A stretch of DNA of 64,000 bases from Saksenaea vasiformis B4078 (lineage: Eukaryota; Mucoromycota; Mucoromycetes; Mucorales; Saksenaeaceae): the NCBI GenBank assembly GCA_000697055.1, contig JNDT01001931.1, forward strand, positions 62,001-126,000, read 5' to 3'. Shown here piece after piece: positions 1 to 64,000 of the stretch. The notes under the pieces are model-generated. The model had not been told where the DNA came from and ran no database searches. It saw only the letters and a program-made list of their open reading frames with translations. A program made the position numbers and the translations under genes. Within the stretch, counting starts at the first letter, position 1. The number at the start of each line of letters is the position of its first letter.

Positions 1-2141
1 GTTTTTCAAGAACTCGCGTCTATCTGATGCTGATTTAGCCCAAGTTTGGGACCTGGCTGATACGCAGCAATGCGGACGGCTTACGCGAGACGAATTTGCA
101 GTTGCTATGCATCTTATTCACAAACGACTAAGAGGAGAGCCATTACCACTTTCACTCCCTTCCACACTTGTTCCCCCAAGCCCTCGCGTTCCTTTCCCGA
201 ATAGTCCAGCAGCTGGTCCTGCTGTACTTCAACGGCAGCCAACAGTAACACATATGTCTTCTATGCAAGGTAAACACTTTTTTTTCATTGTATGATCAAA
301 GAACTGATATGAAAATGTCAGATATTAACGCAGGAAATAACGATCTTGATCTGTTGGGCGATTTTGGAAATAATGAACAACTGACCAAGGAGACAAACGA
401 AGTCAACCAACTGCAAAACCAGATTGCTTCTTTGAAACAGGCCACGTTAGACATCAAGGAGCAAAAGGTAGCTGTTGAACAGTCCCTTGCTCAGCTTGCA
501 AAACAGAAAGAGGAGTTAGTAGCGCAAACCACGCAAACAAAGATGGCTCACGATGCCGAATCGAAGGCTTTGACGGAGTTACAAGAGATATTACGCTCAG
601 AGGAGCCAGCATGGATTCAAGCGCGCCAAGAACATGACGCAGCACAACAACAACTCGTCGCAGTTCAGCAGGAAATTGCACAGCTGAAGCAGACGTTAGA
701 AGATGGACGGGTTGAGAGCGAGCGTGCGCGACGACGTGTACATGAGATCCAAGAAGAGACGGCACAACTTGTTGCTGCGCTGGATAACTTACGTGCACAA
801 GTGAAGCAACAAGACATGATGCTTAGTATCAATCAGCGACAGGTCACGGCATCGGAGCAGGACCGTGAACAAGCAAAGCAAAATTTGAACGATTACAAAG
901 AGGAGCACAACTTAGAAACGAAGGAGACGGATGTACCCGAACCAACACCGCATCAGGAAAGGGCTGTTACATCACCATTTGATTTAGCTTTCTCGCCATC
1001 CATGGCCGAAAAGACAATGGGTGGTCGTGACTCGCCATTTGACGCTATGCAAGGCGGTTCGTCCAAGTCATCGGAAGACCGTACTACTGATTCACCCTTC
1101 GACGCCGCTTTCGAAACCCCTTCACAAACGCCTATCCATGGTCCTAGCTCTGCATTTGACGATATCTTTTCCCCTCGCATGCCGGAAGCCGAGGCCAGTA
1201 CAACTGAGAAAAAGAAAGAGATCGACATGAACGATTTTGATGCCGTTTTTGGAGATCTTGCTGCCAGAGGGCCGGAGGAAGAAGCAAAAGAGGAAGAAGA
1301 AAGTGCTGCGAAACAAGCGGAAGCTGGCACCGAGGCACTTGGATCATCCGACGCCTCCAAGGCAAGCACGATGTCTCCAAGCAACAATAGTAGCAGTGGA
1401 CCACCTGTACGATCGGCAAGAACGGCACCCCCTCCCCCTCCTCCACAAAGCAGACACCACCGGTCAACATCCGAAAGCCAGGGAACGTCTACTTCGACAC
1501 ACAAAAAGCCTCGTGCTCCTCCGCCACCACGTTCTGTTGTTAAAGAGGAGGAAGTGAAAGACGACAAGGACAAGGATGTCTTTGATGCGGCGTTCTCGGA
1601 GCAAGCGGCGCGCGAGAGCACTAAGAAATCGGAGGATGACGAATTTGATGCGGAATTTTCCTCGGGTCCGTTGACCGAGGCCAAGGTTGTGACAGACGGG
1701 TTTGAGGATTTTGATGCAGCTTTTGATGATCCCAGAAACGAGAAAAAACCTAGTACGACAACGTGGACTAATAACTTTGGCGGATTTGATTTCCCATCAA
1801 TGACTGCCAACAACAAAGATGGAGAGGATGAATGGGATTCTATCTTTGGTGGACCATCTGCAACTAAGGAAGGAGATAAGAAGAAGACGGAGAACACGGA
1901 GCCAGTTGGTTTCGAAGATGCGTTCTCTAGTTTTGTATCGAACACATCATCTGCACTTGTACAGGAGAATGAGACGACGACGACCGAGAAACAAGTATCG
2001 GAAAGTAAGGGGACGAACGAGAAGATAGAAGAGTTAGTGAAGATGGGATTTGACGCCCAGGCAGCCAAAGAAGCTCTTGACCGATATGATCAAGATTTAG
2101 AGAAAGCGACGAATTTTTTGCTCGATAGTCTAGTCAAATGA
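1..2141 (+). CDS. Ede1/Eps15-like endocytic scaffold (EH domain ... UBA), 5' partial
   Basis: Early clathrin-mediated endocytosis scaffold, cut by the left edge of the window. Reading frame opens at base 2. The first exon (2-269) encodes the end of an EH domain ([10 protein letters not shown], then [15 protein letters not shown]) followed by a Pro-rich stretch. A 64-nt intron (270-333) joins phase-1 to the long second exon. Exon 2 holds a heptad-rich coiled coil (about bases 400-900), then a disordered acidic region with many SPFDxxF, DFDAVF and FDAAF repeats like those of Ede1/Eps15 (AP-2 or self-interaction type motifs), poly-Pro patches, and a C-terminal UBA domain ([17 protein letters not shown]) that should bind ubiquitinated cargo. 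Domain order matches Ede1; the upstream EH repeats lie outside the window. Confidence 0.9.
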
Positions 2142-2837
2142 TCATGTGCATGGCCCCTTAGTAAATTAAAAGAACAAACGTAAATAGAATTTAAATGGCG
2201 AATATGAAAAGTAGCGCGTGGGTAAAAAAGAAAAGAAGTTCATTCTGGCTTTGCATGTTGTTATAACTATAAATCTCAGAACTGTAAATCGGGTGTATGG
2301 GTTGGATGATAGTAACAAAAAAGAAGAGACTGTTGACGTTAGGGGGGATTATGGTGCATTGCCTTTTATGATGCATCGATTAAGGTCCAAGCGTTGATCC
2401 GAGTGTGTATTTTGTAGTTAAGGAGTCCCCCCAAAATGAGAAAAAAGAGAAAAGGAAATCCGTGCTGGCTCCTTACCTACTTCCCTCCCCCCTCTCTCGC
2501 TTCACACACATATACACGCTTATTTTCACTTATACGTCTTATTTTCTCTATAGCATATTGTAACCCATATTTCACATGCATAACGTTCTCACTTGCACAA
2601 TAACTGGTTATTCCCACACACACTCACGAAAGTAGACACCCCTTACCTATGAATTGTGTTCCTCCTCGTTTTTTTATCGACAAAAAAGTTATTTATATAT
2701 CACTTATTTCAACCTTACTTTCCCTTCTCTGTCCTTCTCCTTCCCTTTCTTTTCATTCCATTTGTAAAATCAAATCCACATAACAAAACAAACACACACA
2801 CACATTTCTTAAAAGAGAAAAAAAAAGAAAATAGACT
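2142..2837. other. Intergenic: Ede1 3' flank and RGS gene promoter
   Basis: No coding signal. The left half is AT-rich 3' flank. From about 2460 on it is strongly pyrimidine-rich with CA/CT runs, typical of a fungal promoter/5' leader upstream of the start at 2838. Confidence 0.6.
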
Positions 2838-4895
2838 ATGGATTCAAACGTATCTCAACAAGCTTATACATCTATGATGAAATTTACCATTGATGGTCGT
2901 CCATACCTCAAGGTGAATAAAAGAAAAATAGTCTAGTTGCTATACATAAAGGAAAAGAGTTACTAACCAACAGAACAAAAAATTCAGGATATCCACGATC
3001 TGTTTGCAGCACTGATTATACAAATACCACTTGATACACATCGGTATCTTTTCCGCAATTACAATCATACCTTTTCATCCGAAGACGCCATTCAGGCCCT
3101 TGGTTCTCTACGCTTCTCGCATACTGTCCGTAAACCAGATCCCAATGATCCCTCAAAACAATTGCGTACAACAACCACTACTACCTTCAATATGGCCCGA
3201 GATATGGCCAAGGCTTTATGCCAACAATTCCAATGTTGTCGTTTGATGGAAAGTGCCATCGACAACAACAGCCGGTCTTTTCGCGATAAAGGCATTTGGC
3301 AGCTGACACCGAAAGGATTATGTGTCCTTCAAGATTTCTGTGTACGAACCGAGGCAGATGTAGCGTCGTTACGAAAGCATTTTGGTCATATTGAACCGGT
3401 ACAATTAGTCCGGTTAGAGCGACAACCCGACGATGATCAATTACTGGTGGGCCGACAGAACCTGTCGGTGATCTTCCGGGTAATGATGACCTCTTTACCG
3501 CTTGATGGTGAATTGGAGAGTGCCTCTTCTTCCGGATCCAATGGTACCCCTGTTACTTCAAGTAGCCGTCCAAAATCCTCTTCCTCTTCCTCTTCTGTTT
3601 CTTCGGGTTCCTCATCCTCCACACCTTCCTCCGCTGCACCTTTTGCCATGTCATCCACTGTACCTGGTGACTCCCGTGTGCAAGTTCTGAGTAACTACCT
3701 CCTGACGATCTCCAAAACTTCCAAAAACGCACAACGCAAGACAATCAAAAACATGCGCACTTTGTTCTCCTCCCAACTCTGCTGTGATTGGCTCTTGGAT
3801 TACAGTACTGTTTCCTCCCGTGACGAAGCCGAACTGGTGTGCAACGAATTCCTCAAGTATGGTTGGATCGAGTACCAGGACAGTAAACAGACCACTGCCA
3901 ATACCTACATTCGTGCAACAAAAACGACAATGCTTGTGATCACCTCTAAAGGCAAGCAGGTCGTTGCGGAGCCAGAAAAGGTAGAAAACAGTGGCAAGTC
4001 TATCGCGGAAAAGCCTCAACCTCGACGATCCCACTCGTTACGGGAAGGCGATGACCAGCAAACAACCTTGCGTGAGATTCTGCAACAGGATCCTGAGTCG
4101 GTGGTCATCACGAACACTACCACAACTGCACTAGAACATGACACCATAGAAGACGAGGCACCGGCGCCCCCCGCCACGGAAACAAGCGCTATTATGGGAG
4201 ACGACGATGACTCTTCTCCTCCTCTATCTTCTCGATCAAGGTCACGTCCATCAAGTACAGCTGTGGATATGAATGTCCCTGCCGTAGATCCAAAGGAAAG
4301 CAACGCAGCACGTCTCAAAGTGATTTTAGACGACCCCCAGTTGCGATCACTGTTCAAAGACTTCTTACGTGCAAACTTTTGCGAGGAGAATCTGGACTTT
4401 TGGATTGATTACACGACGCTGCGCCGCAAATGCCGCAACCAGAGCCCCGCTTTGCCATCGCAAAATCAAAAGGATCTACTCGAAGATGCTTACGATATCT
4501 GGTCTACTTACCTCGCCCCCGGTGCTTCTTGTGAACTCAACGTTGAACACTCCTTGCGTCAGGAGATGGCTCGCCTGGTCAACTCGATGGTCACCGTAGT
4601 CCCGACTTATACTCCTGGCCAGATCAAACCAACAATTGTTATCTCTACGCCATCCGTGTCGCAAAGTCTGAGGATGATCTTGAAGTGGTTTGACCGCGTT
4701 GACGAACACATTTGCCGACTTATGGCTTCTGACTCCGTACCCAAGTTTGTAAAGACAGATAAATATCGAAAATTGCAGGATGCACGCGATCGAGAACAGC
4801 AACGACGGGAGATAGAGCTGGGCCGTGCGGCGGTGGCGGAGAATAACGCCAGCAAGGAGGGCTTGTATTTCACTTCCGTAGAAAACAAGGCATAA
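2838..4895 (+). CDS. RGS protein with DEP region (Sst2/FlbA type)
   Basis: Regulator of G-protein signalling: a GTPase-accelerating protein for heterotrimeric G-alpha. Two exons, 2838-2912 and 2988-4895, separated by a 75-nt intron with a TACTAAC branch site; phase 0 on both sides. The N-terminal part (DIHDLFAALIIQIPLDTHRYLFRNYNHTF) and the later segment around 3660-3960 (LFSSQLCCDWLLDYS) are the tandem fungal DEP-type domains that anchor Sst2/FlbA to receptor tails. Ser-rich and acidic linkers follow. The C-terminal RGS box starts near 4310 (LKVILDDPQLRSLFKDFLRANFCEENLDFWIDY) and ends near 4780. Architecture and order match yeast Sst2 and Aspergillus FlbA; which G-alpha it acts on cannot be told from sequence. 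Confidence 0.9.
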
Positions 4896-4975
4896 GTCAC
4901 AAAAAATATACATACGCTTTTTTTTACGAAAGAATAAAAAAAAAAGGAATCGCATACGCTATAGATTCATTGACC

Positions 4976-5243
4976 ATGGGAGTAACAAAGTTTTATGGTA
5001 AAATATTTGGCATAGGCCTTGCAATGGGTGCAGGCATTGAGGTCCTCTTGATCAAAGGCAACTATTGTACGTGGTTTTATTTCTTCTATCGTTATTCTAA
5101 TGGGCAGTTCCATTTGATGATGCATAGATCAAATGTTGGCGGCGTCGGAAGCAAAACAAAGACTAAAGGAACTTGAACAAGACAAGGAAAACTTGGAACG
5201 TATGCAACGGTTAGCCAAAGAAAATCCCACAGCACAGCAGTAA
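4976..5243 (+). CDS. Small single-pass membrane protein, 68 aa (possibly mitochondrial)
   Basis: Exons 4976-5066 and 5128-5243; the 61-nt intron starts GTACGT and ends CATAG and restores one frame. The product has a short basic N-terminus (GVTKFYGKIF), one hydrophobic helix (GIGLAMGAGIEVLLIKG) and a charged coiled-coil tail (EAKQRLKELEQDKENLERM). This is the layout of small inner-membrane or ER assembly proteins, and a family of tiny mitochondrial proteins is my best guess, but I do not recognise it. The ATG at 4976 is the first in frame and sits in an ACC-ATG context. Located 80 bp downstream of the RGS gene on the same strand. Confidence 0.65.
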
Positions 5244-5676
5244 AAAGAAGAAGCGATTCCATGCCAACTAGGAGAAATTCTATATCTTTGAAGTAATCAA
5301 TGATTGACAACATTATGCATTGATTCATCGTTTAGCGCGAGAATGTTTTATTGTTAAACCCCTGATAGCATACATATTGACATAATGATTTACCAAGAGG
5401 CGTTAGTAGAAATAGCCTCGAGTTTCTTTCGTTCTTTAGCAATTCATTATTTTTTACTCGTGCTGTAAAAAAAAAAAAAACGAAGCACATGCTGATCAAC
5501 TCAATCTTGTTTTTTTGGGGGGTTCATCATGTCAATCTTGTTCAAAGACGGGTGGCGTCTGTATTTGGCAGACATGAGTTTTAATCCACGTTTCCCCGCC
5601 AAATAATGATTGATTATTACTTCTTTGCTGTGTGTCAAATAAGCACGTTCCAATTTGCAACTAGTGCCACCACATT
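5244..5676. other. Intergenic, convergent 3' ends
   Basis: Between the 3' end of the small membrane protein (+) and the signal peptide peptidase (-). AT-rich with homopolymer runs near 5467-5480. No coding signal seen. Confidence 0.5.
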
Positions 5677-7072
5677 TTATTTTTTATTTCCTTTCTTCTT
5701 CTTTTTACTTGTTTTAGGTGATGCAGGTGTTGTCTTGTTGTCCACAGGTGTGACGGCTACGTACTCATACTCTTCACTCTTGCGTGCCTCGTTCTCGGCT
5801 ACCTCAGGAACTACCTCGTTTTGCGTCTTCTTTTCCTTCTTTTCCTTCTTACTCTTTTCCTTCTCTTCCTTCTCTTCCTTCTTTTCTTCTGTAGAGTACT
5901 GAAACAGGTCCTTGATCTCACCACGTACAGCTGCAGTCAACAAGGTTGACAGGATACATGCAGGAGAAAGGTAGAGCAGAGCAGGTTGTGCGGCATTGAA
6001 GATATGCATGACAGCCATTGTTGTGACAAGACCACCGATATAGAAAATAGAGCACACAGTGAAGTAAGGCTTGGAGAAATTGGTGGAGCGGAAATCACCC
6101 ACTGGGTTACGCTTCCATGCCATATGGCGATCGAAACGCAGGCACAAAGCCACAAAGATACCTATACAATGGTGAGAACTTAGACATTGGATTCTGTTCC
6201 TCTCTTACCTGGGATCACAATATCACCCAATCCAAGCATTGTGAACGAATTCGCAGCACCATCAGCGCCAAGTACGAAATCAATGATATTTCTCGGCCAG
6301 ATCACTTTGATAGGCGCATCAAAGTTCTTGGCCACGCTAACCATCACCTCCGTTCCAAATACCCAAAAGATGTCATAGAAAAACAAACCGCTCAAAAGAA
6401 TCATGCCCGTTTGGAACGAGTCTAGAGATAGCAATTGAATGGCATTAATTGAGAAGGAGATACCAAACACATTGGATGCAATCCAATTCTTTGTCAAGCT
6501 GTAATACGCTGTGAGCATAATAGAGACTGCCAACATGATTCCATGGACAATGGTAAAACTAGCATGCGTCAGATCTACGAAAAGAAATATAAGAAAATAG
6601 AAAAAACCACCTCCTTCCATCTTTCTTATAACTTACGCTTCCTTTGTTTTGTGAGTGTCAATTTGTATTTACTGACATTCTTCAAAAGACACAAGGGCAC
6701 AAACTTGCGCGCCGCCATCAACGCGGTCTTGGTAACCGCTGCACAGCCGACGACAGAGAAATAGGCCGTGATGAGATAATCAATGTATTTTCTGTCCAAA
6801 AACTTGAAAAGTAGGTAAAGAGAAAACAGAACGCCGGAACCAATAACAGGGAACATCCATGCGTCGCTTGAAGATAAGCTTTCCGTTGCCGATTCGTCTT
6901 CATCGTCTGAATCCTCCAAAGGTGAGTCACTCTTCTTGGGTTTGGGCGCATCGGCAGGACGTTTTAATCCGCGTAGAGAAGCATAGGATCCGATGAAGAT
7001 CGGCGTAACAGCCATCGACATGAGGGCTCCATAGGCAATGTATAACCCAACTTCCTTAGTGTCGCTTTCCAT
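5677..7072 (-). CDS. Signal peptide peptidase (intramembrane aspartyl protease)
   Basis: Presenilin-related GxGD protease of the ER that cleaves type II membrane segments and leftover signal peptides. Exons 7072-6637, 6574-6209 and 6161-5677 give 428 aa; introns are 62 and 47 nt and both are phase 1. Diagnostic motifs are all present: YD (LSGLFFYDIFWVFGT, catalytic D about residue 213), GxGD (FTMLGLGDIVIPG, catalytic D about 263), followed by IFVALCLRFD, and the PAL motif (NAAQPALLYL, about 326-329). The third exon ends in an unusual tail of mixed Glu/Lys repeats and a Lys-rich terminus. An acidic Ser-rich loop (about residues 45-70) follows the first membrane segment. Divergent neighbour: a PEN-2 gene starting 1.9 kb away. 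Confidence 0.95.
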
Positions 7073-9009
7073 AGGCTGGGAGATATATTAAAAAAAAGTA
7101 GAAAAAAGGAAAAAGCCTGACAGGAAAAAAAGGGGGCGGTCAGAGAGGAAGGGGTTCAAGATGATTGCCCTGAGAGAGAAGCGTACGTGTGCCAATCATT
7201 CACAAGCGGTTGCTGAAATTACTGTGATGGCTCAAAGCCCGATATTGATCCCATGCGCTTCCATCCAGTCCAGTCAGTGTTTCGTGCATTGATCCATTTC
7301 CCGACCAAATCCTCAGAAGAGACATCTTCTAAGGTTCACCTTGGTAATCTAGGAGTAAAATAAAATTCATAGGAGGCATTAACAACTGCGTTGATTGGCT
7401 ACAATAGACACAGAACATATTTACAGTAGCATATGTACCATTTCAGTTGATGATATTTTCTGTCAAAAAAAGAAAAAACGAAGCGGCCATTTGCGCATAG
7501 ATTGATAGCAAATACCGTCTAGTTGGTTTAAGGATGTCCTCGGATGGACATTTTCTCGGGAAAGTAAGATGATTTCTTTACCTTTTTTTCCGGACAAAGA
7601 AAAAGTGTTGCACATCCACGGTTAAAGTTGTTCACGCTGGTTGAAGCATGGTGGACAAGCTAACATTGCACAAAGTCCTTGTTTGTCTAGCCTCTGAGGT
7701 CCAGAACAAAATGTAGGCACGTTATAGGTAGGCTGAGAAAATCGTGAGGTTTGTGCGTGGGCTGTCGTATTGTGCGACGACAGCAATATCCCTGGATTCA
7801 GGAACTGCTACTTCTGGGATCGAATTGTAACTAGAACATGCTAAGTCGCAAAACAGGCTCCCGGATCGTTTCTTTCGATGAAATCATACTTATCGCCTAA
7901 TGGGTCAAGGACTGAAAGTCAGGGTGTACATAACTGGATGTTAATTCACCCTGTATATCACAAAAACAAAAGAATAGCTAATCTTTGCCTGCTAGATCAC
8001 AGTGTTGCTATGATTGTCAGACAGAATCTGTAAGGGCCAATCCCGAGATTTTCAAACTAAACCATTCCTTTGGTGCAAGTTATCACCTAAAAGTGGAAGT
8101 GCTTATTTCTATAGCCCCTCTCGGTTACGGTGCAAAAAGTACACATTTTTTTTTCCTCTCCGAAGGTAGGGTGTTCTGTCAATCGCTGTTATACTTTGGG
8201 CCCTATTTTGAAGGGCAAAAGGAGATAAGGGAGAACCGACATCTGGTTTCTGTCTAACAACGGAAAACTGGGATGTATATGAACTACAGCTAGCAAAGAG
8301 CCGGTGTCCAATTATCGTGGCTACGTATTACGACTGGCTGAGGCGGACACTAATTAATCTGTACAATCTGATTGTCATCGTGTTATTTCCGTATCCACAG
8401 AGATACATAGAAATTTGTAGGCGAACCTCCCCTAGCTTGTGCGAGTAGATTAAGGGAATAAAATAGCTTTTACTACCAGAGCTGTTTCAACGAAGAAAAG
8501 GCCATATATCATTGTCGTTGCTTTGCATCTCTTGTCTAATTTCCTTTTTTCTCCTAACTTTGCTGTATCATTGAAATTCGCGCACGCATGAAAACGCTAT
8601 AAGTTGTTGATAGATCTTGCCTTTCGGGGCCTCCTTAGCAAATCCTCGGTGAATTTTTCAGCAAAAAGAACATTCATTCGTTGCTTCCTCTTCACTCTAC
8701 GACGATAATTTTATCTTGTAGATGGTCAGATTTTCAAGCGAGGTCAACATGGGTACCTTTCCCGCGTGCGCTATCTATCTGTACATCTCGTTCCTTTTTT
8801 AGGGAAGAACTCTACGGAGGACCAGATAAGGATCTAACATGCTCTATCCAAGGGTCTCAATAGCGTATCTGTTTAGGTGTTTATGGATATCATACCATGG
8901 TGCCGGTGTGATCCGGATAGTCACAATTCGTTAACCTGCAGTCAAGGAAGCGGCCTTTGCTGTTCCAACCAGACGTTTTCTGCATGTCCATTAGACTTCC
9001 GGAAACACA
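7073..9009. other. Intergenic between SPP (-) and PEN-2 (+)
   Basis: 1.9 kb with only short, non-conserved open frames. Promoter-like A/T tracts lie next to 7073-7130 (SPP side). I see no tRNA, repeat copy or recognisable protein remnant. Confidence 0.5.
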
Positions 9010-9355
9010 ATGCCAAAGTTGGATAAACTAAAGCCTGAAGAGCTTGTTTCCATCAGCAGGAAAATGTTCTATGGAGGATTTGCGTTTCTTCCCTTTCTTT
9101 GGCTCATCAACTTCATCTATTTTTTTCCCGCCAGTCGTTCACCATCAGCTCCACAGCTGTTGAAGAAATGTAAGGAATGCTTTTCCGTCGGAATTGTTTA
9201 CAGTGTTGACCAAGCTAGATATCTACATGTCGCTTGCCGGCTGCGTAATCTGGTTTATTGGTTTGACAACATGGTATGCCATCTTTGTCCACCAGCGCGT
9301 GGCCTGGGGTGCACTGGCTGATCGAATCACCGTTGTTATACCCAAAGGCTCATGA
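9010..9355 (+). CDS. PEN-2-like gamma-secretase subunit
   Basis: Presenilin enhancer 2 homologue, 103 aa (human PEN-2 is 101). Exons 9010-9169 and 9204-9355; the intron is only 34 nt (GTAAGG..TACAG) and phase 1. The N-terminus has the hallmark pattern: a charged start, then RKMFYGGFAFLPFLWLINFIYFF, the counterpart of the human stretch around YYLGGFAFLPFLWL. The second exon gives the second hydrophobic segment (CVIWFIGLTTWYAIF) and a C-terminus VAWGALADRITVVIPKG that parallels human RWGALGDYLSFTIPLG. The human DYLSF motif is changed to DRITV. In animals PEN-2 joins presenilin, nicastrin and APH-1; no presenilin gene is visible here, but the related signal peptide peptidase is the left neighbour. 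Confidence 0.9.
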
Positions 9356-9796
9356 GAAGAGAGAACCCACGATTAAAGAGAGTTTCAGGGCTGTCTATAA
9401 ATTACTTTGTAAAAGAAAGGATGCAAATACCTTTATAGACTTGTGAGTTACGGCAATCCATATGTTTTTTTTTGTACAGGCACAGAGTATTATAACATTC
9501 ATCAATAATCCATGTTGCTTAACGTTACCGATCCTGTTGTCTCGCCTTGTGATGGCTCCCGTGTATGATTAGGTAGACAGGAATAGATGCTCTGGTCCTG
9601 TGTTTATTCTCTGTCTACAAATACTCATTGAGCAAACGAATCTTGCTATGTTTTGATATACCATTCCTATCCTGTTCAAAATGTTTTTAGAATAGGTACA
9701 ATAACAGAGACTAGTATAACGGATATTATGAGACTGTTGAATCAGCAACATCCTGTCAAGCTTAGGTTTTTGGGGAAGGCATATTTTGTTATTTTA
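9356..9796. other. Intergenic, convergent 3' ends
   Basis: Lies between the stop codons of the PEN-2 gene (+) and xanA (-). AT-rich, no coding signal. Confidence 0.5.
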
Positions 9797-11168
9797 TTAT
9801 GTTGATTCAGTGGTAAGGTAAAAAGCAAGATCTTCTGCTGTTGCGGGAATAGGTGCATCATTGCTAGCCATGTTACATTGTTGGAAAATTCTCAGATCGG
9901 TTTCTTTGAGAGATCCAACCACAGAATGAAGCACGCCGCGGTTATGGAAGAACACGATATCTCCATCCTTCCATTCATGCGCATAAACATTTTCAGGATT
10001 GATCGCCGGTCGCTGGAACTTGTAAAGGATCTCTCGCACCTTCTTCAGATCTCCCACAGGTTTACCATCGATAATCAAGTCCTGTGCAACAGCTGGGTGT
10101 ACTTGCAGATGGATTTTCTTTGTCACAGGATTCTTCCATAACTAATGCATGAAGCTAAGCAAAAAACGAACGTAGCTTTTTTCAAGTCTCTTTTTACCAT
10201 GGGATATATTTGGATGCATTCTTCTTTGATTTCTGGTAATTCTTCTGCTTTCAGTTCTTTGTCTTCCGAGACAACTGAAAGCCCATTTGACATCAGTTTG
10301 GCTTTCGAGATCCACAGGTATGGGTGGGGGGCATATTTCACTTTTGCTTTAAGTGCAAGTTCTTTGAGATCTTTCGGTAGAATTTCAAATGCCTTTTGAC
10401 CCGAAATAACTAGGATAGGGTAAGCACTATGCACTACATAAAGTTTGTGTACTTACATGCAGTGGTTCCCAGTTGGACATCCAGAGTATGGCCTGTTCCG
10501 TCGTCGTATTGAACTGTCTCGCGTCTCGGTTCCTAAATCAAGGTTCAGGTCCCGAATCTCGACAGCAAAGAAAAGAGAAATGAAGGTAACTTACTGGATT
10601 CTTAAAACCGAAGAGACTAGTCACTTTGGGTGGATGTAATTCATACAGCGCAGCATCCATGTGCCATCGAAAGAACCGTGTCTTGCCTTGCGCTTCCTCT
10701 TCTTCCGTCAAGGGCGTATGATGGTATGTATGATGATTTGGGTGTGAAAGCTTTCGTTCTGTGACCCCATGGTAGTCTTTGACCGTACCATTACCCAGTA
10801 ATTGCACTTGCGGTGCCACTGGTAGTGGCGATAGATCCCGGGAGATAACGGATTCTTTCGCACGGTGTTGAAGTCCGTGGCCGTAGGTATCGGCTCCCGG
10901 GTCAAAGCGTTTTGTCACTTTGTACTGTGTTTGCGGATCCAGATGACTTTGGTTTCTGACCACCACTACCTGATACGTATACACGGCTTCCTCCAACTTC
11001 TTGAAATCATCATCTATGCCGAAGAACAGACGTTAATTTCGGGTGGAAGGTTCTTCCTAGGTTCAGTATACCAGTAAGTTTGGTCAAATCGAGGTCTTCA
11101 ATAATAGCACCAAAGTCAACACCACTTTGACTTGCTGTAGGTTTAATTGGGTTGATAGTAAATACCAT
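9797..11168 (-). CDS. xanA: Xanthine dioxygenase XanA (Fe(II)/2-oxoglutarate dependent)
   Basis: TauD/TfdA-family oxygenase that converts xanthine to uric acid using 2-oxoglutarate and O2, a fungal alternative to xanthine dehydrogenase. Five exons: 11168-11072, 11013-10595, 10532-10457, 10409-10198, 10141-9797, total 382 aa with all phases consistent. It follows Aspergillus XanA segment by segment: VDFGAIIEDLDL, TKRFDPGADTYGHG, TRFFRWHMDAALY, RRETVQYDDGTGHTLDV, KYAPHPYLWIS, DLKKVREILYKFQRPAI and HNRGVLHSVVG. The iron triad is H150, D152 (WHMD) and H340 (LHSVVG); R352 (DLRIFQQ) should bind the 2-oxoglutarate carboxylate. The ATG at 11168 begins MVFTINPIKP, aligning with the known N-terminus. 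No purine genes are adjacent. Confidence 0.95.
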
Positions 11169-13106
11169 TGGGAAAAAAGTATGTTTTGCGGACAGGAGAA
11201 GGGAATTTCTGTTTAAATACCCCTTTGCAAACAAAAGTAGGATCGGAGTTATGCATAGCTTGTTGAGCTATATCCAGCATTGTGTCCAATGAGACTGCAG
11301 ATATAGATAATTTGTTGGTTACGATTGGATAATCCTTTATCGGTCAAGTGCTTTATACTGATGGACAAATTAACTGTCTTATCACATGTACCCATATTCC
11401 CATTATACCCATGGCATACAGCAGCTTCTCTTAGTTGTATATGAGCAGAACAATACTGCTTCTCTTACTGCAAATGCTGCTTGTTCATCATTAAGTAAGT
11501 GCCAATCCGAAACGAAAAGATTCAGCACTGCATAAATTTGGTGGCAAAATGATCGAGTTAAGAGTGTGGGAAAAATTGTGGAACACATACTTTTGCTGCG
11601 TGATCGGATATACATTTTCCGTTTTTCAAGCAGATGTCAATACGTTAACACCCACCTTAATCGTGGATCATGCCGTCCATCTTCCCAATCATTGCCAAAG
11701 GCACGTATATATGTGCAGTATAAACACAGTACGGAATAATTGTCGGATGTCCATCAAAGAAAGCCGGAAGAGGATCGTCGCAAGCAAAGAGACTTTAAGT
11801 TTTAAGGGAGAGGGCTTAAAATAGACCCCAGATCGGACATGTCCAGACTTCATGCGAAAAGACGTTGGTCTAACATAACATCAAAACAGAAGGAGCTAAG
11901 TATGTTGCTAACATTTCACCAAACAGAGCTTGGGAATCATCAGTTGGCCAGGTACCTTGAGGACAGTGGTTTAGGCCCATACTGGTCTAAATCGTCATAG
12001 TTGGGATCAACAATGATGTCCTACAAAAGAAGAAATATCTACTATAACGGGCAGAATAGCCAGCTTCACTGATACCAATACCCATTATGCGATACATAAA
12101 CAAATAGACGATCCCCTTAAACTAGTTGATATTGCGAAGGATACAATATGACAGTCTTCCACAGGACTATGCTTTCACTTTATCAAACTCTACAGACGGT
12201 CTAATGATAATTACAAAGAAGAGCCTAAGCCGCTTCCACTGAATCATCCGATCTCTAGCCTATGACAAACGGAAGGTTTGTAAGCAATCTTGCGCAGAAA
12301 GGAAAATGTCCTACGTAATTAGTATTTCAGTGATGGCAGAAAGACCATATATTATTCATATGAAGTTGGTCTCCCATGGACATAAAACTGATTGGAGTGA
12401 CATGTAAGCTATTGCATGCTTAATACAATAAGATGATGCGGTGATGCCTCTTGCTTACCTCGAAGATATCCCGCTTGTGCCCGGAAACACATTTTTCGCA
12501 TTTCACTAGGACGAATCGTTGATGTTGATGCTTGTTGTCGTAAAGCATTACCTTTATTGAAAGCATTGCATATTGTGCCCGATCGTCCTGGATCCATGCT
12601 CATACTCACTGGAGTTATATGTGTATTTGACCTTTGCATCTATTCTATTACTATGTATTCTCCTTTATCAGATGGTTTGCCATACTTGGATTGATAAAGA
12701 AGACAAATAAAATGAGAAATAAATTAAGACGGTAGGACTCTATCGCCGACACGCTTTTTGCGCGAGACAGTGGGATCTTGTTTCTGACACGCTCGTTGCA
12801 TGACATAAAAGAATCCGATCACTGAGATGTTCCTTGGGTGAGACTAAAGAAACCTATCCCTAACACGAGACAGTCGATTTACAAACGTAGCATGAAACGT
12901 GTGATATGCAAATCATAGCGCTGGAACGTAAAAAGACATACTTCAAAGCGCCGAATAATTGCAAACGGACGTAAGGTCCTAGGAAAAACTCATCAGTAAA
13001 GCCGGTAGTTCCACAATTCTAGCCGTGTAACATACGCAGATACCGAAACACGACGACCTTTTTTTTTCTTTTTCTTTTTTAAACCCATCCTGTCAGTGTC
13101 TAGTTA
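11169..13106. other. Intergenic between xanA (-) and F-box gene (+)
   Basis: 1.9 kb AT-rich sequence. Short open frames (for example near 11403-11824 and 12409-12639) have no recognisable motif. A poly-T/pyrimidine tract at 13060-13081 lies just before the F-box start. Confidence 0.5.
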
Positions 13107-14810
13107 ATGATGGAATGCAAGCTACCAGCGGAAATTCTAAGACTCATCATCGCTTACCTGGAGAAAAGCGACTGCTACTACTGTCTAACTGTCTGTCGGT
13201 TTTGGAATAAGACTTTGACGCCATCGCTGTATGAAAACGTATATATAGAGAATCGTCGTCAATTACGGTTGTTCTTCAGTACACTGGTCAGTACAGAGAG
13301 AGTCAATCCGCTTGGCCATTATGTCCGTAAATTACATATTCAAACAAACGTGCCTTTCTCCCATGACAAACTCAAACTACTCCCAGGTCTTTGTCCTTTT
13401 CTTATCGAACTCGATTACGTCAAGTTTTGGCGTTCTCCATTTCGAAGACTATTACATGAATGCAAACATCTCACAGAATTGCCCGATTGTGGACTATCAA
13501 ACCTCCTAGATCTTTCTCTTCCTTACGCGCAACTACGTCTCACTCGGTTGATGCTCAATGTCAATATCATTCCCCAATTGCTTAACCTCATGGGAAATAT
13601 GCACAATCTTGAGAAGCTCGTTCTCTATGGCGACCGTTTATATTCCACCACAAGTTGGGAGGATTCCACAATTTCGTTGTCCGTACTAGAATCGCTCTCA
13701 ACAACACTTCCACGCTTGCAATATCTTTCCTTGGCTTGCGTAAAGATCTGTGGACCTATGCCAAATCACATTGCAACTTGCAACACGTTGCGCAAGATAG
13801 GTTTGAGTACGCCACGTAGCAGCAAATGGTATTCTTATTTTGCCCTCAAATATCCAAATGTTGAGCGGCTGATGATTTCAACAAGACGTGACGAAATGGA
13901 CGAAACAACGGATACAGATATCTTAGCATTGGTGAGATCTTACCGGCGTCTGAAAAAGATAACGATTAGCGATGGCGACTTTGAACGTGAAGGCATCAAT
14001 CAACAAGCGATAAAAGAAGCTCATCATGCGGATGCCCCTATTGCCTATATCTCGTTCAATGATTGGGATTTTCAGTCGTATGCAGAAACCGTCGACAATT
14101 TTCAACGAACGCTTTCCTCGGTTCGCATTGCGCTATCAGAGCCAGTATTGGTCACAGCGCACCTAAAGCTTCTATCCACTTGCCACTCTTTAGTCAGTCT
14201 TCAAATAAGTTCCCCGTCAACGTTCGAGATCGATGTTATTCTCGATCATCTAAAGCAGCTGAAAACGCTATGTCTGATAGGACGCACAATACATCTGAGT
14301 GATCGCAAGGCCACAAATGCCACACACGTTTTAGAAGAACTGGATGTTGAATGCGATTTAATTGGAGTTGACGTGTGTCCCTATTTGTCAAACCACTGTC
14401 CTCGACTCCGTGTGTTCCGTTGCTGGTACTCGATGCGGTCTAAGCTGCATCCTGTGACACTTGACTTTTCAAGCAGCAAATTGAGACTATTTGAATTGTT
14501 CTCTGGAAGGACAGCGATGCTGAAACTGACACAGACGGACAAAACAGAAAAGATGTTACAACGGATGAAAGCCTACTACGGACCCACCGACAGCCATAAA
14601 TCCAAATGTTGGATGCGATGGTACTTCATAACGGCCGAAAGACAGCTGAAAAAGTGGGAGTCTCATGAAGTGGATCTAACCATGCCGCCACCGCCTGCAA
14701 TCCACGTAGGAAGGAGGAGCTACAATCAAGGTCGTGAAAGTTATTCTGTAATAGCAATGCATTGTCGGTCGATTGAAAAAGTATACTTTCAAGGAAGAAG
14801 CATCTACTAG
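13107..14810 (+). CDS. F-box/leucine-rich-repeat-like protein
   Basis: Single-exon 567-aa gene. The N-terminus is an F-box (KLPAEILRLIIAYLEKSDCYYCLTVCRFWNKTLTPSLYENV), the Skp1-binding module of SCF ubiquitin ligases. The rest consists of irregular LRR-like strands, for example LPRLQYLSLACVKICG and LKQLKTLCLIGRTIHL. This type of F-box/LRR protein is greatly expanded in Mucoromycota and the substrate cannot be predicted. Two consecutive ATGs (13107, 13110) could both start. No intron is needed. Confidence 0.85.
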   Translation: MMECKLPAEILRLIIAYLEKSDCYYCLTVCRFWNKTLTPSLYENVYIENRRQLRLFFSTLVSTERVNPLGHYVRKLHIQTNVPFSHDKLKLLPGLCPFLIELDYVKFWRSPFRRLLHECKHLTELPDCGLSNLLDLSLPYAQLRLTRLMLNVNIIPQLLNLMGNMHNLEKLVLYGDRLYSTTSWEDSTISLSVLESLSTTLPRLQYLSLACVKICGPMPNHIATCNTLRKIGLSTPRSSKWYSYFALKYPNVERLMISTRRDEMDETTDTDILALVRSYRRLKKITISDGDFEREGINQQAIKEAHHADAPIAYISFNDWDFQSYAETVDNFQRTLSSVRIALSEPVLVTAHLKLLSTCHSLVSLQISSPSTFEIDVILDHLKQLKTLCLIGRTIHLSDRKATNATHVLEELDVECDLIGVDVCPYLSNHCPRLRVFRCWYSMRSKLHPVTLDFSSSKLRLFELFSGRTAMLKLTQTDKTEKMLQRMKAYYGPTDSHKSKCWMRWYFITAERQLKKWESHEVDLTMPPPPAIHVGRRSYNQGRESYSVIAMHCRSIEKVYFQGRSIY

Positions 14811-15543
14811 TCTTACTTTTTTCCAACAGAAAACGATACACAAATATGTGTTACTAGCCTTCGTTTTAATCTTAACAGTGTGTTAATATCCCTCCCTTTT
14901 CTACAATGCAATACTTGGAGTTCTCGAAAGACAGATGGCTCTCGGCAAAAGTTTTGGATACGTCGCGATTCTAAACCCTTTTCTTTTTTAGATACTTAGT
15001 GGGTATATGCATAGCGCTTTTGGGTGAGGTCACCTTGGGATAAGACCCCTTTCTAGACTTCGGCTATTTCCACTTAATTGGTTATCACATTCAGTGACCA
15101 CACCGAACCCAGCTCATCTAGAGGAAGGGTTAAGGTTTCTTGCCGGCTACGTGATAGGAAAAACGTGGGTCCCAGCGGTTTCTCAGTCCATCAGACTTAA
15201 TCTGAAGCACAAAAACAAATACTAGCGACGGTAGCAATAAAGAAAATGGAAATTATTGAGCGCTGAAGGAATCTGACTTCTAACAGATGGTGTGGTCCGC
15301 AAACTCTAAATGCAGATGAAATAGCTTAATGAGTTTTTTACGCCACTCTACGTAAATTTTGCGTCCATGATGAGTCAGACCTTTGGAAGCATAGACAGTG
15401 CTAGCCATCCAGTGTGGGTATTCATTTGATGCAGGAGGAACAAGCAGGGAGCAGATATGTCATGCAGAGAACCTTAAGCGATGCCATATCCGGGCGATCT
15501 GTTGCGAAAATATTTATTTAGACGGTGAACAAAGGTTACACAT

Positions 15544-15660
15544 ACAGTCAAACGGTTCGGGACAGATGTCATGCAGGTTAAGCGACAAACAGAAAGCCAC
15601 GAATGATCCTGTATATGTAACGAATTGGTATTCCTTACCGGGGACGGTTTTACGGGAAAT
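15544..15660 (-). repeat. Fragment of interspersed repeat family A
   Basis: Shares CGGTTCGGGACAGA, GTCAT.CAGG, GATCCTG and TTACCGGGGA blocks in the same order and spacing with the segment at about 18095-18195 inside the larger copy of the family, with many substitutions. Strand is given relative to the 27.5-kb copy. Looks like an old, truncated member. Confidence 0.6.
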
Positions 15661-17398
15661 ATAGCCGAAGACGACGAAGAAGAAGACATCGGCCCTTCTT
15701 CCTTGAATAACCCGTCCTATCACCTTTATTGAACTATCCTATGTCGACTAATGGAATCTTTCTCTTGTATGGATACAGCGTGGAAAGATATAATGCACCA
15801 ATCTCACAGTTGAACTCATTCAAGGGTAACTAGTTCGAGCACAATGCTCATGTGGAATGGACAATCAAATGAACGCACAAGTTGTACACAAAGTCTGTAA
15901 TGTACCAAACATTTTAGACGACAAAAAGGGGAAAAGCAAAAACGTTTACATAGCCACAAGTTTGTTGTCTTTATTCAAATCTAAAAAGTACAATTAAGTA
16001 AATTATCTTCTATTTCTCTGGCAAGCTCTCGGAATCTCTAACTTTATGGCTGCGTCTATGATAATTGACAGAAGCTGCATAGAAGACGATCTGCGCTATG
16101 TGCTTGAGTGACTTACCCTTCAGTGGTCAGTAAATGGCCGATCATCAAATCAACGTGGGAGAGGCGCGCATGTGCCATTCTTTTCTCGGAAAAGCTTAAG
16201 AGCGTAAAGTTACCAAAGGTTTAGCTTCTAACTGATACATGTCAGTTAAAAAGAAATGATAAGTGGTTGAAACACTTATAATCTAAACAAATACAAATAA
16301 CTCTATCGTTTCGGTATGGAGATGAGCATTTCTTACACCTGCCAACTTTGGTTAGTGTAGTGCTACCCGACTGTATTTATTTTCAGTTCATACAGGCAAT
16401 GTTGCGTTAGTGACCGTTCTGTTCTCGGTTAATGCGTAGGTGTAGTGAAACATCAATGAGAAGTAGTGCAGATATTAAAACCGCCAAAAACAAAAAAAGG
16501 AATCTGCAGAGTGACCTTCCATAATGATATTTATAGCGCTAGAAGTGCTACTTAGTCACAGTCAATGAAAATGAATCCACTGGCGAGATTACAGATCATA
16601 TTAACTACTGTTGGTTCAACTTTTTGAATACGAGCCAGGTATTTCGAAGTTGAGCCAACAAAACGTACGTATCAGTTGCAGTCACGACACAACACGAACG
16701 AATACAAGCGCGAAAACATCACTGACGAAGAAGCCTTCCGGCAACAGAATAAGAACGTCGTTACAAATGCTTGTATCTTGTCTCAGCTGGAGAAAATATT
16801 TAACATCGGACACGGTGCTCGTAGCGCAACGAATCCAGTTGTTATGGATGTGATAGGCAAGGAAAGACAGCAAGCTTGAAGCATCGTAACCTCACAATAG
16901 ATTACTTGAAGGCTTACGAGATAGATGGAATGGATGATGTCTTCGTTGCCGCTGAAATGACAGATCATTGCCCGCTCCTTCCCACTACGCTTGTCGAACT
17001 GGAAGAATTTCTGGATAGACGCGTAATTTATATCCTATTTAGTAATGCTGTAAGTAAGCTGTCCGGCAATGCACGCGAAAAGAACTAAAACCGCGCCTAT
17101 TTTCAGGAACACCTTGTTGAAGTAATTGCATGTGCTGGTCTTAAACAGAAGAGAAGGTTTGAGTTAATTTCTGGGTGCAAGATCCGTCCCCAGGCCCACG
17201 ATCATTCTTTGCCGCATCGAAACGATCGAAGCAATAGGACCTCTATGCAAACTGTTCAAGTATTCAACTTCATACATTGAAAAAAAGGGCGCGGCGATCT
17301 CCTGCCACTTGCACCAGCGATGTGCAATCTATCCTTCTTATGATCGAGAGAATAAAAGACTTTACATGCTCGAGAATCTACGTACACTGTTTATTGAA

Positions 17399-17649
17399 CA
17401 AGTTTTACGCTACCATATTTTCCCTTTTCTTCGTCTTACGTCTTCCCTCCCACTGCTATCCCTCGCGTCTACCTCACCCGAACAGATCCTTCTATCCTTC
17501 CTCCCCCCTCTCTACAGATCTTTCTCCTTTTGCTACAAAGGTCTCTTTCCATTCATTTTCTTCCAGACCGGGCTAGAGCGGACATGCCTAGTTAGCGACG
17601 CGCTCACAGTCATTAAATTTAAATAAAGTTTTGGTCAAGTTTTACGCTA
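17399..17649. repeat. 224-bp segment flanked by a 14-bp direct repeat
   Basis: CAAGTTTTACGCTA occurs at 17399-17412 and again at 17636-17649. The left copy follows TTATTGAA and the right copy leads into AATCTATATAAATTTCGCG, the end of repeat family A. In the related copies those two flanks are contiguous (TTTGCTCAATAA beside GCGTAAAAATT in reverse complement), so the 224 bp between the direct repeats look like an insertion with target duplication. The insert is pyrimidine-rich and ends in an A/T-rich stretch. Possibly SINE-like; not identified. Confidence 0.5.
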
Positions 17650-18620
17650 ATCTATATAAATTTCGCGTCCCTATATAAATTTCGCGTCCATGAGGAGCCA
17701 CTTTTACTCTAAAAAAAGAATCAAGTATGTGTTCGTTCATACATAAGTTGGTAATAGATTCATGCACTACTTACATCAGCGCGGCCCCTCAATGGACGCG
17801 AAATTCATATAGACAGCATAAAAATTTGTTCATAGTTAGTAAATGGAACAAATACTTGGATGTCATTTTACTTAACCCCTGAAGGGTATTTCCATCATCT
17901 GACGGTGACCGCACCCCGCACCGTGATGGGTGGAAGTGGGAGATCGGAGGGGATTGGCACTGAGAGTGACCAATTGAAACGCACTGCAGAGGACTTGAAC
18001 CGATACAACGTCCAGCGATCTATTGTACAAGATGAGTGATGCTGAGTGCGACAACATTTATTTTACTTTAAGTGACGGGTAAAAACGCCAACACAGCTGA
18101 GACGGTTCGGGACAGAGGTCATACAGGCTGAATAATACATCAAAAGACATGAGTGATCCTGGGTGCGTATTCCATTAAAAGTACATACCGGGGATGTAAA
18201 ATGAACAGAAACAAAAAAAAAAGATTCATGCGTCCCTTTAAATACTTCCCATCTTACGCGTTCCGATTGGTACGTTGGGGAGCCTACAGTGATCCCCTGA
18301 TAATTTCAACCACCAAAGCACGGGCATCTGGTTGAAACTACCGAGAGTTGAATTTGTATGGAATGACTTAAGGCGTAACTTAAGGCGTAAATACTTCTCC
18401 AGTTTCTCTAAAGAGGTTGAAATACTGAGAGTTGAAAAAATCGAGGGCGAAATTATCAGGGGATCACTGTATTACAATGGATCAGCGCAACACACCTTTG
18501 ATCTAGATGTGAATGTATCTGCTTCTCTGCGCAAAGATCTACTGTTCCTCGATGCAGCATTGAAGTGGTGGTGTCAATGCAAAGTATTATTCGGATGATG
18601 CAAATGTATATCCAAAATCC
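17636..18620 (-). repeat. Interspersed repeat family A, copy 1 (interrupted)
   Basis: Reverse complement of the copies at 27.5-28.2 kb and 37.1-37.5 kb. Its end carries an inner inverted repeat: CTATATAAATTTCGCGTCC (about 17670-17700) against GGACGCGAAATTCATATAG (about 17795-17813), each followed by a GAGGAGCC/GAGGGGCC block. Further in are shared blocks CACCCCGCACC, ACCGGGGAYGT, TTTAAATAC/TTTAAAGGGACGCATG and CAATGGAYCAGCGCAA, ending near 18615. The copy is split by the TIR element at 18285-18471. No coding capacity, so a non-autonomous element. Confidence 0.7.
18285..18471. mobile_element. 187-bp TIR element (MITE), nested in repeat family A
   Basis: Perfect 23-bp terminal inverted repeats including flanking TA: it starts TACAGTGATCCCCTGATAAT (18285) and ends with the exact reverse complement (ATTATCAGGGGATCACTGTA, to 18471). 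The interior holds two related GAGAGTTGAA direct repeats and no open frame. TA target and CAGTGATCCCC ends fit the Tc1/mariner-pogo superfamily. The corresponding place in the 27.5-kb copy of the host repeat (about 27653) is uninterrupted, confirming insertion. Confidence 0.85.
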
Positions 18621-18906
18621 AGTATTTTCGTGATCTTTACAAGTGCTTGTTTCAGACGTCAAGGATGTAAGTTAATTCATAAGACAGAAACTCTTGAGAT
18701 TAATGAAATTGCAGTGTATTTCTTCTTCCCAAAACCTGGTGAAGGCCTTAGGTCGATCAACAAAAATCGTAGAAAAGGATATATAACGTCCATTAAGAAG
18801 AACAGCAATCGAGCAGACGTACAGTAGCCCTTCAAGTATATCATATAATCTATGGCCAGAGTTCTATTCTTATATCGAGTATATTCTCTAAACGAATAGT
18901 CGTCCA

Positions 18907-19063
18907 TATTGCAGCGGTCGCTCGATATAACGATGTTCGATACAGCGACATCCTCGATATTATGATATAAATGTTGTATGTCTGCTTAAACGGTATTCTC
19001 GAGATAGCGATGAATCTCCTTTCCACAGAGGGTATCTTTATATCGAGCGACCACTGCACTATA
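18907..19063. mobile_element. Pogo/Tigger-like miniature element
   Basis: About 155 bp bounded by imperfect inverted repeats: TGCAGCGGTCGCTCGATATA near 18911 and TATCGAGCGACCACTGCA ending near 19056, flanked by TA-rich sequence. CAGTGGTCGCTCGATATAA-type ends are characteristic of pogo/Fot1-class elements that target TA. No transposase frame inside; non-autonomous. Confidence 0.75.
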
Positions 19064-21179
19064 TAATTTGGGACACCTTATACATTTATGATGATGAGTT
19101 CTCTCTTGACGAGTTCAACCTGGAACCAAAACATGGATCTCAAGGAATCCGTGAAGAGCTACACAGGGACGGTGTTATTAAGTGAGAGTGACGACAGCGA
19201 CGACGATGATGATGGTGATTAGCAAGCGTCAGAATTTCCCAAATCCGTTTGATCTGCCGCCAGTAGGAAAGATAAAAATTCTCGATCAAGCTCGGGCAGT
19301 CTTGGAGACGGTGATGACCTTAATCATCCGCTTTTATAAGAAAAACCATTCATCCTTCTAATAACGGATTTTCGGAATAATTTATCGCCTATAAGTAAAA
19401 AGTTCAGTGTTAGATGTATAAGTATGACATATTCAATGGTGAATAGTCGTTAACCGAACGAGCCCTGTACCTAATACGTATGCGTCTGAACGTGATATCT
19501 CTCACTAAGACAACCGACACCAGATAGGATTTTCCCTTTTGGCTCGACGCAAACAGATGTAAAAGGAATTACTTGGGTTACTCCAAGTAGTGTCCCAAGT
19601 AATCCCCGGCTCTAAATTGTTGCTAATAAAAGCCGTCATAGCTTGTTTCCAAATACGGTGCGTTTTTTACAAGTAGATGGCGCGTTACGATAATAGTTCT
19701 ATGTACTTAATATCCGAACCTAACGTTCTGAATAAAGAAAGATCAAGAAATTAATAGTACCATAGAGAAATTACGAATCGGACACAGGACTTTGTGATAT
19801 TCATAGACATGACTTAGCATACCCGACAAAAGCGGCAATGGTAACTTTCCAAGAGCTATACCATAGCAATACTCATTCAAGTAGGACTCTTACTGACTCT
19901 CTAAGTGCACATACGCTCGGTTGAACGTCTGGCTCATATTGGAGAAGATTGAACAACGATATTTACCATGATTTGCATTCGCGCCATTGGACCCGTCTTC
20001 ATTGACGCGATCAAATTGAATTTCCGGTCCTATAGTTGCCGTTTGTATTACTTCGCAGGATGTACATTTATAGGCTAGTTGTACCTTTTTTTTTGGCGCA
20101 ATTCTTGAGGGAATAATTTCGGACCTCGTTCTATCTAGTTCCTCCCTAGGGTTAATCGAGATCTCTGTACGATATTGATTGGGTTTTCTCTACTAGGAAT
20201 GATAGTAAAACCCGTCTTTGCGTCGGTTACACCTGCCACAAGTGTATTTGGGCAAGCTTGATTATGCACGATTGCGCGGGAACCGAATCGGTCGAACATC
20301 CGACGGTTTCGAACCTTCAATAAATGAACAAAGAAGGTATAGAGTTTGCGTTTGTTCTCAATATGAACATAAGAGCACGGAAAAAGAAAAATCTATAGTA
20401 GGAGAGACCTTGTCACACCATGTCAAAGAGCAGTTTATAATCGTTTTACAAGCTGCGTTACACTATGCGGGAAAGAAATTGGAAAAGTCAATTGGCGGCT
20501 TCCGGTAAGTTATTTATCAAAGAAAAAAAAGTAGAAAAGAAAGATTTTTCAGCAGATACTGTGTCGATGATGAGAGGTGGCACGAATCAAGAAAACGGGT
20601 CGTTATATAGCTTTGAGAGGTAACTAATGCCATATTGGGAGAGCTCCATCAAGTCCCCGCCAAAGATCTTGGCGGGAACACGAAATCTACAATTTTCATG
20701 TGAGGGTGACGAGAAGTGTTCATTTTACTCCGGTCTTGTGACATGATAACGCTATCTTAGTCGCCAATCCCGTAACGGCAGGTAACCGCGCGAACTTTTT
20801 CGCTTATTATGCCGTTATCGTTCATAGATCACTTTCCAAATATAATTTATATAGGCAAAAATGAAAATCAAAACGTTATTTGCTGCATTTATGTCGGCAT
20901 ACGCTTGAAATGTGTTTCGTAATAAAAATGTACGTAGAGCGCGTTTATGGGATGGCATCCCGAAACAGCCCTTACTTGTGACACACATTTTGGTGCCCCA
21001 CCTAACAGTCAACCCATTCGCTAGCTGCATATGATGCATATTCAATAAAAAGTTGCAAGGGCTAGAAATCGAAGGGTTCATTTCTTCCTTCTTCTTTTCT
21101 CCTACTGATTTTGCTTCTTCTTCCTTGGTTCCTTCTTCTTTGTTTTTTGTCTTTTGTTTTGGTAGCAACAATTCACTCT

Positions 21180-22109
21180 ATGTTCTCTTACTGCACTCAT
21201 CAAGAAAAACAGGGAATGTCTCCTTCTATGACATTTACTCCACTTGGGCTAGAAAACACGTACTTAGCAGATCATCTTTCTGCACTGTCGCGTCAAGGTC
21301 TCAACGAACAAGCTAATCGCTACCATCACATGCTTCGTACGGAGCCAGTATGTCATCATCCGCATCAACAGTATACGTATGCAGACAAACAGCCCCAGCA
21401 TTTGGCCAGTAAACTTGGCCACGTGCAGACGCGTTTGGAGCCCTTTAGCAAGCCCTTGCTGACGACAACACCAGAATCGATGCGCATGACGGGAACAAGA
21501 GAATACCGAAGCATTCAGCATTTCAATTTTTTCAATCCTTTCGATCCTCTACCATCTTTTGACACCTACAGCTCGACACCCTTCTCAGACTTTGGTTACT
21601 TGGATAATCCGTTGGATGAATTATGGATTGGCTCCACCAAGCCAATGTCACCCATCAGTAATGAAGACAATCATTGGCAATTAATGCACAACAATGAACA
21701 AGAAGTCAAAGAAGAGGATAATGCAAAATCACAGCAAAATCATCTCATCCCAGATCCAGTTATTTCTCAACGGCTGTCACCTCTTCCAGAACAAACTGAA
21801 TCAGAAGAAAGCAACGAGAATAGTAATAATAACGCATCAATACATGTCCCTGAACCAGCAAGAAAGAATAACCGTAACAGCATTCATTGTACTAACTGTG
21901 AAACGCAATGCACACCTTTGTGGCGTCGTAATTCGAAGGGAGAACCATTGTGCAATGCATGTGGGTTGTTTTTCAAACTCCATGGTATCGTTCGTCCTCG
22001 CTGCCTGAAAACTGACGTGATCAAGAAGCGAAACCGGCAGTCATCGCAACCACGACGACGGCGGTCACCGAAAAGGGCGGCAGCGAAGGGATCGTCATCG
22101 TCTGTTTAA
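21180..22109 (+). CDS. GATA-type zinc-finger transcription factor (AreA/NIT2 class)
   Basis: Single-exon 309-aa protein. One GATA finger near the C-terminus: C237-x2-C240-x17-C258-x2-C261 ([20 protein letters not shown] then LCNACG), followed by [24 protein letters not shown], the basic tail typical of AreA/NIT2 nitrogen regulators and their paralogues. The 17-residue loop and the [10 protein letters not shown] extension place it in the fungal single-finger class rather than the White-collar class. The N-terminal two thirds are low-complexity (His/Gln/Asn-rich) with acidic and Pro/Phe-Asp patches ([21 protein letters not shown]) that may be activation segments. First in-frame ATG is at 21180. 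The target process is inferred only from class. Confidence 0.9.
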
Positions 22110-22444
22110 CCACGAGAATTATCAAATGATCGATAATGTTGCACACAGTTCATCTCTCTCCTTTTTCGTCGTTCTTCTTCTTTCTTCTTCCTTCTTTTAT
22201 TTTATTTGTATGTTTTTGTTTTGTCTGTACAAAAAAGAAATATTGTTGTGCGTTATGCTTTGATAAATAAGAAATAAGTTCATATGATAATGTAACCTTA
22301 GAGGCATATGTAAGTGAAGACAAAATGCGGAGAAAGGGTAAAAGATACTTTTTGCTTTATTTTATAGGAGCACAAATCTTTTTTTTTGCTTGGCATCACG
22401 TCTTCTTGGTGTAACACATGTTTTTCTCTTTATGAAATTGGATT
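22110..22444. other. Intergenic, convergent 3' ends
   Basis: Lies between the GATA factor (+) and chitinase (-) stops. T-rich tracts at 22160-22240 and 22378-22388; no coding signal. Confidence 0.5.
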
Positions 22445-24227
22445 CTACTTTCTGAAGAATCTCTTGCGTCGCTTTTGTGAGTTAGGATAATCACAGCGAA
22501 CACCGTTGGTCAAAGAAGATTTGCAGACCAGACCACCTGCACAAGGCCGGACTAACCATTGGCCATAGAGACAATAAGCATAGTCATTGCCAATGCAGGT
22601 CATTGCATTTTCATTGGAACATGGTGATCCATGCGTGGGTGGACTAGGACTGGCACTAGAACCGATTTGGATTAGAAACTTGTAATAAATGAAACGCCCC
22701 AACTGCTCTATCTGTCTGTCTTCTAACCTGGGTGTTCCTGTGGCTGTGGTGCTGCTGCTCTTGGAAAGGGGCTCAGAGGTTGTAGTACTCGGAGTATGTG
22801 TCAATCTCTTACTATGACTAGGACCTTTACCACCATTGCTATCGAACGGAAATAATGTAAGACAGTCGGAACCTCAGAGCAACTGTTACCTTTTAAGCGC
22901 CTTAGACACCGCTACTGCATAGTTTGGCGAGCCATCATTATTTGCAAAGGCCTGCGAAGCATCCCACATCATCACGCCACCAAATGAAGGATATTGATTC
23001 TGTAAAGTTTGGATCGTCGTCGTCAAGGTTTTCAGTGCAACGTAACCAGATCCAGCCGATGTCGAGCCAGGTACTCCGACATAAAGTTTCACATCCTTAT
23101 TTTTTGCCTTTGTCCGTGCCCATTCGTCCCAAGTTTCATAATTAAACTGACCATTCGTGATGCTACAATACTAGAAAAAGAATTTTTTTTAGAAAAAATA
23201 AAATCTCAGCCGTGCTCAACTTACATTGTTGTAAAATTGAACTCTAAAGTATACAGGTTAATGTAAGCCAAGGAAAAAACTTCCATTCTTTTGTAGACTC
23301 ACGAGACAATGTCAACCCAAGCGTTATCCAGGAGACCGCCGAAGTTTTGATCGGGAAAAGGGCATTGGGGCGCAGCAGTAATGTAGTACTTTCTTGATTT
23401 GTCAGAGTCTGTCATGTAAGAAGGTCAGCGGAGATTTTTTTTCTAAAGACAGCTGTACCGTAGTGTTGACGCATGCGATTGACAAAAGCAACGTAGGCTG
23501 TGCTACTAGCGGCTTCTAGATCCAGATCGAAGCCATCAATCACAGCACTTCCAAAAGGTCGAACTTTGTTTGATCCACCACCAAAATAGGACCACAGATC
23601 ATCGGCTAGCTGCTCTCCCTCTTTGTCCGAGGTGAGACCGTAGCTACCAGTAGCACCTCCCATGGATAGTATAATCTTCTTTCCTTTGGACTGACATTGC
23701 TTGATGTCCTTTTCCACCTCCGGACATTGGAGCAGTTGCGTGCCTTACATAAGAGAAATTAGTAAATAAATCAATATGGTTTTTGTTCGTGGCACCTGGA
23801 ATGAGTCCTGTGCAGTTCTTCCCCCCATTGGACAAATCAAAGGCTAACTGTTGACCTCTACCTGCAAATCATGGGAGATGAGTACCATTAGACATAGGTA
23901 GCAGCATCGCTTTACCGAATTGGTGTAAGAATGCCAATGCAAACATATCTACTGTGTCGTCCTCGCAATAATGAGATAGTCTCTGCAAAAGAAAAAAAAA
24001 AGGGCGGGGTGAATCTAATGAATATAGTCTATCCTTTACCTGTTGCGAGTCTCCACCAGCAGAGTTCTGGCCCCTAGTGAAGGCTGTTTAGCAGGCAGGT
24101 GCTGGACAAGTTTTGAATTATGGTACCAGTAATGGATCAAGTTGCCATGACCACTATCGTCAAAGGCCTGAATTACAGTTGTTGCAGCAAGAACAAGAGC
24201 AGATGCACAGTAGAGATGTGTTTTCAT
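22445..24227 (-). CDS. Secreted GH18 class III chitinase with CBM19
   Basis: Endochitinase acting on cell-wall chitin. Nine exons: 24227-24127, 24073-24040, 23982-23916, 23861-23796, 23743-23459, 23408-23303, 23243-23225 (19-nt micro-exon), 23170-22890 and 22838-22445; phases all agree, about 450 aa. A signal peptide ([22 protein letters not shown]) is followed by the class III start [24 protein letters not shown] and the catalytic DGFDLDLE motif (D159, D162, D164, general acid E166) are intact; [13 protein letters not shown] and [12 protein letters not shown] close the barrel. A Ser/Thr-rich linker leads to a Cys-rich CBM19 chitin-binding module ([19 protein letters not shown]). A 72-nt in-frame segment (22727-22656, GT..AG) in the linker may be a further intron; removing it gives about 426 aa. 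The tail is very basic (KRRKRFFRK). Confidence 0.93.
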
Positions 24228-24716
24228 CGTTTGTTGGTTGTAAGCCGACGGTCCATCTCAATGAAGCTTTTTATAGAGAACGTCGTAGGTCCAACGAACG
24301 ACCTTCTCCCTTGATGATCAGTCTGTTGAAAGTCTTTCGTTTACCATCGTACAGCTGTCAGCAGATACAGAAGCAGAGTGATGTTATTCTCGTGTCAGGA
24401 GGGCAGCACTGCTCATCAAGGCAACCACACCGCACATCCTGTCATTTAGACTTTTTTCTTTTCCATGATCATCTAACTTCATATGTAAACAACTGTCATC
24501 TCTCAAGACAACGATAAGGTAAGCGAGATACTACTGATCATGAGCAGCGATGATCATCAGGAAGCAAATAGAGTAACCAATGACATAGCTTCATGCATTT
24601 TTCCCTCCATGCATCTGCTCATCTGTCCTCCACGCTTAGACAACACCCAATGATTTTGACAGAACAAATAAGAACAAACTACTTCTTTTATTTCATGATC
24701 GAAAAAGAAAAAAAAA
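24228..24716. other. Chitinase promoter / eS17 3' flank
   Basis: Upstream of the chitinase ATG (24227). No gene seen. Several TGATCA/ATCATGAG-like short repeats near 24430-24560, meaning unknown. Confidence 0.4.
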
Positions 24717-25425
24717 TTAGGCCTGTGCCTCGGCCTTGCGGGGACCACGGTTGTCACGACGGCCACGGTTGGCCTTGGGCTCGAAAGTGGCCACAGGGGT
24801 AGTCACACGGACACCAGGGACGTTCTCAAAGTGAAGCGACTTGAGCAATTCCTAATAAAACGAAAAAAGGTGGTTTAGGCAAAGTGCGCGGTGGAATCTT
24901 GACACCTCAAGAAAGTGAAGAAAATGGCCATCGAAAGATCCCACCGCGCGCACGGCTTTTGCCCCACTTTTTTACAAGAGAGACACAAGCATGCGTACGC
25001 ACGCATTCCAACAAACTTTCTCGAATAATTACCTCAGTCTCAGGATCAATCTCAATGACGGAAGTGTCCAAAGCAGAGAATTCGGGGACATAGTTGTCGC
25101 GGCGCTCGCGCTCTTCTTCTTGCAACTTGAAGGAAATGCCACGGACGGGACCGCGGGAGATACGCTTCATCAAGTGGGTAGTGAAACCGGCGATCTTGTT
25201 GCGAAGACGCTTGGACTGAAGGATAGCAACCTCATCAAGGATGCGCTTGTTGGTTTGGAAATCCAAAGTAAGACGGGGGTAGTACTTTTCGATAAGAACG
25301 CGGGAAGCCTTCTTGACAGTCTTAGTTCTAACGCGACCCTAAAACATCGTCATCAGCATCCATCCATCCATCGATTTCTTTCTTCATTGATTCGACTGTC
25401 TTTTTCAAAAAAGACTACATACCAT
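24717..25425 (-). CDS. RPS17: Ribosomal protein eS17 (40S subunit)
   Basis: Three exons: 25425-25423 (the ATG alone), 25338-25033 and 24851-24717, giving 147 aa. The ATG codon is directly followed by intron GTATGT, a layout often seen in fungal ribosomal protein genes. The protein starts [20 protein letters not shown], continues with [22 protein letters not shown] and [29 protein letters not shown], all standard eS17 sequence, and ends in an Arg/Gly-rich tail ([17 protein letters not shown]). Introns of 84 nt and 181 nt are longer than most in the window. Divergent from JMJD7, whose start is 200 bp away. Confidence 0.96.
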
Positions 25426-25624
25426 GGTGTTCAAGCGATAAGTTAAAAAAGAGAGAAGGAAACTAGGCAATCCACAAAGCGCCGTTCTTTTTTCTTTCGC
25501 AACACCCCCGCACCAGTAGGCACAGGCAAATTTCGGAGTGGCTTGCGGTGCGGTAGTTCAAATTGAAAGATCATCGGAAGTGGTCCGGAGTTACTTTCTT
25601 TTCACTGCCATTCATCCCTAAAAA

Positions 25625-27071
25625 ATGGATGAAGCATTTATCAAGTATATCCGCCAATACCAAGGTAAATAGTAAACGCTCTTTTCTTTGAAGTGCGTGT
25701 TAAGTAAGGTATTACTTATTAAGACATTAACGGAAGCCATATAAATATCTACGGTTCACCACCTGCGCCCCTGGAGTTTGCTCGCGCAAGTGTACACCCC
25801 AATAGGCCTGCGGTGATCAAAGGCAAGGCGAAGACGGATAGCAAGGTTTGATTAACATGGTTATCAGGTGCTATGAGTCATTGGCCTGCCAGAAAACTCT
25901 GGACCAATGATTACCTTCGCTCAAAAATGGGAGACAGCGAGGTTACTGTGGCAAGTAAGTGGATCTTTACCTTTAGCAAGTGGCTCACTTCTAGATAGCT
26001 ACGCCCAACGGGTAATAGAAAAAAGAAATTTGACCAGTAATGAGGCGGAGGTAATCACCACTAACCTTGTGGTAGCTATGCCGACGCTGTCGCCTATGAT
26101 CCCAAAACTTTGAAGGAGTATTTTGTCAAGCCGTACGAGCAAGCCATGTCATTGAATCAGTTCATTGATATTATGGAAGGCAAAACCGAAACAGACAATG
26201 TACACTACGTTTCATTACAGGATGGAAGTTTGGCCAAGGAATTCGCTCCAATTAAAGACGATGTGGACAGCGAGATAAAATGGTTCTCTGAAGCGCTTGG
26301 TAATGAACCCCCCTGATTGCATAGCATTGTACTCAAATGATTCTGCCATGGTTATAGGTAAAAAGCCTGATGCCGTGAATCTCTGGTTTGGCGACCACAA
26401 AAGCATAACTTCACTGCATAAAGATCCTTACGAGAATTGTTACGCTGTGATCCGTGGCACGAAGACGTTTATACTATTCCCTCCAACGGAGTACTATTGC
26501 ATGCATGGTCTGTCATATTTTGTTGTCCAAAACAAGAGTAGGTCCTCATGCGTATCATCTCGGTAGAGACGAACTATCAAAACGCAGTCTACGTTCCCAA
26601 TAAGGAAACGGGCCGACTCGAACTTTGTCCATGTGAAGGAGAGACCTTATGGATCCCAATCGATCCAGTTAAGCCCGATCGCGACCGCTTTCCACGTTTC
26701 ATTTATGCCTCTCCTATCGTTGTCACCGTGAATGAAGGTGAAATGCTGTATTTGCCAGGTAAATACTGCATACTTACACTGCATGATTCATGCTAACCGC
26801 CGATAAAAACTTATTTTCTAAAAAATAAGCCTTATGGTTCCATCAGGTAATGCAGGAGGGAGAAAGCGGTGCCATTGCGGTGAATTACTGGTATGATATG
26901 GAATACACGAATAGCCTTTTCCCGTCGCTGGGTCTCGTCCGTGATCTTGTCACAAGCGACGCGTTACGGAAGGCCAAGCTGAAAAAGGAGAAAGAAAGTT
27001 CAAGTACTACGGGAGGTAGAAAACAGAGCAGTCTTCCTATCGAGGGTGGCCTGGATCAAGCATCTAAGTAG
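25625..27071 (+). CDS. JMJD7-like JmjC oxygenase (lysyl hydroxylase family)
   Basis: JmjC-domain Fe(II)/2-oxoglutarate oxygenase; human JMJD7 hydroxylates a lysine of DRG GTPases. Eight exons: 25625-25664, 25724-25822, 25868-25954, 25999-26011, 26076-26299, 26358-26507, 26567-26758 and 26830-27071, 348 aa, phases consistent. Key segments match JMJD7: [83 protein letters not shown] and [10 protein letters not shown]. Iron ligands are H175, D177 (HKD) and H273 (FHQV). Intron 2 (25823-25867) is a GC-AG intron and exon 4 is only 13 nt. The tail after the fold is Lys/Ser-rich. The assignment depends on strong motif order rather than a search. Confidence 0.93.
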
Positions 27072-27176
27072 TCCATCGGTGGGCCAGATTTCCTTGTACA
27101 GAAAGTTATCGGGTTGGGTGAAGATCTTGTCCGGGAATTTAAACAAATGCATGGAAGATCCTATAAATAAATAGAT

Positions 27177-27179
<3 letters not shown>

Positions 27180-27220
<41 letters not shown>
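27180..27220. repeat. (AG)n microsatellite
   Basis: About 20 uninterrupted AG units, in the 3' flank of JMJD7. Confidence 0.95.
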
Positions 27221-27222
<2 letters not shown>

Positions 27223-27494
27223 GAGAGGTTACAGACAAAAACACGCTTCAACAGCTCGACCTATCGCTCATACAGTTACTGTTTATTGGAATGGGGAATT
27301 TACGCTATTCTGCATCCATGAAGGAATCAAGTTTGCGCTGAGAGAAAATAACATGGGCATTGTGAATACATCACTTATAAGAAGAAAAGGAGTGGGAGGA
27401 GTATGGAAATGAAAGCTCACCTCAACCAGCTCGAACTATTGATCATACAGTTAGTGTATATGAATGGATTAATGCAACAGTACGTATCCGAGAA

Positions 27495-28195
27495 AAAAAG
27501 GCAAAATACAGGATTTTGAATAAACATTTGCGTCATTCAAATATCACCTTGCGTTAACACCACTTCAATCCTGCGGTGAGAAGCAGTGTATCTTTGTGCA
27601 GAGAATCAGGTACCTTTACTTCTGAATCAAAGGTGTATTGCGCTGGTCCATTGTAATGGGTTCCCCAACGCACCAATCGGAACCCTTAAAGCGACAGTAT
27701 TTAAAGGGACGCATGAATTCCTTTTTTTTTTTCCTTTGGCTCCGTTTCCCACATGAAACGTCCCCGGTACGTACTGCGGTTGACCATAAACACAGGAAAT
27801 CAAGTTTTTTGATCGATTATTTAGACCACTGGTGGTAAATAAGAAACTGGCCGCTCCATAAAGCCATCCTCCTCCTCTCCCAACCCCCACCGAAATGGTG
27901 CGGGGCGTGGAACCCATCAAAGGATGGGATTACCCTTCAAGGGGGAGGGGGGTAAGTAAACTGACATCCAAGTATTATTCCATTTACTAATCCTGAACAA
28001 GTTTTTATGCTGTCTATATGAATTTCGCATCCATCGAGGGGCCGCGCTGATGTACGTAGCGTATGAATATGTTGCCAATTTATGTATTAACGAACACATA
28101 CTTGATACTTTCCTTAGCGTAAAAGTGGCTCCTCATGGGCGCCAAATTTATATAGATTAGCGTAAAAATTTGCTCAATAAACGGTAGGCTAAACA
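27495..28195 (+). repeat. Interspersed repeat family A, copy 2 (longest uninterrupted)
   Basis: Runs from TACAGGATTTTGAATAAAC to GCGTAAAAATTTGCTCAATAAACGGTAGG. Blocks shared with copy 1 (reverse) and copy 3: CAGGTACCTTTACTTCTG.ATCAAAGGT, GTGCGGGG.GTGG, GGGTAAGTAAACTG.CATCCA, CTATATGAATTTCGC.TCCATCGAGGG and GCGTAAAAGTGGCTCCTCA. The last two form an inner inverted repeat of about 45 bp around a core of roughly 100 bp. No protein frame. Confidence 0.75.
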
Positions 28196-28572
28196 AGAAG
28201 TAAAGAAGAAAGAAGGGCAACATTTGCTGGAGTATTTACTTGATTTGGAATCAATATCTGCGTCAGATAAACAGTAAACAGGAACGATCTTAAACATGAT
28301 CCCACCGTTATTCAATCCTTCACACGTTGCCTATCCAAGACTGTGGAATTCAAGTATAGAATCACAGTGTATCCTTGAATTCGCGCATTGTTCAAGAATG
28401 ATAACAAATTATTTTGTGGTTATCAGGAAAGATCAACCTTCCATAAGCACCCACCGCATCTGCTGCCCTTAAATCATCTTTTCGTATTGGATAAACTCTT
28501 ACTGAGACAAACACTGTAGAAATGAACGAAGTACGCGTAGATATGCTTTTTGTAAAGTTACAGCTGAATCTT

Positions 28573-29079
28573 TTAGATATCCAATACACAGTCGTACCAT
28601 GGATCTGGCCCATGGACAACGTTGCTTTGTCCTAGTGTTTTAAAGCCTACTTTCTCGTACAATTTGATCAAGTCAGGTCGACTAAGCAGCGCGATACGCG
28701 TGTACTTCTTTGTCTGCCTAAGTTGTTGAATCCAATGCTGCATAAGTACCACGGCAAACCCTTTCCCACGATATTCAGGGGAGATGCAAACGCCATGAAG
28801 GCATACAGTCTTGCCGTTGGGATCGTGGTTGCTCATCGATTCGTGTGTCACGAGTGCCTCGCTGCTTAACGACGAAGTAACGTAACCTATAAGTTCGCCA
28901 TGATAACGGACAACCGCCATGAGGGCTGAATCTTGCTGCGTGGCGTAGCCAATACGTTTTTGCAGTTGTTCTCTCGATGCAGCTTCGTCAGGATGAAATG
29001 CCACCGATTCCAATGTTGCAATTGCATCGAGGTCATCAACCGAGACAGGTTCGAAAACGAGATCGCTTACTGCAACCAT
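28573..29079 (-). CDS. GNAT N-acetyltransferase (arylalkylamine/polyamine acetyltransferase-like)
   Basis: Single-exon, 168 aa. The acetyl-CoA loop is YRGKGFAVVLMQHW (Q/RxxGxG/A signature), preceded by the beta-4 strand CLHGVCISPEYRG. The N-terminal part FEPVSVDDLDAIATLESVAFHPDEAA and the C-terminal LLSRPDLIKLYEKVGFKTLGQS resemble fungal/bacterial AANAT-like proteins (yeast Paa1 type) that acetylate arylalkylamines or polyamines. The substrate is an inference. First ATG is at 29079; upstream in-frame codons contain no ATG. Confidence 0.85.
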   Translation of the reverse strand: MVAVSDLVFEPVSVDDLDAIATLESVAFHPDEAASREQLQKRIGYATQQDSALMAVVRYHGELIGYVTSSLSSEALVTHESMSNHDPNGKTVCLHGVCISPEYRGKGFAVVLMQHWIQQLRQTKKYTRIALLSRPDLIKLYEKVGFKTLGQSNVVHGPDPWYDCVLDI

Positions 29080-29460
29080 AATAGCAACGAAACAAGGGGT
29101 GAACAAGCAAATTGAACACCAGCTACTACTGCATACTACAGTAAAAGGGGTGTGACTCAGTTACGCGCGTTGGACAAATAGCACTTTTTTTTCGATACCG
29201 AGTGAATTGACGGATTTTGTGATGATCTGAGTAGTGATCAGCCTATGAACGAGCAGCTTCTTTCAGAAGATCGGATATGGGGAGATTACGCCGGATACAA
29301 GAATGCAGACGCTGTAAATGCGATATAAAATGCAGATCATTGGTAATAAGACCCATCAAACTCAGCGGGGATATATATTGTACACCTCTGTCTTTTCAAT
29401 GTCCTTCCTTTTAGTCTTGTTTCTTGAACGACTATAATAAATCCTGCAACAAAAAGCAGC

Positions 29461-29726
29461 ATGCTTTCCTTCTGTATAACACAACTTCATCGGCGATTTC
29501 CGAGAATGCCATGGCGTCAGAATAGTAGCCCACAATATAGCAATCAGAAGAGGAGAAAGGCACTCCGATCTCAGCCAACAGAGACTACTGTAGATCTTTT
29601 ATGTTGGGATACGGCAATTACCATGGGTGACCCACGTATTAGCGATCTTGTGAGTTTACTCTCATGAGTGTCTTCTCCTATGTTCCTGATTTTGGATGAA
29701 CGTTCCAGGATGGAGCTGTGGGGTAA
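29461..29726 (+). CDS. Possible small two-exon protein, 68 aa, unknown
   Basis: Exon 29461-29649 ends on GTGAGT; the acceptor CCAG at 29708 leads to DGAVG and a stop. The product is basic (RRKALRSQPTETTVDLLCWD) with no domain I know. Supported only by an ATG, an open frame and good splice signals, so it may be spurious. The open frame at 29779-30225 beyond it has no ATG near its start and is mostly the antisense of the PHIP-like C-terminus. Confidence 0.3.
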
Positions 29727-30045
29727 CCAACAGTGAGGAGATGCGGTGCCTCTCCCACCATAGTCTCTGAAGTATATTGTGTCTCCAAGAAATCAGATAC
29801 TACGAACTTGTTCCAATCATGGTGTCTCAAGGATGCCATTTCAACTCTTTAAAGCAGCAACGCAGCAAGCTTTTGCATATACATCTCAGCAAATTAAGAA
29901 CTGTAGCAATCATTTCATTGATGGAAAGCTGACAGTACTCGGGCAGTGCTTCCAGCCAATGCAAAAAAAAAAAATCTTTTTTCTTTCAGAAGGCACGAAA
30001 CTTACACAAAAACCGGATCGGTCTATTCAAAATCACTATATACAT

Positions 30046-33000
30046 TCAGTATATATCATCCTCATCATCAATAAATTCATCATCATCCTCTTCTTCTGCG
30101 TCTTCGACGTCCTCGGCTTCTTCTTCTGTCTCCTCTGTTTCCTCGGCAGCCTCTTCTTCATCCCGATACTCCTCATCCGACTCATCTGGCTGTACCCTCC
30201 TCCGTGCTCCTCTGGCTACAGATAGTGCCATACGTGGGTCTATTTACACGCATGGGTGGTCAGTAAAGTAGCAAGCTCCCACGATGGTGAACAACTTACT
30301 CAATATTCGTGACTTAAAGAAACTCGCCATACGTTGGGCATTCTTGTTGGCAAGGGAAGTTTCATGATTATACTTTTGTGCGTTTTTCCGGATCAGTTCC
30401 ACATCATCTATGATGGCCTAGGTAGAATATTTAGCATTTCACCGACAGTAAGAGCGTTTTACTTCTTTACGACGATAGAACCCATTCTCTAATCGCTCGG
30501 TCACCATGTCCAAACATATTGGGTAGGCGATCTGTGACAGATAGTTTGGGTAATCGTAGTAATTGACTTGATGGATATAAAGTTGAAAATCATCCGTCGA
30601 TGTCAGCCATCGTAAAACATCTCTGGCGCGTATTAATTCTTGTCGAGACATGGAAGGTGCGACATCATATCGTACATAGAAGTCTTCACCACTAGGCACC
30701 AATTCCCATGGACTTAGGTCTTCAGGTTGCGACTCGTCGTCATCCCTAACATGTCTAAATTAGCAAATCTTCCGGCTAGGCAAACGACTGAACCACCGAC
30801 ATACCATATGACATGGTAATATGCCCATGGACTCGGCATTTTGGCACGTCTCCAGTACATGCCATTTGAATTGCGTGTGGAAATCGTTCCAGTATATTTG
30901 CCATCATCGTAGATCGCATCCACCTTTTCACCCGTTTGCAATTGCGTAAAAATATCCATGGATGCAACAAACCGCTCCCACAGCACGATAAACTCGGGAC
31001 ACCCATCTTCATCGGTGTAGTCAATGGTCACATCACGCCCGCGTGGTGCCCATACAGGTTCAGCGCGATTCAACAATGCCTCACGAACATTCACCAGCTC
31101 TTGTATATGTAGCTTTAAACGGCAAAAGGCGGGAGGTCCAACTTGCCAGCTGATCCCAGTAACCGTGCCAAAGACAACAGGTTCATTCGATTGTATAGGT
31201 CCATGCTTTTCATCAAAATGGCTCACCATCTCAGACATATCCCAATACTGTCGGTGCCCTTCTACCAAAACCACTACTCGATCGCCGTACTGTGGAAGGT
31301 ACTTTGATAACGTCCGCTCGGTACATTTGATCCACTCTAACGGCTCGTACTGAGCAATCTCCGTAGGTGTCAGGTTGCGTGGTTGTTCTCGACGTGGTCT
31401 GCCAGCACTTCGGGTGACTCTGGCTGGCACAGATAGGTCTCTCGAAGAAGATTTTGTTCCGTCGCGGAGAACTCGTGATGACTCTCGTGTGACACGTTGT
31501 TGCTTCACAGGACGACTACTTTCTTCTTCTTGGAAGTCCTCGTCACTGTCTTCAGCGATGTAGGACCTCAACTTCCTCTTCCCTTTACGATCTGCCAAGG
31601 ATGGACGAGGTTCCTCAGACTCCTCTCTCAGATAGCTTGTCTCTGTTGAAGGACCAGGCTCAGGTGACTCACTGCGCTGAGACTCGGCTACTTCAGTGGC
31701 TTCAGCAGATTCTGGCTCAGACTCATCCAGATCACTCTCCAAGTATGACATGCGTGTCACACGTCGTCGTCGTGGTCGAACAGGGAGTTCGTCCTCATCT
31801 TCGCTTCGCTCTCGGGCCTCCAGCGCACGGTTACGTGTGTTTCGCGTGACTCTACTGGTCGTTCCACGGCCACGGCCTCGGCCACGGCCCCGAGGAGTAC
31901 CTCTACGTCCTCCTCTTCTCGTACTAGGTAGCTCCTCCGCCGAATGTGATCGTCTTCGGATCTGACCAGCTCGGCTACGTGTCACTGGTCCTTCTTCACC
32001 AGGCTCGTTGTAGTTGTCGCTCACTTCGTCCCTTGCGTTATAGTCTTCCGATTCGGAACCATCCCCTGTGCTTTCCTCTTCGCTACTGTTATAAGCACCA
32101 CCATCTGCCTCTTCGTCATGATAATCTTCGTCATTTGAATCGTCAGGAAGTAGGAATTGCTGCGGAGGCGGCAAGGGGAACTGTATCTGTGTCGATGTTA
32201 CGTTTGTATCCATCTCATCTTCATCTTCGTTTCGAACGAATTCTCTCCTTCGTCGAGCAATGCGTGCCCGATCGATAGGTGGTAAAATGACAGCACGTCT
32301 TGCTCTGATCCTATAAACAAATACGCTTCAGTACTGCGCAGTCGCATAGATACAATCAATAAAGCATACTCTTCTTCTTCCGCTTCATAACTCATAAGCC
32401 TTCGTCCATCTTCTGCTTCAAATGTTTCCGGATGCACCGGTATACTTCGACCTAGGAAATGATTGCGGGGTAAGCAGCTGAGAAGTGATTCGCAGGTATT
32501 CTTATCATACCAAACCCAAGCTTTTTCTGATTTGGATATTCTACACCTCTCCAGTCAATAATAGGGGATAGAGGTAACGTATGAGGTGGCCGCTATGAAA
32601 GAAGAAAATTATTAGTTTGGCTATTACCAAGGTCTGAATAGCCTACCATGGTTTGCTCATCAAGAAAAGTGCCGTCGGCAGAAAATCTTAATGGCATGTA
32701 ATCCGTGTAGAAGTACTGACCACGCTCCCAATTGCGCACTTGATCATAATCGTTATCGAGTCCACCGATGCCAAACAGCGTACAGTTGCCATCTTCATCC
32801 GTAAGGGCATATTTCATTCCTGTTGTTCTATCAGAATAGGAGAATCTACATCCGATTACACGTACCGTCTCGTGAAAATTTACAGTCCAAAAAGACGCGA
32901 TTAGGATAGTGTTTAACTACATGAATCCGTGTCAGATCCACTTCTTTTTGCATCCATTGCACTTACAATAAGTTGTCCGTTTTCGACGTAAATCCCACAT

Positions 33001-35126
33001 AATAACATTTCCATCATACCCAGCAGATAAAACGGTGTTGGGGTCTGTCGGATGACATTCAACAGCGTAGGTTTCTCCGCGATGTCCCTTCAGAATACAC
33101 ACTGGCTCTCCATTGTAAGCATAATAAACTTTAATATCTCCATGCGAGGTTGCAATAATGCATAGTTTGTCATCTGCGCTCCAGGAAATCATAGTCACTT
33201 TGGGTGGGTCGATCACTGCTTGAGTCGAATCCACGGGGGTATCAGCCACATTCGAGGAACTACTAACTTCGACATCATTCGCATGAATGGGTGATGAAGA
33301 TGGGGGAATAGTAGGTGCTTCCCCACTGGAAAGCATGGATTGATCTACGGATTGTCGAAGAAGTGGGTTGTGTTGTGGTATTAGTTTTGGTGGGGGCATT
33401 AACGTCCCAAATTGGGATGGATCCACTCGTACATCCGTAGCTGCCAAACGAGCGATTGCTTCCTTCCGTTCCTGAACATCCGCAGTAGGTGATATAACAA
33501 GAACGTCTGGATTTTCTTTGATATCCACTAAACAAAAGAGGGGGCTATTTAGGGATGAATAAGTTGATTTTAACTTACAGACGATCGAATTCCACGTTTT
33601 TGTAGTTTTGTTATACGACCATATACGCGCTGTGCCATCCTGACAACTACAACACGTCAGTAACTCTCAAAAACCCATAGCATCCTTATATCGGCATACC
33701 CGCTCAAAATACGTCGTCCATCATGACTGTACGATAAATCCGTCACGCTTCCCATATGTCCTTCTAGAACAGCTACTGGCACGACAGGCTGTGCCTGCAC
33801 CTGACCGCTCTTGTCAGGAAATAACGCGCTTGCCACTCGACGTCTTCCTCTACCAACGCGTGGTCGCGAATCCTCTTCATGATTATTAAGTTTTTGGACG
33901 CTGTCTGCTTCGTCCATGTCAGACTTTACTGTCGAAAACACGTATACGAATCCATCATCGCCTGCAACTGCAAAATTTGTTCCAGTATAATTGAACGATG
34001 AACAACGCAAACGATCTCTCGCTCTAAATTTACAGCTAAACGTGATCGGTGATTCGTTGTCAAAGAACTGTAAAGTTTCCTTGTCCCATCTCCAAAGACG
34101 TACGAGACCATCCTCATTGGTAGCTAATAAATATCGCGTCTCTGATCTGGGTGATGGTGAAAAATTGACAGTTATAAATGGTTTCATCGTGGATGCGTTT
34201 GATCTTAAACTGACGACAGGCGCAAAATCATTCATGGTCCAAACGCGAACGTATCCATCCGATGATGCTGTTGCAATCAGCGTGTTTTCCTGATTAATGG
34301 CAATATCTGTAATCACATTCTGATGACCGCGAATTGTGTGAATCAAGTATCCAGTACGAACACACCAAACTTTAACGAGAAAGTCGTCGCTTCCCTATTC
34401 AATCTTAATGCCATAGATTTCTTACATATGCCACTTACAGTAAAAAGGCGTCTGTTTGTTTTGTCAAATGCAAGACAGTACACCGCGTTACGATGGCCAG
34501 AAAGTGTTACACGCTTTTAACGGTGAGCAAAGAGAACGATGCCAGCCGAAACATCTTTACCTTTCTGAAACAAGTTGCTATAAATGTTGGTGTTCGCCCC
34601 ATACGAGTCACTTTTGCTCCTAATTGGCGAGCAGTTAATCGCCGATCTGTGGTTATTCATCGTCAGTGGATGGAACTGTGTGTAGGCGGCTAAGCTTACG
34701 CAATGAGAGATTGGCCAAATCCTGCTTTGTCATTGTAAGGTAATTACAACTCTGTCGTTCTTCGTCGGGTATGAATGCTGACAGCATTGTCAAAAGTGAT
34801 TCGTCACCATGTCGTAAAGCGCTGACTCGCAGGATCTTTGGATCAGCTGTTTCCTTAAAATGGTGCAAGAACTTCGACAGCAACTCGGTCAAATAATTCC
34901 CTCGCACGTCAGGATATTCATTAGACTAAATAAAAGAGTCGACATGCTGGTCATTCAGAAGAATAAAGTTCCTTACGAGACGTTCCAACGTCATTGGCAC
35001 TTGTGTCCCTGCATAATTCATAGTGTGCGGCAACAGTTCACGGTGCTGCTGGAGTTCATTCTCCAAAGCACAGGCTGCCTTCTTGCATGGACTCGCAGCA
35101 AGAAATTTTGCAATCAAATAATACAT
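30046..35126 (-). CDS. PHIP/BRWD-family WD40-cryptic Tudor-bromodomain protein
   Basis: Chromatin reader, about 1196 aa in 15 exons: 35126-34977, 34925-34748, 34689-34553, 34513-34439, 34394-33700, 33646-33579, 33527-32967, 32916-32866, 32819-32647, 32592-32511, 32451-32370, 32310-30805, 30745-30463, 30417-30300, 30239-30046. N-terminus is LisH-like (MYYLIAKFLAASPCKKAAC). Eight WD40-type repeats follow (LSGHRNAVYCLAFD, TGSDDFLVKVW, IRGHQNVITDIAIN, LEGHMGSVTDLSYS, DGTARIW, LKGHRGETYAVECHP, AGYDGNVIMWD), then an RxxR-rich acidic linker, the cryptic Tudor-like block (VTGISWQVGPPAFCRLKL) and one bromodomain (YPICLDMVTERLENGFYRRKEAI). Human PHIP has two bromodomains; only the first is here, followed by an acidic tail. 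The 39-nt intron 34552-34514 is the weakest junction. The true start may lie in small upstream exons (ATGGAGCAAG at about 35272). Confidence 0.88.
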
Positions 35127-38100
35127 CTATAGCGGAGCGTAATCGCTTAAATAAGGCATTCACTTGGATCGGACGGATTACCTCTGAACAATCAACGCGG
35201 TCAACAGTAAAGCAACACAAGTGGATCAGCAAGGGATAGCGCAGGATCAAAAACCTCACCTTGCTCCATGGTGGAAGAGACTTTGTAGACCGAACTTTTT
35301 ATGAGAAATGCGTCTGTGACCCACGTGTGCAGAGTAATGGAGAAAGAGGTGGGCTTCCAGTAGGTTTTTGCATGTAGTTTTGCGTCAAATGAAAATCCTT
35401 TTTGCACCAGCCAATGACATTAGTTCGCGTTGGCTGGGAATGAATTTTGCACCAGCGTTATGGATGGCTCTCTGGATTATGTCGTTCGTTTAATATAATT
35501 TTTGACAATGTTCATATAACAGAAGAAGGTTACAAATATCACACCGTCTTATATGTATGCGTACGATAATTGTTATTGATAATTGGACAAAGATGATGGA
35601 AAAATTGCCTCAGGTGATGCCGCTCGACGTCGCAGGCCTCGCAGTTGCAGGTTAATCATGGAAAGGAGACTAGTACCACAGCAAACTGACTTTATGCAGC
35701 ATTTATACATTATTACAGATAGTAAAGGTGTTTTGTATAGTCAGTGAAGAAGCGAGAGCAGCCAAAAAAAAGCAGAGTTAAAAACTGATGATATACTTTC
35801 GGATAGAATCCCTAATTCAATAAACCGGCCGACGGATCGTTGTCCAGAGAGTTGGATGGTTCCTCCTTCTCATATGCAAATAGTGTTTTGATAGGAAAAT
35901 TAAACCTTGGAGCCTTTACATTGATTTGGAAGCTGGAGCCAGGTTTCCTTTCTCTTTAACGAGACCTGAAGGGCCGAGCGTATGTTGATGTGACCTTGAG
36001 GGATTCCAGGTCGTTACCTCGGAACAGACTAAAGGCTATATCAGCAGCCTCTATGCCTAAATGAAGATATTACAGTTTGCTTCTTGCCGTACGTTTCTTT
36101 TGTTTCTTGCGGCTATCTAAGCAAGTGAAGGCTCGAATAAGCCCTTGTAGGCTTGTCTGATGTAATGGAGTTTGTAACTGGTCGGACTGAATATCGTCGA
36201 ATGGTATAAAGTTTATAGTTGAGGGGATGATATCTGTTATCCCATACTCTAGGCAGACTTTTTGTAATGTCCATGCAGAAAAATTTTTTTTGAAAGACGC
36301 TACAAAGATATACAGCAGCACCACGCCATTATCAAGTCCTCGGTTTCTTGCGCAATACTTGAATATCGTGGGTGTTTATTGTATTGATAATGTGTGACAA
36401 AGCCATCTGAGTACAGAGTAGGCTGTGTGAGTCGTAGGACGCTCGTATCGACACCATCAAGAGCAGCTCTTACCTACAATAACTAGCCATTATATATCAG
36501 TTTTTACAGCCTCATGAAAGTTATTAGTTATTAGCCATATTTAGCGATTTTATCAATGAACAACTCTGTTTATCACCATTCTCCGCAATGCCGCCAAAAA
36601 CGTAATTATGACCAGTAAACAGCACAATGCTATATGGATAAAAGAAAAAGGGAAGACCCCAAGTGACGCTCTCAGGTCTCTCATCTTGTGACACGCACCA
36701 GTTTATTCTCTCAAAGGAATTCAGCATGACGACAATTTGCAACGATCTTGGAACAGAAGTGTAACGGAAAGACGAAGGATTGTACCAACCCAGTAAGTAT
36801 CTGAAATTTCGAAAGAGAAACCCATATCTTCCACTGAAAGATCAACTGTTACGTATTGACGCTATGGTAGGTTTCCTTGCCGAAGAGAAAGATGGAAGAG
36901 TCACGAGATGAATTGCGAGAACATGCAATATGAGACCAACGGATATTATGTCGTATTTCGCAAGAAATCGATGGAACATAGAGAGTTTTTGAAGCAAACG
37001 ATCCCTGGATAACAGTTTTGACGTTTTTATAAGCTTGAGCTTGATTTTACTGAGAACTTGAAAATCTACATTATGTTTTCTGGCCGTTCCCGCCAAACTT
37101 CTTGAAAAGGCTAGTTTGTAAAATGAGAGGGTTTTGAATATACATTGCCGTCATCTAAATACTACTCTGCGTTAATGCCAAATCAATCTTGCAGTAGGTA
37201 CCTGAGAGCTTGTGTGCAGAGTCTCAGGTACCTTTACTTCTGGATCAAAGGTAAATAGTGCGGGGTGTGGCACCCGCAAACTGTGTGGGAATATCTTCGG
37301 GGGTAAGTAAACTGGCATCCAGGTATGGTTCCATTTACTAACCATGAACAATTGTTATGCTGTCTATATGAATTTCGCGTCCATCGAGGGCCGCGTTGAT
37401 ATAAGTAGTGTATGAATTTGTTGCCAACTTATGTATCAACGAACGCATACTTGATTCTTTTTTTTTTTTAGCGTAAAAGTGGCTCCTCACGGACGCAAAA
37501 TTTATATAGATTAGCGTAAAAACTTGATCACTGAATAGTAGGCAGGAAGAGTTGTAAAGCATGATCAAACAGTTCTCAAACCCCCTTTACTCTTGTGTGG
37601 CATTTAGCCAGTCTGGATTTACGCAGAGATTACTACTCTTATACATTGGTAGAAGGATAGGAGAAAAGGAGAGAAATTTGTTACTGTAACCAACGATAAA
37701 CAGAAGCATGATATGTTCGTGAAGAAACATACGATCTCCCTCAGATACTTATCCGCCCGAAAAAGAAGAGGTGAAACTGACATAGAGATTAGCGGGGACG
37801 GCGGAGGAGGAGGCCTTCCACCAAGTCCCGCAATGTGCAGAACGATGTATCATCATCAACAAACGTGCATATAACCGTGGACAGAGATATACCCAGATAA
37901 ATCGTTGCATGATTGAAGAAGGGGTGTGAAAGCTAGAACGTGATCGCTTTTACGTCCTGGGCAAAATTAGGAACCTTTTATGGAACGATACACAATGTAA
38001 AGTTCGATACAATAGTAGTAATGCCGACAAATATTGTTATACATAATATGCTCATTGACCTATCTAACATCCATTTTGAAGTGTCTCAAGAGCTAATGTT

Positions 38101-38598
38101 AAAGTCCATCAAATTCTCTGCAAATTTCATCTGCGGTCACCCAAAGCACTAACGCACAAAGTCGTGCGCCCAAATTCTTTTAATCAACATATCTTGAAGA
38201 ACGAAGCAAAATGATTATCTTTCTAGCCATATATTCTCTACATTCGGCAAACGTCCTTCAATAGTGTTGAAAGCTATATTGCAGACTTGATTTCTTTCTC
38301 TGCTTGACCTGTTCTTGAAGTATTGCTAGATATGAATATTCATTCCGAAAGCTTTCCGGAACTACATATGTTGTTGTTATAGCCGAGGATTTCACAGGAA
38401 AGGCATAGAAAGTCATCCGTTCCTCCGGCACAGTATAGTTTGATCACTTTTTTCTCTGCAAATAATATAGGTCAATGTTAAAAGCACTCAATTACATTGA
38501 TCACTCGGGATTGAAGGTGGGTATATTAATATCCACGTCAAACGTAGATATTGCACTGTAGTCAGCTTGATTGTTCTTCGTATTAACACATACTTTCT
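35127..38598. other. 3.5-kb gene-poor region
   Basis: Upstream of the PHIP-like gene. Contains repeat family A copy 3. Other open frames (36070-36324, 36524-36742, 36842-37096, 37940-38152) show no recognisable motif or start/splice structure. Confidence 0.5.
37125..37545 (+). repeat. Interspersed repeat family A, copy 3 (internally deleted)
   Basis: Starts GGGTTTTGAATATACATTGCCGTCATC and ends GCGTAAAAACTTGATCACTGAATAGTAGG, in the same order as copy 2, but about 260 bp between the ATCAAAGGT and GTGCGGGG blocks are missing. The inner inverted repeat (CTATATGAATTTCGCGTCC / GGACGCAAAATTTATATAG) is well kept. Confidence 0.75.
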
Positions 38599-39459
38599 TT
38601 AAACCTTGTCTTCCTTGTCTCTTTTCGCTATGGGTATACGTCGGCGCCAAGGTGCAAACTCATGTTGACCAATGCTAGTCCTTTTGATAGTTTGAACGCT
38701 GACAGTCAATCCTTCAAAAGCTGCACACAAAGCGTCCTTTGCCTCAGTCCACGATTCTGGTTGCTCGGTTTCCAAGTATTCAGCCAGAAATGCTTCGTGT
38801 TTTTTGTTCAGCTTACGCGGTCTGCCTCTCTTCTTCTTGCCGTTGCTATCGCCAGTATCGCCATCGTCACTGTTACTGTTGTTACTGCTGTTATTGCCAC
38901 CGCTGTCTTCGCTGCTGTTGTGATGGTTCTTGTTGTTGTTATGATCACTGTTATGGCGATTATTGCGGAAGTGGTTGTTCTTGTTGTCGTTATTATTGTT
39001 ATTTTTTCCAATGAGGCGGCGGATTTCGTGGTTGCGATCGTAGTGATAGCTCTTAATAAGAGACGGACAGCTACTTAGATCGGCTTCATGCAGTTTAATA
39101 ATTCGGTATGCAGAACGATAGCTAATGCCAGCATGCCTGCCTGCGGCGGCGATTGAACTTTTCGTGCAGTGGTGGTAATCAATCAGCTTTGTTATCTGGT
39201 CCGGAGAACATTTGTTGTAGGTTCTCTTCGTAGACTTTCCAACCTTCACATGATCATCCGTACTCTCATCGACTGTTCCTTTCTTCCTTTCTTCATCAGA
39301 AATAACTCGCTCATTGTCTATTCTCATTCGGTAACCAATGTTCACGTTTGACATTGAAACTTCGAGATCCTTTTCCCGACCAAGCATTGCCGTAGAACCA
39401 TAATGCTGTTCTCCATGCTTTCGATTTTCTCGGTCAATGTTAACTTTCGCGCAGCTCAT
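38599..39459 (-). CDS. Helix-turn-helix protein resembling a Tc1/IS630 transposase DNA-binding half
   Basis: Single open frame; the frame extends to 39627, but MSCAKVNIDREN at 39459 is the more natural start (286 aa). Two HTH-like units: NKCSPDQITKLIDYHHCTKSSIAAAGRHAGISYRSAYRIIK, and after the linker KKHEAFLAEYLETEQPESWTEAKDALCAAFEGLTVSVQTIKR, the pattern of paired HTHs in Tc1/IS630 transposases. Between them lies a long Asn/His/Asp/Ser-rich repeat tract and an AT-hook (KKRGRPRKL). No DDE catalytic domain follows: the frame ends 29 residues after the second HTH. Either a truncated transposase or a host DNA-binding protein built from one. Confidence 0.65.
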   Translation of the reverse strand: MSCAKVNIDRENRKHGEQHYGSTAMLGREKDLEVSMSNVNIGYRMRIDNERVISDEERKKGTVDESTDDHVKVGKSTKRTYNKCSPDQITKLIDYHHCTKSSIAAAGRHAGISYRSAYRIIKLHEADLSSCPSLIKSYHYDRNHEIRRLIGKNNNNNDNKNNHFRNNRHNSDHNNNKNHHNSSEDSGGNNSSNNSNSDDGDTGDSNGKKKRGRPRKLNKKHEAFLAEYLETEQPESWTEAKDALCAAFEGLTVSVQTIKRTSIGQHEFAPWRRRIPIAKRDKEDKV

Positions 39460-40086
39460 AGTAAGGAAGAAAAGAAGAAAAGAAGAAAAGAACGAAGCAC
39501 CCCAGTGCTTCCAGCCGACTATTGGTTCTCGCATACGCGCATCAAGGTGTACGGTACACGAGTCGCGTGACTGGCTAACTCTGCACCGCCCTGGCTTGCC
39601 ACAAAGAAACAACGTCGTTAACGACATCCCGTGTATCCGCGCCGAGTGGCATTTGCAGCCTACATCTACCTAGCAGAACGAGAGATCAACACTTTGTGAG
39701 AGAGAATGATCCTGCTGTTATGACCTTTGCGGTTCCCGCCGAAGGCTGTGCACTGTGCTGATAACTTTAACAATGTGATACAACGCGGTTTCAAGCCAAT
39801 AACAAACAACTTGAAGTTAAGTGTTGCTGCCGCAAAGCAGTTTGGAAACTATGTGCAAAGGAAATCGATACTGGGTATAATCGACCTATAAAGCTTAGCT
39901 GCCACACGTACAAAATGACAACGATGGAGCAGCGGCGAGCAGAGGTTTAGGTGGTTAACGTGTGGCACCAATCCAAGCGGTTACCCATACCTTTTGGCGC
40001 ACCGATGTCAGTGCTGATGGGTGGCATTCCTCGGTTAGGGCACGCTTTCAGAGAGAAGATCTCTCGACCTTTAACTCCAGTGAATT

Positions 40087-40366
40087 GTGATGGAATATAC
40101 TAGCTTTATTAACCTGGACCGGTGCGAACCTGGATCGCGATGTATCTTGTGGTATCTTAATGTCTCAAGTACATACCGGTCACCTAGCCGAAAAGGGCAA
40201 AATTTTAGAACATGCATGGCGTTTCGCGAACGAAGCAAATGGTACCGAAGGTTGCCAAGCCTGTGGCACGTTATGGCAACGCGATGTCAATGCCAGCAGG
40301 AGCATCCATCTGCTCGCACCAACATCTTCACGTGGTCAAGGTCGACCGATAATTTTCCAGCGTTGA
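40087..40366 (+). pseudogene. Decayed Fanzor/TnpB-like C-terminus (copy 1)
   Basis: In one frame the end reads EGCQACGTLWQRDVNASRSI followed by a short tail and stop at 40366. This is the zinc-ribbon CxxC plus the WNRDvNAa..I motif that carries the last RuvC Asp in Fanzor and TnpB proteins. Upstream, in a shifted frame (MEYTSFINLDRC from 40090), a segment resembles the DEY.TS..C..C motif that comes just before. No full-length gene precedes it, so this is a 3' relic. Confidence 0.6.
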
Positions 40367-40479
40367 CCATATATCGCTGTAACAAAGCTAGTAGATGATT
40401 ACAGGTAAGCCATCTTTTATCAAGCAATTGTGGAACTCATTGCCAATTTTTTTGTCAGGCAACTGTACAGTGTACTCGC

Positions 40480-40594
40480 TTGTAATAGTTGTGGTAAACT
40501 ATGGCAGTGCGATGCCAATGCCAGCGGCAACATGCATTACACTGCTACGGTAGAAGCTAATGGTCATGAACGTCCAAGCATTTTTCTTCCGTAA
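40480..40594 (+). pseudogene. Decayed Fanzor/TnpB-like C-terminus (copy 2)
   Basis: Reads CNSCGKLWQCDANASGNMHY then ATVEANGHERPSIFLP and stop, a second version of the same zinc-ribbon/RuvC-III end as at 40.25 kb, about 240 bp downstream. The catalytic Asp is present but the Arg before it is Cys. Probably a diverged tandem duplication or a second element's remnant. Confidence 0.6.
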
Positions 40595-41257
40595 CTCTCT
40601 TTCTCCGTGTAACAAAAACACGCTGGACGTTTTACAGGAGACTATTTATTCTTGTCAAATCGCAATCCCATCCCATGTTGAATGATGATAGCAACCTTCA
40701 TAACTTCCATGAAAAGTCTCTTTTCTTCTTCTTCTGTATGAAAGAAACAATTGACCGTGAAAATGGCCCGCTAAATGTTGAGAAACAGTTAGGTGCGGAG
40801 TTCCATATTCTGTCGATCTTGACCAGCACCAGTTTTGGTTAAACGTCAATCAACTGCCCTGACCATATTTTAACAAATATTTATCATCTTCTACAGTTTG
40901 TGATGATCTCGTTGTAGGAGCACATTGTAATTCACGGTGATAAGCAATCAGAATTAGTACGTATGGCGATATCTAAGAATTGCTTCAGAACCAGTTATTA
41001 TGGCAGGACAGTTAGAGAACCCCTCATCTAGTGGACTTATTAGGCCTGCATTTCGTCCTCTTGTGAAATGCACGTAGTGTTGCGGCAAACTGAGATATGT
41101 AAACTGAGTTGATCGAGTTAGAAAGTCCATCTATTGGCTGCCCTGGGTGGGGTCTATACCGAAACAGTAATTCTATCCCCGGTTTACGTCAGCATGTAAA
41201 TTTTCTTCGCCGAGGCTCACAAACAATTTCTCCTTTTCTTTGTTAAACTTCGACAAT

Positions 41258-41529
41258 ATGGGAGGACTGAAGCACGACCCTGCCATTGAACGATGGGCAC
41301 ATGTTCGCGAAAACACACACTTGTACTTTAACTGGAACAAGAGAAATACGAGAAGAACCCTCTTCTGGTATGCCGTCGTTCCTGCCGGATTGATCTACTT
41401 GGCTACCCAAACCAATGTAAGTCAGGACGTATAAAACAAAGCGTGGTAAATAACTTTTTTTTTTGTATACAGAGAAAATGGAACTTGACTGCTGCCCAAA
41501 CCAAGGAACAACTTTACGAGAAAGAATAG
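41258..41529 (+). CDS. NADH:ubiquinone oxidoreductase B15-like subunit (NDUFB4 family)
   Basis: Accessory subunit of mitochondrial complex I membrane arm, 71 aa. Exons 41258-41416 and 41473-41529, 56-nt intron, phase 0. The product GLKHDPAIERWAHVRENTHLYFNWNKRNT aligns with human NDUFB4 [25 protein letters not shown], followed by one hydrophobic helix (LFWYAVVPAGLIYLAT) and a charged tail. The shortness relative to human (129 aa) is expected for the fungal form, which lacks the N-terminal extension. Confidence 0.8.
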
Positions 41530-41681
41530 ACAATAGACAGTCTTTGTACTTGTAACTCAGGAGCAACTCTGCAACTCTGCTATCAATAGACAAGTCTTGC
41601 GTTTACACGTCGATAAAAAAGACAAGTGGTTATATTTAATATTCATGGCTGTGACGAAATAGAATTACATTTAGATTATTT

Positions 41682-44426
41682 TTACAAGGCGTCAAAGTTG
41701 ATAATGTGTAATGCTTTTCTCCTTTCCATCTCATCCTCCCGCTTTTCCATCCAATGCAACACACCAACAACAATGCCAAGGATAATGGCTGCCGCAATTA
41801 GAACCACTAGTACCCAGGGGACATAGTCCGCTGGTTGGATATAAAGCTCCACTTTCCATCTACAACGCTGCCGGTTATCGATCGTCATAAAAATACTAAA
41901 TCTACTTACGTTGAGCTGTCTTGAACGTTCTCGGGTTGATATGGGATGAATATTAACTGCGAATTTGGAATCACCCCCTCATAGAAGAAGTAGTTTTGTT
42001 TCTGTAGTAAACAAGATTCAGTTACTGTTCCAGCTGCATTCATAATGTACCTGGTGGCGTGTCGTGCCTGCGAACATCTCCTCTACGTAGTTATTGGTTC
42101 TTCCCAGTCCAAAGAGGCAGTAAGGCGTTTGAAGGGGTAAATAAGCAGACTGCGATAGTTGTGAAACTACAATGAGGTGAATAAAACATGCAAAGGACAA
42201 TTTTAATACCTTGGTGAGCATGTTTAACTCCGGAGGTATCTAGCACCGTGAATTTAAACGTGGCTCCATGATAGTTCACCCCGTATGGCTAATACATCCG
42301 ATGTAAACTCACACTGTTACTATGTAGCCTTTTTACATTACCTTTGGAAATGGAAACGCAGGCTCTGTTGGACAGTAACTTGGACACACGCCATTAGAAA
42401 CTATCAATCCATCATGATTAGTTCATTCCATCAAGCACGTTCATTTACGAGGCTTACCAAGGCCCTTTAAAAAGAATGCATCGTTGAAAAAGTTATTGAT
42501 TACAAAATTGGGAGTTCTTTCCACGGCATTGGATGCCGTGCGAGATTGCAGCACAAGAATATCCAAAGATCCCTGCGCGACCGTTAATTCTTTGTCACAA
42601 GGATAGACCCCTTACATCTTCATCCACATCGAAAAAGGCAGCTTGTGTAGGGTCTTTTATCTTCTCCAAAGACTCAGCTCCTTTGACAATAAGGGAAAAC
42701 GATCTCTTGGACAGATCAGTGGCTTCCTTGGAACACAATTCAGGTGTGCAAAGAACGGATTGAAGTAGCACTGCCCTTTTGTTCGTGGTGACGAGCAGAT
42801 CCGGATAACCATCAAGATTGTAATCACCTGTACACGACAGAGATGTAAGTTGATATGTTTATATACTTCGAGGTAAGTTTACCTGGGTGAACAAATACTG
42901 GTAACTTTCCCCTGAAGGACGTATCTTCCAGCTTTACGTATTCGCCTGATCCTAAATGATCACTGATATCGAAGATGACATAGTTCTACGCCAGGAACTC
43001 AGCTATAAGACTATGCCACTCCAAGAAAAAAAAGGTCCCTTACCCCACTCTGCTTATCGCTAAAGTTAAATTTGAAATCGGGATCAGCGACGCAAAGGTC
43101 TCGAGCTTTTCGACATGAGTGTCCTTCCGCTGCTTCTTCAGATTCAGTGCAAAGTTTCATTTGCTGGTTGTACGCCACGTGGATTTCACATTTTTTGGCA
43201 TTGCACACAGGGTAGACCATATCTATCGAACCATCTCCATCTAGTCCCGTGTTAGCCAGCATCTAGAACGTCAGAGTGTATTACCCATATCGGCGAAACT
43301 AACAGCACCGGCGCCTGCGGGTAGAGATAGCTCATCTGCCATCTTGTACCCCTTTTCCCTTTGATTTGTCCATAGTTGGAGTCGTCTTTGGCCATTAGAT
43401 GCCTCACACACAAACACTAGGTCTGTCAAACATATGAGCGCGGCTCCAGTCTCGCTGCTGTATAACAAACGCACCGGCTAAACAATCTCCATCAAGGTCC
43501 AGGAACGCATTTGAATGCGGATGTGCCCAGGTACATTTGTTTGTGTATGCTTCGTCAAATAGATGCGATGCAGACGTTCTATAAAATAAGCTCAATACAA
43601 AGAAAGAGAAGGGTACGCCGCGTCGAAGCTCATTTACAAGTTGTAGATAGATGTCGCATTTGCGTTGGAAGGATCGGCCGTATTTATCCACATACTCAAC
43701 TCTGCAGGGTTTTTGTTCTCATAGGCATAACCAAGAATATCTGGCTTCATATCTCCACTGATGTCAAGAACCATCGGTAATGCTCGCTTTGCTGATGGCA
43801 GTGAGATATAATCGGGATCTGTGTAGTGGAATATTAGCAATGGTGTAGCGAATCATTCAAAACTACTTACAAAAAGTGTTATTTCCGTTGCCTGTATAGA
43901 GTCTCATCCTAATTTCGCTATCTGTTTCTGGGACTTCCTGACCCATGATCAGCAGATCGAGTTTGCCATCGTAGTTGAAATCTCCTGGTACAACATTGGT
44001 AATTAAAAACTCTTCTTGTTGTATGTGGGGCGCGTTAGGTAATGCAGAGAAAGTAAATGTTTCTAGAAATTGCGCAGAGAGTAAGTCTTTGATAGTGCTA
44101 TACGTTGTGCTGCTTAATGCGTACGATGGTTCCACGTATAAACTGAGATAGACCGCTGATCAGATCCAAGAACAAACAAGTCTGTACTGCAAGCAAAAGA
44201 GACGGATCAACATTTTTCGAACATGTCTCCATCTAACTCACAATTTATCGCCGTTGAAGTCTCCAAAAGCTGCAACGGTTCCGTGAACGTCACCAAGACC
44301 TATTGATTTTGGGGACAGATTGTATAATTTACTCTGCGGAAAACGGGTGGCATATTGAAAACTTTGCGCTATTGACAAAGGGAAAAGTAAAAACAAGAAG
44401 AATAGGCTGAGGGGATGACCCGGCAT
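41682..44426 (-). CDS. ITFG1/TIP-like FG-GAP membrane protein
   Basis: Type I membrane glycoprotein related to human T-cell immunomodulatory protein (ITFG1). About 15 exons; start MPGHPLSLFFLFLLFPLSIAQ (signal peptide) at 44426. Successive exons give FG-GAP/VCBS-type calcium-loop repeats: AAFGDFNGDK, VPGDFNYDGKLDLLIM, LDISGDMKPDILGY, FLDLDGDCLADLVFV, DGDGSIDMVYPVC, HPGDYNLDGYPDLLV and FDVDEDGSLDILVL. These precede the family-specific YGVNYHGATFKFTVLD, QTPYCLFGLGRTNNYVEE and a C-terminal helix PWVLVVLIAAAIILGIVVGV with a short cytosolic tail. One 38-nt intron near 44095-44135 is uncertain. In fungi the role is unknown; human ITFG1 interacts with RUVBL/cadherin-type proteins. Confidence 0.9.
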
Positions 44427-45137
44427 GAAAGAAATGGACAATGAGAAAACGGAAAATAGTGGAAGGCCCTTTGCGGAGTGACCCCCCCCCCCCAATTTTG
44501 TCCATAAATCAACGACACCCGCAAAATTTGTGCGGTAACCTGCATACTATCTCATTCAGATAGCGGTTGATATCTTGGAAAACGCACAATTGCTATTTCT
44601 TGGTTATTTGATGATATTGCATCGATCGATGTTACCAACATCAACTTGTGAAATATTTTCATGCCCATATTCATTGTACCCACTATCTGTCAATGTAGAT
44701 GCATAATGGCATTCGGATACAGCGGAATCGGATCCATAACCTGATAGCTTGTTCCCACGCAATAGGCAAATGATTCATCCATCCTATGCTTGTCAACTCA
44801 GCTATAGTAGGTAACTTCGATGTATTGTATAACTACCTCCAGCTGACGTTTGGTTACACATCTAGATACGACACTAAAACAGGGGATTATCCTGCAAATT
44901 TTCCTTCGTTTCAGTTTGTGTTGTCAACGCCCGATCAGATTTTATGTTTACGTAAAAATAAAAAATGCGAAGACTCAATCAGTAGATGCCTTTAACGACA
45001 AAGCCTCGGCCAACTCAAAAGTTATCAGTCACGTGTACATCCCGTATGTCTTTTTTCAATTTCCGCCTCAATATTCTATCGCCACATCGCAGGCACAAGA
45101 CTCATCCTCTGACTGATACAGTTTTAAACGCGTCAAC
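44427..45137. other. Divergent promoter region, ITFG1-like (-) / SEC23 (+)
   Basis: Includes a C11-type homopolymer tract (about 44482-44493) just upstream of the ITFG1-like start. Short open frames at 44786-45116 have no motif. Confidence 0.5.
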
Positions 45138-47913
<2,776 letters not shown>

Positions 47914-49888
47914 AGCATTGCAAGAGTACAAAACTATAATTGACTACACTATTAAAAAAATGATGGTTTCTTTTTTTACCTTTTCCTTTACTTTGGAACA
48001 AGATCGTTTTATGGATAGTGTAAGGCTCATTCTAAAAGAGAAGGCGTCAGAGGGTGCGCAAATGAAACAAAAAACGCGAAAGAAAACGCGGCAGTGTGCA
48101 TGGTAACTGTATGCACGCTTAACGAAAAAAGCGTCTCCAGCGCAAACGCGCCTATGTCCACCAAACTTTGGATGGTATCTTGGGTGTTTCGGATTGGCAT
48201 CCTCTGTGTATTATTTGATGAATATCGCGTTCTCAACATAAAACACTGAGCACCTATAATCATTTGTTAATCTCTACAGACCATACTTCACTAGGCGCTT
48301 CCTGAAATGACATTCAGCTATGCATGATGTATTCCATATTTCAAAAAGTGGAAACAAGATTCACTCACCTGAATAATAACAACAGGGTCTTCCATTTCTT
48401 TTCCCTTTTGATTTTTTTAAGAGGTCTAGCATCAGGTGTCGGTTACGTAGCGCAGCGATGTAGCTCGTTCCCGAAAAACCGAACGGGAGCTGCAATCCGT
48501 CCTCTCGACTGCTGTACGTTTGCTCCATACTTTTATCGACGACATTCCTCGTCTTGACAGCGTTCCATAGCATAGTCCTGCTTGTAAGTAAACTCTAGTA
48601 TAAACTTATTTTTGCTCATGTTGCATGGTCCCAAGTTCTTAGTAAAGGGATAGCCAATATGGTTAGATAATCTGAATTAGATTGCCACACGAACAAGCTT
48701 GCCTTATGATCGACGGCAGAATACAGCTTCATTTCTGGTGGATGAAGTAGAGCGCTGTGTACGTCCAGCCTTGCTGTGTAGTGGGACTGATTGAAATGAC
48801 CTTCTTATAGCTACTATGATGTCCTGAGTCGGTCTTACTACCAGACAACAAGGACTATGATTAGAATAAAAGGATGTACACCATTGTCAAACTACGTTTA
48901 CCAAGCAGAATATTCCATAAATATACTTGTCAATGAGATATCTTTATTTGATTCAATGCAATAAAAGCAAATGGAAAAGTACTAGAAGCATCTTCTCCAA
49001 CTTTAACTTTCAAGCAGATTTTCATTGTTATGTATGGTAGAAGAGGTAATAGCAGCTATAGCTTTTCGAAGCGGCACCATGATGCTACATTCTGACTGCA
49101 CGAAATGCAGTGTCAGTTATTGCACGTCATTTTCTCACTGTTGTCACAGTTTGACACGGGGCAGCAATATTATGAAAGGAGGGAAGGGGTGATGACAACG
49201 AACGTGAAGTGTCATATTGCATGAAGCATGTTTAATTTCTATTTTGAGATGGGAGGTGAGCAAGTTGGCCAGTAAAAGGTGATCTTGATGAGGAAACAAA
49301 AATACGCATCGATACGATGTTAATCTTGTTATCCTACTTTCTACTGGGGGTTGAGAAAGAGATTAGACTTATAGTTAAACCAATATAAAGAGCAAACATT
49401 GAAGTTCTTCTAGAGTTACCAATGGATATGACACAGGAATCAAAAATGACTTCCCCGAGATCAACGGCGTGTGCGTACGTTTCTGTCTCTGCCTATCTGT
49501 CCCTCTCTATCCCTCCCTGTCTCTCTATGCGCGCGTATAAGTATCAGTGAGTCTCTGAGTGCGTGCGTGTTAAGGAAAGAAATAACTGAATGATCATGCT
49601 CAACCCGATTATGCCGAAAAAAAAAAAGGTTTGCACAGCATCATTCCTTTGTACAATACTTTCTTTTGCTCTTGAATTCTCATTCTTTTCTTTTTTTTCA
49701 TATCTCATTTCTTCTCTGTTGTATACTTTGGTCTGTTACGTATACTCTTGGTTTTCATAAATCCTTTTTTAAGAAAAAGAGACAAACGCCAGCTCATTTA
49801 TTATTGTTCTCTCTTTGTAGTATAACGCCCCTGACGTTTGTGTCCATTTTGTATTTACTTAAAAAACTTATATTGTATTATTGGGGTT
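47914..49888. other. Intergenic between SEC23 and H2C2 gene
   Basis: 2 kb without coding signal. 49480-49570 is CT-rich with CTCTC/GCGCGT runs, and 49660-49850 is a pyrimidine-rich leader upstream of the ATG at 49889. Confidence 0.5.
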
Positions 49889-50827
49889 ATGAATCCACTT
49901 CAAATCCAGCAACTGGGTGTTAGTTATCGCCATAACAACAAACCGACTAGTGCCGCTGCTGCCATAGCTGCCGCTGCCGCTGCCACTGCCGCTGCATCCA
50001 GTAGTCAGGTTCAACAGCGACTTTATCCTCAGTTGGTCAATGATCGCGATCAGTACCCATCTAACAAAGATTTTGATGCCATTGTGGAAGAATACCTACA
50101 AAACCTATCATCAAAAAAACGTGATAAAGCACTTGTCGACCAACATCGTTACTCTCTTATTTTACAAGTACTCAAGGATCCCAGGAATACCGCTATCTCC
50201 ACCGCGCAGTTCCGCTTCTGGGTGAAAAAAATGTTCCAACTAGCACCTATCGACAATTGTGATATCGTTTGTCACGATAATAAACCAGTGGCTATGCGTG
50301 AACAGATCTACGGCATTCTGGTACGTGCACACAGGGAAGCACATCATGGCGGAAGAGACAAAACGTCAGCTTTGGTAAATCTCTGAATGCAAAGAGGAAA
50401 AAAAAAGAGGAAGCTAATGTACTGTCTCCATTCCAACTCCATCTGACAGGTGCGTCGACGGTATTCATGGATTCCTAAAGAGTTGATCGCTCGTTTTGTT
50501 CGTCACTGTCCATTTTGCATTTCGCGCCGGAACGGCTGCCAAAGTCCGATTACTCAAACCCAGCCGTCTTTTCAGTCGATTGATCTCAAGGTCATGGATT
50601 TTGATGCAAAGGACAGGCACGAGAATGCATGCACCAATAATTATGATAATCATACTGTACCCTGGAAAGACGATGGACATTCCTGCACTGCTTCATCGCT
50701 GGCTGCTGCCGCCGTTGCCACTAGTGCCGCTGCCGTTGCCGTTGCTCTGTCACCATCTTCTCCTTTTGAGTGCTCTTGGTTTTATTACTCTCAGCCATCG
50801 TATTCAGAGAACGGTTTTTATTATTAA
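49889..50827 (+). CDS. Integrase-type H2C2 zinc-finger protein (retroelement-derived, host-like)
   Basis: Exons 49889-50374 and 50450-50827 (intron 75 nt, phase 0), 287 aa. The core is an HHCC zinc-binding domain like the N-terminal domain of Ty3/gypsy integrases: ILVRAHREAHHGGRDKTSAL joined to VRRRYSWIPKELIARFVRHCPFCISRR. No reverse transcriptase or DDE core is present, and two poly-Ala tracts encoded by GCT/GCC runs flank the domain, as in domesticated GIN1-like genes of Mucoromycota. A preceding alpha-helical part (DFDAIVEEYLQNLSSKKRDK) is shared by that group as far as I recall. Function unknown; DNA or protein binding is likely. Confidence 0.8.
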
Positions 50828-51403
50828 AAATAATTTGCCACAATCATCAAAAGCATTCACCTTTCTTTGTTCGAGAGGAGGGTGCAGCCAAACTTTTGAT
50901 GCTTGTGGAACCTTGCGATCAACGCGTTGGACGACTTGACAAAAGTTACTAGATAAACATCGCGTATTGTCGATTATCCAAGGAGCCTTGGAAAACAGCT
51001 ATAATCATAGCAACTAATCGATGTACCTACTTTTCATTTTGGAATAGACAAATAGAATATTAAAAAGATAAAAAAAATTAGTAAATAGCAAGGCTAGCCT
51101 CAAAACCTGAACCGTTACTCAATTGATTGACACCCCTTGCATTCAGCTTCTGTACCTATTGATCTCTGTCTTTAGAGAGATAAGCATCCCTTGATCGCGC
51201 GTTGAAAACGAGAACGGAGCCATGATACTGTCAATAGAGTGAACTTCGGCGAGCAAAATAGAAAAGCACAGTCATTTGCCGGTAGCGCTATGGAAAATGT
51301 GTTCCTGCTTGACTATTTTTCCTTAACAAAGAAATAGTCTATCGAGAACTGAGGTAGTACGGGACCCTGATGGGCTATTTTTCTCTTAAGGAAAAGTAGT
51401 CAA
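50828..51403. other. Intergenic with imperfect inverted repeat
   Basis: Near 51310-51410, CTATTTTTCCTTAACAAAGAAATAGTC and CTATTTTTCTCTTAAGGAAAAGTAG form an imperfect inverted repeat with GACTATTTT / AGTAGTC ends, close to the 3' end of the Fanzor-like gene. No coding signal. Confidence 0.4.
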
Positions 51404-54400
51404 TCAGAAACCCATTTTCCATAGTGTAGTTATCCACTGCAAAGGTCTTGAAGCGATATTGCGTGCACGGATCTGTCGTGATGCTAACTGCCGCAACGTT
51501 TGCTTTCTCAAGCGATGCCTATTAGCACAGACATAATTTATCCTGTCTACACAATCAAACAAAGCACATGTTGTAATGCAAAATGAAGGAAAAAGGCTTG
51601 TCTTCGCATGTAGCGTGCAATAGTTCATCGTTTTCGTCGGGACAGTATTGCCGCTTTCGCTTGTTCGGGCGCTTGCTTAGGTACTTTTTTCTAATGAACG
51701 ATTTCTAATGTTTAGACTTTCGCTGTGTTTGGTCGCATATTATACATACTTGTGGTTGCAAATGCGTAGGTTAGGATCACGCAGCTGGATAGTATCGTTA
51801 TGACAGACGCTACAGACCCTGCTGGTCTTATACTCATCTACACATATCACCGGGCATCGCCGAGCCAAGACTTTGCCAAACGTCTACATAGAATAGCAAT
51901 TAAAAATTCAATATCAACATGAATCAAATGCTTGCCTTGACTGGCAGAGGACCATACGCCGTATACGTGCTGGTATGTAGGTCCGCGTCAAACATAAGCG
52001 ATTAGAACCCGGCGCTGGTCCCGCTGGCAGCCTCCCTGATTTCGCCGGTGCTGCCGGCGTCTTCGTTTTCGGTGCCTCTTGTTCTCTTTGTGTACATGTT
52101 GGACAGGTGGCTATTCGCATAACGATTAATGCACTCGTACGATACGTTGATGGGCTTACCAAACTTGTATTAGGATAGAAGCCTGCAGCTTGATCCGCAA
52201 TAACGTCCATTGTCATTTTTCTCGCAGATTCCAGGAGCCCACGTCTTTCTCTGTGACGATAATGACGATTGTATTCCTCAGTCCTAGCAAAATCCTTTTA
52301 GAACGGACACATACGAGCGATATATATTCAGAAAGTACCTATTTTTCTCCGCAAATTGCGTCGAAAGATAGCTCTGAAACCCTAACAGTGAAGCCTGCGT
52401 GCTTGGGTGCTCCGCCAGACGATCATACACCTGCTGCGTATTCGCAGCTAAGCGGTTCTTCCGCTCCATTTGGAGACTCCAGGTGAATTTGGAGCTGTTC
52501 CTGGAAATTGATATGGTTATCACACCATGACGAACGTCATCTTGCTATATTACTGGTAATAATCATTCGTGACCGTAAACATATGGTGCTGCCTTGTTTG
52601 CCGATCACGTAAGTTATCCGCCGTGTCAACAGTAGTTACCAGGGATCGGATGCCTATATGATATATAGCTATCACTGAATTTTTTCAAGAGCGGGAGACA
52701 TACCTGGGTTAATGCCCACTATGCGGGTCAATCCGGGGTCTAGGTCTTGTGCTGCAGTGAAACCTGTGGGCTCCTTGTTTAAGTGGTATAAACCACGTTG
52801 GACAACAGACATGTCTCTATTTCGGGGCAAGAATTGGAAGTCTCTTCTGGATGAAGGGTAGGAAGCTGAGACGCAGATATCCCATTAGTTGCTTCATAAT
52901 GTGGCAAACATTAACCATACCTCGATTCGGCCTACGAGACTTGAACCTAACGGCCGCCATCACGCCGCCTGTTTCGAAACCGTAGTCAAACTCGAATTGT
53001 GGAAGCTGTTCATTGTTTTCTCCTAAGCAAAGAATGATGAGATCAACATTTACATGTGATCGATTATAAGCAAACCTTGCGAACGCCAACGCCTAGGCAT
53101 GACGCGGTCTATACAAAAAATCTCTTCCCAAAGCTGCTCACGGTAAACTGCGCTCCAGTGCGCACTGGCGAAAACACGGGGATTGTGTAAGGGAGGCTTT
53201 TGGAAGGCTAGTTAATTTTCATTTACTTTTTTGTAGATCACTTACGAACAGATGGTCCGGGAGGTCCACAGCAACACCTTGCAAAATCCAGTATAGGATC
53301 GGGTGGGAAACCGGCACATATCCTATAGCGTGCATGTTAGGCCATAATACCTAAGTAGAGGCTTTCGCTCATTCAACCATACCTATTTGATTTTTTGCTA
53401 ACGGTAGTAGCGACCAGCCTTCTCCATCGTACTTGTTCGATTGTTTAAGCAGCTGGAAAGAAAATTGTAGCATGGAGAGAAGTAGACTTTCCTTCTGCTC
53501 ATCGCTTAAATCGCCTGAAATGTCCGTGTTTCCGAAGGTTTCCGTGTAAGTCCACAGAAACTCGCTATAAGACATGGAGCAGTTAGTGATACACAATCAC
53601 GAAATGGTTAACAATCATATAAGACCTACGTATAGAATGCTTCGAACTCTGCAACCGCATCAGTACCAAACGCTGGCCATGCGTTATGGTCGAAATTGTT
53701 CTGTGCCAAGACTGCGTTCGTGCAGCGAGTTGCTAGAATTACAAATATCACATTAGCTACTGTAGAGGAAATGAATAAGATATAATACCTAGGCCATTCA
53801 CATTGTTCTTCTCATGTAGACTGGGAGATTTGTCGTGACATGTTCAAAGGTGTCTACGAAGGCGAAAAAACGTGAATATACAACTGCCTTTTTGCCTCTT
53901 TGATATTAAGCGCTCACTGGCAGTTATTTTCCCTGCAAACGAAAAAGCCAGGTCTCTTAAGACGTGCGTCAGTGTCGGGAGAGAAGAGTTTTCTAATAAT
54001 ACATGAATATCCTTAAAAGGCGTAAGTCCTTTTATGTACCTTCTGATGTTTGTGGATCGAATCTGGACAAATTAAACACGGTCTCAAAAGTTTCTCTCAG
54101 GTCAACGCACCATCGATAGGCGGACTACAAAGTATACAGAAGACAAAGAATTTCAGCCTGCTGATTGATCAATTATAGTAACATCATACAAAAGCTACTC
54201 TGACATTGGTGCCGGGATCTCGCTGCCCATCCTGAAAGCAGCAGTGAAGAAATATTCCTTGAAAATCGGAGGGAAAAGTTCTATCTGGCCCTCGAGCCAA
54301 CGGCGAATGTGTAGGTTCACGAGAAACATTGCACACTGGCAAGCAGCGGCGTATTCTTCCGCAAGTGCACGAAAAGCAACCTACATCAATGAATTTAGCT

Positions 54401-54580
54401 TTTGTCCAGAGAAAAACAAGGTACACATGCCCTCAGGTGCTTATAGTCCTCTTGCAGGAAATTGGACAGCTTTAGTTTACGCACAAACGAATAATCACGA
54501 CCAGGCAGGTCGGATAGAGGGCTATGCTGATATCCATATCGTCTCCGACGGCGAGGTGGTTCCTGAACCTCCTCCTCCAT
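51404..54580 (-). CDS. Fanzor-like (eukaryotic TnpB-type) gene, intron-rich, possibly decayed
   Basis: Start MEEEVQEPPRRRRR at 54580. Successive exons on the minus strand give DYSFVRKLKLSNFLQEDYKHLR, VAFRALAEEYAAACQCAMFL then VNLHIRRWLE, a Fanzor-type helical N-region, WCVDLRETFETVFNLSRFD, NNFDHNAWPAFGTDAVAEFE, LWTYTETFGNTDISGDLSDE, GYVPVSHPILYWILQGVAVD and FEFDYGFETGGVMAAVRFKS. Next come RuvC-I (LTRIVGINPG, about 52690-52720), a helical block (FTWSLQMERKNRLAANTQQV), DADLHTSTYTAYGPLPVK, and RuvC-II with the zinc finger (VICVDEYKTSRVCSVCH, about 51800-51865). Fanzors are RNA-guided nucleases of eukaryotic transposons. RuvC-I has Asn for the catalytic Asp. The RuvC-III motif is not clear (RQLASRQIRARNI near 51480 is the candidate). 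Some junctions near 54180 could not be resolved. Confidence 0.72.
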
Positions 54581-55200
54581 AATAAAGGCAAAAGCGACAA
54601 AGTAAGAGAATGAGGACTGAAATGTGGTGGTCGTCCCTATCTTATAGTTCACAATACAAAGAAATCACTGTTGTTGATCTATCACCAGATCTCTTAAAAA
54701 CCATACCTAATCCGACCGGCATCTTTTGGAGCCATAGCTTGTGCAACAGCAAAACCCCTAAACCTTATTGATCTCCAAGCCACGAAATTTGATATGGCTC
54801 CTAAGAAAAGGATCTATCACACCGTAGATGTTCAATCTATTGCACCATAGATCAGACATGTTTAGGTCACGTTTTATTCGAGTCAGACATCAGCACGTCT
54901 CTTCATCTGCAAACCAACCTTCACATGAAATTAGTACCAGAGAAAACGGGTAGAACTGCTTTGAGACCGTTTACACAGATTTATTCAAAACCTCCATGTT
55001 GTCTTTTCCAACTGTATCTAAGTATTATATCTATACTAACTGAAACTAGACAGGCGCTGTTTTTCTTCTCGATAATAAATTATGATGATTTGACTGGCAG
55101 TTTCCTTTCTAGGCATAAATCCGTTATTCATTGTCTAAGACCACCAGAAACATGAGTGATGAGAAATTTGGAGACATACTTTGGGACCTACGGATTACGT
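54581..55200. other. Unassigned spacer between Fanzor-like and transposase-like genes
   Basis: No coherent exon recognised on either strand; it separates the last recognisable piece of the transposase-like gene from the Fanzor-like start. Confidence 0.4.
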
Positions 55201-55204
55201 TTAG

Positions 55205-56384
55205 TCAAACAAAGTAGAGATAGCTTACTATCTTACGCACTCTATGACTATGATCAGTGTTGAGAATTGTACTCCTATGCGGATAATGGTCCATCGAACG
55301 CAATTCCACGCAATTATTGTACATATTCGTTAAACACTTCGCGCTTGGAAATGTGCCGTCGTAACCGTTTCTATCTCCAAACGAGGAAAACACTAGATTT
55401 GCTATCCTCATTATATTAGAAACTCCACCCAGACTCCCCGCTGTTCTTCTGTCACAATTCGTTTGGAATTACGTGGGAAACGACGTTAGCTAAGCCATAA
55501 CAGGGAAAATGTCGTGTCGAGTAGTACAAGGCCCAAATAAAGAGATGCGTACTGCACGGCACACTCATTAGAAAACCAGCTAACAAATATCAGCAAGATA
55601 TATCGTAATAGGTGATGATGCTCACCGATGGTTCGAGAAAATGGACCAGGTCCTATTCCGGAATGGAAGCAGCTACGCATCATATTCATCAACTCTCGAG
55701 ATACTGCTCCGCGGTGAGAAAGTATCGCAGGAAATTCTTCGGATAAGGGGCGCGGTAGATTTTTGATAATTTCATTGTCATGTCCCAAGTATGATCGACT
55801 GCACCGTTTGCATTGACATCTATACGACATGATATAGAAATTGTCGTGCACATCGAAAAATTGCAATTGGTCTGTCTGCCCAGCCACGTACGCGAAAACC
55901 TCTAGAGCATTGAGGGCACTTGAAATCCTTGATGAGCAGATGGACTAGCCACACAAATACGCGAGGATAGTAAAGCGGTGAAGGGTCCAATCTTGTTTGG
56001 CCACGGAGAGCAAAATACGGACTAGGTGGTGTCACCAAATAACTCTGATTCTGATAGCACTTGGGAATCTTTTTGGGCGATTGTTCCATTTCATGCTTTA
56101 GTCTATCTCGCAAGCTAGCCAGGTACTGAACGTGTAGCGATCCATCTGACGCCTCGTCATTACTGTTGTCTTCGCTTGGAGGAAGCCCCTCTGGATTTGA
56201 TTGCGTTTCTTCCGTGGAAGCCAATTCCATTCTATTGAATTCATCAGACGAGCCGGCTGTTAACCGTTAGCATTAATGTATATTTCACGAGAGTTCAACA
56301 GCAATACGTACACATAGTGAGACCAGATGTTGAAGCCGAAGGTGTTGGATCTTGCTGAGATGGCTGGCTTTGATTGCAATCCAT
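55205..56384 (-). pseudogene. Transposase-like zinc-ribbon protein (DUF6729-like), frameshifted and truncated
   Basis: ATG at 56384 (MDCNQSQPSQQDPTPS); intron 1 starts GTACGT near 56321 and joins to SGSSDEFNRMELAST. The conserved part reads LYYPRVFVWLVHLLIKDF, CPQCSRGFRVRGWADRP, then after a one-base frame change LQFFDVHDNFYIMSYRCQCK, CSRSYLGHDNEIIKNLPRPL, SEEFPAILSHRGAVSRELMN and MMRSCFHSGIGPGPFS. A later exon gives FGDRNGYDGTFPSAKCLTNM and ILNTDHSHRV. I recall this order from fungal DUF6729/transposase-derived proteins in which an RNase H-like core continues; here nothing recognisable follows. The one-base shift near 55875 is too short to be an intron, so the gene is probably broken. Confidence 0.55.
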
Positions 56385-56514
56385 TATAACTATAAAAAAA
56401 TTTATAGATTAGAGTCAAAAGGTGGACGCTATATATAAGCTATTTCTATGAGGAACCAAAAGCATTTGCTTGTCCCCAAAAAGGACCGATTGTTTAGTCA
56501 ACAAATGTTTAATA

Positions 56515-56614
56515 TCCGCACTTTGTTTTATCATATTTTATTCGCCAGCGCGGAAGGTCCGCACTTTGTTCTAAAGATATGATTGGGGTAGCGGGTACTC
56601 CGCACTTTGTTCTA
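56515..56614 (+). promoter_or_regulatory. Three copies of TCCGCACTTTGTTYTA
   Basis: Copies at 56515-56530 (TTTTA version), 56558-56573 and 56599-56614, same orientation, spaced 43 and 41 bp (about four helical turns). They lie in the 680-bp region between the divergent transposase-like gene (-) and the cyclin-like gene (+). Could be binding sites for one factor; function not known. Confidence 0.6.
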
Positions 56615-56979
56615 GAGCTGTCATTCGCTTAAATTGGTCCAGGCATATTGCCAGCCGTCCAATCAATGAATCCGGAGTTTTAAAAGACTCCCTCTACTAC
56701 GAAATCAGAGCTGTTCCCTATGACGCACTTAGCGAAACTCAAGTCCAGTGATAGAGCGATACTGACTAATGCCTGCTATTTTTAATAGAAGTCTCTAGAT
56801 AAATGATCATCCTACTAGAACGGACATTGGACGATGTGAACCTAGCTATCATCGGAGACATGCCATTTACGAAAATGATACCGGCGAGTTATTTATCCGT
56901 GATGTGTTCATGAGGCTCTGACAGCATCTGTCTAAAACGGGAGCGGAGCCGGATCAACTTGATCTCCGTGATGTCGCAC

Positions 56980-56990
56980 TATATAAAAGC
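56980..56990 (+). promoter_or_regulatory. TATA box of the cyclin-like gene
   Basis: TATATAAAAG, 74 bp upstream of the ATG at 57064, a canonical TATA element in good position. Confidence 0.55.
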
Positions 56991-57063
56991 TTTTTCTATT
57001 CTTGTGACGAACGCTTAAAACGATTCCTTAGGGATCTTTCTCTTCGTTTTTTATCTTGTTTAG

Positions 57064-57989
57064 ATGTCCGATATCTCTATTAAAAGTATCTCCATGGATC
57101 CGTTACCACTTCAAGACTGTATCCGTTACGATCTCGCGGCTCGGGCATATACATCTTCTACAGAGTTACATGCTATATTGCTATTCCATATCATCAATGC
57201 ACGGAATAGGGAACCTCTTGATCCACAATATATCAGTTCAGTATACCTCTGCCTGTCACGCCCGGATTGCCATATTTAATTCGGCTTTTCTTATTTTAGA
57301 TGGCATCGCTTACTGCATGCTTCTGAAATGGGATGGTATAGCAGACAAAGAGAGAGTCGAACACTTGGCCGCATTTATTTCCCATGTGATGGCCAAAACG
57401 GCATTACCAGCACCAAATCTAAACGAAGCTATCCGAGAATCATGCAGAAGCAATAGTGGGATACCAGTCGTCTGTCCTGCAACGACGACCGCTTGCGCAG
57501 TTTTCTACATGGCACGGCTAAGAAATGTAAGCAAATGGTTTATCCGCGCGGAGTTAACGTTTTGAGACTTAGAAATACCCGGAAGACTTAGCTCTTGGAT
57601 GCATACTCCGCATATTTCTGATCGCATACGTCGTAGCTGCCAAACATATCCACAGAAGCATTATACGAGTGACAAATGCTAAACCATCACCACAAGAAAT
57701 CCCATCACCAGACCCTACACGGATCGATATCAAATCACTGTTGGTTGAACTTCCGCCAGAAACCAGCATATGTCAACTAATGAAAGCAGAGGACTCTCTG
57801 TTCACGAAAATGTTCGAAGATCAGCAACAACCGCAGACTATACCAAATCATGTTCTCCAACCAGATGTTCTATGTTGCATGGAGCTTGAACTGCTCCATT
57901 TTCTTGACTACCATCTACAGATCTCCCCTAATCCTTTACATCTCTGGTCCTGGCTTGACAAGTGTCTCCAGCGTATCTATTTACATTAG
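57064..57989 (+). CDS. Cyclin-like protein (Pho80/Pcl type); 5' model uncertain
   Basis: The cyclin box is clear in two exons: up to 57526 (CPATTTACAVFYMARLRN) and from 57573 (KYPEDLALGCILRIFLIAYVVAAKHIHRS), then a spacer and ELELLHFLDYHLQISPNPLHLW, the last box helix of Pcl/Pho80 cyclins, ending at 57989. Such cyclins activate Pho85-like CDKs. The N-terminal exon is not settled: the frame from the ATG at 57064 (MSDISIKSISMDPLPLQD) is open to 57279 but does not join in phase to the box frame (GIAYCMLLKWDGIADKERVE) with any good splice pair. Alternatively, translation starts inside the box frame (MLYCYSISSMHGIGN near 57167) or there is a frameshift. Confidence 0.6.
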
Positions 57990-59705
57990 TTGATGGTGAA
58001 AGGAATTACGTTGGTCGGGTCGCGGAGTTACCCGAAAATACTTCACTGTGGCAAGTTGTACTTTTGTCCCTGCATCCAAAAAGGGAAAAAAATTACTTAT
58101 ATTTTAGTGTAACGTACAAAACAAGAACTGGTGGTCAAAGGCAATAGCCATACTGTGCATTCTTCGTGGAGAAAAAAAATATTGTTATGCTCTGAGATCT
58201 ACCTAATTAATAATATATGCTCTATATGGCTATAAAGATAGTTCGTCTGTCTCATTTTTTTTTCCCTTACACTGTAATTTCCCAAGGCGCGCTTAAGTGA
58301 AATTTTCCCATAGTTTTTGCTGCATTGTTTTTTGGAAAGCTCAGTAATAAAGTGTCGTACAAGACGGGCCCATCTTGGATCAACGTAGACATCCCCAAAA
58401 GCACCCTAAACCACGGGCACCAGTAGGTGCTTATTTGTGCGTACTACCTTTTTGCTTTCTTGATCCTCAGATAGATACAAAGTTGCTGGATTCTCTGTAT
58501 GATTCTGCATCAGTCTCGAATTGTTTGACATTAGTCACTCGGCATGAAGTTTAGGCCAGGACATCATTCTTTTTACGTTGATCGGTAACTTAGATTTGCA
58601 TGCTATTTGTTTCGATCTTCCCTTCATATCAGAATAAGCTTTTATGGACAGGGAACTTATTAGATAGTCGGCACAAGCATTTAAAAGACGGTGTGATCAG
58701 AAAGGAAAGTGGCAGTCTTCATGAAGATCGGCTGTGATATATGAGATGACTAACTGGTTCAAAAAGCTGAGTTCGCTACGCCACTATTCCCCGCTAGAAT
58801 ATCACCGGAATTACGTCGAGTCGAGATCATAGCACAAGTTGCCTCGCTAACCTTCCTCTATGGAGTGCATATAAGAAGATATAGCTATTTGCCCATACAT
58901 ATTCTCTGAGAAATGGTCTGCTGATCCAAAATTTCTTTACAACATCGGACAAGCCGTAAAACGGCGGATATAGTGACACAACAGTGGCTCACCAAGGGGA
59001 ATCCCAGAAAACCTTATTTGTCATACGTACCAATTGCTGTTGAGAAGGTTAATGATTAGTCTGAACAGCATCGGGAAATCAGGTTATACTTTTTTGCTTT
59101 TTTCGTGAAACAGTCTAAGAAAGGAAATCGCAAAAGCTGAAGATCGATATGGACACAGCTGAGGGGATAAACCGGCCATTTCACTAATTCTCTCTATCTG
59201 TGTGATTTATCGTAAATTACGCTCATGTTTTGTCTATTTTGGGATACAAAAATTCGGGTCGCTTTTGTTGGAGGTTTGCTTTGAAAAGAAGGAGAAATCA
59301 TTTGTCAGCAACAACTGAAAGGTTTCAAAAGAAAAGGACCAGTTTCAAACCAGCTGGCAAAGTAAGTTTCCGCGTTATAATCAACGACCTATTAGTGCCA
59401 CAGGAGGTACATAACAATCATTGTTATACAAAAACGGCTGCGCCGTTTCCATTACGGTCATTATCGAAATCTAAAGACGCACTTCTTCCGTCTCAATCCA
59501 GCGTTGGACACAATTGATCAGAAAACGGCGATTAATGATAATAGAGAGAATCATGCAGAACGATCATGGTAAACGGTGGTGTACGTGGTCTAAAGGAAGG
59601 AGTTTTATAGTACATGCTGCCACTAGGGTTAATTATGATAGTTTTCTGTCCTATCTGCGTGATTTCTTCTATTCGTGTTGCTCTTTTTGTACATTCGGAT
59701 TATTG
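57990..59705. other. Intergenic, 1.7 kb
   Basis: No recognised gene. The open frames at 57962-58147 and 59230-59517 lack motifs. 58760-59100 contains short direct repeats but nothing classifiable. Confidence 0.45.
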
Positions 59706-61681
59706 CTACATCCGTTCTAGAGGTTCAACACCGACGAGACGGAGTCCGTTTGCGAGTGTAGTTTTAGCCGCAGTAAACAAGAGCAATCTTGCTCTTGCTA
59801 GCTCTTGATCGGTGCCCTTGACGCGGAGGACTGTGTTTGCTTGACTAATCGAATGAGAGAGTTTAAAGAGGTATTGTACGACTGTACATGGGTCCATCGT
59901 TTGATACGCAGAACGCACGATATCAGGGTATTGAGATAGGACTAACGCTAATTCTATGGCTTCTTGCTCTTTTAGTAATGACAGATCACAGTCGGACGAA
60001 ATAGGTATCCCAGAATTTCGTGCAATACTAGAACAAATGGTTAGAACGCGCGACAGTCTGTATCCTACACCTACCCGCATAGACGTGCATGAGTAAACTG
60101 AAGATAAACGCCAGTGTACCCCCGAGCTGCTGTCATGCGATCCCAAGAAAACGTGTAATTTTTTATGCGTTTCGCCACCATGTCCTGCACAATCACTGCA
60201 GATGTGCCTAGCGTGTCCGCCACATAATCGACAGCATCTTCACCTTTTCGATTTCCGACACCCTCGTTCATCAATTCATGAAATTTGAACTGGTTGCTTT
60301 CCCGCATGTTTTCTAGCATTTTTTCTTTTGCTGTGTCAAGAATGTCTTGTAAAAAGACGACTGTTCCTTTGCGGGTCGACATCCCTTGGATACGGCCGAA
60401 ATTGGCGTGATGGAGATGGTCACACCAAGGAGTGTCAAACATGAGTTGTGCTACTTTAAACACTTGCTTGACGTACAATTCTTGCTCGGTTCCCACAGAA
60501 TACACCGCCTTGTCAAAGGCAAACTTCTCCTGGCGTAGCATCAAGCTCGCCAGATCACGCGTCAAATACAGCGTGGTACCATCCGCGCGCCGAACCACAG
60601 CCTTGCCGAGATTATACTGCTCCAGGTCTACGATCCAGGCCCCGTCCTCTGTTTGTTTGATCAAGTCACGTTGCTTCAGTAAGTGATACACTTTGGGGAT
60701 ATAAGGTTCCACTTGCGACTCGCCCAGATAATGATCAAATTCTATGTTTAAGCGCTTGTAGACAGACTTATAAGACTCAATACTCATATCCCGGAAGCGC
60801 AGCCATTGTTTTAGTGCATCTTTATCGCCTAAACAGACCCCGGTTATCCATCAGCAACAAGTCCCAAACAACCATCGTCACTGTACCTTTTTCCATGCGA
60901 CTAAAATATTCGTTTGCGAGCCGATCGATCTCGGGGTCCTTTGCTGCGTCTGCATTAATTTTTACATACACTTCATACAAATGATGAATTGGATCACATT
61001 CCAACTTCGTTTCATCGCCATACTTTTCGAACCCAACAGCCAGGAGCCCTACGTGCGATCATAATAAGCATTTATTAAATAGACCTGACAGGGAGCGAAC
61101 CCCTTTCATGCATACTCCCTACCATACTGTTTTCCCCAATCGCCCAGATAATTGATGCCAATAACGTTATACCCCATCGCTTCGTGAACGCGTTTGATAA
61201 AGTTGCCCAGTATGGTACTACGCAGATGGCCTGCATGAAAGGGCTTTGCAATATTCGGCGAACTGTAATCAAGCACCATCGTCTTCCGAGTTTCAGGCGT
61301 AATAAAACCATATCGATCGTTTTCTCGGTGAATCTGGAGTAATGTTTGCTTCACGTATTCATCAAGCCGGACGTCAAAGTGCAGGAAGGGTCCTGTAGCC
61401 GTTGCACGTTCAATAAGCTCATTCGACCCAAACTTTTGGATCTTGTCAGATTAGGTTGATCTAATTCAGAAACGTACCCCGTTGGAGAGTTCCTTGCACC
61501 AATGTACAGCGTCGGAGGGAGGATCTTGTAGCATCACGGCCAGCTTTGGCACGGGTATCCCAAATTGCCGTGTCATTGTTGACTTTGGGGTGCCGAGAAG
61601 CGTAATAATGTGGGACTCATTGGCGGCAGTGAGACGCGTCAGTTGTCGTGCAATGGCGCGACGGAAGTGATGGGCTGTCAT
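59706..61681 (-). CDS. Arginyl-tRNA synthetase
   Basis: Class I synthetase charging tRNA-Arg. Exons 61681-61478, 61432-61123, 61048-60887, 60828-60075 and 60027-59706; phases agree, 583 aa from the ATG at 61681. HIGH motif is FHAGHLRSTILGNFI (about 61205-61250); the KMSKS position reads GMSTRKGTVVFLQDIL, the variant normal for eukaryotic ArgRS. VGTEQELYVKQVFKVAQL, TLYLTRDLASL and YVADTLGTSAVIVQDM are family blocks, and the anticodon-binding domain ends LRLVGVEPLERM. Upstream, the same sense continues in frame as QRPLNPF before MTAHHF, and an exon reaching to about 61934 may add an N-terminal extension or targeting peptide. Divergent from the transporter at 62120. Confidence 0.93.
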
Positions 61682-62011
61682 GAACGGGTTTAGCGGACGT
61701 TGTCCTTAGGAAAGGAAATTCGCACCAATCCAGACAGTCACCCGTAAGTGGATCATCCCGAAACTTCCGCACAAACAATGGACTCACATGGTTCTCCTGC
61801 ATGTACACGGATAATGAACTGGAGCAAAATGTTGTGTTTTTCTTTTCTGTATCAGAAGCGAAAACAATGCGGTCATCTAATGAATTCTCAGAAATCGACA
61901 TTGATAGCAAAGGTAATCTGGATCGTTTATACATGGCGATCCAAACTTAGTTACGCCCACAAATAAATAAGAGCCAATAGATCGTCCTTGATGTGTTCCA
62001 CTTGCATGGCC

Positions 62012-62037
62012 TTTTTTTTTTTTTTTTTTTTTTTTTT
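62012..62037. repeat. T26 homopolymer tract
   Basis: 26 consecutive T in the intergenic promoter region between the ArgRS and transporter genes. Length is prone to assembly error. Confidence 0.9.
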
Positions 62038-62119
62038 ACCTCGCAACCTTTAAAATGGTTCCATTGCGTTCTAGGATTTCTTTTTGTTCGATTGTCCCTT
62101 GCGTCTTCCTTGTAACAGG

Positions 62120-63783
62120 ATGAGTAGCATACGTTCCGATGTCTACAGCGATAGTGCAAGCACCTTCTATACGGCGTTGGTGAATAGTGACGAGTGCTTT
62201 TCGGAGACATCCTCTGCTAGCAATGTCACTTACTATGAATATGTGCAGCCAGCCACGTACGGAACCTCGATAATCCACAAATCATCTATCAATGATATCC
62301 CTCAAGCAGATCAGCCTGGCTACGGAACATGCAGCACGTTTGAAGGATCAATGAATCTTGTGAATGCTATGATGGGAACAGGCGTCATTGGACTACCTCT
62401 AACTCTCCATATGTGTGGCTTCTGGATGGGCATTGCAGGTTCCATACTCGTGGCAATGTTGACGTGTGTCGCTATGCACTTACTTCTACTCAGCGCGATA
62501 CGTTGGAATCACTATAGTCTCGACGGATTATGCTATTGCTTGCTGGGTCAAGCGGGTTCCTTCATGATTAATTTCCTTCTTCTATTTCACACGGCAGGGA
62601 CAGCAGTATCGTATTATATTCGTAAGTTGAGTTGCGTCTTTTTGCGCAATAACTGAGCGATTTAATATATTTTAATAGTACTGGGTGACACCATACCAAG
62701 TTTATTGCGAACCTATTTTTCCTTTGGAGACCGGACATGGGTAATTCTCTGCATTGGCGTATTCTGCGTAGGTGTGCCTTTGTTCTACTGTTCTTTTTCG
62801 GTAATGGTCAAGTATCTCTTTCCAGTGTATACCACTCAGTTTTCCCCGCCACGTCTCATGCATCAGCAAGTGGTCTACTATTTCGGTCATGCTTTTGCCA
62901 TTGATACTGATTGGTGTCCTTGTCCGAGTGCCTGTTTATGCGCCCCCATTATCCGAAATTAAGTTGGAAACCATAACCTTATCATTTGACGTCTTCAAAG
63001 GATTATCTATACTATGTCTCTCCTTTGGTTACACACAAAATGCTCTCGCAATCTATCTCAGCCAATATGATCAGCGCCCTTCCAGTTGGCTCTCCCTCAA
63101 TGTCTTGGCTAATAGCTTGGGCTTTATCTTCAATATGGTATTCGCTGTGGCGGGGTATATCTGCTTCGGAAAGGACACGCAGATAAATATACTTCTTAAT
63201 TTTCCTGAAAATGACCCCGTAATCAACATTGTACGCCTGATACTTGGACTGGTTCTGGTCCTATCTCTCCCGTAAGCTGCTTTGTCACTCCTTCCCTTTT
63301 TTTTTCCTATGATCCATGCATGCATCTCTAATCCTCCTGCGTTGTAGTCTATGCATCTATCCGTGCCGCGATGCGTTTGGCAAACTGATGGGATGGGTTG
63401 GTCAAGACCGTGTAATGACCGATAGGGAGCACTACCTATCTACCTTTGTTCTTTCGGGTGGCATATTGTACTTTGGTGCCACACTCACTTCGCTTGGAAA
63501 GACGTTTGATATTATTGGAGGATTTTTGACAACGGCTCTAGGTACGGTAAAACTATTTCTATAGGAAATGTGCGCTGATCTGTACTGTGCAGGATTTTTG
63601 CTGCCCGGCGCAGCCTACTTGTGGACGTTCTTACCAGAAATGTTCTCTGCAAAATGCGAATTAACTTACTTGGTGGCGTATTCGGTGAAAGGATCATGGA
63701 AGTATCTGTTTATAGCTACGTTACTAGTGGTGGTTAGTTTCCCAATTATGTATTTCTCTATTATGGACGCATTTACAGCATAA
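62120..63783 (+). CDS. SLC38/AVT-type amino-acid transporter
   Basis: Amino acid/auxin permease family; yeast Avt proteins work at the vacuole, SLC38 members in animal cells carry neutral amino acids. Five exons: 62120-62621, 62679-62767, 62826-63271, 63348-63541 and 63593-63783, 473 aa with consistent phases. The cytosolic N-terminus (about 65 aa) precedes the first helix with the family signature STFEGSMNLVNAMMGTGVIG. About 11 hydrophobic helices follow: WMGIAGSILVAMLTCVAM, WVILCIGVFCCIPLSFPRHV, LLPLILIGVLVRV, LSLNVLANSLGFIFNMVFAV and others, ending IATLLVVVSFPIMYFSIMD. FKGLSILCLSFGYTQNALAI is the conserved middle helix. Exon 2 ends at 62767; reading on from there would lose the frame of the next helices. 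Confidence 0.9.
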
Positions 63784-64000
63784 CATATCTTTCCTCCGTA
63801 TTTATGCACCAAGGGGAGATTTATGCACAAATGGGACAACATTGCAGCCTCAAATTGGTGTCTCTATAAGTGCATATCACGCAAATGCCAATTCTAATGT
63901 CTGTCATCAGCTACAATGTCGATCAGCTCATAGAATAGCTCAACTGCAAATAACTGACACAGTCAAAAGAAAAAGAAGAAGAAGAAAAAAAAAAGAAAAA
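63784..64000. other. Transporter 3' flank to window edge
   Basis: Short non-coding end of the window with an A-rich tail (63967-64000). Confidence 0.5.

Follow-up and report, generated by a model that had tools for sequence, protein, structure and literature searches.

TldRs are nuclease-dead, TnpB-derived regulators of bacteria. The accessible text of PMC13418256 describes them as RNA-guided transcription factors. Fanzors carried by fungal DNA transposons have been described as well, and in the available sections of Bao and Jurka (2013; PMC3627910), Fanzor1 is recorded from Rhizopus, Mucor, and Phycomyces, some of the elements being said to encode no transposase. According to the same sections, a brown-alga Fanzor1 element of IS4 type has 8-bp TSDs, and the TSDs given in section 12 for Mucorales elements are 9 bp (MuDr-like), 11 to 12 bp, or putatively 6 bp. 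As for the protein, the portion of PMC10711439 at hand presents a Glu six residues before the zinc-finger CxxC as a Fanzor arrangement (DPG/alternative-Glu) and counts hAT as one of the transposases that accompany Fanzor1.

Here, we analyzed a Fanzor-like locus in a 64,000-nucleotide stretch of the Saksenaea vasiformis genome (the window, meaning this whole stretch), for which a preliminary description had reported a RuvC-I motif changed from GIDPG to GINPG and had offered two readings, a nuclease dead by decay or an inactive RNA-guided DNA-binding protein that has been kept. Our data indicated that the locus is almost certainly a dead, 3′-truncated copy of a DNA transposon family carrying a DUF6729 ORF and a multi-exon Fanzor. 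The parent family is of a kind already described in the available sections of PMC3627910 (Bao and Jurka 2013), a Fanzor in a fungal DNA transposon, and it resembles the Fanzor1 elements there in having no recognized transposase and in its Mucorales host. In contrast to the section 12 elements, its TSDs are 8 bp long, its GGCT...AGCC ends are imperfect, and it carries a DUF6729 ORF, and the window copy itself, unlike the elements in those sections, is dead and truncated. A Fanzor gene of several exons, carried by a transposon that makes 8-bp TSDs in a Mucorales host, would fit Fanzor1 as portrayed there, and a Fanzor2 label for the window gene is doubtful. With the DPG/alternative-Glu clade, so far as it is set out in the portion of PMC10711439 at hand, the sister copies share the RuvC-I DPG and the Glu six residues before the zinc finger, whereas the window copy reads NPG and is without RuvC-III. 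The likeness to TldRs is that an active-site residue has been lost in a TnpB relative; however, the window frame is broken (three frameshifts and a 3′ truncation), the Asn variant is a singleton (1 of 77 loci), and, of the features by which TldRs are recognized, neither an intact ORF nor an inactive site conserved among relatives was found.

Transposon family and sister copies

A DNA search of the S. vasiformis genome (38.7 Mb, 666 contigs) with window positions 51200 to 54700, using a method that skips very common words, returned 80 matches, many of which were the MITE at 51.3 kb. Seven near-full-length sister copies (L029 to L035) were 92.5 to 97.2% identical to the window copy downstream of a 55-bp gap and 83 to 97% identical in the upstream blocks. 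A further sister, L036, carries an internal deletion across RuvC-I, the diverged sister L039 is 69% identical downstream of the same gap, and others are partial. Alignment of the locus to other genomic copies holds over about 5 kb, and the Fanzor gene is therefore not a chance resemblance.

The sister elements start 5′ with GGCTGGCAG... and finish 3′ with ...CCGTCTGTGAGCC, apart from L032, the 3′ end of which is altered and was not recognized; the terminal repeats of the parent element are short. Target duplications were compared in the flanks of eight copies (L029 to L031, L033 to L036, and L041). The 8-bp flanks were identical in L031, L034, L035, and L036 and, by eye, in L033, whose 5′ end is rearranged; they agreed at 7 of 8 bp in L029, and no agreement was seen in L030 or in L041, the latter with a shortened 5′ end. 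Given the short imperfect terminal repeats and the 8-bp target duplications, the parent is a DNA transposon, and these sequence features argue for a cut-and-paste element. In L033, L036, and L038, the element boundary shows ACCAATTTGAGCG, the motif of the 5′ terminus, in a shortened or repeated form, as if rearranged upon insertion.

The DUF6729 ORF lies upstream of the Fanzor in the window copy and at sister loci. DUF6729 matches in the genome numbered 26, and 12 of them (the window included) fall at the contigs and positions of the Fanzor transposon family. A literature search of incomplete coverage found no paper on DUF6729, and its pairing with Fanzor may be unreported so far; a Fanzor family paired with this ORF in an element with 8-bp TSDs is one small yield of the analysis.

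Table 1. Coordinates of features in the window
Feature	Positions	Strand	Basis or remark
3′-truncated copy of Fanzor-carrying DNA transposon	51603..56656	-	Sister homology; 5′ terminus GGCTGGCAATATG at 56656, right terminus missing
DUF6729 (PF20499) fragment, first ORF of the element	55486..55944	-	Pfam score of 39.9 bits (cut-off 27); family also present where other copies lie
Fanzor pseudogene, remnant of a multi-exon gene	51603..54580	-	Exon blocks placed through L030, three frameshifts, 3′ truncation
Private 4-bp deletion, exon block VAFR...	54226..54227	-	Bases present in L029 to L036 and in diverged L039
Private 55-bp deletion, exon block VDTFEH...	53806..53807	-	Bases present in L029 to L036 and L039 (L031 without one base there)
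Private 1-bp insertion, exon block VLIAYG...	51992..51992	-	Comparison with sisters; frame then VLIAYV and stop
Exon block coding for VDEYKTS (alternative RuvC-II Glu) and CSVC (first CxxC of the zinc finger)	51749..51883	-	Compare DPG/alternative-Glu fingerprint, available portion of PMC10711439
CACTA-like MITE, nearly palindromic	51286..51428	.	Inverted repeat; TAG on both flanks; unrelated to the Fanzor copy

Gene layout and the RuvC-I column

The gene had been placed at 51404 to 54580. Its start, the ATG at 54580 on the minus strand, held, but the coding part stops at 51603, where homology to the long sisters ends; a gene end at 51404 was rejected because the tail beyond is unrelated to that of the sisters. 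RuvC-I occupies 52716 to 52702 (GGC ATT AAC CCA GGT, with the Asn codon AAC at 52710 to 52708) in an exon reading ...LDPGLTRIVGINPG, a 50-nt GT-AG intron (52703 to 52654) follows, and IRSLVTTVDT comes after it. The RuvC-II/zinc-finger block contains VDEYKTSRVCSVC and reads ...PVICVDEYKTSRVCSVC..., the Glu of VDEYKTS lying six residues ahead of the first Cys of the CxxC. Thus, RuvC-I, VDEYKTS, and CSVC do stand on the minus strand in the order described, with splice signals between them, but the reading is interrupted by three frameshifts with nearby stops, and the zinc finger said to follow RuvC-II keeps its first CxxC but misses the second (CPQC), along with RuvC-III.

Pfam PF07282 matched the RuvC-II/zinc-finger exon with an E value of 1.6e-4 and 22.2 bits, under the 26.3-bit cut-off. 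Across the genome, a profile search in which 150 of 388 candidates were scored gave at least 137 PF07282 matches at E ≤ 0.001, and the window copy is absent among the 137 listed. The S. vasiformis genome is rich in Fanzor copies. Sequence matching of the short RuvC-II/zinc-finger piece against solved structures yielded nothing significant (best E, 0.85), and the homologue search outside the genome returned only two proteins at E ≤ 0.001, from Rhizopus microsporus and Circinella minor.

The reported change of GIDPG to GINPG, with codon AAC, was confirmed: GIDPG (GAC) is present in all eight sisters that cover RuvC-I (L029 to L035 and L039), GINPG occurs in the window copy alone, and the window motif carries two private base changes, at 52714 and 52710. 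A protein search of the genome with the 46-residue RuvC-I exon, which reaches exons similar enough to the family and not more distant Fanzors, gave 81 matches, 77 of which reach the Asp column, with Asp in 76 and Asn in one, the window. For this survey, 70 of the 81 matches were fetched and nine were already known (the eight sisters and the window); the last two both end before the column, as do two fetched ones (L089 and L115). Asp is also found in both outside homologues (IIGIDPG in R. microsporus and LVYIDPG in C. minor). GINPG is therefore a singleton, not a conserved variant. What remains as a second small yield is a genome with at least 77 Fanzor RuvC-I exon matches at the column, among which Asp is otherwise invariant. 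Two other RuvC-I exons, L076 and L098, keep the Asp with changed neighbors (GIDHD and GLDAG), which are further signs of drift among the copies.

For the rest of the active site, the Glu six residues ahead of the zinc finger is VDEYNTSRVCSVC in L030, and GAG or GAA stands there in the other sisters shown. In the 3′ stretch of L032, CPQC (the second CxxC) is followed by RuvC-III NRDVNAGRN, and the RuvC-III core GACGTTAA is common to 10 aligned copies, one of which reads GACGTCAA. The active site of the parent family protein is the usual Fanzor one, with GIDPG in RuvC-I, the alternative Glu in RuvC-II, and NRDVNA in RuvC-III, and, by homology, its working members would be guided nucleases.

Frameshifts, truncation, and private substitutions

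Compared with the seven near-full-length sisters from 54582 to 51604, the window copy has three private indels, all in exon blocks and none a multiple of three (Table 1). These indel counts and the substitution counts below leave out L036 for its internal RuvC-I deletion, L039, taken solely as an outgroup, and L037, L038, and L040 to L046, which are partial or short. After the 4-bp deletion at 54227, the spliced reading runs ...DPPIDGALT to a stop in the next exon block; PMSE followed by a stop was considered here and rejected, as it spans the exon-intron border and removal of the intron carries the stop into the next block, so that the lesion stands. Following the 55-bp deletion at 53807, the frame reads MRRTM and stops. 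An apparent frameshift at about 52884, seen against L030 alone, was discarded, the odd extra base belonging to L030 and lying in an apparent intron. No single family frame joins the N-terminal part, RuvC-I, and RuvC-II in the window copy.

Sister homology stops at 51603-51604, and ten sisters extend 421 to 437 bp past this break to a common 3′ terminus. When the sister 3′ tail was searched across the whole window, only two chance-level matches of 17 to 18 bases were found, and between 51603 and the MITE no other genome match was listed in the DNA search, which skips very common words. Given the homology break at 51603 and the absence of the tail from the window, the second CxxC, RuvC-III, and the element 3′ end are gone. 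The 5′ flank, GATTGGAC, does not recur downstream of the break; elsewhere in the window it occurs once, within the element. The MAFFT alignment beyond 51603, including the last exon-block row of the window, was forced and was not used.

Counted over exon blocks modeled by hand through the sister copy L030, private substitutions of the window copy amounted to 20 at 1769 exon sites (14 nonsynonymous and 6 synonymous) and 14 at 980 other sites, small numbers in which there appeared to be no sign of protein-level constraint. The corresponding nonsynonymous-to-synonymous ratios of the sisters spanned a wide range, with 6:10 (L029) and 26:12 (L032) as its extremes, the others being 13:9 (L030), 15:16 (L031), 8:12 (L033), 30:53 (L034), and 35:65 (L035); stop changes were flagged among the private changes of L030 (one) and L033 (two). 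The values of L034 and L035, which share much history and are not independent, would fit a gene under selection in the past of the family. At least one frameshift in exon blocks was present in four of the seven sisters and none in three. Decay is thus common in the family, and the window copy is a typical dead copy, not an exceptional one. Its private substitution rate of 1.2% falls within the 1.0 to 2.2% of five sisters compared alike, and no particular cause is thus called for to explain the changes in the motif.

In the window copy, the element is missing its right end past 51603, and to this are added the 4-bp deletion, the 55-bp deletion, the 1-bp insertion, and 20 private exon substitutions, with the RuvC-I change from Asp to Asn one among the latter. 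We infer that the Asn substitution would have arisen in a copy already unconstrained. As the Asn is one of several window-only defects, the locus has the look of ordinary decay and not of a DNA-binding protein put to new use. Of the two readings offered earlier, death by decay is supported by the private frameshifts, by the missing 3′ end and RuvC-III, and by the Asp in the eight sisters and 68 other fetched matches.

Competing explanations and the 51.3-kb repeat

Assembly error could account for single-base differences and 1-bp indels. It is nevertheless very improbable that faulty sequencing or assembly produced the Asn and the smallest indels in what is otherwise an ordinary transposon copy: private 1-bp indels do occur in the sisters too, and the two motif changes lie near each other, but errors of base calling would not explain gaps of the size of the 55-bp deletion and the 3′ break, and the private substitution rate is within that of the sisters.

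A nuclease-dead Fanzor kept as a TldR-like, RNA-guided DNA-binding repressor, in which the Asn abolishes cutting and guided binding is retained, would account for an Asp-to-Asn change at the catalytic site, a change that such a protein could show, and a large part of the sequence can still be recognized, RuvC-II and the first CxxC among it. We regard this explanation as barely credible, since the frame is broken three times, the RuvC-III end and half of the zinc finger are lost, the Asn is confined to 1 of 77 loci, and the private substitutions, though few, give no sign of constraint. The earlier proposal of a kept inactive binder is thus not upheld, there being no joined frame and no element 3′ end.

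The region assigned to its RNA, near 51.3 kb, also proved to be something else. It is an inverted repeat whose 139-bp core has 22 further listed copies in the genome, at 89 to 100% identity; 20 copies fetched with 40-bp flanks have CACTA...TAGTG ends, one being changed at one end, and 17 of the 20 have identical 3-bp flanks. In the window copy of this repeat, one end has CG in place of CA, a change at its second base. By these ends and 3-bp TSDs, the family resembles CACTA (EnSpm) MITEs, and we take it to be one. Such a dispersed MITE, unrelated to the Fanzor copy, says nothing of a guide RNA, and the suggested omega-type RNA was dropped. The sole Rfam match, MIR1509, lies in the MITE and is far below threshold (22.3 bits, where the cut-off is 87; E, 0.94). 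The element 3′ ends of ten sisters, when aligned and folded, gave 63 predicted pairs, 2 of which had both sides changed, in copies too alike for this comparison.

That the remnant is transcribed and spliced around its lesions into a truncated protein without RuvC-III, or into a guide-like RNA, either of which would interfere with active sisters, is an idea to which we attach next to no weight.

The analysis removes a tempting false lead, in that a lone catalytic change in a repeat copy points to a domesticated dead nuclease only where the sisters, the frame, and the constraint are in agreement.

On the plus strand of the window, two ORF pieces at 49835 to 50386 and 50447 to 50827 read HREAHHGGRDKT ... 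CPFC. They resemble an integrase zinc-binding region, possibly as parts of an integrase-derived gene, and Pfam gave nothing above a cut-off for them.
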